DNA from: Prochlorococcus sp. MIT 0603
GTDB lineage: Bacteria; Cyanobacteriota; Cyanobacteriia; PCC-6307; Cyanobiaceae
NCBI RefSeq assembly: GCF_000760215.1
Contig: NZ_JNAW01000001.1
Span: forward strand, 124,001 to 188,000
Direction of reading: 5' to 3'
Length of the DNA stretch: 64,000 nucleotides
How positions within the stretch are numbered: position 1 is the first letter of the stretch; each line of letters opens with the position of its first letter. Both the position numbers and the translations under genes were made by a program. This document shows positions 1 through 64,000 of this stretch, one piece after another. The notes beneath the pieces are model-generated. The model did not search any database. It had not been told where the DNA came from and saw only the letters and a program-made list of their open reading frames with translations.

Positions 1-42
1 GTGGAAGTAGACGCCCTGGATTTACTTTTGATTAATAAGTGA
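1..42 (+). CDS. 3' end of an unidentified gene (partial)
   Basis: An open frame enters from the left window edge and reads 13 codons (VEVDALDLLLINK) to a TGA stop at 40-42. The next gene starts one base later at 44, which suggests a transcription unit shared with the ABC ATPase. Too little is visible to name a family, and it could be a chance open frame. Confidence 0.4.
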   Translation: MEVDALDLLLINK

Positions 43-43
43 A

Positions 44-742
44 ATGGTAGAACCATTAAAGCAATTTTCTAACAGGCAGAATCCTTCCAAAGAGATGATT
101 TTGAAGGATGTTTCTTATTCTTGGAAACCTGGAACGAATGCTTTAAGAAATTGCACTTTGTCTATTCCATTCCCTGGTTTGTGGATGCTTGTTGGAGGGA
201 ATGGTAGTGGGAAAAGTACTTTATTTCGCTTAATAAGTGGTTTGATTACTCCACAGCAGGGCCAATTTTTTTGTTCATTTAAACCTTCATTGCTTTTGCA
301 AAACCCAGATCACCAGTTGCTTTTACCGACTTGTGCTAGTGATTTGTTGTTAAGTCTTCCTTCTAACTTGAATGCTAAAGAAAGAAATGAACGTATTCAA
401 CATGTTTTAAATCAAGTTGGATTAGAGGAGATGACCGACAGACCTATTCATACACTTAGTGGAGGTCAGAAGCAGCGATTAGCTCTTGCTGGGGCTTTAT
501 TAAGTCAAGCTGATTTGCTTTTGCTTGATGAACCAACTGCCTTGTTAGATCCTAAGAGTCAAAAATCTATCTTGGAAATAGTCAGAAACATTGCAAGTAA
601 TACTAATAAACATCCAATAACAGCCCTTTGGATTACGCATCGTCTTGAAGAGCTCACATATTGTGATGGTGCTGCAATTATGGAACAAGGGAGTTTAGGA
701 CAATGGTTTCCTGGTTCTGAAGTAATTACCAAATTAACTTGA
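44..742 (+). CDS. ABC transporter ATP-binding protein, ECF/CbiO-like
   Basis: This is a single ABC ATPase domain of 232 residues that would energise a membrane transporter from the cytoplasmic face. Visible motifs in order are Walker A GGNGSGKST (51-59), a Q-loop in LLQNPDHQ (Q86), signature LSGGQ (138-142), Walker B ending LLLDEP (E163) and the switch histidine in WITHR (H199). The QNPDHQ form of the Q-loop is typical of energy-coupling-factor (vitamin or metal uptake) ATPases, so that subtype is inferred. No permease or substrate-binding gene lies next to it, so the substrate is unknown. It starts one base after the stop of the preceding frame and is followed by tRNA-Asn. Confidence 0.85.
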   Translation: MVEPLKQFSNRQNPSKEMILKDVSYSWKPGTNALRNCTLSIPFPGLWMLVGGNGSGKSTLFRLISGLITPQQGQFFCSFKPSLLLQNPDHQLLLPTCASDLLLSLPSNLNAKERNERIQHVLNQVGLEEMTDRPIHTLSGGQKQRLALAGALLSQADLLLLDEPTALLDPKSQKSILEIVRNIASNTNKHPITALWITHRLEELTYCDGAAIMEQGSLGQWFPGSEVITKLT

Positions 743-785
743 CTTGCGATACGAGGGGTATCAAGGCTAGGTTCTGTTTGTTTAA

Positions 786-857
786 TCCTCGGTAGCTCAG
801 CGGTAGAGCGATCGGCTGTTAACCGATTGGTCGCAGGTTCGAATCCCGCCCGGGGAG
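786..857 (+). tRNA. tRNA-Asn (anticodon GUU)
   Basis: A 72-nt cloverleaf can be drawn by eye. The acceptor stem pairs 786-792 with 850-856, with G857 as discriminator. The anticodon stem is ATCGG/CCGAT around loop CTGTTAA (816-822) with anticodon GTT. The D-arm has TAGCTCAGCGGTAGAGC and the T-loop has GGTTCGAATCC. CCA is not encoded. It follows the ABC ATPase by about 40 bases and is followed by a strong terminator. Confidence 0.97.
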
Positions 858-874
858 TTTGATTTACCTCTACT

Positions 875-909
875 AAGACCCCTTGATGATTTAGGGGTCT
901 TATTTTTTG
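875..909 (+). terminator. intrinsic terminator after tRNA-Asn
   Basis: An 8-bp perfect stem AAGACCCC (875-882) / GGGGTCTT (894-901) encloses an 11-nt loop and is followed by ATTTTTT (902-908). This is a textbook intrinsic terminator and likely ends the ABC ATPase / tRNA-Asn transcript. Confidence 0.85.
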
Positions 910-1143
910 TAATTATTTGGTGATTTTTGATGCATATTCATTGAATTTAGAAAAATCCTATAGGTTAAATTACTGAGTTGGACCTTTGAAAGGTTACAAT
1001 TCCTTTTAACAAACTTTTCCAAACAATTTTTGTAGGTTTTATTTGAGCTCTTGATTCTTAATTAAATAAGACATCTTGACAGAATCGTACAAATCTTGAT
1101 CAAGTAGTAATTTCTACTTGTTTTTATAACTCACCAGGATCTA
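910..1143. other. intergenic leader upstream of rpaA, no gene seen
   Basis: These 234 AT-rich bases lie between the terminator and rpaA. I find no convincing open frame, tRNA or strong hairpin. The length compared with other gaps here suggests it holds the rpaA promoter and a long leader. I could not assign a motif with confidence. Confidence 0.5.
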
Positions 1144-1941
1144 ATGAAACCTTGCGTTTTACTTATAGAAGATGATAAGGATATGCGCGAATTAGTTGCA
1201 GGTCATTTAACACATACAGGTTTCGATGTTCAGCTTGCGGAAGATGGGATCAAAGGCCAAGCTTTAGCGCTGCAATATACCCCTGATTTAGTCCTTCTAG
1301 ATTTAATGCTGCCTAATGTTGATGGACTTACTCTTTGCCAGCGTTTGAGAAGAGACGAGCGGACTGCTTCCATTCCTATTCTTATGATTACAGCTTTGGG
1401 TGCAACAAAAGATAAAGTGACAGGTTTCAATTCTGGTGCTGATGATTACTTAACAAAGCCATTCGATCTTGAAGAATTACATGTTCGTATTAAAGCTCTT
1501 CTAAGGAGAACAAATCGTGCTCCCTTGGGGAGCACTGGGCAACCGGAAATTCTTAATTATGGACCTTTAACTTTAGTTCCCGAAAGATTTGAAGCCATTT
1601 GGTTTGAGAGTCCTGTTCGCTTAACTCATCTAGAGTTTGAATTGTTACATTGCTTGCTTCAAAGGCATGGTCAAACCGTTGCTCCATCATTAATTTTGAA
1701 AGAAGTTTGGGGTTATGAACCTGATGATGATATTGAAACAATTCGAGTACATGTTCGTCATTTGAGAACAAAGCTAGAACCGGAGCCTAGAAAACCTAGA
1801 TTTATTAAAACAGTCTATGGTGCTGGTTATTGTTTGGAATTGCCTAAAGGTAATCAGATTGAGGAAGTTAAAGAACTTATATTTAATAAAATGACTAAAG
1901 GACAATCGTCTAATCAAGAAAATGATACTAGTAATCAGTAA
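1144..1941 (+). CDS. rpaA: OmpR-type response regulator RpaA
   Basis: RpaA is the output regulator of the cyanobacterial clock kinase SasA and also affects phycobilisome/photosystem coupling; this role is known from the family. The 265-residue protein has a receiver domain (about 4-120) with the phospho-acceptor D53 in LLDLMLP and the KPF lysine in [13 protein letters not shown], then a winged-helix DNA-binding domain (about 135-235). Stretches such as [21 protein letters not shown] and [19 protein letters not shown] are characteristic of RpaA orthologues. A hydrophilic tail of about 25 residues follows the winged helix. It faces holB tail to tail with only 4 bases between stops, a neighbourhood also known in other cyanobacteria. 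Confidence 0.93.
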
Positions 1942-1945
1942 TTAT

Positions 1946-2905
1946 TTATTTTACATAGGATAGTTCTATTAAAGTAACTTCCCATGCTATTCGAGAATTA
2001 ACATATGATTTTAGTTGTATTTTGAGTTTTTCTAATCTTTTTACTTTTAATATATTTTTTTCCCTTAACCAATAAAATTGTTGCATCCAATTGATCATAC
2101 AGATTTGCTCTTCTGAATTTATAGTCTCAGTAATTTCTTTCGCTAAAAATAACGCATCCAATGCTTCTGTGGGAAGATTTGTAATTTTATACCAAATACT
2201 TTCTGGTATTTCCTCTAAAAATTCAAGATTGTTTTGTAATAACTCAGGCGATCCATTTGAAATAGATATTAGCTCTGTTTGATTGGTTGCAAATCTTTCC
2301 GAAGACTTGTAGTTCATTATCTTTTCTTTTAGAAGTAAATTATTGAAACCCTTAAAATTGATAATTTGACAACGCGATTTAATTGTTTTCAGTAACCTAT
2401 CAGGTCTAGAGGATGTTAATACTAATACACCATTAATAGGCTCTTCCATTGTTTTAAGAAGGGCATTAGCGGCTGATTCATTAAGTAATTCTGCATCTTC
2501 TAAGAAAATCATACTTAAGTTTGATTCAATAGGCTTTTTATTTAAAAACATCTTTAATTCAATGATTTGATCTATTCTGATTTGTGGCTTTATATGATTT
2601 TTCAATTCCTTATCCTTTGCAATTGATTGATTAATTAACTTGCCTTGATACAAGTACGTAGGTTCTACATAGTGCAAATCTGGATAGTTTCTGTTTTGTA
2701 TTCGCTTACGAATATTATTTATTTCTGAACCTTGTTTTGCTATTCCCTCTAGAAATCTTAGCGCAACTTCTTTTTGGCCTACTCCTTTCGGACCTACAAA
2801 TAGGTATGATGGAGCTATACGGTTTTTTGCAATCGAAGAAGATAAGATTTCAACTGCTGATGTTTGATAATCAAACTCTTCAAAAAGCTCTTTATATAAC
2901 TTCAT
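1946..2905 (-). CDS. holB: DNA polymerase III delta-prime subunit
   Basis: This 319-residue clamp-loader subunit opens and loads the beta sliding clamp. It has the AAA+ fold with a P-loop-like GPKGVGQKE (38-46) that lacks the canonical GKT/S, as expected for the non-hydrolysing delta-prime subunit. ANALLKTMEEP, the sensor region TSSRPDRLLKTIKSRC and the SRC motif are present. The zinc-binding cysteines found in many DnaX/HolB proteins are not seen. It follows tmk on the same strand after 3 bases, the usual tmk-holB pairing, and converges on rpaA. Confidence 0.88.
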   Translation of the reverse strand: MKLYKELFEEFDYQTSAVEILSSSIAKNRIAPSYLFVGPKGVGQKEVALRFLEGIAKQGSEINNIRKRIQNRNYPDLHYVEPTYLYQGKLINQSIAKDKELKNHIKPQIRIDQIIELKMFLNKKPIESNLSMIFLEDAELLNESAANALLKTMEEPINGVLVLTSSRPDRLLKTIKSRCQIINFKGFNNLLLKEKIMNYKSSERFATNQTELISISNGSPELLQNNLEFLEEIPESIWYKITNLPTEALDALFLAKEITETINSEEQICMINWMQQFYWLREKNILKVKRLEKLKIQLKSYVNSRIAWEVTLIELSYVK

Positions 2906-2908
2906 TAA

Positions 2909-3556
2909 TTAATTTTTAAATGACAGTTTTTGTAATGAATTAATTAGTTTCTTTTGAATTTCCTCGCCAACTAATTTCTGATCTTGATTACCAGAGATTG
3001 TAATCCAATCCTCTTTCTTTGCTATTGATGCAAACCCAGAACAAACACGCTCTAAAAATAAATTACCTTCAGCTTCAATTCTATCTTTCAAAAGATCCTT
3101 CCTTCTTTTGATGCTTTCAGTAACTGAAATATCAAGTAATAGTGTTAAATCTGCTTTGATTCCTTGTGTTGCAATTTCTTCTAACTTATAAATCAAATCT
3201 CTATTTAAATTTCTACCAAATCCTTGGTATGCCAATGTTGAACTGCTAAACCTATCACTGATAACCCAATCCCCATTATTTATAGCAGGCATTATGACTT
3301 CGCTTATATGTTGAGCTCTGTCTGCTGCATACAATAAAAGTTCTGTTGTTGGTTCTGGTGCAATATTTTGCGAATTATCTAGAAGCAATTCTCTAATGGA
3401 ACTTCCTAATATTGTTCCCCCAGGTTCTCTTGTTGTAATAAGTTTAGATCCTGAAGGCATTAGACCACTATTAGGTAGCCATTTTGATAAATGCTTGATT
3501 TGTGTGCTTTTACCGCATCCATCTATACCTTCTAGAACAATAAATATTCCTTTCAT
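2909..3556 (-). CDS. tmk: thymidylate kinase
   Basis: This enzyme phosphorylates dTMP to dTDP in DNA precursor synthesis. The 215-residue protein has the P-loop [11 protein letters not shown] (8-18), the TTREPGGT substrate loop, the [12 protein letters not shown] dTMP-binding segment and an arginine-rich lid around [10 protein letters not shown]. The length is normal for the family. Its start overlaps the end of the upstream P-type ATPase by 4 bases (ATGA), indicating translational coupling, and holB follows 3 bases after its stop. Confidence 0.95.
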
Positions 3557-5883
3557 GAGACTTTTAGAGATAATGCATTTATAACTACAGTTATTGAACT
3601 TATTGCCATTAATAAAGCTGCAATAGGAGGTGATAAAAGTATTCCAAATTTTGGCAATAAAATACCAGCAGCAATTGGAAGAGCAATTATGTTATAACCA
3701 AATGCCCAAAACAGGTTTTGCTTAACTTTATTCATGGTTTTTTTAGCTAGGAGAAATGCTTCTGGTAAACTTCCTAGTCGATCTCCAAGTAATACTAAAT
3801 CCGCAGAATCTTGTGCGATTTGAGTACCTGTACCAATTGCAATACCAATATCTGCACTTGCTAAGGCTGGTGCATCATTAATTCCATCGCCAACCATTGC
3901 TATTTTACTTTTTATTTTGATATCTTCTAGATTCTTGAGTTTTTCTTCAGGTAACAATTGCCAATTTAAATTATTAGGCTGAAAATCTAATTGCTTACCT
4001 ATTTTTAATACTGATTCACGCCTATCTCCACTCATTATTGATAACTTGTGACCTTGCTTTCTTAGTTCTATAAGAGCAATTTTAGCATCCTTTCGAACTT
4101 GATCATCTATTAATATTAAGCCAAGTAGCTCTTTTTCAATTGACACTGCAACAATTGATTGATTGTAGAGCTCTGAATTTTTTAATTGATTATCTATTTC
4201 TTCAGACCATTCGACAAATTCGCTTTTAGACCATTCAATAGTACCTACTTTAACAATTCCATTAATGTTTTCAATTTCTCCATAAATTCCTTTACCAGGA
4301 ATACTTTTTACATTGGAAGTTTTAATTAAGGGTAAATTCAAAATTTGTGCTTCTTGTAAAATTGCATAAGCAATTGGATGGCGACTATTATTTTCAATAC
4401 TTGCTGCTAATTGAATAAGCTTAGCTTTATTTTCTGTCCCTAAATAACCAGTTACGACCGGTCTCCCAACAGTTAATGTGCCAGTTTTGTCGAATATAAT
4501 TTGATCAATAGAGGCGGCCTTTTCAATTATGTCACCTCCCTTGAACAGCCATCCTTTTTGGGCTGCTTTCCCTGATGCGACGCTAATTACTGTGGGTGTT
4601 GCAAGTCCTAGGGCACAAGGGCATGCAACCACTAATACTGCTATGGATAATTGAATTGCCAGTCCTAAAGGTGTTTGAGCATTGGCCCCGAGTGACGAAT
4701 GCAATATATGTTCATGACTATGCGCTAGGAGAGCCTGATCTGAATATTGAAGTACCTCTGGCCAGAAATTTGTTCCTGCTTTCCACCAAAAAATAAATGT
4801 AGCGAATGAGAGAGCAACCACTCCATAGCAAAAATTTCCTGCAACTTGATCAGCAAGACTTTGAATAGGTGCTTTTCTAGCTTGAGCTTGCTCAACTAAT
4901 CCAATGATTCTAGCTAATGCTGTTTCAGCACCTATTCGATTTACTTGAACAATTATTGTCCCATCAAGATTTAACGTCCCTGCAGAGATTTCACTGCCTG
5001 CAGAGGCTGTAAGTGGCAATGGCTCGCCTGTGAGACTTGATATATCTATTGTTGAGCTTCCTTTAACGACTATTCCATCAATGGGGATTCGGTCCCCTGC
5101 CAACACTTCAATTTTCTCGCCTACCTTAAGAGCCCCTACTCTGATTTCCTTGGTTTGATTGTTGTTAATAAGCAGTCTGGCTTTATTAGGTTGTAATTGA
5201 GCTAATTCTTTGAGGGCTTTTCCAGTTCGAAATCTTGCACGTTCTTCTAAGAACCTTCCTAACAGAACAAACCCAAGAAGCATAACTGGCTCATTAAAAA
5301 AGCAGGGCCAGCCAACATCAGGCCATAGTAATGAACTTAAACTAGTGAAGTAAGCACTAAGCACTCCTATTCCAACAAGGGTATCCATTGTGGGAGTGAA
5401 GTAAAAAGCAGATTTGATTCCGCTCTTAAGAATCGATAACCCTGGACCAAAAATTGCAAAAGTTGCCAGCCAGGCGTGGAATGAGAGTTTCCCTAAAATC
5501 GGGACTTGTATTATGTTTCTCTCAGCTAGGTGACCAATGACTGATAGAAGAAGTAAAACTAGCGAAATCATTAATTGATTCCATTGTTCCCACCATTCTT
5601 TTTTTGTATTTAACTCGTCCAGGTGATTAATTGATTGATCCTTTACTCTTTGCTTTGCAGGAAAACCCCGATTAGTTAGTGCGGTAAGTATTCCTTCAAT
5701 ACTCTCATCTCCATTCTCTAGTTCTATTAAGGCAGTTCGCTCAATTAGATTGACACTTGCTTCTTTGATATTCGGTTGATCGATTAGGGTTTTTTCTACT
5801 GTGCTTACGCAACCTCCGCACTTCATCCCTTGAACATCAATCAAAATGGACTTGTACTTTGGTCTAATGTTTTGAATACTCAA
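3553..5883 (-). CDS. copper-type P1B ATPase
   Basis: A 776-residue heavy-metal transporting P-type ATPase. It has one N-terminal heavy-metal-associated domain with GMKCGGC (C22, C25), eight predicted membrane spans, the actuator TGEP motif (SLTGEPLP), the transmembrane metal site CPC in VVACPCALG, the phosphorylation site DKTGT, the HP motif in SRHPIA and the hinge [11 protein letters not shown] plus GMxCxxC points to Cu(I), so it is a CtaA/PacS-like pump that could feed plastocyanin and cytochrome oxidase. I cannot tell which paralogue it is. The extracytoplasmic loop before the CPC helix carries a histidine cluster (HSHEH). It is translationally coupled to tmk. Confidence 0.92.
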
Positions 5884-6029
5884 GGATCAATCTCAACTGT
5901 TTTCATACCATAAATCTAATAAGTATTTGTAAAGAAGTATTTTTGCTTTTAAAAAAAATTAAGTCCTACGAGCAAGAAATGAATAATAGAGGCAGGATGG
6001 GAAGGTTAAGTTTTTTTATTTAATTCATC

Positions 6030-6551
6030 GTGCCTAGTAGTAATAACAAAGACAATTTTCTTGATAAGGCATTCACTGTAATTGCTGAAGGCATCGTGAA
6101 GTTTATGCCTATTGCCGCAAAGGAAAAGCAAGCCTACATATATTACAGAGAAGGTTTTGCAGCTCAAAATAATGGTGACTATTCAGAGGCACTTGAAAAT
6201 TATGAAGAGAGTCTCAAGCTCGAGGAAAATTCAATTGATAGAGGTGAAACATTGAAAAATATGGCAATTATCTATATGAGCAATGGGGATGAAGAAAAAG
6301 CACTGAGTACTTATATTAAGGCATTAGATGAAAATCCTAAGCAACCTTCATGTCTTAAAAATATGGGATTAATATATGAAAAACGCGGTAGGTCTTTGCA
6401 GCAGGAAGGAAAGCAAGATGAGAGTGATATTTGGTTTGATAAAGCAGCTGAGGTTTGGTCTAAGGCTGTAAGGCTCTATCCAGGTGGGTATTTAGATATT
6501 GAAAATTGGTTAAAGACAACTGGCAGAAGTAAAATAGATGTTTATTTGTAA
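6030..6551 (+). CDS. ycf3: photosystem I assembly protein Ycf3
   Basis: Ycf3 is a thylakoid-associated TPR protein needed to assemble photosystem I (family knowledge). The 173-residue protein matches the family length and shows three TPR units, roughly residues 35-68, 72-105 and 110-150, with typical lines such as [21 protein letters not shown]. The start is a GTG at 6030 (translated as Met); the sequence from [20 protein letters not shown] on matches Ycf3. The divergent gap to the copper ATPase (5884-6029) should contain both promoters. Confidence 0.95.
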
Positions 6552-6570
6552 TCAGAGGACAAATGATATT

Positions 6571-7956
6571 TTAGATTTTAATTTTTAACGTATTTTCTAG
6601 TGCCTCATTGATATTAGATGCTTGTATCACTTCGATTTTAGAGTCCTTTTCTCTTTTTAAATCCATGCTTTTGGCTCTTGGTATAATTGCCTGTTTGAAC
6701 CCAAGGCGACCTGCTTCTCGAAGTCGTAATTGCATTTGACTAACTGAACGCAATTGTCCTCCAAGCCCAACTTCACCAATAAGCACTATGCCTTTTGGGA
6801 GTTCCATCTGTTTGTAACTTGAAATAACTGCTGCGGCAATTCCAAGATCAGCAGCTGGTTCTTCAACATCTAAACCTCCTGCCACAGCTAAATAGCAATC
6901 AAAACGAGATAGGGGGATATTCATATGCTTTTCTATGACTGCAAGTATTTGGTGCAGTCTGTTGCTTTCGATTCCTGTAGTTGTTCTTCGAGGTGATGGA
7001 TAACTTGTTTGATTGATTAATGCTTGAAGATCTATAGCAATAGGTCGTGTGCCTTCACAAGCGACTATGGTTGCCACACCAGGTGCGTTCTCTGAGCTTA
7101 AAAATAGTTCGCTGGGGTTTTGAACTTCAATTAAACCTTGACCTTGCATTTCAAATACACCTAACTCATTGGTGGCTCCATATCTATTTTTGATTGTTCG
7201 AAGAATTCGATGACTAGCAAATCGGTCTCCTTCAAATGTGAGAACAACGTCCACAAGATGCTCCAGAACTTTCGGACCAGCTAACATTCCTTCTTTCGTG
7301 ACATGGCCAACCAGAATTAATGCAATATTTTTACTCTTGGCTAATCGCTGCAGAGCTGCTGCACATTCTCTTACTTGAGTTACTGAGCCTGGAGTACCAC
7401 CTAAGGAATCGTCTTGCAATGCTTGGATGCTGTCAATTATTGCAATATCTGGATTAAAGATTTCTATTTCATCAAGGATTAAATCAATATTTGTTTCTGC
7501 ATACAGATGAAGATTAGATTTTTCTTTTTCTAGACGTTTCCAGCGAAGTTGTACCTGATGGCTTGATTCTTCGGCTGTTATATAAAGAACTGATTTGTAA
7601 AGAGCCATTTCAGTTGCACTTTGCAATAGCAGGGTACTTTTACCAATTCCTGGATCTCCACCAATCAAGATTAGAGAGCCTGGAACCAGGCCTCCACCAA
7701 GAACACGATCGAATTCTTGGTATCCACTAGTCATACGTTCAGTAGCGTGATTTTCTATGGATGATATAAGTTGAGAATGATTCTGGCTCAAGCCCTTTGA
7801 CGCTAAATCTTTTTTGTTTTTGGACTTTATATTTGATGATTTTATGACTTCTTCAATGATTGAGTTCCAGTCCCCACAACTTGTGCATCTACCAAAATAC
7901 TGGCGTGTTTCTGCTCCACAGGTTTGGCAGGTATAAATAGTGCTAGTTCGTGTCAC
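6571..7956 (-). CDS. radA: DNA repair protein RadA (Sms)
   Basis: RadA is a RecA-like ATPase that promotes branch migration during recombination. The 461-residue protein begins with a C4 zinc finger (C10, C13, C24, C27), then Walker A GGDPGIGKST, the RadA-specific KNRYG motif in TIKNRYGATNELG, and a C-terminal Lon-protease-like domain (about 320-455). The start codon is GTG at 7956, chosen because it precedes the zinc finger by nine codons. It converges on ycf3 with a 19-base gap and is divergent from rpaB. Confidence 0.95.
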   Translation of the reverse strand: MTRTSTIYTCQTCGAETRQYFGRCTSCGDWNSIIEEVIKSSNIKSKNKKDLASKGLSQNHSQLISSIENHATERMTSGYQEFDRVLGGGLVPGSLILIGGDPGIGKSTLLLQSATEMALYKSVLYITAEESSHQVQLRWKRLEKEKSNLHLYAETNIDLILDEIEIFNPDIAIIDSIQALQDDSLGGTPGSVTQVRECAAALQRLAKSKNIALILVGHVTKEGMLAGPKVLEHLVDVVLTFEGDRFASHRILRTIKNRYGATNELGVFEMQGQGLIEVQNPSELFLSSENAPGVATIVACEGTRPIAIDLQALINQTSYPSPRRTTTGIESNRLHQILAVIEKHMNIPLSRFDCYLAVAGGLDVEEPAADLGIAAAVISSYKQMELPKGIVLIGEVGLGGQLRSVSQMQLRLREAGRLGFKQAIIPRAKSMDLKREKDSKIEVIQASNINEALENTLKIKI

Positions 7957-8066
7957 GAGGTTGTCTAAAGAAAGTTCGGTGTAGTTGAATGAAGTAGTTT
8001 TTAGATGATTTTAAGCTTTGTTTTGTCTAAAATCGACTTAGTTCAGCGGATTCAGCCACAGATACA

Positions 8067-8810
8067 ATGACTGCCGCTAGTCAATCTAAAGAAATTATCC
8101 TCGTAGCTGATGACGAGGCGAGTATCAGGAGAATCCTGGAAACGCGCTTGTCCATGATTGGCTATCAAGTTATAACGGCTTGCAATGGGAATGAGGCTTT
8201 ACAGCAGTTCCAAAATTGCGAGCCAGATTTGGTTGTGCTTGATGTAATGATGCCTAAATTAGATGGCTATGGCGTGATCCAGGAATTACGTAAGGAGTCT
8301 GATGTCCCGATAGTAATGCTTACTGCTTTAGGTGACGTTGCAGATAGAATTACTGGTCTTGAATTGGGTGCAGATGACTATGTTGTTAAACCTTTTAGTC
8401 CAAAGGAACTTGAGGCACGTATTCGCTGTGTTTTGAGACGAGTAGAAAAGGAGCAAATTGCAGGTTTACCTAATTCAGGAGTCATTCAAGTTGCTGCATT
8501 CCGTATAGATACAAATAGGCGCAAGGTTTATCGAGGTGATGAACGTATAAGACTTACCGGCATGGAGTTTAGTTTATTAGAGCTTCTTGTTAGTCGCTCT
8601 GGCGAACCTTTTAGTAGAGGGGAAATTCTTAAGGAAGTTTGGGGATATACTCCAGAAAGGCATGTTGATACAAGAGTTGTTGACGTTCATATTTCTCGGC
8701 TGCGTTCAAAATTAGAAGATGATCCAGCAAATCCTGAGTTAATTCTTACCGCTCGTGGCACAGGTTATTTGTTTCAACGTATCGTTGATCCTCTTACATC
8801 AGAGCATTAG
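8067..8810 (+). CDS. rpaB: OmpR-type response regulator RpaB (Ycf27)
   Basis: RpaB (Ycf27) is an essential high-light and redox stress regulator that binds HLR1 sites and is paired with the kinase NblS/Hik33 (family knowledge). The 247-residue protein has a receiver domain with acidic pocket ADDE (14-17), phospho-acceptor D59 in LDVMMPKLDGYG and the VKPF lysine, then a winged-helix domain (about 140-240) with LRSKLEDDP and RGTGYLF. The lines RITGLELGADDYVVKPFSPK and LEARIRCVLRR are characteristic. plsX starts only 11 bases downstream, so the regulator probably shares a transcript with the lipid genes. Confidence 0.95.
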   Translation: MTAASQSKEIILVADDEASIRRILETRLSMIGYQVITACNGNEALQQFQNCEPDLVVLDVMMPKLDGYGVIQELRKESDVPIVMLTALGDVADRITGLELGADDYVVKPFSPKELEARIRCVLRRVEKEQIAGLPNSGVIQVAAFRIDTNRRKVYRGDERIRLTGMEFSLLELLVSRSGEPFSRGEILKEVWGYTPERHVDTRVVDVHISRLRSKLEDDPANPELILTARGTGYLFQRIVDPLTSEH

Positions 8811-8821
8811 AAATAAATTCT

Positions 8822-10114
8822 GTGGAAAAGGATTCTCGCTCTAAAAGTAGTAGGTCTAAGGCTATTAGAAGATTAGTGATTTGGTATCGGCGAAATGCTG
8901 CTGTCACTTCTTTGGTTGATACAGCAGCTAGTTCTGCTTCTGCCGCAGGTAACGTAGCAGGTTCGGTTGTATCAGGCGCAGGCTCAATGGCGCGAAATAC
9001 TCTTGATCCACTTGTTTTTGACCCTTTAAGGAGGCTACAGGGCGCGCAAAATGATTTCGACAAGCCTTCCCCGCAGGAGGAAAGACTTTGGGTGGCAGTT
9101 GATGGGATGGGCGGAGATAATGCTCCAGGCCCTATTCTGGACGGTTGCCTCAAAGCGATAGAGCGTCTCCCACTTTGTATTAAGTTTGTTGGCGAATCTC
9201 ATAAAGTTCTTGAGTCTGCCGAACAAATGGGACTTACAGATCTTTTAAATCTTGCAATTAAAGAAGGTTATTTAGAACTTATTGCAAGTGGCCCATCCGT
9301 TGGGATGAATGAGGAGGCCACTGTGGTTAGAAAAAAACGAGATGCAAGCATTAATCTTGCAATGGACTTAGTCAAGAAAGGCGAAGCGTTGGCTGTTTAT
9401 TCCGCAGGTAATTCAGGTGCATTAATGGCAGCAGCAATCTTCCGTTTAGGCCGCCTATCAGGAATTGATAGGCCTGCAATAGGTGCTTTGTTTCCTACTA
9501 AGGATCCAGAACAACCAGTTATGGTTTTAGATGTTGGGGCAAATATGGATTGCAAGCCTGCTTATTTGCATCAATTTGCATTATTAGGGAACATATATTC
9601 TCGTGATGTATTGCAGGTTAAGCAACCAAGAATTGGTTTACTCAATATTGGAGAAGAAGAATGCAAAGGTAATGATCTTTCTCTTCGAGCCTATGAGTTA
9701 ATGAGTTCAGAAGAACGTTTTCACTTTGTTGGTAACTGTGAAGGTAGAGATGTTCTTTCTGGAGATTTTGATGTAGTTGTATGTGATGGATTTACAGGAA
9801 ATGTTTTGCTTAAATTTCTTGAGTCGGTTGGTGGTGTTTTATTAGATGTTTTGCGAGCAGAGTTACCAAGAGGGAGGCGCGGAAAAGTTGGTTCGGCTTT
9901 TCTGCGAAATAATCTTAAAAGAATTAAAAAACGTTTGGATCATGCTGAGCATGGGGGAGCACTCTTGCTAGGGGTCAATGGCATTTGTGTCATTGGGCAT
10001 GGGAGCAGCAAGGCTTTATCAGTTGTTAGTGCTCTCAGAATTGCACATTCCGCAGCTAACCATGGAGTTATGGACGATTTAGCTGAGCTTCAAAGTCCTA
10101 AATCAGTGACTTAG
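8822..10114 (+). CDS. plsX: phosphate acyltransferase PlsX with N-terminal extension
   Basis: PlsX converts acyl-ACP to acyl-phosphate at the start of phospholipid synthesis. The core begins near residue 90 with WVAVDGMGGDNAPG and continues with the GNSGALMA, LDVGANMDCKP and CDGFTGNVLLK motifs. At 430 residues it is about 85-90 longer than typical PlsX (about 340). The extra N-terminus is basic at first (KSSRSKAIRRLVIWYRR), then rich in Ala, Ser and Gly. The start is GTG at 8822; translation reads through in frame to the core without a break, and no clearly better start lies nearer the core. It sits between rpaB and fabH in an apparent lipid operon. Confidence 0.93.
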   Translation: MEKDSRSKSSRSKAIRRLVIWYRRNAAVTSLVDTAASSASAAGNVAGSVVSGAGSMARNTLDPLVFDPLRRLQGAQNDFDKPSPQEERLWVAVDGMGGDNAPGPILDGCLKAIERLPLCIKFVGESHKVLESAEQMGLTDLLNLAIKEGYLELIASGPSVGMNEEATVVRKKRDASINLAMDLVKKGEALAVYSAGNSGALMAAAIFRLGRLSGIDRPAIGALFPTKDPEQPVMVLDVGANMDCKPAYLHQFALLGNIYSRDVLQVKQPRIGLLNIGEEECKGNDLSLRAYELMSSEERFHFVGNCEGRDVLSGDFDVVVCDGFTGNVLLKFLESVGGVLLDVLRAELPRGRRGKVGSAFLRNNLKRIKKRLDHAEHGGALLLGVNGICVIGHGSSKALSVVSALRIAHSAANHGVMDDLAELQSPKSVT

Positions 10115-10171
10115 ATGAATAGAATTGTTTTAGTGTGGTTATTCACTGCTGATTTTTTGTAGATTTTTTCT

Positions 10172-11191
10172 TTGACTGGTTATCCCTCAACTGTTTTCGG
10201 AGTGTCTTTAGTAGGCAGCGGTAGTGCAACTCCAGCACAGAAGATTACTAATGATGAGATGGCTTTACGTGTTGAGACTAATGACGAATGGGTTAGAACA
10301 AGAACAGGTATTCGAGCAAGGAGAATAATTGGCCCAGAAGAATCTCTGACTTCTCTTTGTGTCAATGCTGCACAATCAGCTTTAGACATGGCTGGATGGA
10401 ATGCAGAGTCTGTAGATATGGTTTTGGTTGCCACTTCTACGCCAGATGATTTGTTTGGGATGGCTCCCAAAGTGCAAGGTGAATTAGGTGCTATTAATTC
10501 TGTAGCTTTTGATTTGACAGCAGCTTGTAGTGGTTTTTTGTTTGCTTTTGTAACGGCAGCACAATTTTTAAAAAATGGATCTTTTAAAAGAGCCTTGATT
10601 ATTGGCGCAGATCAATTAAGTGGATGGATGGATTGGAATGATCGAAGTAGTTGTGTTCTTTTTGGAGATGGTGCAGGTGCAATCGCTATAGAAGCTACCG
10701 TGAATGGATCGGATTCTTTAATTGGATTTAAGGTTAAGTCAGATGGCGCACGTGGAGATTGTTTAAATCTTCATCAAAAAAGAGATTTTGTTCCCTTACT
10801 TGGTTCTTATCAATATCAAAAAGGTGGGTTCTCAAATGTTCAGATGAATGGTCAGGAAGTTTATAAATTTGCTGTTCGAGAAGTACCTTCTCTTCTCAAA
10901 GAGGTATTAGAAACTTATGGAGTTCCTTATGAATCAATTGATTGGCTGCTTTTGCATCAAGCTAACCAAAGAATTTTAAATGCTGTAGCTGATCGTTTCT
11001 CAATTCCTTATCACAAGGTTTTAAGTAACCTTGAACATTATGGGAACACATCAGCAGGGACAATTCCAATAATGCTTGATGAAGCTGTGAGAGATGGAAG
11101 AATTCAGCCTGGTAACTTAATTGCTGCTAGTGGTTTTGGTGCTGGATTGAGTTGGGGAGTTGCTTTATTTAGATGGGATGGTCCATCCTAG
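10172..11191 (+). CDS. fabH: 3-oxoacyl-ACP synthase III (KAS III)
   Basis: FabH condenses acetyl-CoA with malonyl-ACP to start fatty acid synthesis. The 339-residue protein has the thiolase fold with nucleophile C119 in DLTAACSGF, the catalytic His in LLHQANQRIL and the Asn in YGNTSAGTIP. The start codon is TTG at 10172; the frame MTGYPSTVFGVSLVGSGSA fits the family N-terminus. It lies between plsX and fabD, the usual order. Confidence 0.96.
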   Translation: MTGYPSTVFGVSLVGSGSATPAQKITNDEMALRVETNDEWVRTRTGIRARRIIGPEESLTSLCVNAAQSALDMAGWNAESVDMVLVATSTPDDLFGMAPKVQGELGAINSVAFDLTAACSGFLFAFVTAAQFLKNGSFKRALIIGADQLSGWMDWNDRSSCVLFGDGAGAIAIEATVNGSDSLIGFKVKSDGARGDCLNLHQKRDFVPLLGSYQYQKGGFSNVQMNGQEVYKFAVREVPSLLKEVLETYGVPYESIDWLLLHQANQRILNAVADRFSIPYHKVLSNLEHYGNTSAGTIPIMLDEAVRDGRIQPGNLIAASGFGAGLSWGVALFRWDGPS

Positions 11192-11218
11192 TCTGATATT
11201 AATGTTTTTCAAATTGCA

Positions 11219-12115
11219 ATGACAATTGCTTGGGCGTTCCCTGGACAAGGTTCTCAAAAAGCTGAGATGGCTGATGCAGTTATTTCTCTTAAAGGAGGAT
11301 TAGAAAGGTTTGAATTAGCTTCATCAATATTGGGGAGAGATTTGCTTGAGATTTGTCGTGGGACTAATCAGTCCGATGCTGACCTTGATGATTTGAATGA
11401 CACACGCAATACTCAGCCCGCTATGTTTGTAGTTCAGTCATTGTTGATAGATGATTTAAAAAGGCAAGGACGAAAGCCTAGTTTTGTTGCGGGTCATAGT
11501 TTGGGTGAGTTTGCAGCTCTTTATGCTGCCGAGGTATTTGACCTCAATACAGCATTGCTTTTGCTCCAGACTCGTTCTGAGTTGATGGCGGCTGCAGGAG
11601 GAGGCGCTATGACTGCAGTATTAGGTTTTGATCGTAATCAACTTGAAGATTTGATTTCTAATACAGATGGAGTGGTTGTTGCTAATGATAATAGTTCTGA
11701 GCAAGTTGTTTTATCTGGTACACCTCATGCTGTGGAGTTAGTTGCTTCAAATCTGAATTGCAAGAGAGCCGTCCCTTTAAAAGTTTCTGGTGCGTTTCAT
11801 TCCCCTTTTATGGAGAATGCTTCCAATGCTTTTTCTCTTAAGTTGGATCAGGCCCTTTTTCATGATGGAATTATTCCTGTTTTAAGTAATGCTGACCCAA
11901 TCCCTTCAAAAAGTGGTGATTTGCTTAAGAAAAGGTTGAAACAGCAAATGACTACAGGAGTTCGATGGAGGGAGACTATGACAACTTTGCAAAACGAAGG
12001 TATAACTATTTTTGTAGAAATAGGTCCTGGAAAAGTATTGAGTGGCCTTGCAAAAAGATCAATTAATGGGATTTCCTTGAACCAAGTTTCATCTGCAACT
12101 GATTTAGGATATTAA
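11219..12115 (+). CDS. fabD: malonyl-CoA:ACP transacylase
   Basis: FabD loads malonyl groups onto acyl carrier protein. The 298-residue protein shows the FPGQGSQ motif at the N-terminus (8-14), the nucleophile S94 in AGHSLGEFAA and the catalytic His in SGAFHSPFM near residue 200. It starts at ATG 11219, 27 bases after the fabH stop, and its stop is one base before the plsC start. Expression with plsX, fabH and plsC is likely. Confidence 0.96.
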   Translation: MTIAWAFPGQGSQKAEMADAVISLKGGLERFELASSILGRDLLEICRGTNQSDADLDDLNDTRNTQPAMFVVQSLLIDDLKRQGRKPSFVAGHSLGEFAALYAAEVFDLNTALLLLQTRSELMAAAGGGAMTAVLGFDRNQLEDLISNTDGVVVANDNSSEQVVLSGTPHAVELVASNLNCKRAVPLKVSGAFHSPFMENASNAFSLKLDQALFHDGIIPVLSNADPIPSKSGDLLKKRLKQQMTTGVRWRETMTTLQNEGITIFVEIGPGKVLSGLAKRSINGISLNQVSSATDLGY

Positions 12116-12116
12116 A

Positions 12117-12767
12117 TTGAATAGAACCACTAAGATTGCCATCCCTCAACCAAGTTTTATCTATAGATTGGTTAGTTATTTTTTCGTTTTCCCACTTTAT
12201 AGAATTTTGTTTAGGGGCCGAACTTTTGGCAATCAAAATGTTCCACTTTCTGGTCCTTTAGTTGTAGTAGCTAACCATGGTTCTCATCTTGATCCTCCAT
12301 TTTTAGGACATGCTTTAGGAAGGCCAGTTGCATTTATGGCAAAAGAAGAACTTTTTCAAATACCATTTCTTTCTTTCGTAATTAGAGCATGCGGAGCATA
12401 TCCTGTTAGTAGAGGTGCAAGTGATAGAGAGGCTTTAAGAGTTGCGACTGCCCGATTGAATTCAGGCTGGGCAACAGGAGTTTTTTTAGATGGTACGCGT
12501 CAAAACAATGGTCGAGTTAATAAACCTATGGCAGGGGCTGCGTTGCTGTCTGCACGCACTGGCTCCGCGATTCTTCCAGTTGCAATAATTAATAGCCATA
12601 AAGCTCTTAGAAAGGGTTTTGCTTTTCCTCGGTTCATCCCAATTCATTTACGAATAGGTCAAGTGATTCTCCCGCCTGCAAGTCGCAAAAAAGTTGATCT
12701 GGAGCAAACCACTCGTGAGCTTCAGTTGTCTATTAATTCAATGATTGATAAGGGGCTTGTAGACTAA
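12117..12767 (+). CDS. plsC: 1-acyl-sn-glycerol-3-phosphate acyltransferase
   Basis: PlsC-family enzymes acylate lysophosphatidic acid to phosphatidic acid at the membrane. The 216-residue protein has a hydrophobic N-terminus (about 14-33) and the catalytic NHxxxxD motif NHGSHLD (53-59). The motif usually written EGTR reads DGTR here (FLDGTRQNNG), a deviation to note. The start is TTG at 12117, one base after the fabD stop, consistent with coupled translation. It completes the plsX-fabH-fabD-plsC set that works with RpaB upstream. Confidence 0.9.
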   Translation: MNRTTKIAIPQPSFIYRLVSYFFVFPLYRILFRGRTFGNQNVPLSGPLVVVANHGSHLDPPFLGHALGRPVAFMAKEELFQIPFLSFVIRACGAYPVSRGASDREALRVATARLNSGWATGVFLDGTRQNNGRVNKPMAGAALLSARTGSAILPVAIINSHKALRKGFAFPRFIPIHLRIGQVILPPASRKKVDLEQTTRELQLSINSMIDKGLVD

Positions 12768-13344
12768 TTATAAAACTAGATTTTTTACAAAGAAATCAAT
12801 TATATTTTCGAAGTCTTTCCCTGTGAAAATAATCCCTCCTGAACGAAGTAGGTCAACATTTTTTTGCCATTAGGCTCTTTTATACAATAACTATTAAATG
12901 GAATAGATAATGTTGTTAATCTAATACCTCTACTGCCCAAGATTATCTGATCAACATCTTTTACTCTATTAAAATGCTAGGAACTTGTTGTTAATAAAAT
13001 ATGGTTGACTTTCTCATAAGAGAGATCATCTACTATTGATGTAAAGCTTGAAAGTGTCTCTTTTTCCCTGTAACCCCTTTTTATAAGATTAGAAGGAATG
13101 ACTTCTTTTTAATAAGTAAATCTGAATATTTTTGATTACTAACCCTGCTCATTGCTAATTAAAAGTGTAATTCTTGAGTAATTTTTATTCCTGCTATTTC
13201 TCTAGTTATATCTCCTCCTAGAACTAGAATTAACTGTGGTAATTTGTTATTTGTTATTGATCTGAAAAGCGTTAAAGGCCTAAATAATAACAACCATGAC
13301 TAGCCTAAGATCGTAATCACTACAATATTTTGATGCAATCTCAT
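12768..13344 (-). pseudogene. decayed YdcF/DUF218-family gene
   Basis: No intact frame crosses this 577-base stretch, but translating the minus strand across frames recovers a collinear protein. From an ATG at 13344 it reads through an in-frame TAG to LPQLILVLGGDITREIAGIK, then TAA, then SNQKYSDL. After a frameshift it gives SFTSIVDDLSYEK and HILLTTSS, TAG, HFNRVKD and IILGSRGIRLTTLSIPF, and after another frameshift GGIIFTGKDF. This order matches the YdcF/DUF218 family (V-L-G-G-D-I; T-S-x-x-H; GSRGI). I count at least three stops and two frameshifts. Its ATG overlaps the TGA of tsaB (ATGA), so the ancestral gene was translationally coupled to tsaB. The family assignment is from memory of the motif pattern. 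Confidence 0.72.
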
Positions 13345-14018
13345 TTATTATTATCTACAGGAGATGTTGGATAGATTGGTAAAACATTATTCCACTTACT
13401 TTCTTTATTTTCTTCATGTGATTTCAAGCTTAGCTTGATAAGATTTTTAATGTCTTTTCCTATATCTTCTTTTGCTTCTATTGATGGTGAAATCTTTGTA
13501 TTATCTTTTATTAGATGAGGCTTTTCAACTTCTTCTATATTTACATCTTCTGGATCATTATTATTTTTAATTAAAATATATTTGCCAGCCACTACCCCAC
13601 GACGTTTCAGTGAATGTGTTATCCAAAACGATTCATCTTTGTTGGTAAGACTTAATTCATTTGCCAGCCTAGGTGCCATGATTTTGAAACTACTTATACC
13701 ATCTATTGGACAATTTAATTGCTGAGATATTGTTCTTGCTAGTATTATTGTTAATCTTGTACCTGTAAAACCTCCTGGACCAGTTGCAACTGCTAATCGT
13801 GAAATCTGTTTCCATGATGTATACGGCAAAAGTTCTTTTATGCAATAAAACATATGATTTGATAGATTTTTTCCCATTTTAAAAGTTGAGGTCTTAAATA
13901 TTTTTTCAGGAGCGTTTAGCTGAATTAATCCCACTCCAAAATCCTCAGTGGAACTATGCAAAGCTAATAAGTATTGAGAATCTTCACTAATGAGATGTTT
14001 ATTTTGTCTTAGATTCAT
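13341..14018 (-). CDS. tsaB: tRNA t6A synthesis protein TsaB
   Basis: TsaB (YeaZ) is the ASKHA-fold partner of TsaD in making the universal t6A modification of ANN-decoding tRNAs. The 225-residue protein shows the family hallmarks LLALHSSTEDFGVGL at the N-terminus and VATGPGGFTGTRLTIILAR near residues 77-95. The C-terminal half is hydrophilic and poorly conserved. Its start overlaps the end of ycf34 by 4 bases, and its stop overlaps the start of the decayed YdcF-like gene, so it sits in the middle of a formerly coupled three-gene unit. Confidence 0.88.
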   Translation of the reverse strand: MNLRQNKHLISEDSQYLLALHSSTEDFGVGLIQLNAPEKIFKTSTFKMGKNLSNHMFYCIKELLPYTSWKQISRLAVATGPGGFTGTRLTIILARTISQQLNCPIDGISSFKIMAPRLANELSLTNKDESFWITHSLKRRGVVAGKYILIKNNNDPEDVNIEEVEKPHLIKDNTKISPSIEAKEDIGKDIKNLIKLSLKSHEENKESKWNNVLPIYPTSPVDNNK

Positions 14019-14266
14019 GAAGGGATTTTTTCATTTGGACGCAAACGTAACCATCGCCCACTATCTATATCAAAACTTTTGCAAGCTTGTACATCCCATT
14101 CAATTTCTGTGTTTCCCTGAGGTGGATCCATCAAACTGATATGGATTACTGGATCTGTTGGCTCAAAATCTGGTTTCAAATTCAAGTGATTTACTCCATG
14201 CTGTCTTTCAACAGCGTGATAAGCCTTGCATCGATCTACCCATTTGCAGTCAACACATATACACAT
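14015..14266 (-). CDS. ycf34: Ycf34 iron-sulfur protein
   Basis: Ycf34 is a small protein of cyanobacteria and red algal plastids with conserved cysteines that bind an Fe-S cluster (family knowledge). I place the start at ATG 14266, giving 83 residues beginning MCICVDCKWVDRC with Cys at 2, 4, 7 and 13, and later AYHAVERQHG and PDFEPTDPVIHI. A longer in-frame extension to 14431 is possible but runs antisense to cca and does not fit the family N-terminus. It overlaps tsaB by 4 bases. Its start codon shares two bases with the proposed cca start on the other strand. Confidence 0.88.
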   Translation of the reverse strand: MCICVDCKWVDRCKAYHAVERQHGVNHLNLKPDFEPTDPVIHISLMDPPQGNTEIEWDVQACKSFDIDSGRWLRLRPNEKIPS

Positions 14267-15494
14267 GACTTCCAGATCTGATAATCCAACTGACACTGAG
14301 ATTAATAGATCATTGCTTGTAAAGCGTCTTTTGAAACGTTTGAAGCCTGACAAATGGCCTTTTAATCTTGATGATCTTCCTGAAGGAAGTGTTCTAGTAG
14401 GCGGTTCAATACGAGATATATTGCTGAACAAGCAATATATGACCCATGATTTAGATTTTGTTTTACCTAAACACTCTATTGATACTTGTATAAAGCTTGC
14501 ACAAAAGTATGGTGGTAAAGCAATAGTCCTTGACCCTAAAAGAGATATAGCAAGATATGTTTTTAAAGAATGGAAAATTGACTTAGCTAGTCAGATTGGT
14601 AAGAATTTGAAAGAGGATTTGTTGGCAAGAGATTTTACTATTAATGCAATAGCATTGAGGTGGTTTCCTGTACTAGAAGTACTAGATCCTTCAGGTGGTC
14701 TTGAGGATCTATTTAATAAAAAGCTTGTAGCAATTGCTGAAAAGAATATCTTGGAGGACCCATTAAGAATTCTTCGTGGAGTGCGACTAATTTCAGAGTT
14801 CAATTTTGCAATTGATCATCAAACTCAAGAGTTGCTTAAAAAAAATGCAACTCTTTTAAAAGGAGTTGCATCAGAACGGATTAAAGTTGAAATTGAAAGA
14901 TTAATCCAAGGAAACTGGGCTGATGATGCAATACGATTTTTAATTAAATTAGATTTGTTAAAAGATCCTTGGCGTGGAAGTTATTATCCATACGTATCAG
15001 ATTGTGTATCTTTAAAAAATGTTTCTTCTTTTTCACCTAACGAATTAAAGCTAGCCTTGCCTTTAGTTCGTCTTACCTATTTATTAAGTGAGGAAGGGTT
15101 GGTTGATTTAGGCTTCAGTAGGAAAATCATAAAAAGTTGTAATTTTCTTAGGTTCTGGCATCACAAATATGATGACCTTGGGTATACCGGGCTTAATGAA
15201 GTTGAACGCTTACAGTTACATATGGATTTAGAAAACCATTTGCCTGCATTGATTCTCCTTCTTTCTAGTGATGATCAGCAAATCTGGTTGGAACGATGGA
15301 GAGATCCTTTAGACCCCCTTTTCCACCCTTCTTCTCCGATCAATGGAAATGCTTTAAAAGAGACTTTTCAGGTTAAAGAAGGTCCTGTAATTGGGAAGTT
15401 AATATATCTTCTTACAAAGGAAAGAGCCTTTGGCCGCTTGCAGAAATTGGAAGAAGCTTTTACATTAGCTCGTTACTGGTTGGAACATAACTAA
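14265..15494 (+). CDS. cca: tRNA nucleotidyltransferase / poly(A) polymerase family
   Basis: This class II nucleotidyltransferase adds or repairs the 3' CCA of tRNAs, needed because the visible tRNA gene does not encode CCA. From the ATG at 14265 it has 409 residues. Visible are the GGSIRD active-site loop, the catalytic pair in THDLDFVLP, RDFTINAIAL and ILRGVRLISEF in the neck region, then a helical tail. The start is uncertain: a frame-consistent ATG at 14226 would extend into ycf34, and a TTG at 14313 would give a length closer to many homologues. At 14265 the start lies in the same CATG as the ycf34 start. Confidence 0.88.
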   Translation: MTSRSDNPTDTEINRSLLVKRLLKRLKPDKWPFNLDDLPEGSVLVGGSIRDILLNKQYMTHDLDFVLPKHSIDTCIKLAQKYGGKAIVLDPKRDIARYVFKEWKIDLASQIGKNLKEDLLARDFTINAIALRWFPVLEVLDPSGGLEDLFNKKLVAIAEKNILEDPLRILRGVRLISEFNFAIDHQTQELLKKNATLLKGVASERIKVEIERLIQGNWADDAIRFLIKLDLLKDPWRGSYYPYVSDCVSLKNVSSFSPNELKLALPLVRLTYLLSEEGLVDLGFSRKIIKSCNFLRFWHHKYDDLGYTGLNEVERLQLHMDLENHLPALILLLSSDDQQIWLERWRDPLDPLFHPSSPINGNALKETFQVKEGPVIGKLIYLLTKERAFGRLQKLEEAFTLARYWLEHN

Positions 15495-15571
15495 CCCTTT
15501 TGTGATTAACTACACATAAGGAAGTCAGTTTTCTAACTGATGTGGTTTATTTCCCTTAGCCCTTCTGTTTT

Positions 15572-16006
15572 ATGAGTGTTCGTCTTTACGTCGGTAATTT
15601 GCCGCAAAATTTAAAAATTAAAGAGTTAGAAGCACTCTTTTCTACTATTGGAAAGGGAATTCGGTTTAAAGCCGTTTTAGATAGAGATACTAAGGCATGT
15701 CGAGGGTTTGGGTTTGCCAATATTAATGACGAGAAAGTGGCTGAAGAAGTGATTGAAAAGCTAAATGGGCATGACTTTAATGGTACTAATTTGCGAGTTG
15801 AACGTTCCGAGCGGAAAGAATCTAATGCATCTTCAGGAAGACGGAATAATGCTTCTGGAGGCTCTAAGGGAAAGGGGTCTGCTCGCAAAGATGTTAAGAA
15901 AGTTGTACATAGTGATGCACCTACTAAAGAAGCCCCTGACCCAAGATGGGCTGGTGAACTATCTAAATTAAAGGAACTACTGGCTAATCAAAAAACACCT
16001 GTTTAA
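15572..16006 (+). CDS. RRM-type RNA-binding protein
   Basis: A 144-residue protein with one RNA-recognition motif (about 3-78): RNP2 is LYVGNL and RNP1 is CRGFGFANI. The tail is rich in Ser, Gly, Lys and Arg (ASSGRRNNASGGSKGKG), as in the cold-inducible Rbp proteins of cyanobacteria, which bind RNA and may help mRNA localisation or stability. The N-terminus MSVRLYVGNLP fixes the start. It has its own 77-base upstream gap and is convergent with crtB. Confidence 0.9.
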   Translation: MSVRLYVGNLPQNLKIKELEALFSTIGKGIRFKAVLDRDTKACRGFGFANINDEKVAEEVIEKLNGHDFNGTNLRVERSERKESNASSGRRNNASGGSKGKGSARKDVKKVVHSDAPTKEAPDPRWAGELSKLKELLANQKTPV

Positions 16007-16033
16007 TTAATACCTTTGGTTCATGTTGAATGT

Positions 16034-16945
16034 TTATCTTGTTTGTGCGATTAGAAAGCTTATAGGTAGTTCTATGAATTTCATGAATTGACTTACATAA
16101 GCTCTGTTATTAAAAACATCATAATCGAGTCTTTCTATTGAGTTTAGAATCCCCCTGTAGAGCCTAAGCGATGTCCATACAGGCCATCTTGCGTCCGCGG
16201 AAAGCCATTTTACTCCTTCCTCTGATATCGAAAACCATTCTCTTGCTCGCTTTAACTGGAATGCCATAAGTTCTTTCCACTCAGCATTAATTTTTCCTTG
16301 CATTAGATCTTCTTCAGAATACCCAAATTTTTGTAAATCCTCTTGAGGTAAATATATCCGGCCTCTAGATCTATCTTCACCAACATCTCTTAAAATATTG
16401 GTTAATTGATTTGCGATCCCAAGAGCTACAGCTGCTTTAGATGTGTCAGGTCGAGCACTCCAAGGCGCATTTGTGTATGCGGGGTCTATGCCCATAACAT
16501 TTTGTGTCATAAGACCTACAGTGCCTGCAACTCTGTAGCAATAAAGTTCAAGCTCCTCAAAAGTTGAATATCTTGTTTTCTCTAAATCCATTCTTTGTCC
16601 TTCGATCATGTCTAAATATGGATCAATTGTTTGTGGGAAGTTTTCTATAGTATCTGCCAAAACACTGTCTAATTCATCATTTATATTTCCTTTGAAGATT
16701 TCCCTAGTTCGTAATTCCCATTGATCCAGTCGATCTGATAATTGAGATTTCGAGAGTTGTTGAGCTTCTTCGCTATCCATTAGTTCATCCGTTCTTCTGC
16801 ACCATACATATATCGCCCAAATTGCTTTACGTTTAATTGGAGGAAGAAGAAGTGTTCCTAAATAAAATGTTTTAGCCCATTTAGCTGTCTCTTTCCCACA
16901 TAATTCATAGGCATTATTGAGGCTTACTGAATTTTCAATATTCAT
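16034..16945 (-). CDS. crtB: phytoene synthase
   Basis: CrtB joins two geranylgeranyl diphosphates into phytoene, the first committed carotenoid step. The 303-residue protein has the two Asp-rich metal-binding motifs of the squalene/phytoene synthase family, RRTDELMD and DVGEDRSRGRIYLP, plus AVALGIANQLTNILRD. It follows pds on the same strand after 38 bases, so the two enzymes acting in sequence are likely cotranscribed. Confidence 0.96.
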   Translation of the reverse strand: MNIENSVSLNNAYELCGKETAKWAKTFYLGTLLLPPIKRKAIWAIYVWCRRTDELMDSEEAQQLSKSQLSDRLDQWELRTREIFKGNINDELDSVLADTIENFPQTIDPYLDMIEGQRMDLEKTRYSTFEELELYCYRVAGTVGLMTQNVMGIDPAYTNAPWSARPDTSKAAVALGIANQLTNILRDVGEDRSRGRIYLPQEDLQKFGYSEEDLMQGKINAEWKELMAFQLKRAREWFSISEEGVKWLSADARWPVWTSLRLYRGILNSIERLDYDVFNNRAYVSQFMKFIELPISFLIAQTR

Positions 16946-16983
16946 TATGGTGTTTCTTAGTATGTAAGATTTATCACTTAGGC

Positions 16984-18402
<1,419 letters not shown>

Positions 18403-18485
18403 TTAGATTGATTGCAACTGTAGTGAGAAAAGGGCCCTAAAATTTCTATATATTGTTTATTTTCAATTTTTTTAGGTGTTTCTTT

Positions 18486-18833
18486 ATGTCCAATCCTCTC
18501 CTTAAATGCACCACAAGGCATGTTCGGATTTTCACAGCTATTCAGGAGCAAAATAATTTAATTGAAGATGACTCTCATTTGACACTTGATATAGACCCTG
18601 ACAATGAGTTCCTTTGGTGTCAGGAATCCATAGAGAAAGTAAGAACTCGATTTAGTGAATTGGTTGCTGCTCAAGCTAATAAGGAATTAAGCGATTATTC
18701 TCTTAGAAAGATTGGTACTGACCTTGAGTCGTATATGCGAAAAATGCTTCAAGCAGGAGAGCTAACTTACAACCCAGAATGTCGAGTACTAAATTATTCA
18801 ATGGGACTACCTAGAACCCCAGATTTATTGTGA
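18486..18833 (+). CDS. ndhM: NAD(P)H-quinone oxidoreductase subunit M
   Basis: NdhM is a peripheral subunit specific to the cyanobacterial and chloroplast NDH-1 complex. I choose ATG 18486 ([18 protein letters not shown]), which gives 115 residues; an in-frame ATG at 18453 would add an atypical hydrophobic leader. [11 protein letters not shown] and LRKIGTDLE, then the C-terminal [13 protein letters not shown], are family features. Its stop overlaps the GTG of the next gene by 4 bases, indicating coupling. Confidence 0.93.
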
Positions 18834-19477
18834 GTAGACCACCATATAGATCGTCTAGGAGATTGGGTTCTTCTAGATCCTCAAGGAATACTGATCCAAG
18901 ACTCGGTCCTAATAGAGGTCGTTCCAAAAGAAATGGCTCTCAAGATTTTGATGGAAGAGGATCTATAAAACCATCGAGTGGAGAGAGTGGAATCAATATG
19001 AATACAGGTACTATTGCTGTTCTTGCAGGTGTACTGGTTTTAGGTGTTGGAATTGGTAGTGCTATTACAAGCACTACTCAAGGTGGTTCAGGCAATATTG
19101 CTAGTCAGCAGCAATTGGATATGGCTGTCCCAGATCCTGAATTTTGTAGACAGTGGGGTGCCAGTGCTTTTGTAATTGATATAGAGATGTATACAACACT
19201 GAATCCTTCAACTAGCTTTGTAACACAACCAGCATTACAGCCTGGTTGTGTTATCAGGAGAGAGAACTGGTCTCTTTTGCAAAAGCAAGGAGCAATTACT
19301 AATGAGGATGTTCGAGAATGTAAGCAACGTATGAATACCTTTGCTTATATTGGTTCTATTAGAGATAAACCAATAGTCAGATGTGTTTATCAGGCTGATG
19401 TGAATGATAATAAATTTATTATTAAAGGTGTTGAAGAAGAAGGAATTCGTGTAAATCAGGAGGCCATCCAATTCTAA
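18830..19477 (+). CDS. DUF3172 membrane-anchored protein
   Basis: A 215-residue protein I recognise as the cyanobacterial DUF3172 family; function unknown. Residues 1-55 are hydrophilic and very rich in Arg, Ser and Gly. One membrane segment follows at about 60-80 ([19 protein letters not shown]). The rest is a soluble domain with cysteines in [21 protein letters not shown] and VRECKQRMN. The GTG start lies inside the ndhM stop region (GTGA overlap), so translation is probably coupled to ndhM. Convergent with the LysR gene, 9 bases apart. Confidence 0.75.
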
Positions 19478-19486
19478 TAGTTCTTG

Positions 19487-20443
19487 TTATTTGTTATTAA
19501 GCTTTTTTTTAATAGGGCTATTCTCACTTGCAAAAATTGGGAGCACTTCGTTGGTAAAAGCTTTGGCAGCTCTTGATGTATATCGCATTGGATTACTAAT
19601 TAATTTCAATTCTCGTTTCACTTCTAGATCTACAACTTTTGGTTTATGTAGTGTTCCTGCTAAAAGATCTCTTTCAATAGAAACTACAGGTAGAAAAGCT
19701 GCCCCAAGACCTGATTGGACTGCATTCTTAATTGCTTCTAGAGAATTTAATTCCATTTCTATTCGTAAACGTTGTACATCTAATCCAGAAGTTTTTAATA
19801 ATTGATCAACAACCTTTCTGGTAGTGGACTGAGAATCGAGTGTAACAAAACCTAGCCTATACAAGTCTTCTTTAGTTAGTTCTTTTCTCCTTGAGAAGGG
19901 GTGTTTTTGTGAAAGGATTAAGGCTAATTCATCATTTGCATAGGGAACTATTTCTAATATTTCATTTAGCTCGGAGGGTAGTTGACCTCCAATAATTGCG
20001 AGGTCAATTTGTCCATTAGCTACACTCCAACCAGTACGTCTGGTGCTATGTACTTGAAGCTGAACAGATACATCAGGAAATTTTTGCCTGAATAAACCAA
20101 TCATACGAGGCATTAGGTATGTTCCGGTTGTTTGACTAGCTCCAATTACTAAAGAACCACCTTTTAAATTATGTAAATCTTCAATCGCACCACATGCTTC
20201 ATCACATTGGTTAAGTATTCTTTCGCAATATTCCAGTAATAGTTTTCCTCCTTTGGTTAATTGGGCCTTTCTTCCTCCTCTATCAAATATTGTCAATTCC
20301 AATTGCTTTTCTAAGTTTTGAATTTGGAGACTTACAGCAGGCTGTGTCACATAAAGACTCTCAGCAGCTTTCTTGAAACTCCCCTCATCGGCTATTGCCT
20401 TGAGAATACGCAGTTGATCTAGAGTGAAAGGCAGTTCGGCCAT
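19487..20443 (-). CDS. rbcR: LysR-type regulator, RbcR-like
   Basis: A 318-residue LysR regulator. The winged helix-turn-helix covers about 6-65 ([20 protein letters not shown], then [12 protein letters not shown]), followed by a periplasmic-binding-type effector domain (about 93-300). The N-terminus [18 protein letters not shown] and the [18 protein letters not shown] segment match the RbcR/Ycf30 group, which regulates Rubisco and carbon-fixation genes in response to metabolite state. The symbol follows that family resemblance; rbcLS itself is not in this window. It is divergent from the Z-ISO homologue. Confidence 0.82.
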
Positions 20444-20541
20444 AGCGGCTGCTATAAAGGAGAGCTAAACAGACTTGTACTTGGGAACTCTATCTAAGTT
20501 CCGCTGAATCTAACAATTCCTCGAGAAAACTTCTGCCACAA

Positions 20542-21279
20542 ATGTTTCCAGAAGCCATTCATCACAGTAGCCTAGTAATGATTGGGTTATTGTTTGTATT
20601 TGCAGTAATTCACAGCGGTGGGGCTGCATTAAGAGTTCATGCTGAAAAGGTTATTGGAGCTAGGGCTTGGAGAGTCGTTTTTGCAAGCGCAAGCATACCT
20701 TCTGCATCTCTATTGATTCTTTATTTTTTAGCTCATAGATATGATGGAGCTCGCCTTTGGAACGTACAAGGTATACCAGGGGTTGTTCCTTTTGTTTGGA
20801 TCACAACAGCTATAAGCTTTTTATTTTTATATCCTGCAACTTATAACCTCTTAGAAATCCCTGCATTGGTAAAACCTCAAGTCAGGCTTTATGCGCAGGG
20901 AATTATTCGAGTCAGTAGGCATCCTCAAGCAATTGGTCAAGTGCTTTGGTGTTTTGCTCATGGTCTTTGGATTGGTAGTAGCTTTATGCTTGTAACATCA
21001 TTAGGACTCATTGCACACCATGCTTTTGCTGTTTGGCATGGAGATAGGCGATTGGAGGCGAAATTTGGGAAGGATTTTCAAGAACTCAAAAGAAATACAT
21101 CAGTAATTCCATTTATTGCAGTACTTGATGGGCGTCAAAAATTGCAATTCAATGAATTCATTCGCCCCTCTCAGTTGGGCATATTGATTGCAATAGCTGC
21201 CTTGTGGTGGTCACACCGGTTTATTTCAGTTGGCACACAAATGTTTTTATCTTCCAAGTTATCAGAACTGTTTGCATGA
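20542..21279 (+). CDS. 15-cis-zeta-carotene isomerase (Z-ISO), NnrU family
   Basis: A 245-residue polytopic membrane protein of the NnrU family. Its text closely resembles plant Z-ISO, which uses heme b to isomerise 15-cis-zeta-carotene: FAVIHSGGAALR, HRYDGARLWNVQGIPGV, SRHPQAIGQVLWC, LGLIAHHAFAVWHGDRRLE and a C-terminal SVIPFIAVLDGRQKL. Conserved His residues in these segments are candidate heme ligands. About six membrane spans are predicted. The location 2 kb from crtB and pds fits the pathway, since the product of pds is its substrate. Database entries may label it only as NnrU family. Confidence 0.82.
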   Translation: MFPEAIHHSSLVMIGLLFVFAVIHSGGAALRVHAEKVIGARAWRVVFASASIPSASLLILYFLAHRYDGARLWNVQGIPGVVPFVWITTAISFLFLYPATYNLLEIPALVKPQVRLYAQGIIRVSRHPQAIGQVLWCFAHGLWIGSSFMLVTSLGLIAHHAFAVWHGDRRLEAKFGKDFQELKRNTSVIPFIAVLDGRQKLQFNEFIRPSQLGILIAIAALWWSHRFISVGTQMFLSSKLSELFA

Positions 21280-21313
21280 AGTGCCTACACTCACAAACAT
21301 ATGAAAAGACAGA

Positions 21314-23317
21314 ATGCTATCTACAGCTGAAATTGCTTGGTTAATTCCATTGCTTCCTCTTGTCGGTGCAATTGCATCTGGCTTGGGATTAATTGGTTTC
21401 AATCAGGCTATGAACCGATTAAAAAAACCGGTCGCAATTACTTTGCTTACATGTGTTGGTTCTTCTGCTGTATTAAGTTATGCCGTTCTTTTAGAACAAA
21501 TCATAAGCCCACATTCAGTGGAGCATTTATTTGTTTGGGCTAGCGCGGGAGACTTTACCCTCCCAATGGGTTATGTAGTGGATCCCTTAGGTGCGGTAAT
21601 GCTTGCTTTAGTTACAACTATTGCTCTTTTGGTGATGGTATATTCCCATGGCTATATGTCTCACGATAAAGGGTATGTCAGGTTTTTTACTTATCTAGCT
21701 CTTTTCAGTAGCTCTATGCTTGGGCTAATTATTAGTCCAAATTTATTAGAAATATATGTTTTTTGGGAATTAGTTGGCATGTGTTCTTATTTACTTGTTG
21801 GGTTCTGGTACGACAGAGATGGAGCAGCTCATGCTGCACAAAAGGCTTTTGTTGTAAATAGAGTCGGTGATTTTGGTCTTTTACTTGGAATACTTGGGCT
21901 TTTCTGGGCTACTGGAACCTTTGATTTTAACGGAATTGCAATAGGTCTCTCAGATGCCATAGCTTCAGACGTTATCCCTTTATGGGCTGCTTTGCTGCTT
22001 TGCTTTTTGGTCTTCATGGGACCAATGGCAAAATCAGCTCAATTCCCTTTGCATGTTTGGTTACCAGATGCAATGGAGGGGCCTACCCCTATTTCGGCCT
22101 TGATACATGCTGCAACAATGGTCGCGGCAGGTGTTTTCTTAGTTGCCAGGCTTGAGCCTTTATATAGTCAATTTCCTTTTATTAACTTATTGATAGCAAT
22201 TTTCGGAACCATTACTTGTTTCCTTGGTGCTTCTATAGCCCTTACCCAAATGGACTTAAAAAAAGGATTGGCGTATAGCACTGTGTCTCAATTGGGTTAC
22301 ATGATGCTTGCAATGGGTTGCGGAGCCCCTATTGCTGGAATGTTTCATTTGGTCACCCATGCTTTCTTCAAGGCAATGCTTTTTCTTGGTTCAGGATCGG
22401 TAATTCATGCAATGGAGGAAGTTGTTGGGCATGAACCAATTCTGGCTCAAGATATGAGGTTAATGGGTGGTTTGCGAAAAAAAATGCCTATAACAGCAAT
22501 TACTTTTTTGATTGGCTGTATTGCTATTAGTGGGATTCCACCATTGGCAGGTTTTTGGAGTAAAGACGAGATACTTGGAGAAGCATTTAAAACTTTCCCA
22601 ATATTATGGATTGTTGGCTTTATGACTGCAGGAATGACGGCTTTTTATATGTTTAGGCTTTATTTTTTAACATTTGAAGGAAGTTTCAGGGGTAATAATG
22701 AGGAACTTCAGAATACTTTATTAGCTTTAGCTGGAAAAGAAAAAGAGGAGGATGATTTCCATGGCTCAGGAGTTATACATGAGTCTTCATGGCCTATGAC
22801 AGTCCCCTTAATAGTGTTATCTGTTCCTTCTGTTTTAATTGGGTTTGTAGGTATTCCTTGGAATAGTGGCTTTGCGAAATTGTTAAATTCTGAGGAGGCT
22901 ATGGCAATGTCAGCGAATTTTAGTTGGGGAGAATTCCTTCCCTTAGCTTTTGGATCAGTTGCTATATCTATTGCTGGTATTTCTTTGGCATTTTTAGCTT
23001 ATTATTTAAAAAAAGTAGACTTAAAATCATCCGTAGTACAGAGATTTTCATTTATTAATTCGTTTTTCTCTAACAAATGGTATCTGGATGATTTTAATGA
23101 AAAGGTTTTTGTTAAAGGCAGCAGGAGATTGGCTCGTGAAGTCTTAGAGGTTGATGCAAAAGTTGTTGATGGTGTCGTTAATTTGACAGGCCTTTTAACT
23201 TTAGGAAGCGGAGAGGGTTTGAAATATTTCGAGACAGGTAGAGCTCAGTTCTATGCATTAATTGTTTTTGGAGGAGTCATAGGTTTAGTGGCTCTTTTTG
23301 GAGTTCTTGGGAATTAA
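21314..23317 (+). CDS. ndhF: NAD(P)H-quinone oxidoreductase subunit 5
   Basis: NdhF is a large proton-pumping membrane subunit of NDH-1 (homologue of NuoL/ND5). The 667-residue protein has about 15-16 membrane helices, the conserved YVFWELVGMCSYLLVGFWY and GPTPISALIHAATMVAAGVF segments, and a C-terminal lateral helix region. It is of the NdhF1 type used in respiration and cyclic electron flow, by its pairing with ndhD 100 bases downstream. No CO2-uptake genes (cupA, ndhD3/F3) accompany it. Confidence 0.97.
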   Translation: MLSTAEIAWLIPLLPLVGAIASGLGLIGFNQAMNRLKKPVAITLLTCVGSSAVLSYAVLLEQIISPHSVEHLFVWASAGDFTLPMGYVVDPLGAVMLALVTTIALLVMVYSHGYMSHDKGYVRFFTYLALFSSSMLGLIISPNLLEIYVFWELVGMCSYLLVGFWYDRDGAAHAAQKAFVVNRVGDFGLLLGILGLFWATGTFDFNGIAIGLSDAIASDVIPLWAALLLCFLVFMGPMAKSAQFPLHVWLPDAMEGPTPISALIHAATMVAAGVFLVARLEPLYSQFPFINLLIAIFGTITCFLGASIALTQMDLKKGLAYSTVSQLGYMMLAMGCGAPIAGMFHLVTHAFFKAMLFLGSGSVIHAMEEVVGHEPILAQDMRLMGGLRKKMPITAITFLIGCIAISGIPPLAGFWSKDEILGEAFKTFPILWIVGFMTAGMTAFYMFRLYFLTFEGSFRGNNEELQNTLLALAGKEKEEDDFHGSGVIHESSWPMTVPLIVLSVPSVLIGFVGIPWNSGFAKLLNSEEAMAMSANFSWGEFLPLAFGSVAISIAGISLAFLAYYLKKVDLKSSVVQRFSFINSFFSNKWYLDDFNEKVFVKGSRRLAREVLEVDAKVVDGVVNLTGLLTLGSGEGLKYFETGRAQFYALIVFGGVIGLVALFGVLGN

Positions 23318-23417
23318 TTTTCAAGAAGAATTTTTATTGTGTGTGTCATCCCCTATCGATTGGATGCGAGACCCGTAAGTATTTCTACACTCCAAAAGAG
23401 TAGGGAAAATTAATTTA

Positions 23418-25091
23418 GTGCTTCACTGCGTCTCAGATGTATTTTTGGCAATGATTCCTGGTCAAGTGCCAGAGCCTATCCAGGCTGATTTCCCTTGGTT
23501 AAGTTTGTCTATTCTATTCCCAATTGGTTGTTCGCTTTTAGTGCCTTTCATACCCGATGAGGGAGATGGCAAACAAGTGAGGTGGTATGCATTAGCAATA
23601 GCCTTAATAACATTTTTAATTACAGTTGCTGCTTACTTAAAGGGTTACGACCCTTCCCAAGAAGGTTTACAGCTTTCAGAAAGAGTTTCTTGGTTGCCTG
23701 ATTTAGGACTGACCTGGTCTGTTGGTGCAGATGGTCTTTCTATGCCTCTTATTCTTTTAACGAGCTTTATTACAGCATTAGCTGTTCTTGCAGCATGGCC
23801 TGTGAGTTTCAAACCAAAGCTATTTTTCTTTTTGATCTTGGCAATGGATGGGGGGCAGATAGCAGTTTTTGCAGTTCAAGATATGCTTCTTTTCTTTTTG
23901 GCTTGGGAATTAGAGCTTTTGCCAGTTTATTTATTATTAGCTATATGGGGAGGTAAAAAACGACAATATGCGGCTACAAAATTCATCATTTATACAGCAG
24001 GAAGCTCTTTATTTATTCTCCTTGCAGGTTTAGCAATGGGCTTTTTTGGAGGGGGTTCTCCAAATTTTGAATTTACACATTTAGCTAATCAGAATTTTGG
24101 GACTAGTTTTCAATTGCTCTGTTATGGAGGATTACTGATTGCCTTTGGAGTCAAGTTACCAATAGTCCCTTTACATACTTGGCTGCCTGATGCTCATGGA
24201 GAAGCCACAGCTCCCGTTCATATGCTTCTTGCTGGAATTTTGTTAAAGATGGGTGGATATGCGCTTTTAAGATTTAATGCTCAATTGCTTCCTGATGCTC
24301 ATGCACAATTTGCTCCCTTGTTAATTGTTCTTGGTGTTGTAAATATTATTTATGCTGCGCTTACTTCCTTTGCCCAAAGAAACTTAAAAAGAAAAATTGC
24401 GTATAGCTCAATAAGTCATATGGGCTTTGTGCTTATTGGAATAGGGAGTTTTAGTTCTTTAGGAACTAGTGGCGCAATGCTTCAAATGATTAGCCACGGA
24501 TTGATAGGTGCCAGTCTCTTTTTCTTGGTTGGCGCAACTTATGATCGTACACATACTCTTCAACTTGATGAAATGGGGGGTGTTGGCCAAAAAATGCGAA
24601 TTATGTTCGCACTTTGGACTGTTTGCTCATTAGCTTCTTTAGCTCTCCCTGGAATGAGTGGATTTGTTTCTGAATTAATGGTTTTTGCTGGTTTTGTAAC
24701 GGATGAAGCGTATACCTTGCCTTTTAGAATTGTGATAGCAGGGCTTGCAGCGATTGGAGTAATCCTCACCCCTATTTATTTACTTTCTATGCTTAGGGAA
24801 ATCTTCTTTGGAAAAGAAAATGTTGATCTACTTGCTAAAAGAGAGCTTGTAGATGCTGAGCCAAGAGAGATTTATATCATTGGCAGTCTTCTTGTCCCGA
24901 TAATAGGTATTGGCTTGTATCCCAGAATTATGACTGAGACGTATACAGCTTCTATAGATGGATTAGTCGCGAGAGATAAGCTTGCTATAGAAAGGATTCT
25001 TATGTCTGATGAAGTAAGTTCTGGGAAGGTTGAGTTTTCACAACCTTCTAGTCAGGCTCCTAAATTAACTATTTATAATTCTGGAAGTTAG
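23418..25091 (+). CDS. ndhD: NAD(P)H-quinone oxidoreductase subunit 4
   Basis: NdhD is the NuoM/ND4-like proton-pumping subunit of NDH-1. The protein has about 14 membrane helices and the conserved [46 protein letters not shown] and [12 protein letters not shown] segments. The frame opens with GTG at 23418 (557 residues), with a weak AGGGA about ten bases upstream. An ATG at 23451 (MIPGQVPEP) would give 546 residues and may be the true start. It follows ndhF and probably forms an NdhF1/NdhD1 pair. Confidence 0.95.
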
Positions 25092-25278
25092 AAGATATTA
25101 TTTTTTAATTAAGCAATTAAGAATATAATTCATTTATTAAAAGTATCCTTTTGATAAAGGTTTTAATTTTTCTAAGATAGTTAATACTATTAAATTACTT
25201 TAATAGTATTTCTGGTTTTTTCTTTACCTGGCAAGAACAGCATACTCTCGCTAATTTTATTGAAGAAGCTTAATTACT
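25092..25278. other. AT-rich intergenic region between ndhD and scpA
   Basis: No open frame of note is seen in these 187 bases. They hold a small CCTTT-TGAT-AAAGG hairpin (25147-25160) followed by TTTTAATTTTT, and a larger perfect AT hairpin (25183-25210). One or both may end the ndhF-ndhD transcript. Confidence 0.5.
25183..25210 (+). terminator. 12-bp perfect AT-rich hairpin, possible terminator
   Basis: AATACTATTAAA (25183-25194) is the exact reverse complement of TTTAATAGTATT (25199-25210), with a 4-nt TTAC loop. A T-rich run (GGTTTTTTCTTT) begins about five bases downstream. The stem has only two C-G or G-C pairs, so as a terminator it is weak; a protein-binding palindrome or an mRNA 3'-end stabiliser is also possible. 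Confidence 0.45.
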
Positions 25279-26163
25279 TTGCCTGTAGAGGGGCTTGAAA
25301 ATAAATCCAATGCAGCAGGTGCTCGGCTTGCCATACGTTTACTGCAGGATGCTGCAGAGAATGGAGATATAGACCCTTGGGATATAGACGTAATTCCTGT
25401 AATAGATGGATTTTTAGATCAATTGCGTCAGAGAATTGATTTTTCTGAGAGAGTTTTATCTCAATCTGGTGGTACTTTTGAAAGGGATTTAGCTGATAGT
25501 AGTGAGGCTTTTCTAGCAGCTTCTGTGCTAGTTGGTTTGAAAGCAGAAGTTTTAGAATCTGACACTTTCCCTATTGAAGATGATCTTGAAGAATCTTTTG
25601 AAGTATCTTTTGCCGAACAAGGATGGCTGGATCCAAGACTCGATCTTCCTTTGAAGCCCGAGAAACATCTTTATCGCCGCCCAGTAGCCCCACCCCCTTT
25701 TAGAAGAGCTGTCTCTTTAGGAGAGCTTATAGAACAACTTGAGTCGATTGCTGAAACAATTGAGGCTGATGAGCTTAATAGTCGAAGAAGAAGAAGGGAA
25801 AAAAGATTTAGTGATAAACAAATTATTGAACAAGTGACATCTTTAGCTCATAGAGAGAAATTACCTGAGACTACTGCTGCTTTAGGTTTGTTTTTAAATA
25901 ACTGGGAGCAGGCTTTGCATTGGGTAGATTTTAATTTCTTGGTAATAAATTGGAAGGATGTTGCATGTGATGATTTAGATACTGATCGAGTGGGTGTTTT
26001 TTGGGCTTTGTTATTTTTATCTTCACAAGGAAAAATAGAGCTGACTCAAGAAGGATTTTTATATGCACCATTAAAATTAAGAAGAATTCTAGAGCCAGGA
26101 ATGATTGCTCAACTTCCTATAAATCAATTAGACGTGACAGCTTCTTCTCCCGCTGCAGCATGA
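25279..26163 (+). CDS. scpA: segregation and condensation protein A
   Basis: ScpA is the kleisin subunit that bridges SMC dimers in chromosome condensation. The 294-residue protein starts with a TTG at 25279 and shows the N-terminal helical domain with ENGDIDPWDIDVIPVIDGFL and EAFLAASVLVGLKAEVLE. A charged linker follows around residues 160-180 (LNSRRRRREKRFS), then a C-terminal winged-helix with VGVFWALLFLSSQGKIELTQ. No scpB is seen nearby. Confidence 0.88.
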   Translation: MPVEGLENKSNAAGARLAIRLLQDAAENGDIDPWDIDVIPVIDGFLDQLRQRIDFSERVLSQSGGTFERDLADSSEAFLAASVLVGLKAEVLESDTFPIEDDLEESFEVSFAEQGWLDPRLDLPLKPEKHLYRRPVAPPPFRRAVSLGELIEQLESIAETIEADELNSRRRRREKRFSDKQIIEQVTSLAHREKLPETTAALGLFLNNWEQALHWVDFNFLVINWKDVACDDLDTDRVGVFWALLFLSSQGKIELTQEGFLYAPLKLRRILEPGMIAQLPINQLDVTASSPAAA

Positions 26164-26222
26164 TTAGTGGTATAAATACCTTTTATTATTCGGCCTATTG
26201 AAAAATGAGGCCTAAAACGCCT

Positions 26223-27401
26223 ATGAAGGCGATGATTCTAGCTGCAGGTAAAGGGACCCGTGTTCAACCTATTACCCATGTAGTTCCTAAACCAATGATT
26301 CCAATCATTCAGAAGCCTGTAATGGAATTTTTGTTGGAACTTTTGAAGGAACATGGTTTTAAAGAAATAATGGTGAATGTTTCTCACTTAGCAGAAGAAA
26401 TAGAGAATTATTTCAGAGATGGACAAAGGTTTGGAGTAGAGATTGCTTATAGCTTTGAGGGGCGAATAGAAGATGGTGAGCTTGTTGGAGATGCCCTTGG
26501 CTCAGCGGGAGGGCTGAAAAAAATTCAAGATTTCCAACAGTTTTTTGATGATACTTTTGTTGTCCTTTGTGGAGATGCCTTAATAGATTTAGATCTTACT
26601 GAAGCAGTCAAACGGCATAAGCAGAAAGGAGCTTTAGCTACTCTGATTACAAAATCTGTCCCTAAGGATCAAGTAACTAGTTATGGTGTTGTGGTTACTG
26701 ATGATCAAGATAGGGTAAAAGCTTTTCAAGAAAAACCTTCGATAGATTCAGCTCTTAGTAATAAGATTAATACAGGGATATACTTGTTTGAACCTGAGAT
26801 TTTTGAATATATACCTTCCAATAAGCCGTTTGATATTGGATCAGATCTTTTCCCTAAATTAGTTGAAGAAGGGGCACCGTTTTTTGCATTATCTATGGAC
26901 TTTGAATGGGTTGATATAGGTAAAGTTCCTGATTATTGGAAAGCAATTCGTAATGTTTTGTTGGGTGAAGTACGTCAAGTAGATATTCCAGGTAAAGAAG
27001 TAAGGCCAGGCATATTTACTGGCTTAAATGTTGCTGCGAATTGGGATAAAATTAATGTTAAAGGACCCATTTATGTGGGTGGAATGACACGTATAGAAGA
27101 TGGGGCAACAATTATTGGACCTTCGATGATTGGACCAAGTTGTTGTATTTGTGAAGGAGCAACTATAGATAATTCAATTATTTTTGATTATTCTCGTATA
27201 GGTCCTGGAGTTCAACTATTAGAAAAGTTAGTTTTTGGTAGGTATTGCGTTGATAAAAATGGTGATCATTTTGATTTGCAGGAAGCTGCTCTTGATTGGT
27301 TGATTACAGATTCACGAAGGCAAGATTTAGGTGAACCATCACCTCAGCAAAAGGCTATGGCGGAGTTATTAGGGACAGATCTTATAGGCTCGGCAAGTTG
27401 A
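26223..27401 (+). CDS. sugar-phosphate nucleotidyltransferase (mannose-1-phosphate guanylyltransferase-like)
   Basis: The protein activates a sugar-1-phosphate as an NDP-sugar for glycan synthesis. From ATG 26223 it has 392 residues and starts MKAMILAAGKGTRVQPITHV, the nucleotide-binding signature. VVLCGDALIDLDL and FEWVDIGKVPDYWKA mark the catalytic domain; a left-handed beta-helix of hexapeptide repeats occupies about 265-350. An in-frame ATG at 26205 is less likely, because a GAGG at 26207-26210 is placed to serve 26223. GDP-mannose is the usual annotation, but GTP versus other NTP cannot be told. Its end overlaps metF tail to tail by 20 bases. Confidence 0.85.
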   Translation: MKAMILAAGKGTRVQPITHVVPKPMIPIIQKPVMEFLLELLKEHGFKEIMVNVSHLAEEIENYFRDGQRFGVEIAYSFEGRIEDGELVGDALGSAGGLKKIQDFQQFFDDTFVVLCGDALIDLDLTEAVKRHKQKGALATLITKSVPKDQVTSYGVVVTDDQDRVKAFQEKPSIDSALSNKINTGIYLFEPEIFEYIPSNKPFDIGSDLFPKLVEEGAPFFALSMDFEWVDIGKVPDYWKAIRNVLLGEVRQVDIPGKEVRPGIFTGLNVAANWDKINVKGPIYVGGMTRIEDGATIIGPSMIGPSCCICEGATIDNSIIFDYSRIGPGVQLLEKLVFGRYCVDKNGDHFDLQEAALDWLITDSRRQDLGEPSPQQKAMAELLGTDLIGSAS

Positions 27402-28275
27402 TTTTCGCTTGATTGAGTATGGCAGGTATGTGATGCTCTGCTTTTATTGCCATAATATGTACTCCTTTTGCTATCCCAGTAAATCTTCTGACTTGTTCAG
27501 CGGCTATTTGTATACCTTCCAAAGAAGGGTCTTTAGCATTTGCAAGTCTATTTACTATAGAAGTTGGAATGCATGCACCTGGCACTACCTTGTTTATAAA
27601 TTCAGCATTCTTGGCAGATTTCAGTAAGAAGACACCTGCTAAAACAGGTAACTCAAGTGGATCTGAAATTTCTTTGCAGAATTGCTCTAGATTTCTAGCG
27701 TCCATAATCATCTGAGTTTGGACGAAGCGAGCTCCTGCAAGTTTCTTCCTTTCTAATCTTTTTCTTAAGCTATTTGCATTTGTTGAATTAGGGTCTGCAG
27801 CTGCACCAGGGAATAATTCAGTTGGTCCATTAGGTAGCAATCCAGAAACAGGGTCTTCGCCTTTATTGAATGCAGCAACTTGTTTGAGAAGTTTTACCGA
27901 TTCATAATCGTGCACTGGCCTTGCATTTGGTTGATCTCCTGCCCGGACTGGATCGCCAGTAAGACATAGTAGATTTCTAATTCCAAGTGCATGTGCTCCA
28001 AGGATTTCTGCTTGTATTCCAATACGATTTTTATCCCTGCATGCTATTTGAAGGATAGGCTCTATGTTGTTTTCTAGTAGTAATTTACAAACCGCAAGAC
28101 TACTCATTCTCATTATTGCTCTGCTCCCATCAGTAACATTGACTGAATGTACGAACCCGTTCAGATTTTCAGCAGCAGCAAGGGTTTTAGAGATATCTCC
28201 TCCTCTTGGAGGCATGACTTCAGCAGTGATTGTAATGTCACTAGATGCAAGAGATTTTTGAAGAATGGAATTCAA
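27382..28275 (-). CDS. metF: methylenetetrahydrofolate reductase
   Basis: MetF reduces 5,10-methylene-THF to 5-methyl-THF for methionine synthesis, using FAD. The 297-residue TIM-barrel protein has ITAEVMPPRGGD near the N-terminus, SVNVTDGSRAIMRMSS, PILQIACRDKNRIGIQ, NLLCLTGDPVRAGDQ (family LxGD motif) and GARFVQTQMI. The length is normal. It converges with the nucleotidyltransferase, with 20 bases of overlap, and is divergent from the PedR-like gene. Confidence 0.92.
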   Translation of the reverse strand: MNSILQKSLASSDITITAEVMPPRGGDISKTLAAAENLNGFVHSVNVTDGSRAIMRMSSLAVCKLLLENNIEPILQIACRDKNRIGIQAEILGAHALGIRNLLCLTGDPVRAGDQPNARPVHDYESVKLLKQVAAFNKGEDPVSGLLPNGPTELFPGAAADPNSTNANSLRKRLERKKLAGARFVQTQMIMDARNLEQFCKEISDPLELPVLAGVFLLKSAKNAEFINKVVPGACIPTSIVNRLANAKDPSLEGIQIAAEQVRRFTGIAKGVHIMAIKAEHHIPAILNQAKINLPSL

Positions 28276-28345
28276 TTTCTTATGAGATAATTACTATTGC
28301 TTATCAATGACCCTAGCCTGCGTAATATGAATTAAATAAGTCGAG

Positions 28346-28642
28346 ATGGAGGGCATGTTTTCAGGAGATTTCTCCAATTCGGTTCAAATGTCCCTTTCGG
28401 CAAGAGAGATGGAGATTATTGAACTAGTTGCTGACGGGCTAACTAATCAAGAGATAGCTCAAAAGTTAACCATTAGTAAACGTACTGTAGATAATCATGT
28501 GAGCAATATGTTTACGAAAACTGGATCTAAGAATCGGGTTGCTCTTTTGAATTGGGCTATGGATCATGGGAAAATCTGTAGGGATGGTTTTAATTGTTGT
28601 TCTTTGCCAGATGAGACTGAGGATTCTTCGACTGATACTTAA
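28346..28642 (+). CDS. pedR: small LuxR-type regulator, PedR-like
   Basis: A 98-residue protein that is almost only a LuxR/GerE helix-turn-helix (about 18-80): LSAREMEIIELVADGLTNQE and KRTVDNHVSNMFTKTGSKNR. There is no receiver domain. A C-terminal cysteine group (KICRDGFNCC) matches the layout of PedR, a stand-alone LuxR regulator that senses photosynthetic electron transport through thioredoxin in Synechocystis (family knowledge). The name is by resemblance. Its 3' end overlaps the small gene on the minus strand by 53 bases. Confidence 0.72.
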   Translation: MEGMFSGDFSNSVQMSLSAREMEIIELVADGLTNQEIAQKLTISKRTVDNHVSNMFTKTGSKNRVALLNWAMDHGKICRDGFNCCSLPDETEDSSTDT

Positions 28643-28784
28643 GGTCTAATATGTTTGGATCGGGTAAGTTAATTAACGAGTATTCTTCAGAGGAAATATC
28701 TAAAAGCTCTGCATAGGCTATACAGGACTCCTTGTCAGAACCAGTGAAACGGAGGATACCGTCTATATCGTATAAGTTATACAA
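28590..28784 (-). CDS. 64-residue protein of unknown function, TTG start
   Basis: Not named with confidence. The product begins MYNLYDIDGILRFTGSDKES and continues CIAYAELLDISSEEYSLINL; it is soluble and acidic, with no membrane segment. The TTG start at 28784 is supported by a perfect AGGAGG on the minus strand seven bases upstream (28792-28797), the best ribosome binding site I saw in the window. It runs tail to tail into the PedR-like gene with 53 bases of overlap. I have a vague recollection of similar short proteins in other marine picocyanobacteria. Confidence 0.65.
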   Translation of the reverse strand: MYNLYDIDGILRFTGSDKESCIAYAELLDISSEEYSLINLPDPNILDLKYQSKNPQSHLAKNNN

Positions 28785-28791
28785 AGTCAGA

Positions 28792-28797
28792 CCTCCT
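28792..28797 (-). promoter_or_regulatory. strong Shine-Dalgarno for the 64-residue gene
   Basis: The minus strand reads AGGAGG, followed by seven bases and a TTG initiator. Most genes in this window lack such a site, so it decides in favour of the TTG start. Confidence 0.75.
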
Positions 28798-28873
28798 GAA
28801 AATTAGATTGCTAAGAAGAATCCAGGTAGAAAGGAAATATAAAAAGAATATTAAGAGAGCTAGGGGCTTTTAT

Positions 28874-29374
28874 TTATTGAAGATTGAAACGTTGACGTTC
28901 TGTTATAGACCATTCAGTGATTGGTGATTTAGCGAGTGCTGCATTGCTGAATGACTTTACTCCAGTTATTTCATGACTACACCAACTTGGCTTTGTAATC
29001 TTTTCTTTTTCTGAATTTAATTCTACTTCTGCTAGTACAAGAGGGAAATTTTTACCCTCAAAACAATCAACAACCCATTTGCCTTGTTCAAAATTGAGAA
29101 TATGTCGCTTTTTTTTAATTTTATTGGAGATTAGATCCCACATGTATAGAGCATCTTTTATAGGGATGGGATATTCGAATTCATGATTTATCATTTCAGT
29201 TGCCCGAGCTTTCAGTGTGATTTCAGAGTGTTTTTCATTAATTATTCTAAGTCTAACGATCCACTCTTCAAAACTTGTTGAGAAATAACCTTGGTGGAAT
29301 GCTTTGACTTCAGTTGACAATTCTTTCCATGCATTCCCTTGGACAATAAAGCGACGCTCGATTTCAAGACCCAT
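28874..29374 (-). CDS. CYTH domain protein (triphosphate tunnel enzyme family)
   Basis: The 166-residue protein starts MGLEIERRFIV, carrying the ExExR/K signature (E4, E6, R8) of the CYTH superfamily. These tunnel-fold enzymes bind triphosphates and metal; bacterial members include inorganic triphosphatases and class IV adenylyl cyclases. Further charged strand motifs such as WIVRLRI and SEITLKARA fit the tunnel. The substrate is not predictable. It follows nadK on the same strand after 2 bases, so it is in that operon. Confidence 0.85.
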   Translation of the reverse strand: MGLEIERRFIVQGNAWKELSTEVKAFHQGYFSTSFEEWIVRLRIINEKHSEITLKARATEMINHEFEYPIPIKDALYMWDLISNKIKKKRHILNFEQGKWVVDCFEGKNFPLVLAEVELNSEKEKITKPSWCSHEITGVKSFSNAALAKSPITEWSITERQRFNLQ

Positions 29375-29376
29375 TT

Positions 29377-30297
29377 CTAATTAGTAGGATTCGTGTTTAC
29401 ATTTGCCAAGCTGCCTGCCCAATGAAGCTTTTTTGTGAGGGTTCTGAAATAGGAAGGACTTTGTTCGAGAATTACCATTTGAGCAAGATGTCTAGCTTTT
29501 TGAATTGAGCAATATTGTCCTTCTTCAATGAGAGCACTTCCCACACCATCCTGCCAAACTTTCACCCTACCTTTTTTGACCCCGATAGGTTTAATAGTCA
29601 GATTTGAACCTGCAGGCACAACAATGGGTCGACTGGATAGACTCATTGGACATATTGCGCTAACAATTATTGCTTCAATTCCAGGGTGCAGTATTGGCCC
29701 TCCAGTTGCCATTGCATATGCGGTTGAACCAGTAGGAGTAGATACAATTAGACCATCACCTTTATAAATATCTACAGATTCACCATCTATTTCAACTTCA
29801 AGAGTACATGTTGGTGAAATTTCATCACGGTATGCACGAAAGTAAATGTCATTTAATGCCCAGAAGATATTTCCTTTTACTATTTGAGGATTAATTGATT
29901 TATGACTACCCAAACTACCTTGAAGCATCATTCTCCTCTCTATAGCAAAATGATCATTTTTAATTCTTTTCCATAAACTTTTACTTTTTAAAATTTGCCG
30001 ATCATGTGTAAGAAAACCAAGATTGCCCCCAACATTAAAACTTAAAATAGGTATGTGATGACTTGCAAGATATCTTGCCGCCCCAAGAACGGTTCCATCA
30101 CCCCCTAAAACTAAAGCTAAATCAGGTAAAATTAGTGATTGTTCTAAAAGATCGGGAAAAGTATTTGCTTCAATACCACTTTGGGCAGAGACTACTTTAA
30201 TCCCTAATGATTGAAGTTGATCAGAACAAAATGATGCTTCTTTTTCTGCTGATTTACTATTTGACTTATATATAATCCAAACTAAATTTAGTTTCAT
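29377..30297 (-). CDS. nadK: NAD kinase
   Basis: NAD kinase makes NADP+, the terminal electron acceptor of photosynthesis. The 306-residue protein has the GGDGT motif (65-69) in [30 protein letters not shown], and the second signature [20 protein letters not shown]. It lies between ndhE (12 bases upstream) and the CYTH gene (2 bases downstream) on the minus strand. The linkage of NADP supply with NDH-1 subunits is suggestive but unproven. Confidence 0.95.
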
Positions 30298-30309
30298 ATT
30301 TTTATATAT

Positions 30310-30636
30310 TTACCATTTAAGGAGATTAAAGCTTTCCATATCTACAGTTGTTCTATTGCGATATAGAGATAGTAGTATTGCTAGTCCAACAGCAGCTTCC
30401 GCTGCTGCAACTGTAATTACGAAGACAGTGAACACTTGGCCTCTAATTAGATTACCATCAATATAGGAGGAGAATGCCATTAAATTTATATTAACAGCAT
30501 TGAGCATTAGCTCAATGCTCATTAATACGCGCACTGCATTCCTGCTATTAATTAGGCCCCAAACACCTATGCAAAAAAGCATTGAACCTACCAATAAATA
30601 AGCCTCCAAAGGTATTGGCTCTTTTAAATTGAACAT
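30310..30636 (-). CDS. ndhE: NAD(P)H-quinone oxidoreductase subunit 4L
   Basis: NdhE is the small NuoK/ND4L-type membrane subunit of NDH-1. I choose ATG 30636 ([18 protein letters not shown]), which gives 108 residues with three membrane helices and the conserved glutamates in [16 protein letters not shown] and [11 protein letters not shown]. An in-frame start at 30690 would add 18 residues and overlap ndhG by 20 bases. It is the last ndh gene of the ndhA-I-G-E unit. Confidence 0.94.
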
Positions 30637-30670
30637 AGAATCTAATACTGAAGCTACAATTTTTAATTGA

Positions 30671-31273
30671 TCAATCTTCAGATTGATCAATTAAGCTACC
30701 ACCACTTGTATTTGCAATAACTTCTTTATTGTTAAAATCATTTTCACTAAATTTATAAGATAAAACATCTCTCCGGGCTAAAACTATTGCTCCAATCATT
30801 GCCATCAACAAAAGTACAGATGCCAATTCAAAAGGCAGAAGATAATCAGTAAAGAGATGCTCGCCAATTCTTTCTGTTGCCTCTTCTCCTATAGCCTGAG
30901 GACCTGGTGTTGACCAATTTGTAGTTAAATCTACTCTAAATAAAAGTACAAGTAGTCCTGCACATACTGCTCCAGAAAAGAATTTCCTTACTCTTAAACC
31001 TTTGATTGGTTGAAGTTCTTCACGTTTATTAACTAGCATTATTGCAAAAAGAATTAAAACATTGACTGCTCCTACATAGACAAGAACTTGAGCAGCAGCA
31101 ACAAAACTTGCATTTAATAAAAGGTATAAACCTGCGACAGACATAAAAACGCCACCAAGTAAAAAAGCGGAATAAACAATATTTTCTATCAAAACAACTC
31201 CTAGACTTCCGCTAATAATAATGCTTGATAAAATTAAGAAGCAAATCTGTTCAGTAACACTTGCAATACTCAT
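30671..31273 (-). CDS. ndhG: NAD(P)H-quinone oxidoreductase subunit 6
   Basis: NdhG is the NuoJ/ND6-type membrane subunit. The 200-residue protein has five predicted helices, the conserved [20 protein letters not shown] segment and [19 protein letters not shown], and ends in a hydrophilic tail. Its start is one base after the ndhI stop. Confidence 0.95.
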
Positions 31274-31274
31274 T

Positions 31275-31928
31275 TTATTCCTGATCTAAAGTAGATTCAT
31301 CTGCATTGATATTTGATCCTTCAGTTTTACTTTGGGCTAACTTTTTGTTTTTGATTAAATCAATTAATTCTGAAGGTAAGTTGCCAGCTCTAGATGCATC
31401 GTTAGGCAATTCATGAGGGTCCATAATGTCTACAGGTAAATAACCTAGTTCTCTTAATGGCCTGACTGATGGATCTGAAGTTACATTTGTGGGAAGTCTT
31501 CCAAGTGCTACATTATCAAAATTAAGACTATGCCTATCAAAAGCTGCAAGCTCATATTCTTCTGTCATTGAAAGACAATTAGTAGGGCAATATTCAACAC
31601 AATTTCCACAGAAAATACAAACACCAAAATCTATTGAGTAATTGCGAAGCTCTTTCTTTTTGGTTTCTTTATTCATTACCCAATCAACTACAGGTAAATT
31701 AATTGGGCACACTCTTACACAAACTTCACAAGCTATACATTTATCAAATTCATAATGAATCCTGCCTCTATATCGTTCCGAAGGTATTAATTTTTCATAT
31801 GGGTATTGCACTGTTATAGGTCTTCTACGCATATGATCAAATGTAACTGCTAAACCTTGCAATAGATATTTACCTGCACTTACAGCATTTTCACTGTATT
31901 CAGTTATTTTTTGAAAAAAGGTACCCAT
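31275..31928 (-). CDS. ndhI: NAD(P)H-quinone oxidoreductase subunit I
   Basis: NdhI carries the two 4Fe-4S clusters that pass electrons toward the quinone site. The 217-residue protein has [16 protein letters not shown] and [15 protein letters not shown], each a full CxxCxxCxxxCP motif, about residues 64-77 and 103-117. The acidic C-terminal tail (about 175-217) is not part of the ferredoxin fold. There is a 122-base gap to ndhA upstream. Confidence 0.97.
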
Positions 31929-32050
31929 TGTAATTTCTTTAATTATTTGGTGAACCTATTAATTAGATCTTACAGCGATTTCTAGAGAAATAAGTAGCTT
32001 TATTTTTAAAAATGTGAATTGTTTTCAATTGCTAATTACTTCTGGGCCTC

Positions 32051-33205
32051 TCAACCACCAAAGGCTATTGGAAATGCAAGCTTTAGAGCTGCAGTAAATA
32101 GTAAATTGACTAGAGAAATTGGTAGTAAAAATTTCCATCCAAGGTCAAGTAATTGATCAATTCGGACTCTAGGAGTTGTCCACCTAAGTAATATTGCTAC
32201 GAATACTAAAAGGTAAGTCTTGAACACTGTCATCACTATGCCTAAAGAGGCAGTAATGATTTGAATCACCGAGGCATTGATAGGTTGATCTAAAATATTG
32301 GCTATCCATTCAACTGGGATAGGGAATCCCCAGCCACCTAGATATAGAACAGATACCAACAAAGACGATAAAACTAAATTGATATAACTCCCTAAATAAA
32401 ATAAGGCGAATTTCATTCCTGCATATTCAGTTTGATATCCAGCAACCAGTTCTTCTTCTGCTTCAGGCAGATCAAAGGGGAGTCTTTCACATTCGGCAAG
32501 AGCACATATCCAAAAAATCAGAAACCCAACAGGTTGTCGCCATATATTCCAGCTAAGGAAACCAATACTATTTTGTTGATTGACAATATCAATTGTGCTC
32601 AATGAATTGCTCATCATGACTACTGCTAGAACAGCTAAAGCAAGTGGTATCTCGTAACTGATTGATTGTGCTGCTGCCCTAAGGCCACCAAGGAGTGAAT
32701 ATTTGTTATTGGATGCATATCCACTCATTAATAATCCAATTGGTTGAATACTACTTAAGGCAATCCATAAGAAAATTCCTATTCCTACATTGCTGATCAA
32801 CAAATTCTGGCCAAATGGGATGATTAACCAAGATAAAATTACTGGAATTAAAACTAAAACAGGTCCAAGTGTAAAAAGTAAACCATCAGCTTTTTGAGGT
32901 ATAACATCTTCCTTGACAAGAAGTTTTAAGCCGTCGGCCATAGGTTGTAAAATTCCTAATGCCCCAGCATATTCTGGTCCGATTCTTTGTTGTGCTGCTG
33001 CCGATATTTTCCTTTCCAGCCATACAGTCACTAGGACACCTATTAAAGCCACTGTTAACACCAAAAGCATTGGCAGTGGCAGCCAAAGAAGGTGAGAAAT
33101 GCTTGATGAGAAACCTATACCTTCTAAAAGATTGCTGAAGCTTTCCTCAAGGTTTAAACCTTCGTTCACTACAGCAATTAAAACTGATTTAAGCGTAGTG
33201 ACCAT
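32051..33205 (-). CDS. ndhA: NAD(P)H-quinone oxidoreductase subunit 1
   Basis: NdhA is the NuoH/ND1-type subunit at the junction between the hydrophilic arm and the membrane arm. The 384-residue protein has about eight helices, and the conserved [18 protein letters not shown] and [20 protein letters not shown] quinone-site loops. The start is ATG 33205, 33 bases after the gltA stop on the same strand. It heads the ndhA-I-G-E unit. Confidence 0.97.
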
Positions 33206-33238
33206 TCTGGATAATCAATTACTACTAATTTAGTCCTA

Positions 33239-34417
33239 TTACTTCGTTGTTCGCTCCTCTAATGGTTTCCAAGTTCTAGTTTTCTCACCTGTATAAATTT
33301 GGGTTGGCCTGAAAATGCGATTAGTACTCAACTGTTCTCGCCAATGAGCAAGCCATCCAGCTACTCTTGAAATAGCAAAAATAGGTGTGTATAAATCTCT
33401 TGGTATCCCTAGTTTTCGATAAACAAGACCTGAATAAAAGTCAACATTTGGATAAATACCTTTTGGCCCTAGTAAGGGAGAAGCTTGTTCTTCTACAGCT
33501 TTTGCAATGTCATACATTTCGTCTTTACCAAATCTTGCAAATAAATCTTCTGCAAAACTTTGCAAGAGAGTAGCCCTGGGGTCTTTGACTTTATATTCTC
33601 TATGACCAAAGCCCATGATTTTACTTTTTTGGTTTATAGCATTTGTCAAAAATGACTTTGCTTGATCTGGTGAATTAATTTCTTTTAGCATTGCGATAAC
33701 ATCTTCGTTTGCCCCTCCATGTAATGGACCTGCGAGTGTTCCAACTGCTGATGCAATGACTGCGTATGGATCTGTGAGTGTGCTTGCCGTTACTCGAGCA
33801 CTAAATGTGCTTGCATTCAAGCTGTGCTCTGCATGAAGAATTAAACATCTATCAAAAACCCTTGCTGCTAGAGGATCTGGTTCGCGTTCAGTGAGCATAT
33901 AAAGAAAATTTGCTGAATAGGGTAGATCGTCTCTTGGTTGTATTGGATCTTGCCCTTTCCTAATTAGTTGAAATGCTGCAACCATTGTAGGGATTTTTGC
34001 AATTAACCTAACTACTGCGTCGTAGATATATTCAGGATCATCAATTGCCCTTCTTGAGTAAAATAAACCTAAAGATGCAGCGCTTGATTGAAGTGCATCC
34101 ATAGGATGCCCAGTCGCTGGAAAGCATTTCATCATATCCCTCACTCTGAAACTTAATCTGCGATGCATTTGTATTGCATTTTCGAAGTCCCTTAATTCTT
34201 GAGAGCTTGGTAGTTCTCCCCAGATAAGCAGATAAGTTGTTTCTAAGAAGCTGCTTTTGGCTGCTAACTCTGCGATTGGATATCCTCTGTATTTCAGCTC
34301 CCCTTTAGTTCCATTGATATCACAAATGGCAGACTGAGCAACTGGCACTCCTTCAAGTCCAGGTCTTAAGATTGCTGTGCTTTTATTTTCGAGGTTTTCT
34401 ATAGATTCATGCTCCAA
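33239..34417 (-). CDS. gltA: citrate synthase
   Basis: Citrate synthase condenses oxaloacetate and acetyl-CoA, the entry to 2-oxoglutarate synthesis for nitrogen assimilation. The 392-residue protein has the catalytic His in LHAEHSLNAST, the His in AGPLHGGANE and the FGHREYKVKDPRA segment with the catalytic Asp downstream in NVDFYSG. It precedes ndhA on the same strand by 33 bases. Length and motifs are normal. Confidence 0.95.
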   Translation of the reverse strand: MEHESIENLENKSTAILRPGLEGVPVAQSAICDINGTKGELKYRGYPIAELAAKSSFLETTYLLIWGELPSSQELRDFENAIQMHRRLSFRVRDMMKCFPATGHPMDALQSSAASLGLFYSRRAIDDPEYIYDAVVRLIAKIPTMVAAFQLIRKGQDPIQPRDDLPYSANFLYMLTEREPDPLAARVFDRCLILHAEHSLNASTFSARVTASTLTDPYAVIASAVGTLAGPLHGGANEDVIAMLKEINSPDQAKSFLTNAINQKSKIMGFGHREYKVKDPRATLLQSFAEDLFARFGKDEMYDIAKAVEEQASPLLGPKGIYPNVDFYSGLVYRKLGIPRDLYTPIFAISRVAGWLAHWREQLSTNRIFRPTQIYTGEKTRTWKPLEERTTK

Positions 34418-34488
34418 TACTTGCCACTATAACGATAGTGAGAAATCCTTCCTATTAAGCGATGGATCAGTTTGTCAAAGCAAATATT

Positions 34489-36102
34489 TCAATTGATTGA
34501 AAGCATTGCTTTGAAATTTAATTTGGACTCCTGATTTTCATCTTTTGTCCCAAGAGCTAAATTTAGGGATTTGATTTTTGGCTTTGATGGCCCACTAGAT
34601 ATTGTTTTTAGTAATTGAAATGGTCCCCAATTTGCTAAGAATTTTTCTGCAGAATTTTCCCTAAGGTATAATTGTTGGTGAAAATTCTTGTTATCGCTAA
34701 CATTAATTTTTAGCAATTCATTTTTATCAGGGTATGATGAATCTTCTTGATAAAAGCTATCAATTGAAGATATTGAATTAGTCCAAATAAGCTTATTTTG
34801 CTCCTCAAATAGAATTACTCCTATATCAGGTATTAATTTATAATCTGAATTAATCTCCTTTGTAATTAGTTTGGACCAAACTATTATATCCTTATCTTTC
34901 ACATGTAGAACTGATTTATTAAAACCTCTTTCTTCTATAATTGTTTCTATCTTTTGGACTTGTCCGTAATCATCTGACTCAATAATCCACCCATCTTTTT
35001 TCTTAATTAATACTAATGGACCTTTTCCTAACTCTATTATCTGCTTTGCTACATTAGAGTCAAATTCATTAATTATCTCTTCTAATAATCCTTTAATATA
35101 TAGAGAGTAAATATCAGTACTATCTCTACTTATAACTTTCCTATCTTCACTCAAAATAGAAATTTCAAGAGCACCATTGATTTCATTGCCTATTAACTCA
35201 TAGCCTGAATTTATCTGATATTCGCTAGCTGTAATTTTGTCCTTAAGTATACAAAATCCATCTAAAAAAATGTCCTTTCCTTTTAAATTTATTGAACCTA
35301 CAAAGCCATTATAAGTCATGTCTTCATAACTATATTCAGGCGTTTTAATAAATGAATTCAATGCCTTGTTTGATGCATGTATTAAAGCTAAGCCCTGATC
35401 CAAATCTTTTATTGAATTCTTAAGCTGAATATTATTGAGTTGATTAGCCTTTGAATCCTTGCTTATTTTAATTGCTTGAATAAGCATTTCTTTGTTAGAT
35501 GAAATTAGAACTATACTGTCCTCACCTAATGTCATTGCTATATTCCCATTCTTGCCTTTAGTGGACAATGATTCTGTATAAATTACCTCTTGACTTTGAT
35601 ACATATCTCTCTTGATATCAGCTTTATTCGATGATTTATCTCCCCAATATCTATTGAGAAAAGTCTTTGCTTCTTCGTTTGATCTTGCCTCCAAAGCTAG
35701 AATCCAGTTTTGACTATTTGTTTTTCCGTAGGAATTTGAAATAGTAAAACTGAAATTCGAACTTATCCAATCTGATAAATCAGTATTAAAGTCTAGACTA
35801 GTTAAATCAAATAAACCATCTCTAATCTTAATTCCATTTTTGTAAGGAACATTTCTTTTTTTGTTGTTAGCTGATGATTCAAAATATTTTGGTATTTTAT
35901 TAGGATTAAAATAAAAATGAATTGTCAGGTAAGCATCGTTTGAAAAATATTTTGCTGCTTTAGGAAGTTCTAATTGTTTATTCGTTAGAATGGAAGACTC
36001 TTTGTGATTGGTAGTTTTCCATATCCCAAACGCAATGATAAGTAGCAGAACTGTTATTAAAACTAATCTAATAACAGCCTGTGGTAACTTTAGATTTCTC
36101 AA
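34489..36102 (-). CDS. DUF3352-like membrane-anchored protein
   Basis: A 537-residue protein with one N-terminal membrane segment (about 9-27: AVIRLVLITVLLLIIAFGIW) and a long extracytoplasmic domain. The overall plan, with a PKAAKYFSNDAYLTIHF opening, a scan of beta-rich segments and the LILALEAR-like and MLIQAIKISKDSKAN lines, resembles the cyanobacterial DUF3352 family; function unknown. The sequence is Lys, Asn and Ser rich, as in a fast-evolving AT-rich gene. It is divergent from the rhodanese gene. Confidence 0.65.
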   Translation of the reverse strand: MRNLKLPQAVIRLVLITVLLLIIAFGIWKTTNHKESSILTNKQLELPKAAKYFSNDAYLTIHFYFNPNKIPKYFESSANNKKRNVPYKNGIKIRDGLFDLTSLDFNTDLSDWISSNFSFTISNSYGKTNSQNWILALEARSNEEAKTFLNRYWGDKSSNKADIKRDMYQSQEVIYTESLSTKGKNGNIAMTLGEDSIVLISSNKEMLIQAIKISKDSKANQLNNIQLKNSIKDLDQGLALIHASNKALNSFIKTPEYSYEDMTYNGFVGSINLKGKDIFLDGFCILKDKITASEYQINSGYELIGNEINGALEISILSEDRKVISRDSTDIYSLYIKGLLEEIINEFDSNVAKQIIELGKGPLVLIKKKDGWIIESDDYGQVQKIETIIEERGFNKSVLHVKDKDIIVWSKLITKEINSDYKLIPDIGVILFEEQNKLIWTNSISSIDSFYQEDSSYPDKNELLKINVSDNKNFHQQLYLRENSAEKFLANWGPFQLLKTISSGPSKPKIKSLNLALGTKDENQESKLNFKAMLSIN

Positions 36103-36170
36103 AAGTTTGCTTGCTTATCCTTCTATATAAGATAAGCGTGAATTCTTTTTTGATTCTTTAAGATAAAGAA

Positions 36171-36524
36171 ATGAATCAGAAAAATCCTAGTCAAATTTCT
36201 CCTGAGAAATTAAAAGAGTTTCTTAATGAAGCCTCTCCAAGCCTTAGTTTGGTAGATGTTAGAGAGAAAGAAGAATTGCTTATTGCCCCATTTACCTACA
36301 AAGTTTTTCATTTGCCTTTAAGTGATTTTACTTCTTGGGCTAAAGATATTTCATACCAATTACCTATAGAGAAACCAGTTGTAGCTATATGCCACTCTGG
36401 AATCAGAAGTTTTAATTTTGGTATCTGGTTAATAGAACAAGATTCTCGATACCAAGTTTGGAACCTAGAGGGAGGGATAGACTCTTGGAGTCAATCAATT
36501 GATCCTTCTGTGAAGCGCTATTAA
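36171..36524 (+). CDS. rhodanese-like sulfurtransferase
   Basis: A 117-residue single rhodanese domain. It has the N-terminal LVDVREKEE motif (27-35) and the active-site loop with C74 in VAICHSGIRSFNF, then WNLEGGIDSW at the end, all typical. Such small cytoplasmic rhodaneses carry sulfane sulfur; the partner here is unknown. It converges with trpB after 23 bases. Confidence 0.9.
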   Translation: MNQKNPSQISPEKLKEFLNEASPSLSLVDVREKEELLIAPFTYKVFHLPLSDFTSWAKDISYQLPIEKPVVAICHSGIRSFNFGIWLIEQDSRYQVWNLEGGIDSWSQSIDPSVKRY

Positions 36525-36547
36525 TTAGCAGTTCTAAAAGAAAATCT

Positions 36548-37798
36548 TCAATTGGTTGAATTCAGCTTTTCTGCAACTGTATTTACATCTTTATCACCAC
36601 GTCCAGAGAGGTTAATAACAATTTCTATGCCTGCTGAAAGAGTGGGACAAAGCTTTTCCAGAAAAGCTAAAGCATGCGCTGTTTCTAGTGCTGGAATAAT
36701 GCCTTCTTTTTTACTTAGTAGTTGAAGGGCGTCAAGAGCTTCTTTATCAGTGACAGCAGCATATTCAGCTCTGCCTATTTCTTTCAAATAGCTGTGCTCA
36801 GGACCAACTCCTGGATAATCGAGCCCAGCACTAATTGAATGAGCCTCCTTGACTTGCCCATCTGAGTCTTGCAGTAGAAGGCTCATTGACCCATGTAAGA
36901 CCCCTATTCGTCCTTGGGTAATTGTTGCAGCATGATGTTTTGTATTGACTCCTTCCCCAGCAGCTTCGACTCCAATCATTCTTACTGACTTATCTTCTAC
37001 AAAGGGGTGGAATAAACCCATTGCGTTTGATCCTCCTCCTACGCAAGCAAGGAGGATATCTGGTGAACGTCCAAATGCTTCAAGACATTGATCTTTTGTT
37101 TCTTCGCCAATTACTGCATGAAAATCTCTTACTAGCATTGGATAAGGATGGGGACCAGCGACTGATCCAAGAATGTAGTGTGTCGTTTCTACGTTGGTAA
37201 CCCAATCTCGAATTGCTTCACTGGTGGCATCTTTTAATGTGGCTGTGCCGGCAGAGACTGGCTGAACTTTTGCGCCAAGTAATTTCATACGGAATACATT
37301 TAAAGACTGTCTTCTCATATCTTCTTTACCCATGTAGATAACACAATCCAGTCCGAATCTTGCGCATACAGTTGCTGTTGCGACACCATGTTGTCCAGCA
37401 CCAGTTTCTGCGATAATTCTTTTTTTTCCCATCCTCATTGCTAACAAGGCTTGCCCTAGGGCATTGTTTATTTTATGAGCTCCTGTGTGATTTAAGTCTT
37501 CTCTCTTTAGCCAAATCCTTGGTCCGCCTTTTTTGTTTTGGTAATATTCGCTAAGTCTTTTCGCCTCATATAAAGGTGTTTGTCTACCTACATATGTTTT
37601 TAATAATAGAGAGAGTTCACTAGTAAAGGTTTCGTCTAGCCATGCTTCCTTTGCTTCTTTCTCTAGTTCAGTTAGAGCAGGAATAAGTGTTTCAGGTACA
37701 TATTGCCCTCCATAGCGTCCAAATCTTCCCAAGGGAGATGGGCGTTCACTTATATGAAGACTTTGATTTTTGATTTGAGAAGAAAATGTACTTTTCAC
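36548..37798 (-). CDS. trpB: tryptophan synthase beta chain
   Basis: TrpB joins indole and serine with pyridoxal phosphate. The 416-residue protein has the PLP lysine K109 in [13 protein letters not shown], the phosphate-binding [11 protein letters not shown] loop and the [12 protein letters not shown] segment. No trpA is adjacent, as usual in cyanobacteria. It is divergent from the SUI1 gene. Confidence 0.97.
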
Positions 37799-37844
37799 CT
37801 TGTTAAGGAGGAATATATTTAATAGGTTAAAGACTTCGAAAAAA

Positions 37845-38168
37845 ATGCCTCAAGGGAATTGGCGAGAATTTGAAAATCTTGAAACTAATACTAATGTGGA
37901 AAGCTATTCAAATAGTCCGTTAAAGGGTGATAGGACAGTAAGAGTTCAAAGGACAAGAGTTGGAAAGAGTGGAAAGATGGTAACTGTTATTAAAGGATTA
38001 GGTTTAAACCATGAAGATTCAAAAATCCTCTTAAAGAAACTGAAAACCAGATGTGGTTCTGGTGGAACCTTCAAAGAAGGCATTATTGAGTTGCAAGGGG
38101 ATCAGATTCAACAAGCAATTGAACTGCTCAAGAAAGAGGGGTTTCAACCAAAACAATCTGGTGGATAA
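37845..38168 (+). CDS. SUI1/YciH-family translation factor
   Basis: A small eIF1-like protein (107 residues from ATG 37845). The SUI1 domain covers about 30-105: [28 protein letters not shown] and [20 protein letters not shown]. The bacterial homologue YciH may influence start-site fidelity. An in-frame TTG at 37800 would extend it by 15 residues; the AAGGAGG at 37804-37810 lies inside that extension but is too far from the ATG to serve it well. Confidence 0.9.
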
Positions 38169-38241
38169 TTAACTCAAGGGTTAATTTATCCCGCTCCCAT
38201 GTAAAAATTGTTATTGAAATACCTACAAATCATTAGAAAAA

Positions 38242-38844
38242 ATGACTGACAATGCTTCAAATATTGTTTGGCATAAAGCTTCAGTTGATCGTCAGTCTGT
38301 TGAAGGGCAAAAAGGTCATAAAAGTATAATCCTTTGGTTCACAGGCTTATCAGGGTCAGGGAAAAGTACGTTGGCAAATGCTGTGAATTCTTATTTATTT
38401 GAAAAGGGTTTTTCTACCTATGTTTTGGATGGCGACAATATTCGACATGGCTTATGCAAAGATTTGGGTTTTTCTGATGTTGATAGGGAAGAAAATATTC
38501 GTCGCATTGGCGAAGTTTCAAAATTATTTCTTGATGCTGGAGTAATAGTTTTAACGGCTTTTGTTTCCCCTTTTCGAAGTGATCGGGAAAAAGCTAAAAA
38601 TTTGGTCAATCAAAACGATTTTCTTGAGATCTTTTGTGCTGCAAATTTAGATGTTTGCGAAAAACGAGATACAAAAGGACTTTATGCTAAAGCTAGGGCA
38701 GGACATATTAAAGATTTTACAGGAATTTCTAGTCCTTATGAGGCCCCTGAAAATCCAGATTTAATTATTGATACTGGAATCAAAGACTTAGAAGAATGTG
38801 TTGAGGTTGTTATTACTAAGTTAATTGAATTAAAAATTATTTGA
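38242..38844 (+). CDS. cysC: adenylylsulfate kinase
   Basis: APS kinase phosphorylates adenosine phosphosulfate to PAPS in sulfate activation. The 200-residue protein has Walker A GLSGSGKST (35-43), DGDNIRHGLCKDLGFS, the FVSPFRSDRE motif and GLYAKARAGHIKDFTG. The length and motifs are normal for a stand-alone CysC. It converges with purE. Confidence 0.95.
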   Translation: MTDNASNIVWHKASVDRQSVEGQKGHKSIILWFTGLSGSGKSTLANAVNSYLFEKGFSTYVLDGDNIRHGLCKDLGFSDVDREENIRRIGEVSKLFLDAGVIVLTAFVSPFRSDREKAKNLVNQNDFLEIFCAANLDVCEKRDTKGLYAKARAGHIKDFTGISSPYEAPENPDLIIDTGIKDLEECVEVVITKLIELKII

Positions 38845-38855
38845 TTCAACCTAAA

Positions 38856-39392
38856 TCACATCTGTGTTAAATAAGTTGATGCTCCCAAGCTATTTAGCTT
38901 GTTATCTTTTTTTATAACGTTATTTCTAAGATCATCTCTATATTTTAATATTTTAGATTTTAGTGATGGTATTGATGTGCTCAAGATTTGAGCTGCTAAT
39001 AAACCAGCATTTAAACCACCGTTTATAGCTACTGTTGCAACTGGTATTCCAGCTGGCATTTGAACAATTGAATATAAGGAATCAATTCCTTTTAATGCTT
39101 TTGATTCTATTGGTACTCCAATAACTGGGAGGCTTGTAATCGATGCGATCATTCCTGGTAAATGGGCTGCTCCACCAGCTCCAGCAATAATAACTTTTAG
39201 ACCTTTGTCTTCTGCTTGGTTAGCAAAATCAACCATACGAATAGGAGTTCTATGGGCTGAAAGAATCCTAGTCTCTACTTTTAGGCTAAACCCCTCTAAA
39301 AGCTTAATTGCTGGTTCTAGAGAAGGTAGATCTGAATCACTACCCATCACTACAGCGACTATCATTGATTGATCAGCATCTGCTGAAATCAC
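38856..39392 (-). CDS. purE: N5-CAIR mutase PurE
   Basis: PurE shifts the carboxyl group of N5-carboxyaminoimidazole ribonucleotide in purine synthesis. The 178-residue protein has MGSDSDLPSLEPA, the SAHRTP loop and GAGGAAHLPGMIAS, all class I PurE signatures. It is divergent from nagA. Confidence 0.95.
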   Translation of the reverse strand: MISADADQSMIVAVVMGSDSDLPSLEPAIKLLEGFSLKVETRILSAHRTPIRMVDFANQAEDKGLKVIIAGAGGAAHLPGMIASITSLPVIGVPIESKALKGIDSLYSIVQMPAGIPVATVAINGGLNAGLLAAQILSTSIPSLKSKILKYRDDLRNNVIKKDNKLNSLGASTYLTQM

Positions 39393-39472
39393 TTTATTAT
39401 TAAGCAGGGTTCAATATTAATAATGACGAGAATCTCGAAACTCTGCATAGGCTATTAAAAGAATCTACTTAA

Positions 39473-40630
39473 ATGCGTAATCTCATTAATGTTCAGATAC
39501 CAGATCCACATTTTTTCTCTTTGAAGGAAAAATTGTGGTCGATTCAGATTGATGAGAATGACCACATTCTTTCTTTGAATCCAATGCAAAGTGAAATATC
39601 CGAAATTGGAGAAGATTGGGCTGGTGATTGGCTAAGTCCACGAGGTATAGATCTTCAAATCAATGGGGGGCTTGGACTAGCATTTACTGATTTAGACTTT
39701 AAACAATTACCCAAGTTAAATGAATTCTTGAATTTACTTTGGAGAGATGGAATAGAAGCTATTTCACCAACATTAGTAAGCTGCAGTATTGAATCTTTAA
39801 GAAGATCTCTAGCGGTTATACAATTAGCTCGAAAGGAAACTTGTATTAATAGATCAAAACTACTGGGAGCTCACCTTGAGGGGCCTTTTTTATCAATGAA
39901 TTATCAAGGGGCTCATAATCATAATCACTTTTGTTTGCCAAGTTTATCGGCTTTAGATAAAAGGATTAATGGCTTTGAACGAGAAATTGCTTTGGTAACG
40001 ATGGCTCCTGAATTACCAGGCTCTTCAGAAGTTATTAAAAGATTGAATGATCTTGGAATTCTTGTCTCTTTAGGCCATTCATCAGCTAATTCGAATATCT
40101 GTAGATCTTCTTTTGATTTAGGAATAAGCATGATTACTCATGCTTTTAATGCTATGCCAGGACTTCATCATAGAGATCCAGGCCCAGTAGGTGAAGCAAT
40201 ATCTCATGGCCAGATTTCAATGGGACTTATTGCTGATGGAATCCATGTACATCCAAATATGGTAATTATTCTTCAAAAGTTAGCTAGAGATAGCCTGTTC
40301 TTGGTTAGTGATGCTTTATCTCCTTATGGATTGGAAGCAAAACAATATCAGTGGGATCAAAGATTAGTATTTATTGATGAAGGGGTTTGTAGATTAGATG
40401 ATGGCACTTTGGCTGGAACAACTCTTTCTTTATTAGAGGGTTGTAAACGACTTGCCAAGTGGACCAAAGATCCTTCTTTTGCTATTTGGGCAGCCACAGT
40501 CTCCCCTAGACATGTATTAGAAAAAGGAAAAGGCATTAAAGAATTTTTTGTTGGCCATTCTTTGGAAAAATTTTTGAGATGGAATTTAAATTTTGATTCT
40601 TATTCTCTTAATTGGAAATCAGCTAAGTAG
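39473..40630 (+). CDS. nagA: N-acetylglucosamine-6-phosphate deacetylase family protein
   Basis: NagA removes the acetyl group from GlcNAc-6-phosphate in amino-sugar recycling. The 385-residue amidohydrolase has DLQINGGLGLAFTD, GAHLEGPFLS, LGHSSAN, the metal and substrate region MITHAFNAMPGLHHRDPG, IADGIHVHP and the catalytic Asp in LVSDALSPYG, then AGTTLSLLEG. It stands 28 bases ahead of chlM. No nagB or sugar transporter is seen, so a role in peptidoglycan recycling is inferred. Confidence 0.9.
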   Translation: MRNLINVQIPDPHFFSLKEKLWSIQIDENDHILSLNPMQSEISEIGEDWAGDWLSPRGIDLQINGGLGLAFTDLDFKQLPKLNEFLNLLWRDGIEAISPTLVSCSIESLRRSLAVIQLARKETCINRSKLLGAHLEGPFLSMNYQGAHNHNHFCLPSLSALDKRINGFEREIALVTMAPELPGSSEVIKRLNDLGILVSLGHSSANSNICRSSFDLGISMITHAFNAMPGLHHRDPGPVGEAISHGQISMGLIADGIHVHPNMVIILQKLARDSLFLVSDALSPYGLEAKQYQWDQRLVFIDEGVCRLDDGTLAGTTLSLLEGCKRLAKWTKDPSFAIWAATVSPRHVLEKGKGIKEFFVGHSLEKFLRWNLNFDSYSLNWKSAK

Positions 40631-40658
40631 TATTCTTCGTTTATTAATGATTATTTAA

Positions 40659-41372
40659 ATGAACGAGAAAGGTCTAAACAAATTAAAGCAGTCTGAGAAG
40701 GCTGAAGTCTTAGATTACTTTAATGGGACTGGTTTTGAAAGATGGAATCGGATTTATAGCAATAGTGATGAAGTCAATAAGGTTCAGAGGAATATTCGGC
40801 TAGGTCACCAAAAAACGGTTGATGATGTGTTGTCTTGGATTCAAGAAAATGAAGGGATTAGAAAAATGAGTTTTTGTGATGCTGGATGTGGTGTTGGGAG
40901 TCTTACTTTGCCTCTGATATCAATGGGAGCAGCTTCTGTTTTTGCTAGTGACATTTCTGACGCAATGGTTAAAGAAACTAAGCGCAGAGCCGAAATCGAT
41001 GGACTAAATTTAGATAGAGTGACTTTTCATACTTCTGATTTAGAGAATTTGGAGGGTTCATTCCATACAGTAATCTGCTTGGATGTATTTATTCATTATC
41101 CACAAATTGCAGCAGAAGAAATGGTTCGTCATTTATGTGATATGAGTGAAAAAAGATTGATTGTAAGCTTTGCTCCATATACGCCTTTCTTGGCTTTGTT
41201 GAAATTAATAGGCCAATTTTTCCCAGGGCCAAGCAAAACTACTCGTGCTTATATACTTAAAGAAAAAGGAATAGTAAACTCTGCATTGAAATGTGGTTTC
41301 AAGATTAAGCGCAGAAAATTAAATCAAGCACCTTTTTATTTTTCACAATTAATAGAATTTGAAAGGGTATAG
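40659..41372 (+). CDS. chlM: magnesium-protoporphyrin IX methyltransferase
   Basis: ChlM (BchM) methylates the C13 propionate of Mg-protoporphyrin IX using SAM in chlorophyll synthesis. The 237-residue protein has the SAM motif DAGCGVGSLTLPL, the family-specific EVLDYFNGTGFERWNRIYS at the N-terminus and KTTRAYILKEKGI in the C-terminal part. It is convergent with the ycf29/rre1 gene. Confidence 0.95.
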   Translation: MNEKGLNKLKQSEKAEVLDYFNGTGFERWNRIYSNSDEVNKVQRNIRLGHQKTVDDVLSWIQENEGIRKMSFCDAGCGVGSLTLPLISMGAASVFASDISDAMVKETKRRAEIDGLNLDRVTFHTSDLENLEGSFHTVICLDVFIHYPQIAAEEMVRHLCDMSEKRLIVSFAPYTPFLALLKLIGQFFPGPSKTTRAYILKEKGIVNSALKCGFKIKRRKLNQAPFYFSQLIEFERV

Positions 41373-41399
41373 TTTAGTTGCTGATTAACGACAAAGATA

Positions 41400-42128
41400 T
41401 TATGTAACTAAATGATTTTCTAGAGCATATCTAACCAGCTCTGTTCTACTAGAAGTTCCAGTTTTAATAAATAGACGACTTACGTATTTTTCTACATTTC
41501 GAATAGATGTTTCTAGTTGTCTTGCAATTTCTTTATTCATTAAACCTTCTGCTACTAGCTGAAGAACGCTTGCTTCCCTGGGAGTAAAATTTGGAATAAT
41601 CAGATCCTTCCTTGAAGAATTAGTATCATTTTGAGTCAGCATCGACTTGATTTCAGTAATTTGTTTGGCCATTTGCCCAACATCTGTATCAGCAAAACGA
41701 GCTGCCTCAGCCAATAATCTTTCTTGACGCCTAACGACATTTTTGACTCTCGCTATTAATTCATCAGGATCAAATGGTTTCGAAATATAGTCATCTACTC
41801 CTGCTTGATATCCTTGAGTGCGATCTAAGGTCATTCCTTTGGCTGTGAGGAAAATTACTGGTGTTCCCCCCAACCGTTCATCTTCACGAAGTTTTTTTAA
41901 TAAGTCGTATCCGTCATATCTAGGCATCATTACATCAGTAAGGACAACATCAGGCATCATTTGTTTTGCTTTTTGTAAGCCATCTTCGCCATCTATTGCA
42001 GTTTGAACTTCAAAACCTTCGTCTTCTAAGTAGGCTTTTACAGCAGTTCTAATCCCAGGTTCATCATCTACTAGTAAGACGCGAGCTTTTTGCTGATCTT
42101 CTAGAGTTGACACTTGTTGTTCATTCAT
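41400..42128 (-). CDS. rre1: response regulator Ycf29/Rre1 (REC plus LuxR output)
   Basis: From ATG 42128 the protein has 242 residues: a receiver domain (about 15-130) with DDE pocket (20-23), D65 in VVLTDVMMPRYDGYD and the SKPFDPDEL lysine, then a LuxR helix-turn-helix (about 175-238). Text such as KAYLEDEGF, TAKGMTLDRTQGYQAG and PREASVLQLVAEGLMNKEI resembles the Ycf29/Rre1 group of cyanobacteria and red algal plastids, a stress regulator paired with the Hik34/Hik2 kinases. A longer frame to 42209 is less like the family. It is divergent from the cysteine desulfurase. Confidence 0.82.
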   Translation of the reverse strand: MNEQQVSTLEDQQKARVLLVDDEPGIRTAVKAYLEDEGFEVQTAIDGEDGLQKAKQMMPDVVLTDVMMPRYDGYDLLKKLREDERLGGTPVIFLTAKGMTLDRTQGYQAGVDDYISKPFDPDELIARVKNVVRRQERLLAEAARFADTDVGQMAKQITEIKSMLTQNDTNSSRKDLIIPNFTPREASVLQLVAEGLMNKEIARQLETSIRNVEKYVSRLFIKTGTSSRTELVRYALENHLVT

Positions 42129-42212
42129 GAAATTTAGTTTTGGGAGGTTTAGGACTTTTAAAGCAATATCATCCAGGATATTGGTGTTTGAGAGACTTTT
42201 ACGAATCATTTA

Positions 42213-43361
42213 ATGAAGACAACCCCTCTTGACTTTGATTACCAATCAACCACCCCTTGTGATAACAAGGTTCTTGAGGCAATGTTTCCTTATTGGAATC
42301 AGGATTGGGGTAATCCTTCTAGTCGTAACAATCGAATTAGCATTAAGGCTTCAGCTGCCATCAGTTTGGCACGTGAACAATTAGCAGACTTGCTGAAAAT
42401 CTCTCCCAAAAGATTGATTTTCACTAGTGGAGCGACGGAAGCAAATAATTTAGCTTTGCTTGGCCATGCAAGGGCAAAGGCGCGTCAGAATGGTTTTCCT
42501 GGTCATTTAATTACACTTTCAACTGAGCATAATTCTGTAATTGCACCAATTAGACAACTTAGAAAAGAAGGGTTTCATATTACAGAGTTAACCCCAGACT
42601 TAGACGGAATTATTTCTTTGGAAAGCTTAAAAGACTCATTTTTAGAAGATACTTTATTAGTAAGTGTAATGATTGCAAATAATGAAATAGGTGTTGTACA
42701 ACCTATTTCTGAAATTGCTTCTCTATGTAATCAACGTGGGGTTGCTTTTCATTCTGATATGTCACAAGGCTTTGGAAACTTAACTATTGATTTTAGTAAT
42801 ATAGGAATTGATCTAATGAGTTTTAGTGGTCATAAAATATACGGCCCTAAAGGCATTGGTTTATTAGTTGTAGGAGAAGATTGCATTATCGAACCTTTGC
42901 AATGGGGAGGTGATCAAGAGAATGGTTTAAGAGCTGGTACCCTTCCTGTACCTTTGATTGTTGGCTTTGTAAAAGCAGCTGAAATTGCTAATCAAAACCA
43001 ATCTTTTTATGCAAAGAACATAAAAGATATGCGAAATGAATTATGGCAAGGCTTGAATCAAAAAATTCCTGACTTAATACTTAATGGCTCTTTGGAAAAG
43101 CGACTTCCTAATAATTTGAATTTTACAGTAAAAGGAGTTATTGGCAGTAAATTACATAAACAGTTGCGACCTTTTATCTCTTGCAGCAGTGGTTCTGCAT
43201 GCAGCAATGGTGCTCCTTCCCATGTTCTTTTATCAATTGGAAGAAGCACACAAGAAGCTGAAGCTTCATTGCGTCTTAGTTTAGGTCGCGCAACAAATTT
43301 CGATGAGGTGGATATTGCTATCAATATTATTTCAAAGGTTGTGTATCAGTTAAGAGGCTAA
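42213..43361 (+). CDS. cysteine desulfurase (IscS/NifS family)
   Basis: The PLP enzyme takes sulfur from cysteine for Fe-S cluster and thiolation pathways. The 382-residue protein has PLP lysine K208 in [20 protein letters not shown] with the PLP-stacking His, and the nucleophile C325 in [11 protein letters not shown], the long-loop class I form. Its end overlaps rsmH by 12 bases in a convergent arrangement. Confidence 0.92.
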
Positions 43362-44276
43362 TATTTTAGGTTGCTTTTTGATAGCTAATCTGAACTTTGC
43401 GCTTCTACTTCGTGGGTTGATTGACTTTTCATCAGAGCTTGCAGTAATTGGTTTGCGAGTGATTCTTTCTAGACGTTCATCATTAATAAAAGAATGTTTA
43501 ACTAATCTGTCTTCTAAAGAATGAAAACTAATGATCCCAAAACCTCCACCAGGTAGTAGCCAGTTTGGAGCATTTTTTAGAAGGGTTTCAAGATTTTCTA
43601 ATTCATTATTAATAGCAATACGTAAAGCTTGAAAGGTTCTGGTTGCAGGATGAATTCGCCCATTTCGCATTTTAGGTGGGTAGCAACTTGCTATTGCATA
43701 TGCAAGCGAGGCAGTACCTTCATAAGAACCTTTTCTTGATAAATCATTCTTTATTCGCTTTGCTATGCGCCTTGAGAATCTTTCTTCACCATATTTATAG
43801 ATTAAATCTGCTAATGCTTTTTCATCAGTTTGTTCTATTAAATCTTGCGCTTTGATTCCTTTTTCAGGATTCATGCGCATATCTAGTGGTCCATCTAGGC
43901 GAAAACTAAACCCTCTAGATGCTTGATCAATTTGTGGACTGCTGACACCTAGATCAGCCAAAATAAACGATACTTTTTCTTCAGAAAAAAAATCTGCAAA
44001 GTTTGATGAAATAATTTTTACCCTTGAATCAAATTTCAGTAGCTTTTTTGATGCAGCAGTTATGGCAGTTGGGTCTTGATCTAGGCCGATTATGTGAAGA
44101 TTTGGAAATTTTTCTAGGATTAAGCTGGCATGCCCTCCCCCCCCCAGAGTTGCATCAATAACCTTGCTTTTATTGAGTAGGCTTGCAGGGAGTTGGCGAA
44201 TTGCTTCAATTATTTCTTTAGATAGTACAGGTGTGTGTTTGAATTTTGATTTGACCAAGTTGGATTCTTCTTTCAT
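43350..44276 (-). CDS. rsmH: 16S rRNA m4C1402 methyltransferase
   Basis: RsmH (MraW) methylates C1402 of 16S rRNA. The 308-residue protein has [13 protein letters not shown], the SAM loop [27 protein letters not shown], and [12 protein letters not shown] near the C-terminus. All family motifs are present. It is divergent from ndhH with a 43-base gap. Confidence 0.96.
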
Positions 44277-44319
44277 GACTACTTCCTAATATCTAAGTAT
44301 CTATTAAAAATTTCGCCAC

Positions 44320-45504
44320 ATGTCGCAGCTGGAAACGCGAACGGAGCCAATGGTGGTGAATTTTGGCCCGCATCATCCTTCCATGCATGGTGTTTTGCGC
44401 TTAGTAGTCACCCTTGATGGTGAAGATGTAATTGATTGTGAGCCAGTAATTGGATACCTACACCGGGGGATGGAGAAAATTGCTGAAAACAGAACAAATG
44501 TAATGTTTGTTCCGTACGTCAGTCGGATGGATTATGCCGCCGGTATGTTTTATGAGGCAATTGTTGTAAATGCTCCTGAACGGTTGGCAAATATTTCTAT
44601 ACCTAAGCGGGCAAGTTATATACGTGTGTTAATGCTTGAGTTAAATAGGATTGCCAACCATCTGCTTTGGTTAGGCCCGTTCTTGGCAGATGTAGGTGCC
44701 CAAACTCCTTTCTTCTATATATTTAGAGAGCGTGAAATGATTTATGACCTTTGGGAGGCAGCTACAGGTCAAAGGTTGATTAATAATAATTTCTTTCGTA
44801 TAGGTGGCGTTGCTTGTGATTTGCCTTGGGGATGGCTTGAGAAATGTAAAGACTTTTGCGATTGGTTTGGCCCTAAGATTGATGAATACGAGAAACTAAT
44901 CACCAACAACCCAATATTTCGGCGGCGTATAGAGGGTTTGGGCACTATCGAAAAGGATCAAGCAATTAATTGGAGTCTTTCTGGCCCAATGTTACGTGCA
45001 TCTGGAGTCCCTTGGGATTTAAGAAAGGTTGACCATTATGAGTGTTATGACGATTTTGACTGGGATGTTGCATTTGAACAAGAAGGTGATTGTTATGCTA
45101 GGTATCGAGTTCGGATTGAAGAGATGCGTCAATCTTTAAGGATATTAAATCAAGCTTGTGAGCAGATTCCTGGTGGGCCTACAGAGAACCTTGAGGCATA
45201 TCGTGAAGTAGAGGGAAAAAAGAGTTCTTTTTCGGGATTTGATTATCAGTATGTTGCTAAAAAAGTTGCACCAACTTTTAAAATTCCTCACGGAGAGTTA
45301 TATACACGGTTGGAATCTGGAAAAGGTGAAATAGGTGTTTTTATTCAAGGGACTAATGATGTGACTCCATGGAGATTTAAAATTAGAGCTGCTGATCTAA
45401 ATAATCTACAAATTTTGCCTCATATTTTAAAGGGTGCCAAAGTTGCTGATATCATGGCAATTCTTGGCTCAATAGACGTCATAATGGGTTCAGTAGATCG
45501 TTAA
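44320..45504 (+). CDS. ndhH: NAD(P)H-quinone oxidoreductase subunit H
   Basis: NdhH is the NuoD/49-kDa subunit that helps form the quinone-binding cavity. The 394-residue protein has [30 protein letters not shown], and the C-terminal [12 protein letters not shown]. It is single here, away from other ndh genes, as in other cyanobacteria. The thioesterase gene starts 5 bases after its stop. Confidence 0.97.
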
Positions 45505-45509
45505 TTGCA

Positions 45510-45977
45510 GTGTTATCTAAGAAGCCTCCTGATTGGCTACATTTACAACGTGCTTCTCGTTTTGGTGATATTGATACTGCAGGAGTTATTCATTTTCATA
45601 ACCTATTCCGTTGGTGTCATGAGGCTTGGGAGGAAAGTTTAGAGAGGTATGGAATTAATGCTGTTGATGTTTTCCCTTCAATTATAGATCACAAGTCTTT
45701 GATATCGATTGCTTTACCAATTGTCCATTGTGAAGCTGATTTTTTTGCACCTATTCGAATAGCAGAAAACTTGGAGATTGAGCTTGTTCCAATCAAGTTA
45801 GATCCTGGAAGTTTTCAAGTGAAATACAATTTCTATCAAGGAAAAAATATTGTTGCGGTTGCTCTTATTAGACATCGTTCTATTAATATTGAAACACGTC
45901 ATCCTTGTTCTCTCCCAGAAGGTATTCAACTTTGGTTAGAAGCCTCTTCATTAAATAAAGGTATTAGCTCTCTTTAG
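45510..45977 (+). CDS. 1,4-dihydroxy-2-naphthoyl-CoA thioesterase
   Basis: A 155-residue hotdog-fold thioesterase with GTG start at 45510. The active-site line FGDIDTAGVIHFHNLFRWCH carries the Asp motif of the 4-hydroxybenzoyl-CoA thioesterase family. In cyanobacteria this group hydrolyses DHNA-CoA in phylloquinone synthesis, and the adjacent menE, menC and menA genes support that role here. Its end overlaps menE by 14 bases. Confidence 0.88.
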   Translation: MLSKKPPDWLHLQRASRFGDIDTAGVIHFHNLFRWCHEAWEESLERYGINAVDVFPSIIDHKSLISIALPIVHCEADFFAPIRIAENLEIELVPIKLDPGSFQVKYNFYQGKNIVAVALIRHRSINIETRHPCSLPEGIQLWLEASSLNKGISSL

Positions 45978-47196
45978 CTTCTAACCAGGATTGCCATTTT
46001 GTGATTTCCCATTTTCCTAATTGATTTGGTGATAGTTCTGGACAATTGTGCCATTGAATTGGTCTTTCAAAGCAAGGCCATTCTTCGGTAAGCCTTTTAA
46101 GTTTCTGTAAAGATTGATGTGGATTAGTTTGTTTAGTAGTTTTGAATCTTACAAGTGCTACTAACCGTTCTCCCCATTCCTCATCCTTAGTGGATAGCAT
46201 TAAAATCCTTTTTATTGCGATGCCGTTTTTTTGGGCAGCATTCAGTAGACGAGCTTGAAGTTTTTCTGGAAAGATAATCTCACCCCCTGAATTAATAGCT
46301 GTATCTCTTCTTCCAATAATGCTTAGTTGCTGTACGTGATGAGAGAGTATTAATTCGGCATTGTCTCCTGACTCCCACCATCCTTCTTTGTCTCCAAGAG
46401 ATTGAAGACTTCCATCTTTGTTAAGGACTTTGGCTAATCGTTGAGTACGGATTTGCAATGCATTTGATTTTCCAATCCGTAATTCAACATCACTTAATGG
46501 TTCCCCCAGGCTATTAATGCCTGAAAGGAAATCCTTTGGACTTTGAATGCTTACCATTGCTGCCGTTTCTGTTGTCCCATAACATGGTGCTAGCTGAAGC
46601 TCTAAGTTCCTTGCTCTTTCAGCTAAGTTTTCGGGTATAGCAGAACCTCCTACCCATATAACAGAGAATAGTTTGAGCCAATTCAGACCTTCAGGATGTT
46701 GAATTAGTCGGGTTAGTTGGGTTGGAACTAAGGATGTAAGCATTGGACCTAACCCTTTATCAATAAGATAATGACTGGTTTCCATTAGTAGCCTTGGATT
46801 ATTGATTAATTTAGGTGTTATCCAAATATGATTGGTATTCCAACAACGACTTCTCCACCAAGGTAGTAAACCGCTGACATGGTGGAGTGGTAAAGGATTG
46901 ATAATTTGGCATTCCTGAGGTTTTAACCCTTGTCTTTCAAGCCATTGTGCTGTAGCTAATGCCGATTTATCTAGATTGCTACATGGATGTAGACATTGCT
47001 TATTTATACCACTACTACCACCACCGTTTATAATAATGCCAACTTCTTGTGTTGAGATTATTCTTTTGGAAAAATTTTGATTGGTGTTCTTAGGGAGCAA
47101 TTCAACCCACTTCCCATTGCCTAATTCATGGGCAAGAGAGTTTGAGCATTCTTCAACTTGTTGGCGATCGCAAAATATAGTAGAAACTCTTTTCAT
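45964..47196 (-). CDS. menE: o-succinylbenzoate-CoA ligase
   Basis: MenE activates o-succinylbenzoate to its CoA ester in phylloquinone synthesis. From ATG 47196 it has 410 residues. The start is set by the ATGA overlap with the menC stop and a GGGAGG five bases upstream. The AMP-binding P-loop is INGGGSSGINK, near consensus but with Asn where Pro is usual, followed by APCYGTTETAA and GWWESGDNAEL. It is shorter than typical MenE. The gene order menA-menC-menE confirms the assignment. Confidence 0.9.
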   Translation of the reverse strand: MKRVSTIFCDRQQVEECSNSLAHELGNGKWVELLPKNTNQNFSKRIISTQEVGIIINGGGSSGINKQCLHPCSNLDKSALATAQWLERQGLKPQECQIINPLPLHHVSGLLPWWRSRCWNTNHIWITPKLINNPRLLMETSHYLIDKGLGPMLTSLVPTQLTRLIQHPEGLNWLKLFSVIWVGGSAIPENLAERARNLELQLAPCYGTTETAAMVSIQSPKDFLSGINSLGEPLSDVELRIGKSNALQIRTQRLAKVLNKDGSLQSLGDKEGWWESGDNAELILSHHVQQLSIIGRRDTAINSGGEIIFPEKLQARLLNAAQKNGIAIKRILMLSTKDEEWGERLVALVRFKTTKQTNPHQSLQKLKRLTEEWPCFERPIQWHNCPELSPNQLGKWEITKWQSWLEAKES

Positions 47197-48164
47197 GCTG
47201 CCTCCCAAACTGATTGAGGATTATTACTGAAAAGAGGACCATCGGGACACCATCCTGGGGCCAAGCCAGGCAATGTAGGTGTAGGACCTTGTTGTTGTAG
47301 TGAAGCCAGATGCTCAACCCATCGTCGACCTATGCCTGTCTCAAAGCATGTACTGATAACTCTATATCCAACATTCTCATTTAATTCTTTTAGTAGGTAG
47401 CGAGGATCTCCTTCTATTAATGGACGACGTATTTGCCAGCTTTTCCAAGTTTTACGTAACGATGGTTTTAGAAGTAGAGATTCATCAAGTGCGACTGGAA
47501 TATGTTGAGACAATTTCTTTAGTCCTTCAATATCATCCATAGGCAATGGTTGTTCTAACCATTCTAGTCTTGGCTCATGCTGTAATTGGCTCATCCATGC
47601 CTTAGCTTGGCTTCGCTCCCAACTTCCATTGGCGTCAATTCTTAGATTTGCATTGGCAGGTAGCTTATAAAGAATTTCCTGAAGTAATCTTTCTTCTAAG
47701 TCATTTGACTTAATACCAACCTTCCATTTGAACGTTAATTTGTGCTGCAATTTAGAATGATTTTCCAGTGTCGAATCAAGAGTTTTTTTTAGCAATGATT
47801 CATCATTAGGTAATAACACAGCAGATGTTGAAGACTGCAGCCACTTTTGATTGGAATTATTCCCAATTAAGTAGTCCATTTCTGCTAGAGCAGCACCTAT
47901 TGCAAATCCAAGACTCCCTGGCCAATTATTGATCTCTTCTTCTAAGTTCTGTCTAGAAGGTGAATTGCCTAGACCTTCAAGTATTGTTTTGCAGAAGTAA
48001 AGCTCTGATGCATTGAAGGGAGAGATTTCTCCCCATCCGAAGTTACCTGATGGATCTTCAAGCTTGATAAGCAAACCTTCCTTTCTCTTTATGACCCCTT
48101 GTGATCTTTTGAGAGACCTTGCTAAGTGGAAGGAAAAGGGTTTGGTTCTTAGTTTTAAAGGCAT
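47193..48164 (-). CDS. menC: o-succinylbenzoate synthase
   Basis: MenC dehydrates SHCHC to o-succinylbenzoate. The protein (323 residues from ATG 48164) is an enolase-superfamily member with the Lys motif in LTFKWKVGIKS, metal ligands in RIDANGSW and LEWLEQPLP, and VALDESLLL. An in-frame start at 48218 would overlap menA; the 48164 start leaves a 16-base gap. It is coupled to menE by ATGA overlap. Confidence 0.9.
   Translation of the reverse strand: MPLKLRTKPFSFHLARSLKRSQGVIKRKEGLLIKLEDPSGNFGWGEISPFNASELYFCKTILEGLGNSPSRQNLEEEINNWPGSLGFAIGAALAEMDYLIGNNSNQKWLQSSTSAVLLPNDESLLKKTLDSTLENHSKLQHKLTFKWKVGIKSNDLEERLLQEILYKLPANANLRIDANGSWERSQAKAWMSQLQHEPRLEWLEQPLPMDDIEGLKKLSQHIPVALDESLLLKPSLRKTWKSWQIRRPLIEGDPRYLLKELNENVGYRVISTCFETGIGRRWVEHLASLQQQGPTPTLPGLAPGWCPDGPLFSNNPQSVWEAA
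47201..47206 (-). promoter_or_regulatory. Shine-Dalgarno for menE
   Basis: The minus strand reads GGGAGG within the end of menC, four bases before the ATG at 47196. It favours this start over the in-frame alternative at 47208. Confidence 0.65.
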
Positions 48165-48180
48165 ATATAATTTGAATTCA

Positions 48181-49137
48181 TCAATATGTCGTAAAGAAAC
48201 GACCTGCAATAAAACCAATGCTCAAACCAATTCCATTAAGAGCCTGAAAACGCAAAGCTAAAAATTTGCTTTCACTAATTTCATTTGGATGATTGTGATG
48301 TCTTTTTAGTAAACGTATTAAGCCTATTGCTGGAGGTAATCCAATAATTGCAAGTAAAGCTGTTATAGGCCATTGCCGATTGATGATTGGGACTAATTCC
48401 AATCCAAAGCTAAGCATAATAAACCAAGGCACAAGTGAGGCTGCTCTTTTTGTGCCTAGTCGAACTAGTAATGTTTTTTTTCCATGAATAGAATCTTCGA
48501 TTACCTGATGGAAGTTTGCACAGAAAAGCACCAAAGTTGTTGCGACAGCAGGACCTGCTCCTAGTAATATTGCTGTTTTCCAAGGGATTGTATTTGCATT
48601 ATTGTAATTAGGTGAAAGAACTAATAGGCCCGCGGCAGTCGCTAAAGGCCCAAAAGCAATCCAACATAAGGGTTCTCCTAACCCTTGATAGCCAAGTCGA
48701 AAAGGTGGGCCTTGATATAGATAGCCTAGGAAGCAACTCCCTAGCACTAAGGCAAAAACGGCAGAGTGACTTCTTATGGCTAGGATTAAAATTAGTGAAA
48801 GGCCTCCAAAAAGCATTAAATAAGCAAGGTTGCGTATTAATCCTTTTTTGCCTGTTAGTGCAACTACTGAATGAAGTTTAAATTCATCTACTCCTGTTGA
48901 TGCATCAAAAAGGTCGTTTGTTAGATTCTCCCAGATCAAAAGAGTAATGGATGCAATTAGAAAACCGAATAGTTGATCTATACGAACAACCTCTCCAATC
49001 CAATATTTCCAACCTGCCGCTAACACTATAGGCATAATTGCAACTGAATATAAGGGCCATTTAATAGCCTTTTGCCATAATTTTTTTCTGTGCTTACTTG
49101 AAGAATGAAGTGATGCAACAGCATTTTTGTCTTTCAT
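48181..49137 (-). CDS. menA: 1,4-dihydroxy-2-naphthoate phytyltransferase
   Basis: MenA attaches the phytyl chain to DHNA, making the precursor of phylloquinone, the A1 electron carrier of photosystem I. The 318-residue UbiA-family membrane protein has about eight or nine helices and Asp-rich motifs NLTNDLFDASTGVDE and, later, NFHQVIEDSIHGKKTL. It heads the menA-menC-menE unit and is divergent from menF. Confidence 0.94.
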   Translation of the reverse strand: MKDKNAVASLHSSSKHRKKLWQKAIKWPLYSVAIMPIVLAAGWKYWIGEVVRIDQLFGFLIASITLLIWENLTNDLFDASTGVDEFKLHSVVALTGKKGLIRNLAYLMLFGGLSLILILAIRSHSAVFALVLGSCFLGYLYQGPPFRLGYQGLGEPLCWIAFGPLATAAGLLVLSPNYNNANTIPWKTAILLGAGPAVATTLVLFCANFHQVIEDSIHGKKTLLVRLGTKRAASLVPWFIMLSFGLELVPIINRQWPITALLAIIGLPPAIGLIRLLKRHHNHPNEISESKFLALRFQALNGIGLSIGFIAGRFFTTY

Positions 49138-49216
49138 AGGATTTTGAATTCCTGCCTCTAATGTGAATTAGGTTTATTCATTTGATTAGTTTCGTTGATT
49201 ATCATTTAATTTAGGT

Positions 49217-50644
49217 ATGAAGACTGGCCTAACATTCAGTGAAACTCTTCAAGCTTCTTTAAGAGGCTGGAGTTTAAGGCGATCTGATGAGTGTGTGTTA
49301 AGCCTGGCATTACCAATTAATACTATTGATCCACTTCATCAATTAACTGTAATTTCTCATCAATTGCAATTTAGTTTCTTATGGGATCAATCTCCGGGCT
49401 TATCTATAGCGGCTGCTGGTCAATGTCAAAATTTTGAATTAATTGGTCAAAGGAGGTTTGAATTAGCAGAAAGATTCAGTCATGAGACCCTTTCTCGGTT
49501 AATTGATGTATCCCCACATACCCCCATTCACGCAAAACCAAAAATTCTATTTGCATTTACGTTTTTCGAACAAGCGGCTGATGGTGAGATTGCTATTCAA
49601 ACTAGACCCGCAGTTCAGGCTGTACTTCCTCGTTGGCAGTTAACTTGTCAGGCTGGAAGGGCATATTTACGTTTTAATGCTGTTGTTGCAGACGAAGCTG
49701 GTGTTAGAGATTTTGTAGAGCAATTTTGGTTGATGCGTGAGAAACTTTCTATACCAATTTCAGGGTCTGAACAGCTTAATAACCCAAAGGAAATAGATTT
49801 TGTTATTCCAGAGTTTCAAGAGTGGGAGGAGAGTTATCGGTTAGCTCTTATAAAGGGAATAGATTTGGTTGATTCTGGTCAGTTGAAGAAACTGGTGCTT
49901 GCTGTGAGGCAATCAGTTATCTTGAAAAAGCCTTTAAATCCACTTGTATTACTGGCGAGTTTACGAAAGCATCAACGGGGCAGTTGTCGTTTCCTTTGGA
50001 AGCGGTTTGAAAATGAATCATTTTTTGGAGCCTCGCCAGAAAGATTATTGAGTTTGAAGCAAGGTAATCTTCAGACTGATGCTCTTGCAGGCACAGCAGG
50101 ACAAAATGATGAAGGGGTCTCTTTGCTAAATTCTGAAAAGAACTTGAGAGAGCATGAACTAGTTGTTTCTTCAATCAAGAAACAATTAATAGATAATGGC
50201 TTAGATCCCAATCGTTTGAGACACCCTCGATTAGCAAGGCATGGTCATTTAATTCACTTACATACTCCAATTAAGGCTCATGCCCAGGGGCTTTCTGCTA
50301 TTCAGTTGGTGGAAATATTGCATCCCACTCCAGCTGTCGCAGGTTTGCCAAGGGGTCAATCAATACAATGGTTACGTACCCTCGAACCTTTTGATCGGGG
50401 ATGTTATGCAGCCCCTATTGGATGGGTAGATAATTCTGGCAATGCCGAGTTTAGAGTTGCTATTCGATGTGCTTATACACGAGAAAAACATCTACATTTA
50501 ATGGCAGGTGCAGGTCTTGTCAAAGGATCATCTGTCGAGAGTGAATTGCACGAAGTGAAATTAAAACTAATGGTTCTTGCCGATCAATTAAACCTTCATT
50601 TTCCTACTTATGGGAAGTCTTTTAGTAGACGTTCTATTACTTGA
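49217..50644 (+). CDS. menF: isochorismate synthase
   Basis: MenF converts chorismate to isochorismate, the entry to phylloquinone synthesis. The 475-residue protein has a divergent N-terminal half and a C-terminal chorismate-binding domain (about 200-460): [43 protein letters not shown] and [11 protein letters not shown]. The men context separates it from anthranilate or salicylate enzymes. Its end overlaps gshB by 37 bases, tail to tail. Confidence 0.93.
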
Positions 50645-51534
50645 TCAGCAAGTGGGATGTTAGTTAAACGCTCTACTTCTCTAATACCTGTAGGACTTGT
50701 CACATTGATTTCGCTTAACATTCCTCCAATAACATCAATTCCTACAAAGAAGAGACCTTCTCTTTTAAGTGATAAGCCTAGTTCTTCACAAATCTCTGTT
50801 TCACGGATTGAAAGTGTTGTTGTTTCGGCTTGTCCTCCTAACGCTAGATTACTTCTAAAATCTCCTTTTTTTGGCCTACGGTTAATAGCTCCTAAAGGCT
50901 TACCGTTAATTAACAGGATTCTCTTATCACCTTCAATTACTTTGGGTAGAAATTTCTGCATCATCACCGGTATTTGTTCTTGAGATGTTACTAGTTCCAG
51001 AAGTGCATCAATCCCTGCAGCAGCATCCGCGACGCGAATTACACCTTGACCGCCTTTCCCACCCAATGGCTTTAAAACTACTTCTCCTTGCTCTTTAGCA
51101 AAAGCCTTTAATTCATTGACTCGACTTGCAACAAGCGTGGGAGCCATGAGCTTGCTGAATCTTAGTGCGCCAAGCTTTTCGTTCCATGCTCGGAGTGAGG
51201 CTGGTTTATTTAGAACGAGTACTCCTTCTCGTTCAGCGACTTCTAATAGGTGGGTTGCATATAAATAGGCTTCATCGACAGGTGGGTCTTTACGCATCCA
51301 AATGCAATGAAATTCATTTAGAGCAAGATTTTTAGGTTCTCCCAGTTTTATCCATGGACAAGGAATTGCATTTCTTGCGATTACTCCGGCTTTTGCCCCT
51401 TTTGCTTGAAGATCTGCAGGGGTGCATACCCAAATGTCAAGAGATGCTCTATAAGCCGCCTCTATTAATGCTGCTGAAGAATCCTTAGACGGATTAATTA
51501 ACTCAATCGGATCAACGATAAATAGCTGTTTCAT
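50608..51534 (-). CDS. gshB: glutathione synthetase
   Basis: GshB joins gamma-glutamylcysteine and glycine. The 308-residue ATP-grasp protein has [20 protein letters not shown], the glycine-rich [14 protein letters not shown] loop and [21 protein letters not shown] with metal ligands. It follows a glutaredoxin gene by 11 bases on the same strand, a functional glutathione pair. Confidence 0.96.
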
Positions 51535-51545
51535 GGTATTTATTG

Positions 51546-51803
51546 TTATGGGTTGATTAGCTGATCTAATTGATTAGTGCTTTCAAGCTCATAAAGTTCG
51601 TCACAACCACCGATTCCTTTTTCGTTAATAAATATTTGAGGGACTGTAGTTCGACCATTTGCCCTAATAGACATTTTTGTATGAGCTTCTTGGTCTCCAT
51701 CGATTGGGTACTCCTCAAAATTAATTCTTTTTTTTTCAAGAAGAGCTTTTGCTCTAATACAAAACGGGCAGTATTGCCATGTGTATATCTCAACTTTTAC
51801 CAT
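51546..51803 (-). CDS. grxC: glutaredoxin 3
   Basis: An 85-residue glutaredoxin with dithiol active site YCPFC (C12, C15), the cis-proline TTVPQIF and GGCDEL. It uses glutathione made by the enzyme encoded downstream by gshB. Start and length are standard. Confidence 0.94.
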
Positions 51804-51881
51804 GAGTTTATGTAGGTTTCTTATTTATTGTAAGTAGCATTGTAATGATGGTATTTTTTTAGTTGTTTTTGGTTTCTTGCT

Positions 51882-53016
51882 GTGCATGATCTGACTGATT
51901 TCAAAAGGTCCATTTCACTATTAACTGATCGCCTGAGCAAAGCTCAGGACTATCTTTGACATACCCGCATTAAATGCACGTAAACTTGATCTTGAGCAAA
52001 TTGCTGCTCAACCTGAGTTTTGGAATGATCAAGGGAAGGCTCAAAGAAAAATGCGCCAATTGGATGAAGTTAAAGATCAACTTAAGAAAATACGTGAATG
52101 GCAGAGCTCTCTTGATGACGCAAAGGCTTGTTTAGACCTATATGGTCTTGAGCCTGATGAAGAGATGCTTATAGAGGCTCAAGAGGGCTTAAGCAAACTA
52201 GAAAATGATCTTGATCTTTGGGAGCTTGAACGACTTTTAAGTGGTCCTTATGATAAGGGGGGAGCAGTCTTGGCAATAAAAGCTGGAGCTGGTGGTACAG
52301 ATGCGCAAGACTGGGCGAAGATGCTTTTGAGAATGTATACCCGTTGGGCAGAAGCGCATGGAATGAAAGCAACACTCAATGAACTGTCAGAAGGAGAAGA
52401 GGCCGGCATAAAAAGTGCCAGCATTGAGATAGAGGGACGTTATGCATATGGATATTTGCAAAACGAGAAAGGTACACATCGTCTTGTAAGAATCTCCCCT
52501 TTCAATGCAAATGGAAAACGCCAAACAAGTTTTGCTGGGGTAGAAGTTATGCCTCAACTTGATGAAGATGTGAAGTTGAATATTCCTGATAAAGATCTAG
52601 AAGTTACTACTAGTCGATCAGGAGGAGCTGGAGGACAAAATGTCAACAAGGTTGAGACTGCAGTCCGGATTCTTCATATTCCAACTGGATTAGCTGTTCG
52701 CTGTACTCAAGAACGTTCTCAACTTCAAAATAAAGAGAAGGCTATGGCTTTATTAAAAGCAAAGCTGATGATTATTGCTCAGGAACAACGTGCTGCAGAG
52801 ATTGCAGATATTCGAGGTGACATGGTTGAGGCGGCTTGGGGAAATCAAATTAGAAACTATGTTTTCCACCCTTATCAAATGGTTAAGGATTTGCGAACAC
52901 ATAAAGAATCTACAGATGTTGAGGGTGTTATGAATGGGGACTTAGATTTCTTTATTCAATCTCTTTTGTTACAAGGAATTGAAAAAGAACATAATGAAAT
53001 AGGTAATTCAAATTAA
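51882..53016 (+). CDS. prfB: peptide chain release factor 2 with programmed +1 frameshift
   Basis: RF2 ends translation at UGA and UAA. The first reading frame runs from GTG 51882 ([20 protein letters not shown]) to an in-frame TGA at 51957-51959 after CTT. Skipping T51957 continues as [20 protein letters not shown] to the stop at 53014-53016, giving about 377 residues. The RF2 anticodon-like SPF ([11 protein letters not shown]) and the catalytic GGQ in [13 protein letters not shown] are present. Low RF2 levels favour the frameshift, so the gene senses its own product. It is followed by the small DUF3285 gene with 1-base overlap. Confidence 0.93.
51946..51960 (+). promoter_or_regulatory. RF2 programmed frameshift site
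   Basis: The site AGGACTATCTTTGAC contains the classic TAT CTT TGA C slip region. The internal Shine-Dalgarno is AGGA (51946-51949) where E. coli has AGGGGG, at the same offset from CTT. Frame zero ends at TGA; plus one encodes the rest of RF2. Confidence 0.92.
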
Positions 53017-53207
53017 TGAAACAAGATCACTCTTTAAAAAACTCTTCTAATAAAAGAACGCCACCAGCAAGTTTTGTAAAATTAGCTATGAAAAATATGG
53101 TAAAGAAAGGTAGTCAAAGTATTTTTCATTTTGGTTTAACTGCTATTGGTTTCATTGCTTTTATTCTCGTTATAGCTGCTATTGGTAGACCATCTATTCC
53201 TCATTGA
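53016..53207 (+). CDS. DUF3285 small membrane protein
   Basis: A 63-residue protein with a basic N-terminus (TPPASFVKLAMKNMVKKGSQ) and one membrane helix (about 40-57: GLTAIGFIAFILVIAAIG). I recognise it as the cyanobacterial DUF3285 family; function unknown. The ATG overlaps the prfB stop (TAATG), and ybeY starts just after its stop, so it sits in a coupled prfB-ybeY-dgkA-trpG unit. Confidence 0.8.
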   Translation: MKQDHSLKNSSNKRTPPASFVKLAMKNMVKKGSQSIFHFGLTAIGFIAFILVIAAIGRPSIPH

Positions 53208-53209
53208 AA

Positions 53210-53788
53210 ATGCATCAACCTTTAATTTCAAAAGATCTAATGGTTGACTTGACATTTAGTGGCTTTGTACCAGAGATAATAGAGGATGATCTTGATCATG
53301 AAAGTAAAAGTATTCTTACTGGTTTTGAAATTTGGCGTGATGCCTTAGCATGCTGGATTGATTGTGTAAGAAATAACCCTAAGCTAACTTATCCAGAGAT
53401 GATAAGAACAAATAATCGGCTAAGTCTAGGACTAGTATTTACTAATGACTTGTTGATTCAAAAACTGAATCAAGATTGGAGGAATAAAATGATGCCAACG
53501 GATGTTCTTTCCTTCCCGGTTTTAGATAATGATATTGTTCTTCCTTCTGATCAATTTGTAGAATTGGGCGATATTATTGTTTCTGTGGAGACAGCTCTTA
53601 AGCAAGCAAAGATCAACAACCATTCTTTATTAGAAGAATTAAGATGGCTTGTAAGTCATGGTCTTTTGCATTTGCTGGGTTGGGATCATCCTTCTTCATC
53701 TAGTCTTGATAAAATGTTGAAAATGCAAGAGCAATTAATCAAAATCAAGTTAGGTTCACATTCTCAGAATCGTATTGCTGAAGATTAA
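53210..53788 (+). CDS. ybeY: endoribonuclease YbeY
   Basis: YbeY is a zinc RNase in 16S rRNA 3' maturation and ribosome quality control. The catalytic zinc motif is SHGLLHLLGWDH near residue 150, and NKMMPTDVLSFPV and GDIIVSVETA precede it. I use ATG 53210 (192 residues); an overlapping TTG at 53204 is possible. Its first 45 residues are poorly conserved. Its stop overlaps the dgkA start by one base. Confidence 0.92.
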   Translation: MHQPLISKDLMVDLTFSGFVPEIIEDDLDHESKSILTGFEIWRDALACWIDCVRNNPKLTYPEMIRTNNRLSLGLVFTNDLLIQKLNQDWRNKMMPTDVLSFPVLDNDIVLPSDQFVELGDIIVSVETALKQAKINNHSLLEELRWLVSHGLLHLLGWDHPSSSSLDKMLKMQEQLIKIKLGSHSQNRIAED

Positions 53789-54249
53789 TGAGTATTCCGA
53801 ATTTTAAACAAAATAAGATTGATTCAGTTACAGAATCATCTAATCATATCAATAGTTTTCCAAGAAGAAGGTCATGGATTATTTCAAAAAACTTATTTTC
53901 TAGTTTTCAATATGCAGTGCAAGGTATTAGATATGCATTTCGAAGTCAACGAAATTTTCGCATTCATATTTTCATTGGCATATCTGTTGCTGTATTTGGA
54001 ATTTTCTTGAATTTATCTTTTACGAGCCTTTCAATCATTGCTCTTACTATTTCGACGGTTCTGATTTTGGAATTAATTAACACATCTATTGAAGCTGTAG
54101 TTGATTTATCTATTGGTAGACGCTTTCACCCTTTGGCTCGAGTTGCTAAAGATTGTGCTGCTGCTTCTGTACTTATTTCTGCAACTAGTTCTGTAATCAT
54201 TGCTCTTCTTTTAATTCTTCCTTCGCTTTTGAAAAAATTAGGAGGTTGA
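53788..54249 (+). CDS. dgkA: diacylglycerol kinase family membrane protein
   Basis: This 153-residue integral membrane kinase phosphorylates diacylglycerol or undecaprenol. It has YAFRSQRNFRIHIFIG, three helices, and the catalytic ELINTSIEAVVDLS followed by AKDCAAASVLI. A soluble N-terminal tail of about 45 residues precedes the family core. The TAATG overlap with ybeY matches the ybeY-dgkA pairing seen in many bacteria. Confidence 0.92.
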   Translation: MSIPNFKQNKIDSVTESSNHINSFPRRRSWIISKNLFSSFQYAVQGIRYAFRSQRNFRIHIFIGISVAVFGIFLNLSFTSLSIIALTISTVLILELINTSIEAVVDLSIGRRFHPLARVAKDCAAASVLISATSSVIIALLLILPSLLKKLGG

Positions 54250-54259
54250 AAATCGCTCT

Positions 54260-54853
54260 ATGTTATTAGTTATTGACAATTATGACAGCTTTACTTTTAA
54301 TTTGGTGCAGTACTTTGGCGAGTTGGCTTCAAAATACTCGTGGGCAAAAGAAATTGTGGTAGAACGCAATGATGCAATATCTATTTCTAAAATCAAGGAT
54401 TTAAAGCCACAAGCTATTGTCCTTTCACCTGGACCTGGTGATCCTGATCAATCTGGAGTCTGTTTGGAAATTTTAACTGAGCTTGCTGGTTCCCAACCTA
54501 TTCTTGGTGTTTGTTTAGGTCATCAAGCAATTGCTCAAACTTTTGGTGGAAAAATAGTTAGAGCCAATGAACTTATGCATGGAAAAACATCAAAGGTTTT
54601 TCATAACAGTGATGGAATATATACGGGAATTTCCAACCCTCTCGTTGCGACGAGATATCACAGTTTAATTGCCAATAAGGCTTCCCTACCTGCATGTCTT
54701 GAAGTGACTTCGTGGCTTGAAGATGGCACAATTATGGGGCTTCGCCATAGAGATTTTCCTTGTTTGCATGGAGTACAGTTTCATCCCGAAAGTGTACTTA
54801 CAGAATCCGGACATCTTTTGCTTAGTAATTTCTTAGGATTGGCTGAGGCCTAA
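54260..54853 (+). CDS. trpG: anthranilate synthase glutamine amidotransferase subunit
   Basis: TrpG/PabA supplies ammonia from glutamine for anthranilate (or aminodeoxychorismate) synthesis. The 197-residue class I amidotransferase has VLSPGPGDPDQSG, nucleophile C85 in GVCLGHQA and the His-Glu pair H175, E177 in QFHPES. It starts 10 bases after dgkA. A shared TrpG/PabA role is likely because only one is commonly present. Confidence 0.93.
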   Translation: MLLVIDNYDSFTFNLVQYFGELASKYSWAKEIVVERNDAISISKIKDLKPQAIVLSPGPGDPDQSGVCLEILTELAGSQPILGVCLGHQAIAQTFGGKIVRANELMHGKTSKVFHNSDGIYTGISNPLVATRYHSLIANKASLPACLEVTSWLEDGTIMGLRHRDFPCLHGVQFHPESVLTESGHLLLSNFLGLAEA

Positions 54854-54873
54854 CAAAACTTTTCTATCTACCT

Positions 54874-55611
54874 ATGACTCCTGCATCTTTATCGTCAAAA
54901 TCTTTTTTTAAGCAATTATCTATTTCCATTGCAATGGTCTTTGCTTTCATTTCACCTGGCATTGCCGAAGTTTTGGAGATTACAAGTTTTGGTCACAGCT
55001 CTTTGTTAGTAAAAGGTGGTGGCCACTCAGTATTGTTGAACCCATTTAAAGCAGTTGGATGTGCAGCTAGATTGATAGAACCAATTGCCAATCCAGATAT
55101 TATTTTGGCTAGTTCTGAGTTACCTGATGAGGGTTATTGGAAAAAAAAAGGTGTGTTTTTTGTCAAACCTGGGTCATATCGGATTAATGGCTTGAGGTTG
55201 GAGGGCTTCTCTAATCCTCATGATCGTTTAGGCGGAAGAAGGTTTGGATATGGAACATTTTGGCAATGGAATCAAGGTGGCTTGAATTTTGTACATTTAG
55301 GAGGTATAGCAGGTCCTTTAGATTCTCAGGATAAGTTGCTTTTAGGGCGACCAGATGTTTTATTCATAGGTGTTGGAGGTGGTGCTAAGGTTTACAACGC
55401 CAAGGAAGCTGCTCAAATTGTCAATCAGTTGAACCCTAGAGTTGTTATTCCTGTTCAATATGTACGAGGTAAACCCTTGGAAAACTGTGATCAAACAGGT
55501 ATTCAGCCATTCTTAGATGCCACAAAAGGAATTGAAAGTAGAAAGGTCGGTAGGACCTATGTCCTTTCCAATACTCTCCCTAAAAAGACAATTATCAATC
55601 TGATGCCATAA
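54874..55611 (+). CDS. exported MBL-fold protein with degenerate metal site
   Basis: A 245-residue protein with a signal peptide (about 1-31, SISIAMVFAFISPGIA then E). The body resembles UlaG-type metallo-beta-lactamase-fold hydrolases: EITSFGHSSLLVKGGGHSVL, PFKA, a later HLGG and a final IPVQYVRG. The expected HxHxDH zinc motif is absent (SSELPDEGYW around 80-89), the later Asp of HLGD is Gly and the last His position is Gln. Hydrolase activity is therefore doubtful. It may bind a ligand or another metal set in the periplasm or lumen. It overlaps hisC by 17 bases. Confidence 0.75.
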   Translation: MTPASLSSKSFFKQLSISIAMVFAFISPGIAEVLEITSFGHSSLLVKGGGHSVLLNPFKAVGCAARLIEPIANPDIILASSELPDEGYWKKKGVFFVKPGSYRINGLRLEGFSNPHDRLGGRRFGYGTFWQWNQGGLNFVHLGGIAGPLDSQDKLLLGRPDVLFIGVGGGAKVYNAKEAAQIVNQLNPRVVIPVQYVRGKPLENCDQTGIQPFLDATKGIESRKVGRTYVLSNTLPKKTIINLMP

Positions 55612-56725
55612 CTTGGTCTGCTTTTTTGTATATCTCCCAAAAACTTTTCATTTGATCAGTAGTTCCAATACTAACTCTTAGTGAACCAGTTATTAAATGC
55701 TTTTGCTGCATATTCCTAACCAGGATTCCAGATGATTTTAGACAATTTTCGATTGACTTGCTTTCTCGCTTTGGCCATAGTAGAAAATAATTTCCAGCAC
55801 CTATATGATGTTGGACTCCTCCTTCCATTAATTTTTTTTGAATCCATAATCTAGCTTCTAACACCTCAGCAACGTAATTATCGATATATTTTTGATCTTT
55901 AAGTGCTGCAAATGCTGCAGTAACAGCAAAACTATTGACATCGTAAGGTCCAGTCACACGACTAATACGATCAATGATCCTAGAATCTCCTATAGCAAAT
56001 CCCATTCGCAAGCCCGCTAAGCCTGAGGTCTTGGAGAGCGATCTTAATACAATTAGATTAGGTATTTGATTGAAATCGACTACTGATAAAACACTATCAC
56101 CTAAGAATGCCTCGTAAAGCTCATCAATTACGACTAATGTTTCAGGTGATGCTTTCGCTAACTCTAAAACTTTCTTTGCTGGAAGGCTTGTACCTGTAGG
56201 ATTGTTAGGGTTGCATATCATTAAAATCTTTGGAGTCAAATCAATCAGTAATTTATATATTGCATCGTAAGGGAATTGGAAATTCTTTTCTTTATAAGGA
56301 ACCTCAATGACTTCCATCCCTTGCATAGATGCACAAGGATAGTAGTAACCAAAAGTTGGGACTGTAGTGAGTAATTTCCCCTTATGTTCTCCATATGAAT
56401 GGAAAATAGCATGGATTGCAGCATCTACTCCATTGAAGAGCCCAACTTGATTAGACTTAATAGGTGCTACTACCACAGAGGAATTGATATGCTCTGCGAA
56501 TACTTCTTTAAGACCTTGGTATTCTGGATAAATTGAAATTTCTTCTGAAGTGATATTTTTAATTGCCTCTAATACTTTTGGGCTAGGACCAATGGTATTT
56601 TCATTGAAGTCAAGCCGAAGGAATCCTCGGCGACCTTCTAAAGGAGCAGAATAAGGAGTCATTCTTTCCACCTCAAGTCGTGCTTGAGGTATATTCTTAG
56701 ATGAGAGTTTCTCAAAGAGTTTCAT
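55595..56725 (-). CDS. hisC: histidinol-phosphate aminotransferase
   Basis: This PLP aminotransferase acts in histidine synthesis. The 376-residue protein has FLRLDFNENTIGPSP, MICNPNNPTGTSLP, the acidic VVIDELYEAFLG and the PLP lysine in SLSKTSGLAGLRMG. It is the last gene of the nadC-argS-hisC unit; its ATG overlaps the argS stop by one base. Broad-specificity family members look alike, so HisC is likely but not certain. Confidence 0.88.
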   Translation of the reverse strand: MKLFEKLSSKNIPQARLEVERMTPYSAPLEGRRGFLRLDFNENTIGPSPKVLEAIKNITSEEISIYPEYQGLKEVFAEHINSSVVVAPIKSNQVGLFNGVDAAIHAIFHSYGEHKGKLLTTVPTFGYYYPCASMQGMEVIEVPYKEKNFQFPYDAIYKLLIDLTPKILMICNPNNPTGTSLPAKKVLELAKASPETLVVIDELYEAFLGDSVLSVVDFNQIPNLIVLRSLSKTSGLAGLRMGFAIGDSRIIDRISRVTGPYDVNSFAVTAAFAALKDQKYIDNYVAEVLEARLWIQKKLMEGGVQHHIGAGNYFLLWPKRESKSIENCLKSSGILVRNMQQKHLITGSLRVSIGTTDQMKSFWEIYKKADQVMASD

Positions 56726-58524
56726 TACATTCTCTCTAAAGTTTGAATACCTAAAAGAGACATTCCTTGCTTCAGAATATCTCTAGTAAGTCGACATAGA
56801 GTTAATCTAGATGACCTTGATGGTTCTTCAGCTTTAAGGACAGGGATTTGCTCATAGAATCGATTGAATGTTTGGCTTAATTCAAATAAATAATTGCAGA
56901 GTCGATTAGGTAATAATTCCTCCTCCACTTCTAGGATAACATCATCAAATTTTAAAATTTCTCTAATTAATCTCCATTCTTGAGGCTCTGTGAATTTCAG
57001 TTGATCTGTTGATGAGCTAAGATTTCCACCCTTCCTGCTGATGCCGGCGATACGGACTAATGCATATAAAAGATATGGAGCTGTGTTGCCTTGCAGTGAA
57101 AGCATACGGTCAAAAGAAAACTGATAATTAGTAATTCTGTTTTGACTGAGATCAGCGTATTTCACTGCTGCAATCCCAACCTTTTCAGACACTTCATTGA
57201 TGAAAGATTCACTTTCATTGCGCCCTTCTTCATTAAGGCGCCTTTCAATATCTTGTTTAGCTCTGTCAATTGCTTCATCAAGAAGATCTTTAAGACGTAC
57301 TGTTTCGCCAGAACGTGTTTTCAGCTTTTTCCCATCTTCCCCTTGAACTAGTCCAAATGGGACATGTTCGATTCGACAGTCCTCGGGGACCCAGTTTGCC
57401 CGTTTTGCAACTTGAAAGACTCCTTCAAAATGGCTGGATTGTCCAGAATCAGTAACGTAGATTATTCGACTAGCGCCATCACCTGAAGGTTCTTCTTTCA
57501 ATCGGTATCGAATTGCAGCTAAGTCTGTTGTTGCATAGTTAAAACCACCATCAGATTTTTGAATGATTAACGCTAAAGGATTGCCATTTTTTCTATTCAT
57601 ACCATTTAAAAAGACACACTTTGCTTTCTCGTCTTCAACTAATAAATTTAATTGTGTGAGATCATCGACTACATTTTGTAGGAAAGGGTTATAAAAGGAC
57701 TCACCTCTTTCAGAAAGTTGGATATCAAGTCGATCATATATTGTTTGGAATTCTTGGCGAGATTGCTCACATAGGAGTTTCCAAGCTTTTAAACTTTCTT
57801 GATTACCTCGCTGCAGCTTAACTACTTCTTCCCTTGAGCATTTTTGGAAGTGTTCATCTTCATCAAAGCATTTTTTTGCTTGACGGTAAAAATCAACTAA
57901 ATCTCCAATTCCTATAAAATTTGCTGTAGTTAATGCTTCTGGAACAGTCAGCTTAAGATATGTTATGAGCATGCCGAATTGCGTCCCCCAATCACCAACA
58001 TGGTTTAAACGAAGTACTGTATAACCACGAAAACTCAGAATACGTGCAATTGCATCGCCAATAATGGTTGAACGTAAATGTCCAACATGCATTTCTTTCG
58101 CGATATTAGGACTAGAGAAATCAACAATTATTGGCTTATCATCGTCACTTTGTACACGTGGTATACCAAGAAAGTCATCGTTGACTCTGGAAACCAGCTC
58201 CCTAGTAAGACAAGTTTTTTGAATAGTTAAATTGATGAATCCAGGTCCAGCTATTTTAGGTGGACAACAAAGATCATTGAATTGATCATTGTTTTGAAGT
58301 TCAGAAACAATGGTCTTTGCAATTTCACGTGGCGGCTTATTTAATTGCTTGGCAAGTACCATTGCACTATTAATTTGAAAATCTCCAAACTCAGGTTTTG
58401 TTGTCGGTACTAACTGAGAGTTGAAGAACTCACTTGACTCTTTAGTTGCTAATGTTGCTTCAGGGTATGCAGAATCTAAAGCATGTTTAATTTGTTGATT
58501 TAATAATTGGTAAATGTAATACAT
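56725..58524 (-). CDS. argS: arginyl-tRNA synthetase
   Basis: ArgS charges tRNA-Arg. The 599-residue class I synthetase has an N-terminal domain with [10 protein letters not shown], the HIGH-type motif in [32 protein letters not shown], and [14 protein letters not shown] in place of KMSKS, as usual for ArgRS. The C-terminal DALR domain is present. It is joined to nadC and hisC by one-base TAATG overlaps. Confidence 0.96.
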
Positions 58525-59393
58525 TATTCATTGTCTCCATTTTCGTTGAAACGCATACTCAAATCTATCCAACTGCTTCTTGTGATTGGTGCACTACTAG
58601 AAATTATGTCAATTCCTGTAGAGGCATAATTCTTAACTTGCGTAGGATCAATTCCAGAGGCTTCAATAACAATTTGCTTAGATGACTTACTTGCTATTTC
58701 TCGTAAGTCAGGAATAATTTTACGTATCATTAATGGAGACATCTCATCAAGAAGTACTCCATCAGCACCACTTGATATAGCCTCTTTTGCTTGTTGAGCT
58801 GTTTCAGCTTCGACAATAATTTTTGTAGTCCAAGGTATGCTCATCCTAAGGCTTTTGATTGAGTTTGATATTCCATTGCTCCAAGCTATGTGATTCTCTT
58901 TTAACATAGCTGCATCATCGAGCCCTAAACGATGATTAATACCGCCTCCACATCTAATAGCATATTTCTCTAATTGACGAAGACCTGGAGTTGTTTTCCT
59001 GGTATCAGTTAATTGAACACCTGTACCTTCAAGTTCTAAAACCAGTTTCTTAGTTTCTGTAGCTATGCCTGAAAGGTGCATTGCTAGGTTTAACGCAGTT
59101 CGCTCCCCTGCCAGGAGAGAAGCAACAGGCCCGCTTAATTCGAGTACCCTTTCTCCTGTAATTAAACTTTCACCATCCGCTTTGTTTACAGAGATTATGA
59201 TCGATGGGTCCAGATATTCATAAAGACATTTTACGAGCTCTCCTCCACAGAAGATTCCAGCTTGCTTGCTTACCCAGTGTGCCTTAACAATGTGACTATT
59301 GTTCATAGCTGATTGAGTTAGATCACCTCGACCTATATCTTCATTCAGCCAGGTCTCAAAGAGGTTCTTAATATATGGTGTGATAATTTGCAA
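58524..59393 (-). CDS. nadC: quinolinate phosphoribosyltransferase
   Basis: NadC makes nicotinate mononucleotide from quinolinate in NAD synthesis. The 289-residue protein has [43 protein letters not shown] and the [20 protein letters not shown] segment, then VEAETAQQA. It is the first gene of the nadC-argS-hisC unit, followed by a 99-base gap to mnmE. Confidence 0.95.
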
Positions 59394-59492
59394 GAGTTAA
59401 AGGATAATGCGAATAGATATGTATTTGATCAAGTGTACTTATTTTTCATTGTTTTAGAAAAGTTAGAGGATACTTGTAGATACTATGTTGTT

Positions 59493-60875
59493 TCACTTCC
59501 CTATACAAAATCTTGAAAATATTCGGTCAAGCAATGCTTCTGTGACTTCTTTGCCTGTCAATTCTCCTAATTTGGAAATAGCTTCCCTTAAATCTATAGT
59601 CCAGAAATCCCAAGGTAAACCCTGTTTAGAGATTTCTTCAATCTGATCTAAAGAATTGCTTGCACGTTTGACTAAATCCAATTGTCTTTGATTTAGGGCT
59701 AATTCTAATCCTCCTGTTTCATTAGCACCGCAGGTGCGTAATAATTTTCTCACCATCTCTTCCTGGCCTTCTCCTGTTTGGGCACTGATGGTAGCATCTG
59801 AATCTATAGGTATATCTTGAATATTAATATCAGCCTTATTACCTATTATTAATCTGGGAGTTTGTTTTGGAATCTGATTCAGAATCTTTTGATCATTAGT
59901 TGTCCATCCTTGACTCACATCAAATAGAAGTAAAACCACATCTGCGGTCATTAATATTTTCTTGCTTAAAGAGACTCCGATCTTTTCAATTTCATTGTTT
60001 GTGTCTCGAATTCCTGCAGTATCAAGAAGTGTAATTGGAACTCCTTCTAGAACAATCTCACTTTCCAAGACATCTCTTGTAGTTCCAGGTAATTCTGTTA
60101 CGATGGCTTTTTTATTTTTACAAAGAAGGTTGAGTAAAGAACTTTTCCCAACATTTGGTAATCCTATAAGTGCGACTTTGAGCCCATTACGTATTAATGA
60201 ACCTTGTTTAGCATCAGAAATCAGTTGAATTAGTTCTTGACGTATTGAAATCACTTCAGTTAATACTGCTTTTGGGTTTAATGGTGGCAAATCTTCTTCA
60301 AAATCAATGCGAGCTTCTATTTCACTAAGTTGATCAAGCAGCTTTTCTCTTAAAAAATTTATGCGATTAGTAATATCTCCATCTATGCCAGCTATTGCTA
60401 GTTGGGCTGCTTTTTGACTTCTAGCACTTATTAATTCTTGAATTGCTTCTGCTTGTGTTATATCAAGTCTTCCATTGATAACAGCACGCTGACTAAACTC
60501 CCCAGGGAATGCTCTTCTGGTATTGGGTTGTTTTAAAACCTCATCAAGCACCTCATGAACGACAATTACCCCCCCATGGCAATGGATTTCCACTACGTCT
60601 TCCCCTGTAAAACTACGAGGGGCTTCCATTGTTAAAATTAAAACCTCATCGATATTTTTTTTAGTTGTTTGATTTATGACATGACCGTAAAGAATTGTAT
60701 GTGTATCCCAAACCTGTTTTCCTGGAATTTTGACGATATTTGAAACAACTTTTTTTGCCGAAGGGCCAGATATCTTGATAATCGCAACAGCTCCTTGCCC
60801 TGGTGCGATTGCTGAAGAGATAGCTGCGATTGTTTCTTCTGTAGGGAAAGTTGAGTTCATAAATGAATCATTCAA
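59493..60875 (-). CDS. mnmE: tRNA modification GTPase MnmE
   Basis: MnmE, with MnmG, modifies wobble uridines. The 460-residue protein has an N-terminal folate-binding domain with APGQGAVAIIKISGP, a helical region, an inserted G domain with GLPNVGKSSLLN and DTAGIRDTNN, and the C-terminal CIGK motif ending the protein (FCIGK). All family features are intact. It is divergent from the DUF2062 gene. Confidence 0.97.
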   Translation of the reverse strand: MNDSFMNSTFPTEETIAAISSAIAPGQGAVAIIKISGPSAKKVVSNIVKIPGKQVWDTHTILYGHVINQTTKKNIDEVLILTMEAPRSFTGEDVVEIHCHGGVIVVHEVLDEVLKQPNTRRAFPGEFSQRAVINGRLDITQAEAIQELISARSQKAAQLAIAGIDGDITNRINFLREKLLDQLSEIEARIDFEEDLPPLNPKAVLTEVISIRQELIQLISDAKQGSLIRNGLKVALIGLPNVGKSSLLNLLCKNKKAIVTELPGTTRDVLESEIVLEGVPITLLDTAGIRDTNNEIEKIGVSLSKKILMTADVVLLLFDVSQGWTTNDQKILNQIPKQTPRLIIGNKADINIQDIPIDSDATISAQTGEGQEEMVRKLLRTCGANETGGLELALNQRQLDLVKRASNSLDQIEEISKQGLPWDFWTIDLREAISKLGELTGKEVTEALLDRIFSRFCIGK

Positions 60876-60931
60876 TTTTATTGCGTACGATTAAATTCAT
60901 ATTCGTGCTTTAGAGCATAGGAGGTGTTCAA

Positions 60932-61396
60932 ATGCTTCAAATCCTTCTCAACTTGAGCAAAAGAGTTAGAAGGTCTATGCTTTGGATCTGGCGTCATGAG
61001 GGCACCCCTGCAGAAAGGGCCCGTGGGATAGCAGTTGGGGTGTTTAGTGGGTGTTTCCCTTTTTTTGGCTTGCAATCTCTCATGGGAATCTGTCTTGCTA
61101 GTTTGTTTAGGGGGAATCATTTGCTTGCAGTTACTGCTACTTGGATAAGTAATCCTTTCACTTATATCCCTCTTTATTGGTTTAATTATAAGATTGGAGC
61201 ATTCTTTTTGGGGGGAGCTAGCTCATTTAATGATCTCCACAAATTGACTAAGCGACAAATTTGGGATCAGGGTTGGATTGTCAGTAGTAAAATTTTGCTA
61301 GGCTCGTTGATTCTTGGATTGGCTTTGGGATTGCTTTTAGGATTGGCTTCCTATATCGGGTTTAAATCATCTTCAAATAAAAATACTTTGATGTAG
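60932..61396 (+). CDS. DUF2062 membrane protein
   Basis: A 154-residue membrane protein of the DUF2062 family, with unknown function. The N-terminus is basic, then GTPAERARGIAVGVFSGCFPFFGLQ, a hydrophobic region, and the family-typical SNPFTYIPLYWFNYKIGAF, followed by a final hydrophobic stretch (about 120-145). It stands alone, with a 56-base gap from mnmE. Confidence 0.85.
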   Translation: MLQILLNLSKRVRRSMLWIWRHEGTPAERARGIAVGVFSGCFPFFGLQSLMGICLASLFRGNHLLAVTATWISNPFTYIPLYWFNYKIGAFFLGGASSFNDLHKLTKRQIWDQGWIVSSKILLGSLILGLALGLLLGLASYIGFKSSSNKNTLM

Positions 61397-61640
61397 TTTG
61401 CTTTTTGAAATGGAGAGGTAAAGAGCAATTATAGTCGAGAGAGTTTTCCCATCACCAAGTCTTCAAGGCAATTAAATAACTAGTCATTATAAAAATGTAA
61501 TTTATTTCTTGGGGTATGTTATTGCTTCTACAACATCACAATAATCTTGCCATAGCTTGTTAATTGAAGATTTGAAATTTTGTGAGATCAAAAATATTCC
61601 CTTTGATTGATAGCTTGTATAACACTAAAACTCCTAATAG
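61397..61640. other. convergent intergenic region with no confident gene
   Basis: These 244 AT-rich bases lie between DUF2062 and relA, which point at each other. The only frame I note is a 29-residue minus-strand stretch (61502-61591, TTG start, containing INKLWQDYCDVVEAITYPKK). It has no clear ribosome binding site and may be chance or a relic. I see no strong terminator. Confidence 0.45.
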
Positions 61641-63962
61641 TCAGGTCAGTTCTGTTCGTGCAATATCAAGAACATCTGCCATGTTTCGGATTTTATTTAT
61701 AGTGCTTTTCAGTTGATCAGAGTTTTGTAATTCAATTTTGAGTTCTATGCAAGCTGGCTTCCCAAATGCAGTTTGGACACGTGCGTCACTTACATTGATT
61801 GCATTCTCGGAAAGACGCATCAAAATATCTTTTAGTACACCCACGCGGTCAATAACTTCAATTCTTATTTGAGTGGAAAATTTATTATGCTGATTAAGTG
61901 AATTTTGATTCCATTTCACAGGCAACTGCCTTTCGGTTGGAATAGAACCTAAATTAATACAATTTTGTCGATGTATTGTGATTCCATGGTTTCCTAGAGC
62001 AACAGTACCAATAATTTCTTCTCCGGGTAGGGGGCTGCAACATCCACCAAAACGATAATCTAATCCTTCTAGACCTAGAATTGGCGATGTTTTAATAGAA
62101 GATTTGCCGACAAGTATGGGATTATTGTTATTAGTTAAATGTTGATCTACATCATTATACTTATCTGAAGAAACAGTATTCATATTTTGAAGACGTATCT
62201 CTTCACGTAGACGATTGAGAATTTGATGTAATGTAATCGCTCCAAACCCTAGTGCTGCCAATAGATCATCTGTTGACTTTAAATTACATCGCTCTGCAAC
62301 CTTCATCATTGCCTCGCTGTTTAGTAGTGTATCAAAGCCTTTGCGGCCTAAATCTCTTTCTAAAAGATCTTTTCCCCTTTGAATAGTTTCATCTCTATGA
62401 CTGACTTTGTACCACTGTCTTATGCGATTCCTTGCAGTAGGAGTGGCTACAAAATTTAACCAGTCAAGGCTAGGGTGAGCTGTTTTGCTAGTAATGATCT
62501 CTATGAAATCACCATTGCTTAGGGGCGTGGCTAATGGACAAAGCTTGTCGTTAATACGGGTTCCATGGCAGTGATTCCCTATTTCTGAGTGTATGCGATA
62601 TGCAAAGTCAACAGCTGTCGAGCCTTTCCTCAGGCCAACAACATCGCCTTTCGGAGTAAAAACGAAAACCTCCTCATCAAATAAATCTTCTTTAATAGAT
62701 GAAAGATAGTCATTGTAATCAGAACCTCCTTCTTCTTGTTGCCAATCAACCAGCTGTCGAAGCCAACTAAAACGTTCTGTATCATTTGCGGCTGGCGAGC
62801 CACCCTCTTTGTATTTCCAGTGTGCAGCTATGCCAAATTCAGCAACTTGGTGCATTTCAGGAGTTCGTATTTGCACTTCAATTGCTCTATGTCTACCAAT
62901 AACAGCTGTATGAAGAGACTGGTAGCCATTATCTTTTGGAAGCCCAATGTAATCTTTAAAACGTCCTGGTATTGGGCGAAATGTATCATGGACAACTGCT
63001 AAAGCTCTGTAACATGTTTCTAAATTCGGAACAATAATCCTTAGTGCTGCAATGTCATAAATTTCGTGGAATTTTTTGTCTTGTCGCTTCATTTTGCTCC
63101 ATATGCCAAAGAGATGCTTGGGACGACCTGTAATGTCAAAATTTGTTAGCCCTGATTTTGTGAGACGGCTTCTTAGGTTTTCCACTGTTCTTGCTAATCT
63201 TTTTTCCCGTTCACTTCTTTTTGTATCTACTTCTTGTTGCATTTCCTGATATGCATCTGGTTCAAGCAGTTTGAATGCTAAGTCTTCTAATTCCCATTTG
63301 AAGCGTCCAATCCCAAGTCTATTAGCTAAAGGAGCATAGATTTCTCTTGTTTCCAGTGCAATTCTTTGTTGCTTCTCAGGCTGGAGTGCATCTATTGTTC
63401 GCATATTGTGCAATCTATCTGCCAGCTTTACAAGAACAACACGAATATCCCTAGCCATTGCTAGAAACATTTTTCGTAAGTTTTCTGCTTGAGCTTCAGT
63501 TCTGTTTGGGAAATGAATGCCCCCTAATTTGGTTACTCCTTCAACTAATCCACGAACTTCACTTCCAAAAAGACTTTCTAGCTGGTCAAGATTAATACTG
63601 GTATCTTCTACAACATCATGAAGAAAACCTGCGGCAATGACTTTAGGACTAGCGCCTATCTCCTTTAATAGGTCTGCCACACAAACAGGATGAACTATGT
63701 ATGGATCACCACTTACTCTAAATTGCCCTTTATGTAGTCGAAATGCTAAATCGAAAGCAGATGCTAGTAATGCTTCGGAATCAATGGGACAGCATTCTCC
63801 AATAGGAGATGGCACTTGCTCTACGCAATTTATCAACCATTCTGGGAGTGGGATGCCATAGTCATCTGAATTTTCAATGAGATCGACTCTCAATTGAGGT
63901 TCATCTGACAGAGCGTCCGACTTGGGCTGTGTTTTATTAGACGCAGAAGTGGCGTTTAACAT
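61641..63962 (-). CDS. spoT: bifunctional (p)ppGpp synthetase/hydrolase
   Basis: This RelA/SpoT homologue makes and degrades the stringent-response alarmone. The 773-residue protein has an HD hydrolase domain with AGFLHDVVEDT, intact HDxxED, followed by the synthetase domain with RIIVPNLETCYRAL and FKDYIGLPKDNGYQSLH, the TGS domain (VFTPKGDVVGLRKGSTAVDF) and a C-terminal ACT domain (about 695-770). Both catalytic sites look intact, so it is of the bifunctional Rel type common as a single copy in cyanobacteria. The start is ATG 63962. Confidence 0.95.
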   Translation of the reverse strand: MLNATSASNKTQPKSDALSDEPQLRVDLIENSDDYGIPLPEWLINCVEQVPSPIGECCPIDSEALLASAFDLAFRLHKGQFRVSGDPYIVHPVCVADLLKEIGASPKVIAAGFLHDVVEDTSINLDQLESLFGSEVRGLVEGVTKLGGIHFPNRTEAQAENLRKMFLAMARDIRVVLVKLADRLHNMRTIDALQPEKQQRIALETREIYAPLANRLGIGRFKWELEDLAFKLLEPDAYQEMQQEVDTKRSEREKRLARTVENLRSRLTKSGLTNFDITGRPKHLFGIWSKMKRQDKKFHEIYDIAALRIIVPNLETCYRALAVVHDTFRPIPGRFKDYIGLPKDNGYQSLHTAVIGRHRAIEVQIRTPEMHQVAEFGIAAHWKYKEGGSPAANDTERFSWLRQLVDWQQEEGGSDYNDYLSSIKEDLFDEEVFVFTPKGDVVGLRKGSTAVDFAYRIHSEIGNHCHGTRINDKLCPLATPLSNGDFIEIITSKTAHPSLDWLNFVATPTARNRIRQWYKVSHRDETIQRGKDLLERDLGRKGFDTLLNSEAMMKVAERCNLKSTDDLLAALGFGAITLHQILNRLREEIRLQNMNTVSSDKYNDVDQHLTNNNNPILVGKSSIKTSPILGLEGLDYRFGGCCSPLPGEEIIGTVALGNHGITIHRQNCINLGSIPTERQLPVKWNQNSLNQHNKFSTQIRIEVIDRVGVLKDILMRLSENAINVSDARVQTAFGKPACIELKIELQNSDQLKSTINKIRNMADVLDIARTELT

Positions 63963-64000
63963 ACGACCAATTGCGTTAATTCATTTTATTCAGGCTTCAG

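Follow-up and report, generated by a model that had tools for sequence, protein, structure and literature searches.

Known counterparts of the gene considered here include DUF218-domain proteins of Escherichia coli. SanA and ElyC have a role in envelope synthesis, in which SanA depends on a conserved Thr-His-Glu triad (PMC12176290). A hydrophobic N-terminus is reported for SanA, ElyC and YgjQ, whereas YdcF is predicted to be cytoplasmic (PMC3879167). Binding of S-adenosylmethionine by E. coli YdcF is reported in the same paper, where it is attributed to Chao 2008 (PMC3879167). Whether free-living Prochlorococcus shed genes because small genomes are selected for, or by drift with pseudogenes as an intermediate, is debated (PMC3940434, PMC10837832), and one model has non-essential genes turning into pseudogenes that are later deleted (PMC10837832). 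Prochlorococcus MIT0603, listed as LLII,III (PMC4421930), is the source of the 64,000-nucleotide stretch of DNA analysed here (the window), in which a DUF218 gene, the last of a ycf34-tsaB-DUF218 run, is almost certainly a unitary pseudogene.

The pseudogene fills the gap between plsC and tsaB which, at 573 nt, is the longest gene-free stretch of the window, as the first-pass annotation had stated; the next longest, at 401 nt, contains a tRNA-Asn gene. Both ends of the gene survive: its ATG (13344-13342) overlaps the stop codon of tsaB in ATGA form, as previously described, and its final stop, TAA (12770-12768), abuts plsC (Table 1). The identical ATGA overlap with tsaB is found in the intact copies of three relatives (G006, G005 and G019), and also in the open copy of G004. 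The open reading frame upstream of tsaB is one that we take to be ycf34-like, and its stop is overlapped by the tsaB start, again as ATGA, at 14015-14018. Given such overlaps at both ends of tsaB, ycf34, tsaB and the DUF218 gene probably formed one ancestral run, each gene overlapping the next.

Table 1. Features of the pseudogene and its neighbours, in window positions; the places of the two frameshifts are approximate.
Feature	Position	Strand	Basis
DUF218-family pseudogene, 577 nt	12768..13344	-	Frameshift-tolerant alignment to intact orthologues; orthologous position in relatives
ATGA overlap of pseudogene start codon and tsaB stop codon (13343-13341)	13341..13344	-	Sequence
In-frame stop TAG, within the N-terminal hydrophobic stretch	13300..13302	-	Frameshift-tolerant alignment
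In-frame stop TAA, after LGGDITREIAGIKITQELHF	13159..13161	-	Frameshift-tolerant alignment
Frameshift, one base fewer than orthologues (approximate)	13100..13101	-	Frameshift-tolerant alignment
In-frame stop TAG, beside the conserved His within TSxYHxxRA	12977..12979	-	Frameshift-tolerant alignment
Frameshift, one base fewer than orthologues (approximate)	12867..12868	-	Frameshift-tolerant alignment
tsaB, intact, upstream partner	13341..14018	-	TIGR03725, 105 bits (cut-off 69.3); aligned with 8 relatives
plsC-type acyltransferase gene, intact, convergent neighbour	12117..12767	+	PF01553, E 5e-26
Gene taken to be ycf34-like	14015..14263	-	ORF and sequence

The gap was aligned to a position-specific profile of eight open orthologues from the same genus, by means of a frameshift-tolerant dynamic programme written for this analysis. 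The alignment scored 361, the open genes themselves scoring 515-715, while 100 dinucleotide-preserving shuffles gave a mean of 24.6 and a maximum of 36, and 94 other pieces of the window of 577 nt reached at most 48. Nearly the whole protein is covered, and 100 of the 186 codons aligned match the consensus of the genus (54%). The first-pass annotation had counted at least three stops and two frameshifts, and the alignment places exactly that number, three in-frame stops (TAG, TAA and TAG) and two single-base deletions; the peptides it had quoted from the minus strand are all found in order, spread over three frames. Restoring the two missing bases turns the 577 nt into 193 codons, the last of them the stop, and so into a protein of 192 aa, as against about 188-202 in the intact orthologues of the genus. 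The motifs LGGD, FTSIVDDL and GSRGIRLT are left in the pseudogene, as is the distal His.

As to family, the name YdcF/DUF218-like proposed in the first reading is only partly retained. Two intact orthologues match Pfam DUF218 (PF02698) at 42.3 and 34.8 bits, above the cut-off of 27.6, as do many others, and the window copy is collinear in homology with these DUF218 orthologues. At the N-terminus, windows of 19 residues have a mean hydropathy of 1.5-2.5 in 11 orthologues, a hydrophobic stretch that they have in common, along with the DUF218 domain, with SanA, ElyC and YgjQ of E. coli (PMC3879167, PMC12176290); with YdcF they share the domain, but not the cytoplasmic character predicted for that protein (PMC3879167). 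A search of the PDB with a profile of four orthologues gave chance-level matches only, with neither YdcF nor any other DUF218 structure among them, and a search of NCBIfam with the orthologues gave no matching model. DUF218 is thus the right family but, given the hydrophobic N-terminus and the missing match to a YdcF structure, the YdcF subfamily name is unsupported for the tsaB-linked gene. The intact gene probably encodes an enzyme that is anchored in the inner membrane and, like SanA or ElyC, works on the envelope; the envelope role is that of the E. coli proteins and would extend to the cyanobacterial one by likeness.

The same locus was fetched by way of tsaB from 80 named records and from further genomes of the family, and a tree was built from 93 distinct tsaB+plsC loci, this window included. 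The check proposed in the first-pass annotation comes out in its favour: an intact DUF218 gene in the matching place and orientation lies behind tsaB in most relatives (79 of 93 loci, SS120 among them, and 57/57 rows on the Synechococcus and Cyanobium side of the tree), as a rule in overlap with tsaB or directly adjoining it. The window copy shares with these tsaB-linked genes of Prochlorococcus and Synechococcus (for example that of SS120, 194 aa, L040) its place and orientation, its overlap with tsaB or nearness to it, its corrected length and its motifs, but it is broken and 10 of 36 near-invariant residues are gone. The 14 loci that are not intact comprise this window, a pseudogene in AG-432-D11, an open but motif-poor copy in G004, and 11 clean deletions, in which the match to plsC starts roughly 20-120 nt past the tsaB stop. 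The copy in Prochlorococcus sp. AG-432-D11 (L105, QCOP01000032.1), a second pseudogene at the same place, is more shredded, with five frameshifts and three stops. That of G004 (L035, G004:C1) is open over about 195 codons and keeps 29/37 near-invariant residues, the His of TSxYHxxRA being among the eight lost, and is either in early decay or altered in function. Parsimony on the 93-locus tree requires five present/lost changes, a number to be taken as an estimate because several inner branches are weakly supported. About five separate losses would thus fit the tree, with loss repeated within Prochlorococcus and not unique to MIT0603. A further possibility, of which we are rather doubtful, is that loss of the tsaB-linked DUF218 gene in Prochlorococcus is both repeated and directional, perhaps reflecting a common shift in envelope biology and not chance.

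The pattern of substitution in the window copy is that of a gene under relaxed constraint. With near-invariant residues defined over 80 orthologues, the window copy keeps 26 of 36 (0.72), while seven of the eight open copies of the genus lose none or one. On a fixed topology its terminal branch is 2.32 times that of tsaB+plsC, the highest ratio of 24 tips, as compared with 0.39-1.52 for intact tips and 1.69 for G004. At second codon positions it differs from orthologues by 0.20-0.30, the orthologues differing among themselves by 0.03-0.23; at third positions the difference is about 0.5 from every relative compared, which we read as saturation even towards the nearest compared species. In simulations of AT-biased neutral drift, the fraction of residues kept and the three stops are both obtained at 0.10-0.15 substitutions per site, and the decay looks neutral. 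Given that third positions look saturated and that the decay amounts to only 0.1-0.15, the loss is placed towards the end of the terminal branch. The earlier claim of recent loss is therefore supported in a relative sense only, the loss being recent against the divergence from every relative examined (about 0.1-0.15 neutral substitutions per site).

Given that the genome is a draft in 7 contigs, errors of sequencing or assembly might have broken an intact gene on paper. This is extremely unlikely for two reasons: five lesions fall inside 577 nt while the flanking tsaB and plsC stay open, and the replacement of 10/36 near-invariant residues, together with a 2.3-fold branch, is beyond plausible rates of base-calling error. 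Those altered residues also bear on the idea that the gene is recoded, a working protein being made by programmed frameshifts and stop readthrough. The survival of LGGD, FTSIVDDL, GSRGIRLT and the distal His would suit such a gene, but two kinds of stop codon over three sites would have to be read through and two shifts made, an arrangement that no intact orthologue shows, and the probability of recoding is negligible.

The retention of nearly the full length in a compact genome also raises the possibility that the DNA of a dead gene is kept for another role, as a 3' UTR, a terminator spacer or a small RNA between convergent genes. An Rfam scan of the gap and the window found no RNA family in the gap, its sole match being a tRNA elsewhere in the window, and a scan for promoter-like sites gave no excess over chance; it gave one weak terminator-like match, at 13424-13438 on the + strand, within tsaB. 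Furthermore, 11 relatives have only roughly 20-120 nt left before plsC, and the apparently neutral decay also speaks against a retained function, which makes this explanation very improbable.

In the favoured account, that of a unitary pseudogene, inactivation came about through point mutations and single-base deletions after the split from the other species compared, and the pseudogene is now drifting free of constraint. Loss is tolerated in several Prochlorococcus lineages, where its endpoint is clean deletion. This is ordinary, well-documented gene decay, of the same kind as other pseudogenes of Prochlorococcus genome reduction (PMC10837832), and an unusually clear snapshot of it, since at one syntenic place the gene is found intact, open but motif-poor (G004), broken (MIT0603), shredded (AG-432-D11) and deleted. 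As a model in which pseudogenes form first and are deleted later is already available (PMC10837832), the locus is a good example of it and not a new kind. For a low-light lineage, it offers a worked, roughly datable case of gene loss by way of a pseudogene, and it marks a conserved DUF218 gene as dispensable in some lineages.

The MIT0603 draft genome comprises 1,752,482 bases, in which the pseudogene DNA is found once; an exact 32-base pattern from it was absent from the viral contigs searched. Only one other DUF218 gene is present, of 260 aa and another type, and given that it is common to most relatives there is no sign that it replaced the lost gene. The attributes of a unitary pseudogene, namely lesions, relaxed constraint, intact syntenic orthologues and a sole copy in the genome, are thus all found at this locus. 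At L017 (G000:C5, a contig of 3.2 kb), an open frame adjoining the other DUF218 gene carries a near-perfect 25-residue acidic repeat (EETSSVEEIKAPEEEPVIEAMGNST), which may account for the contig ending there.
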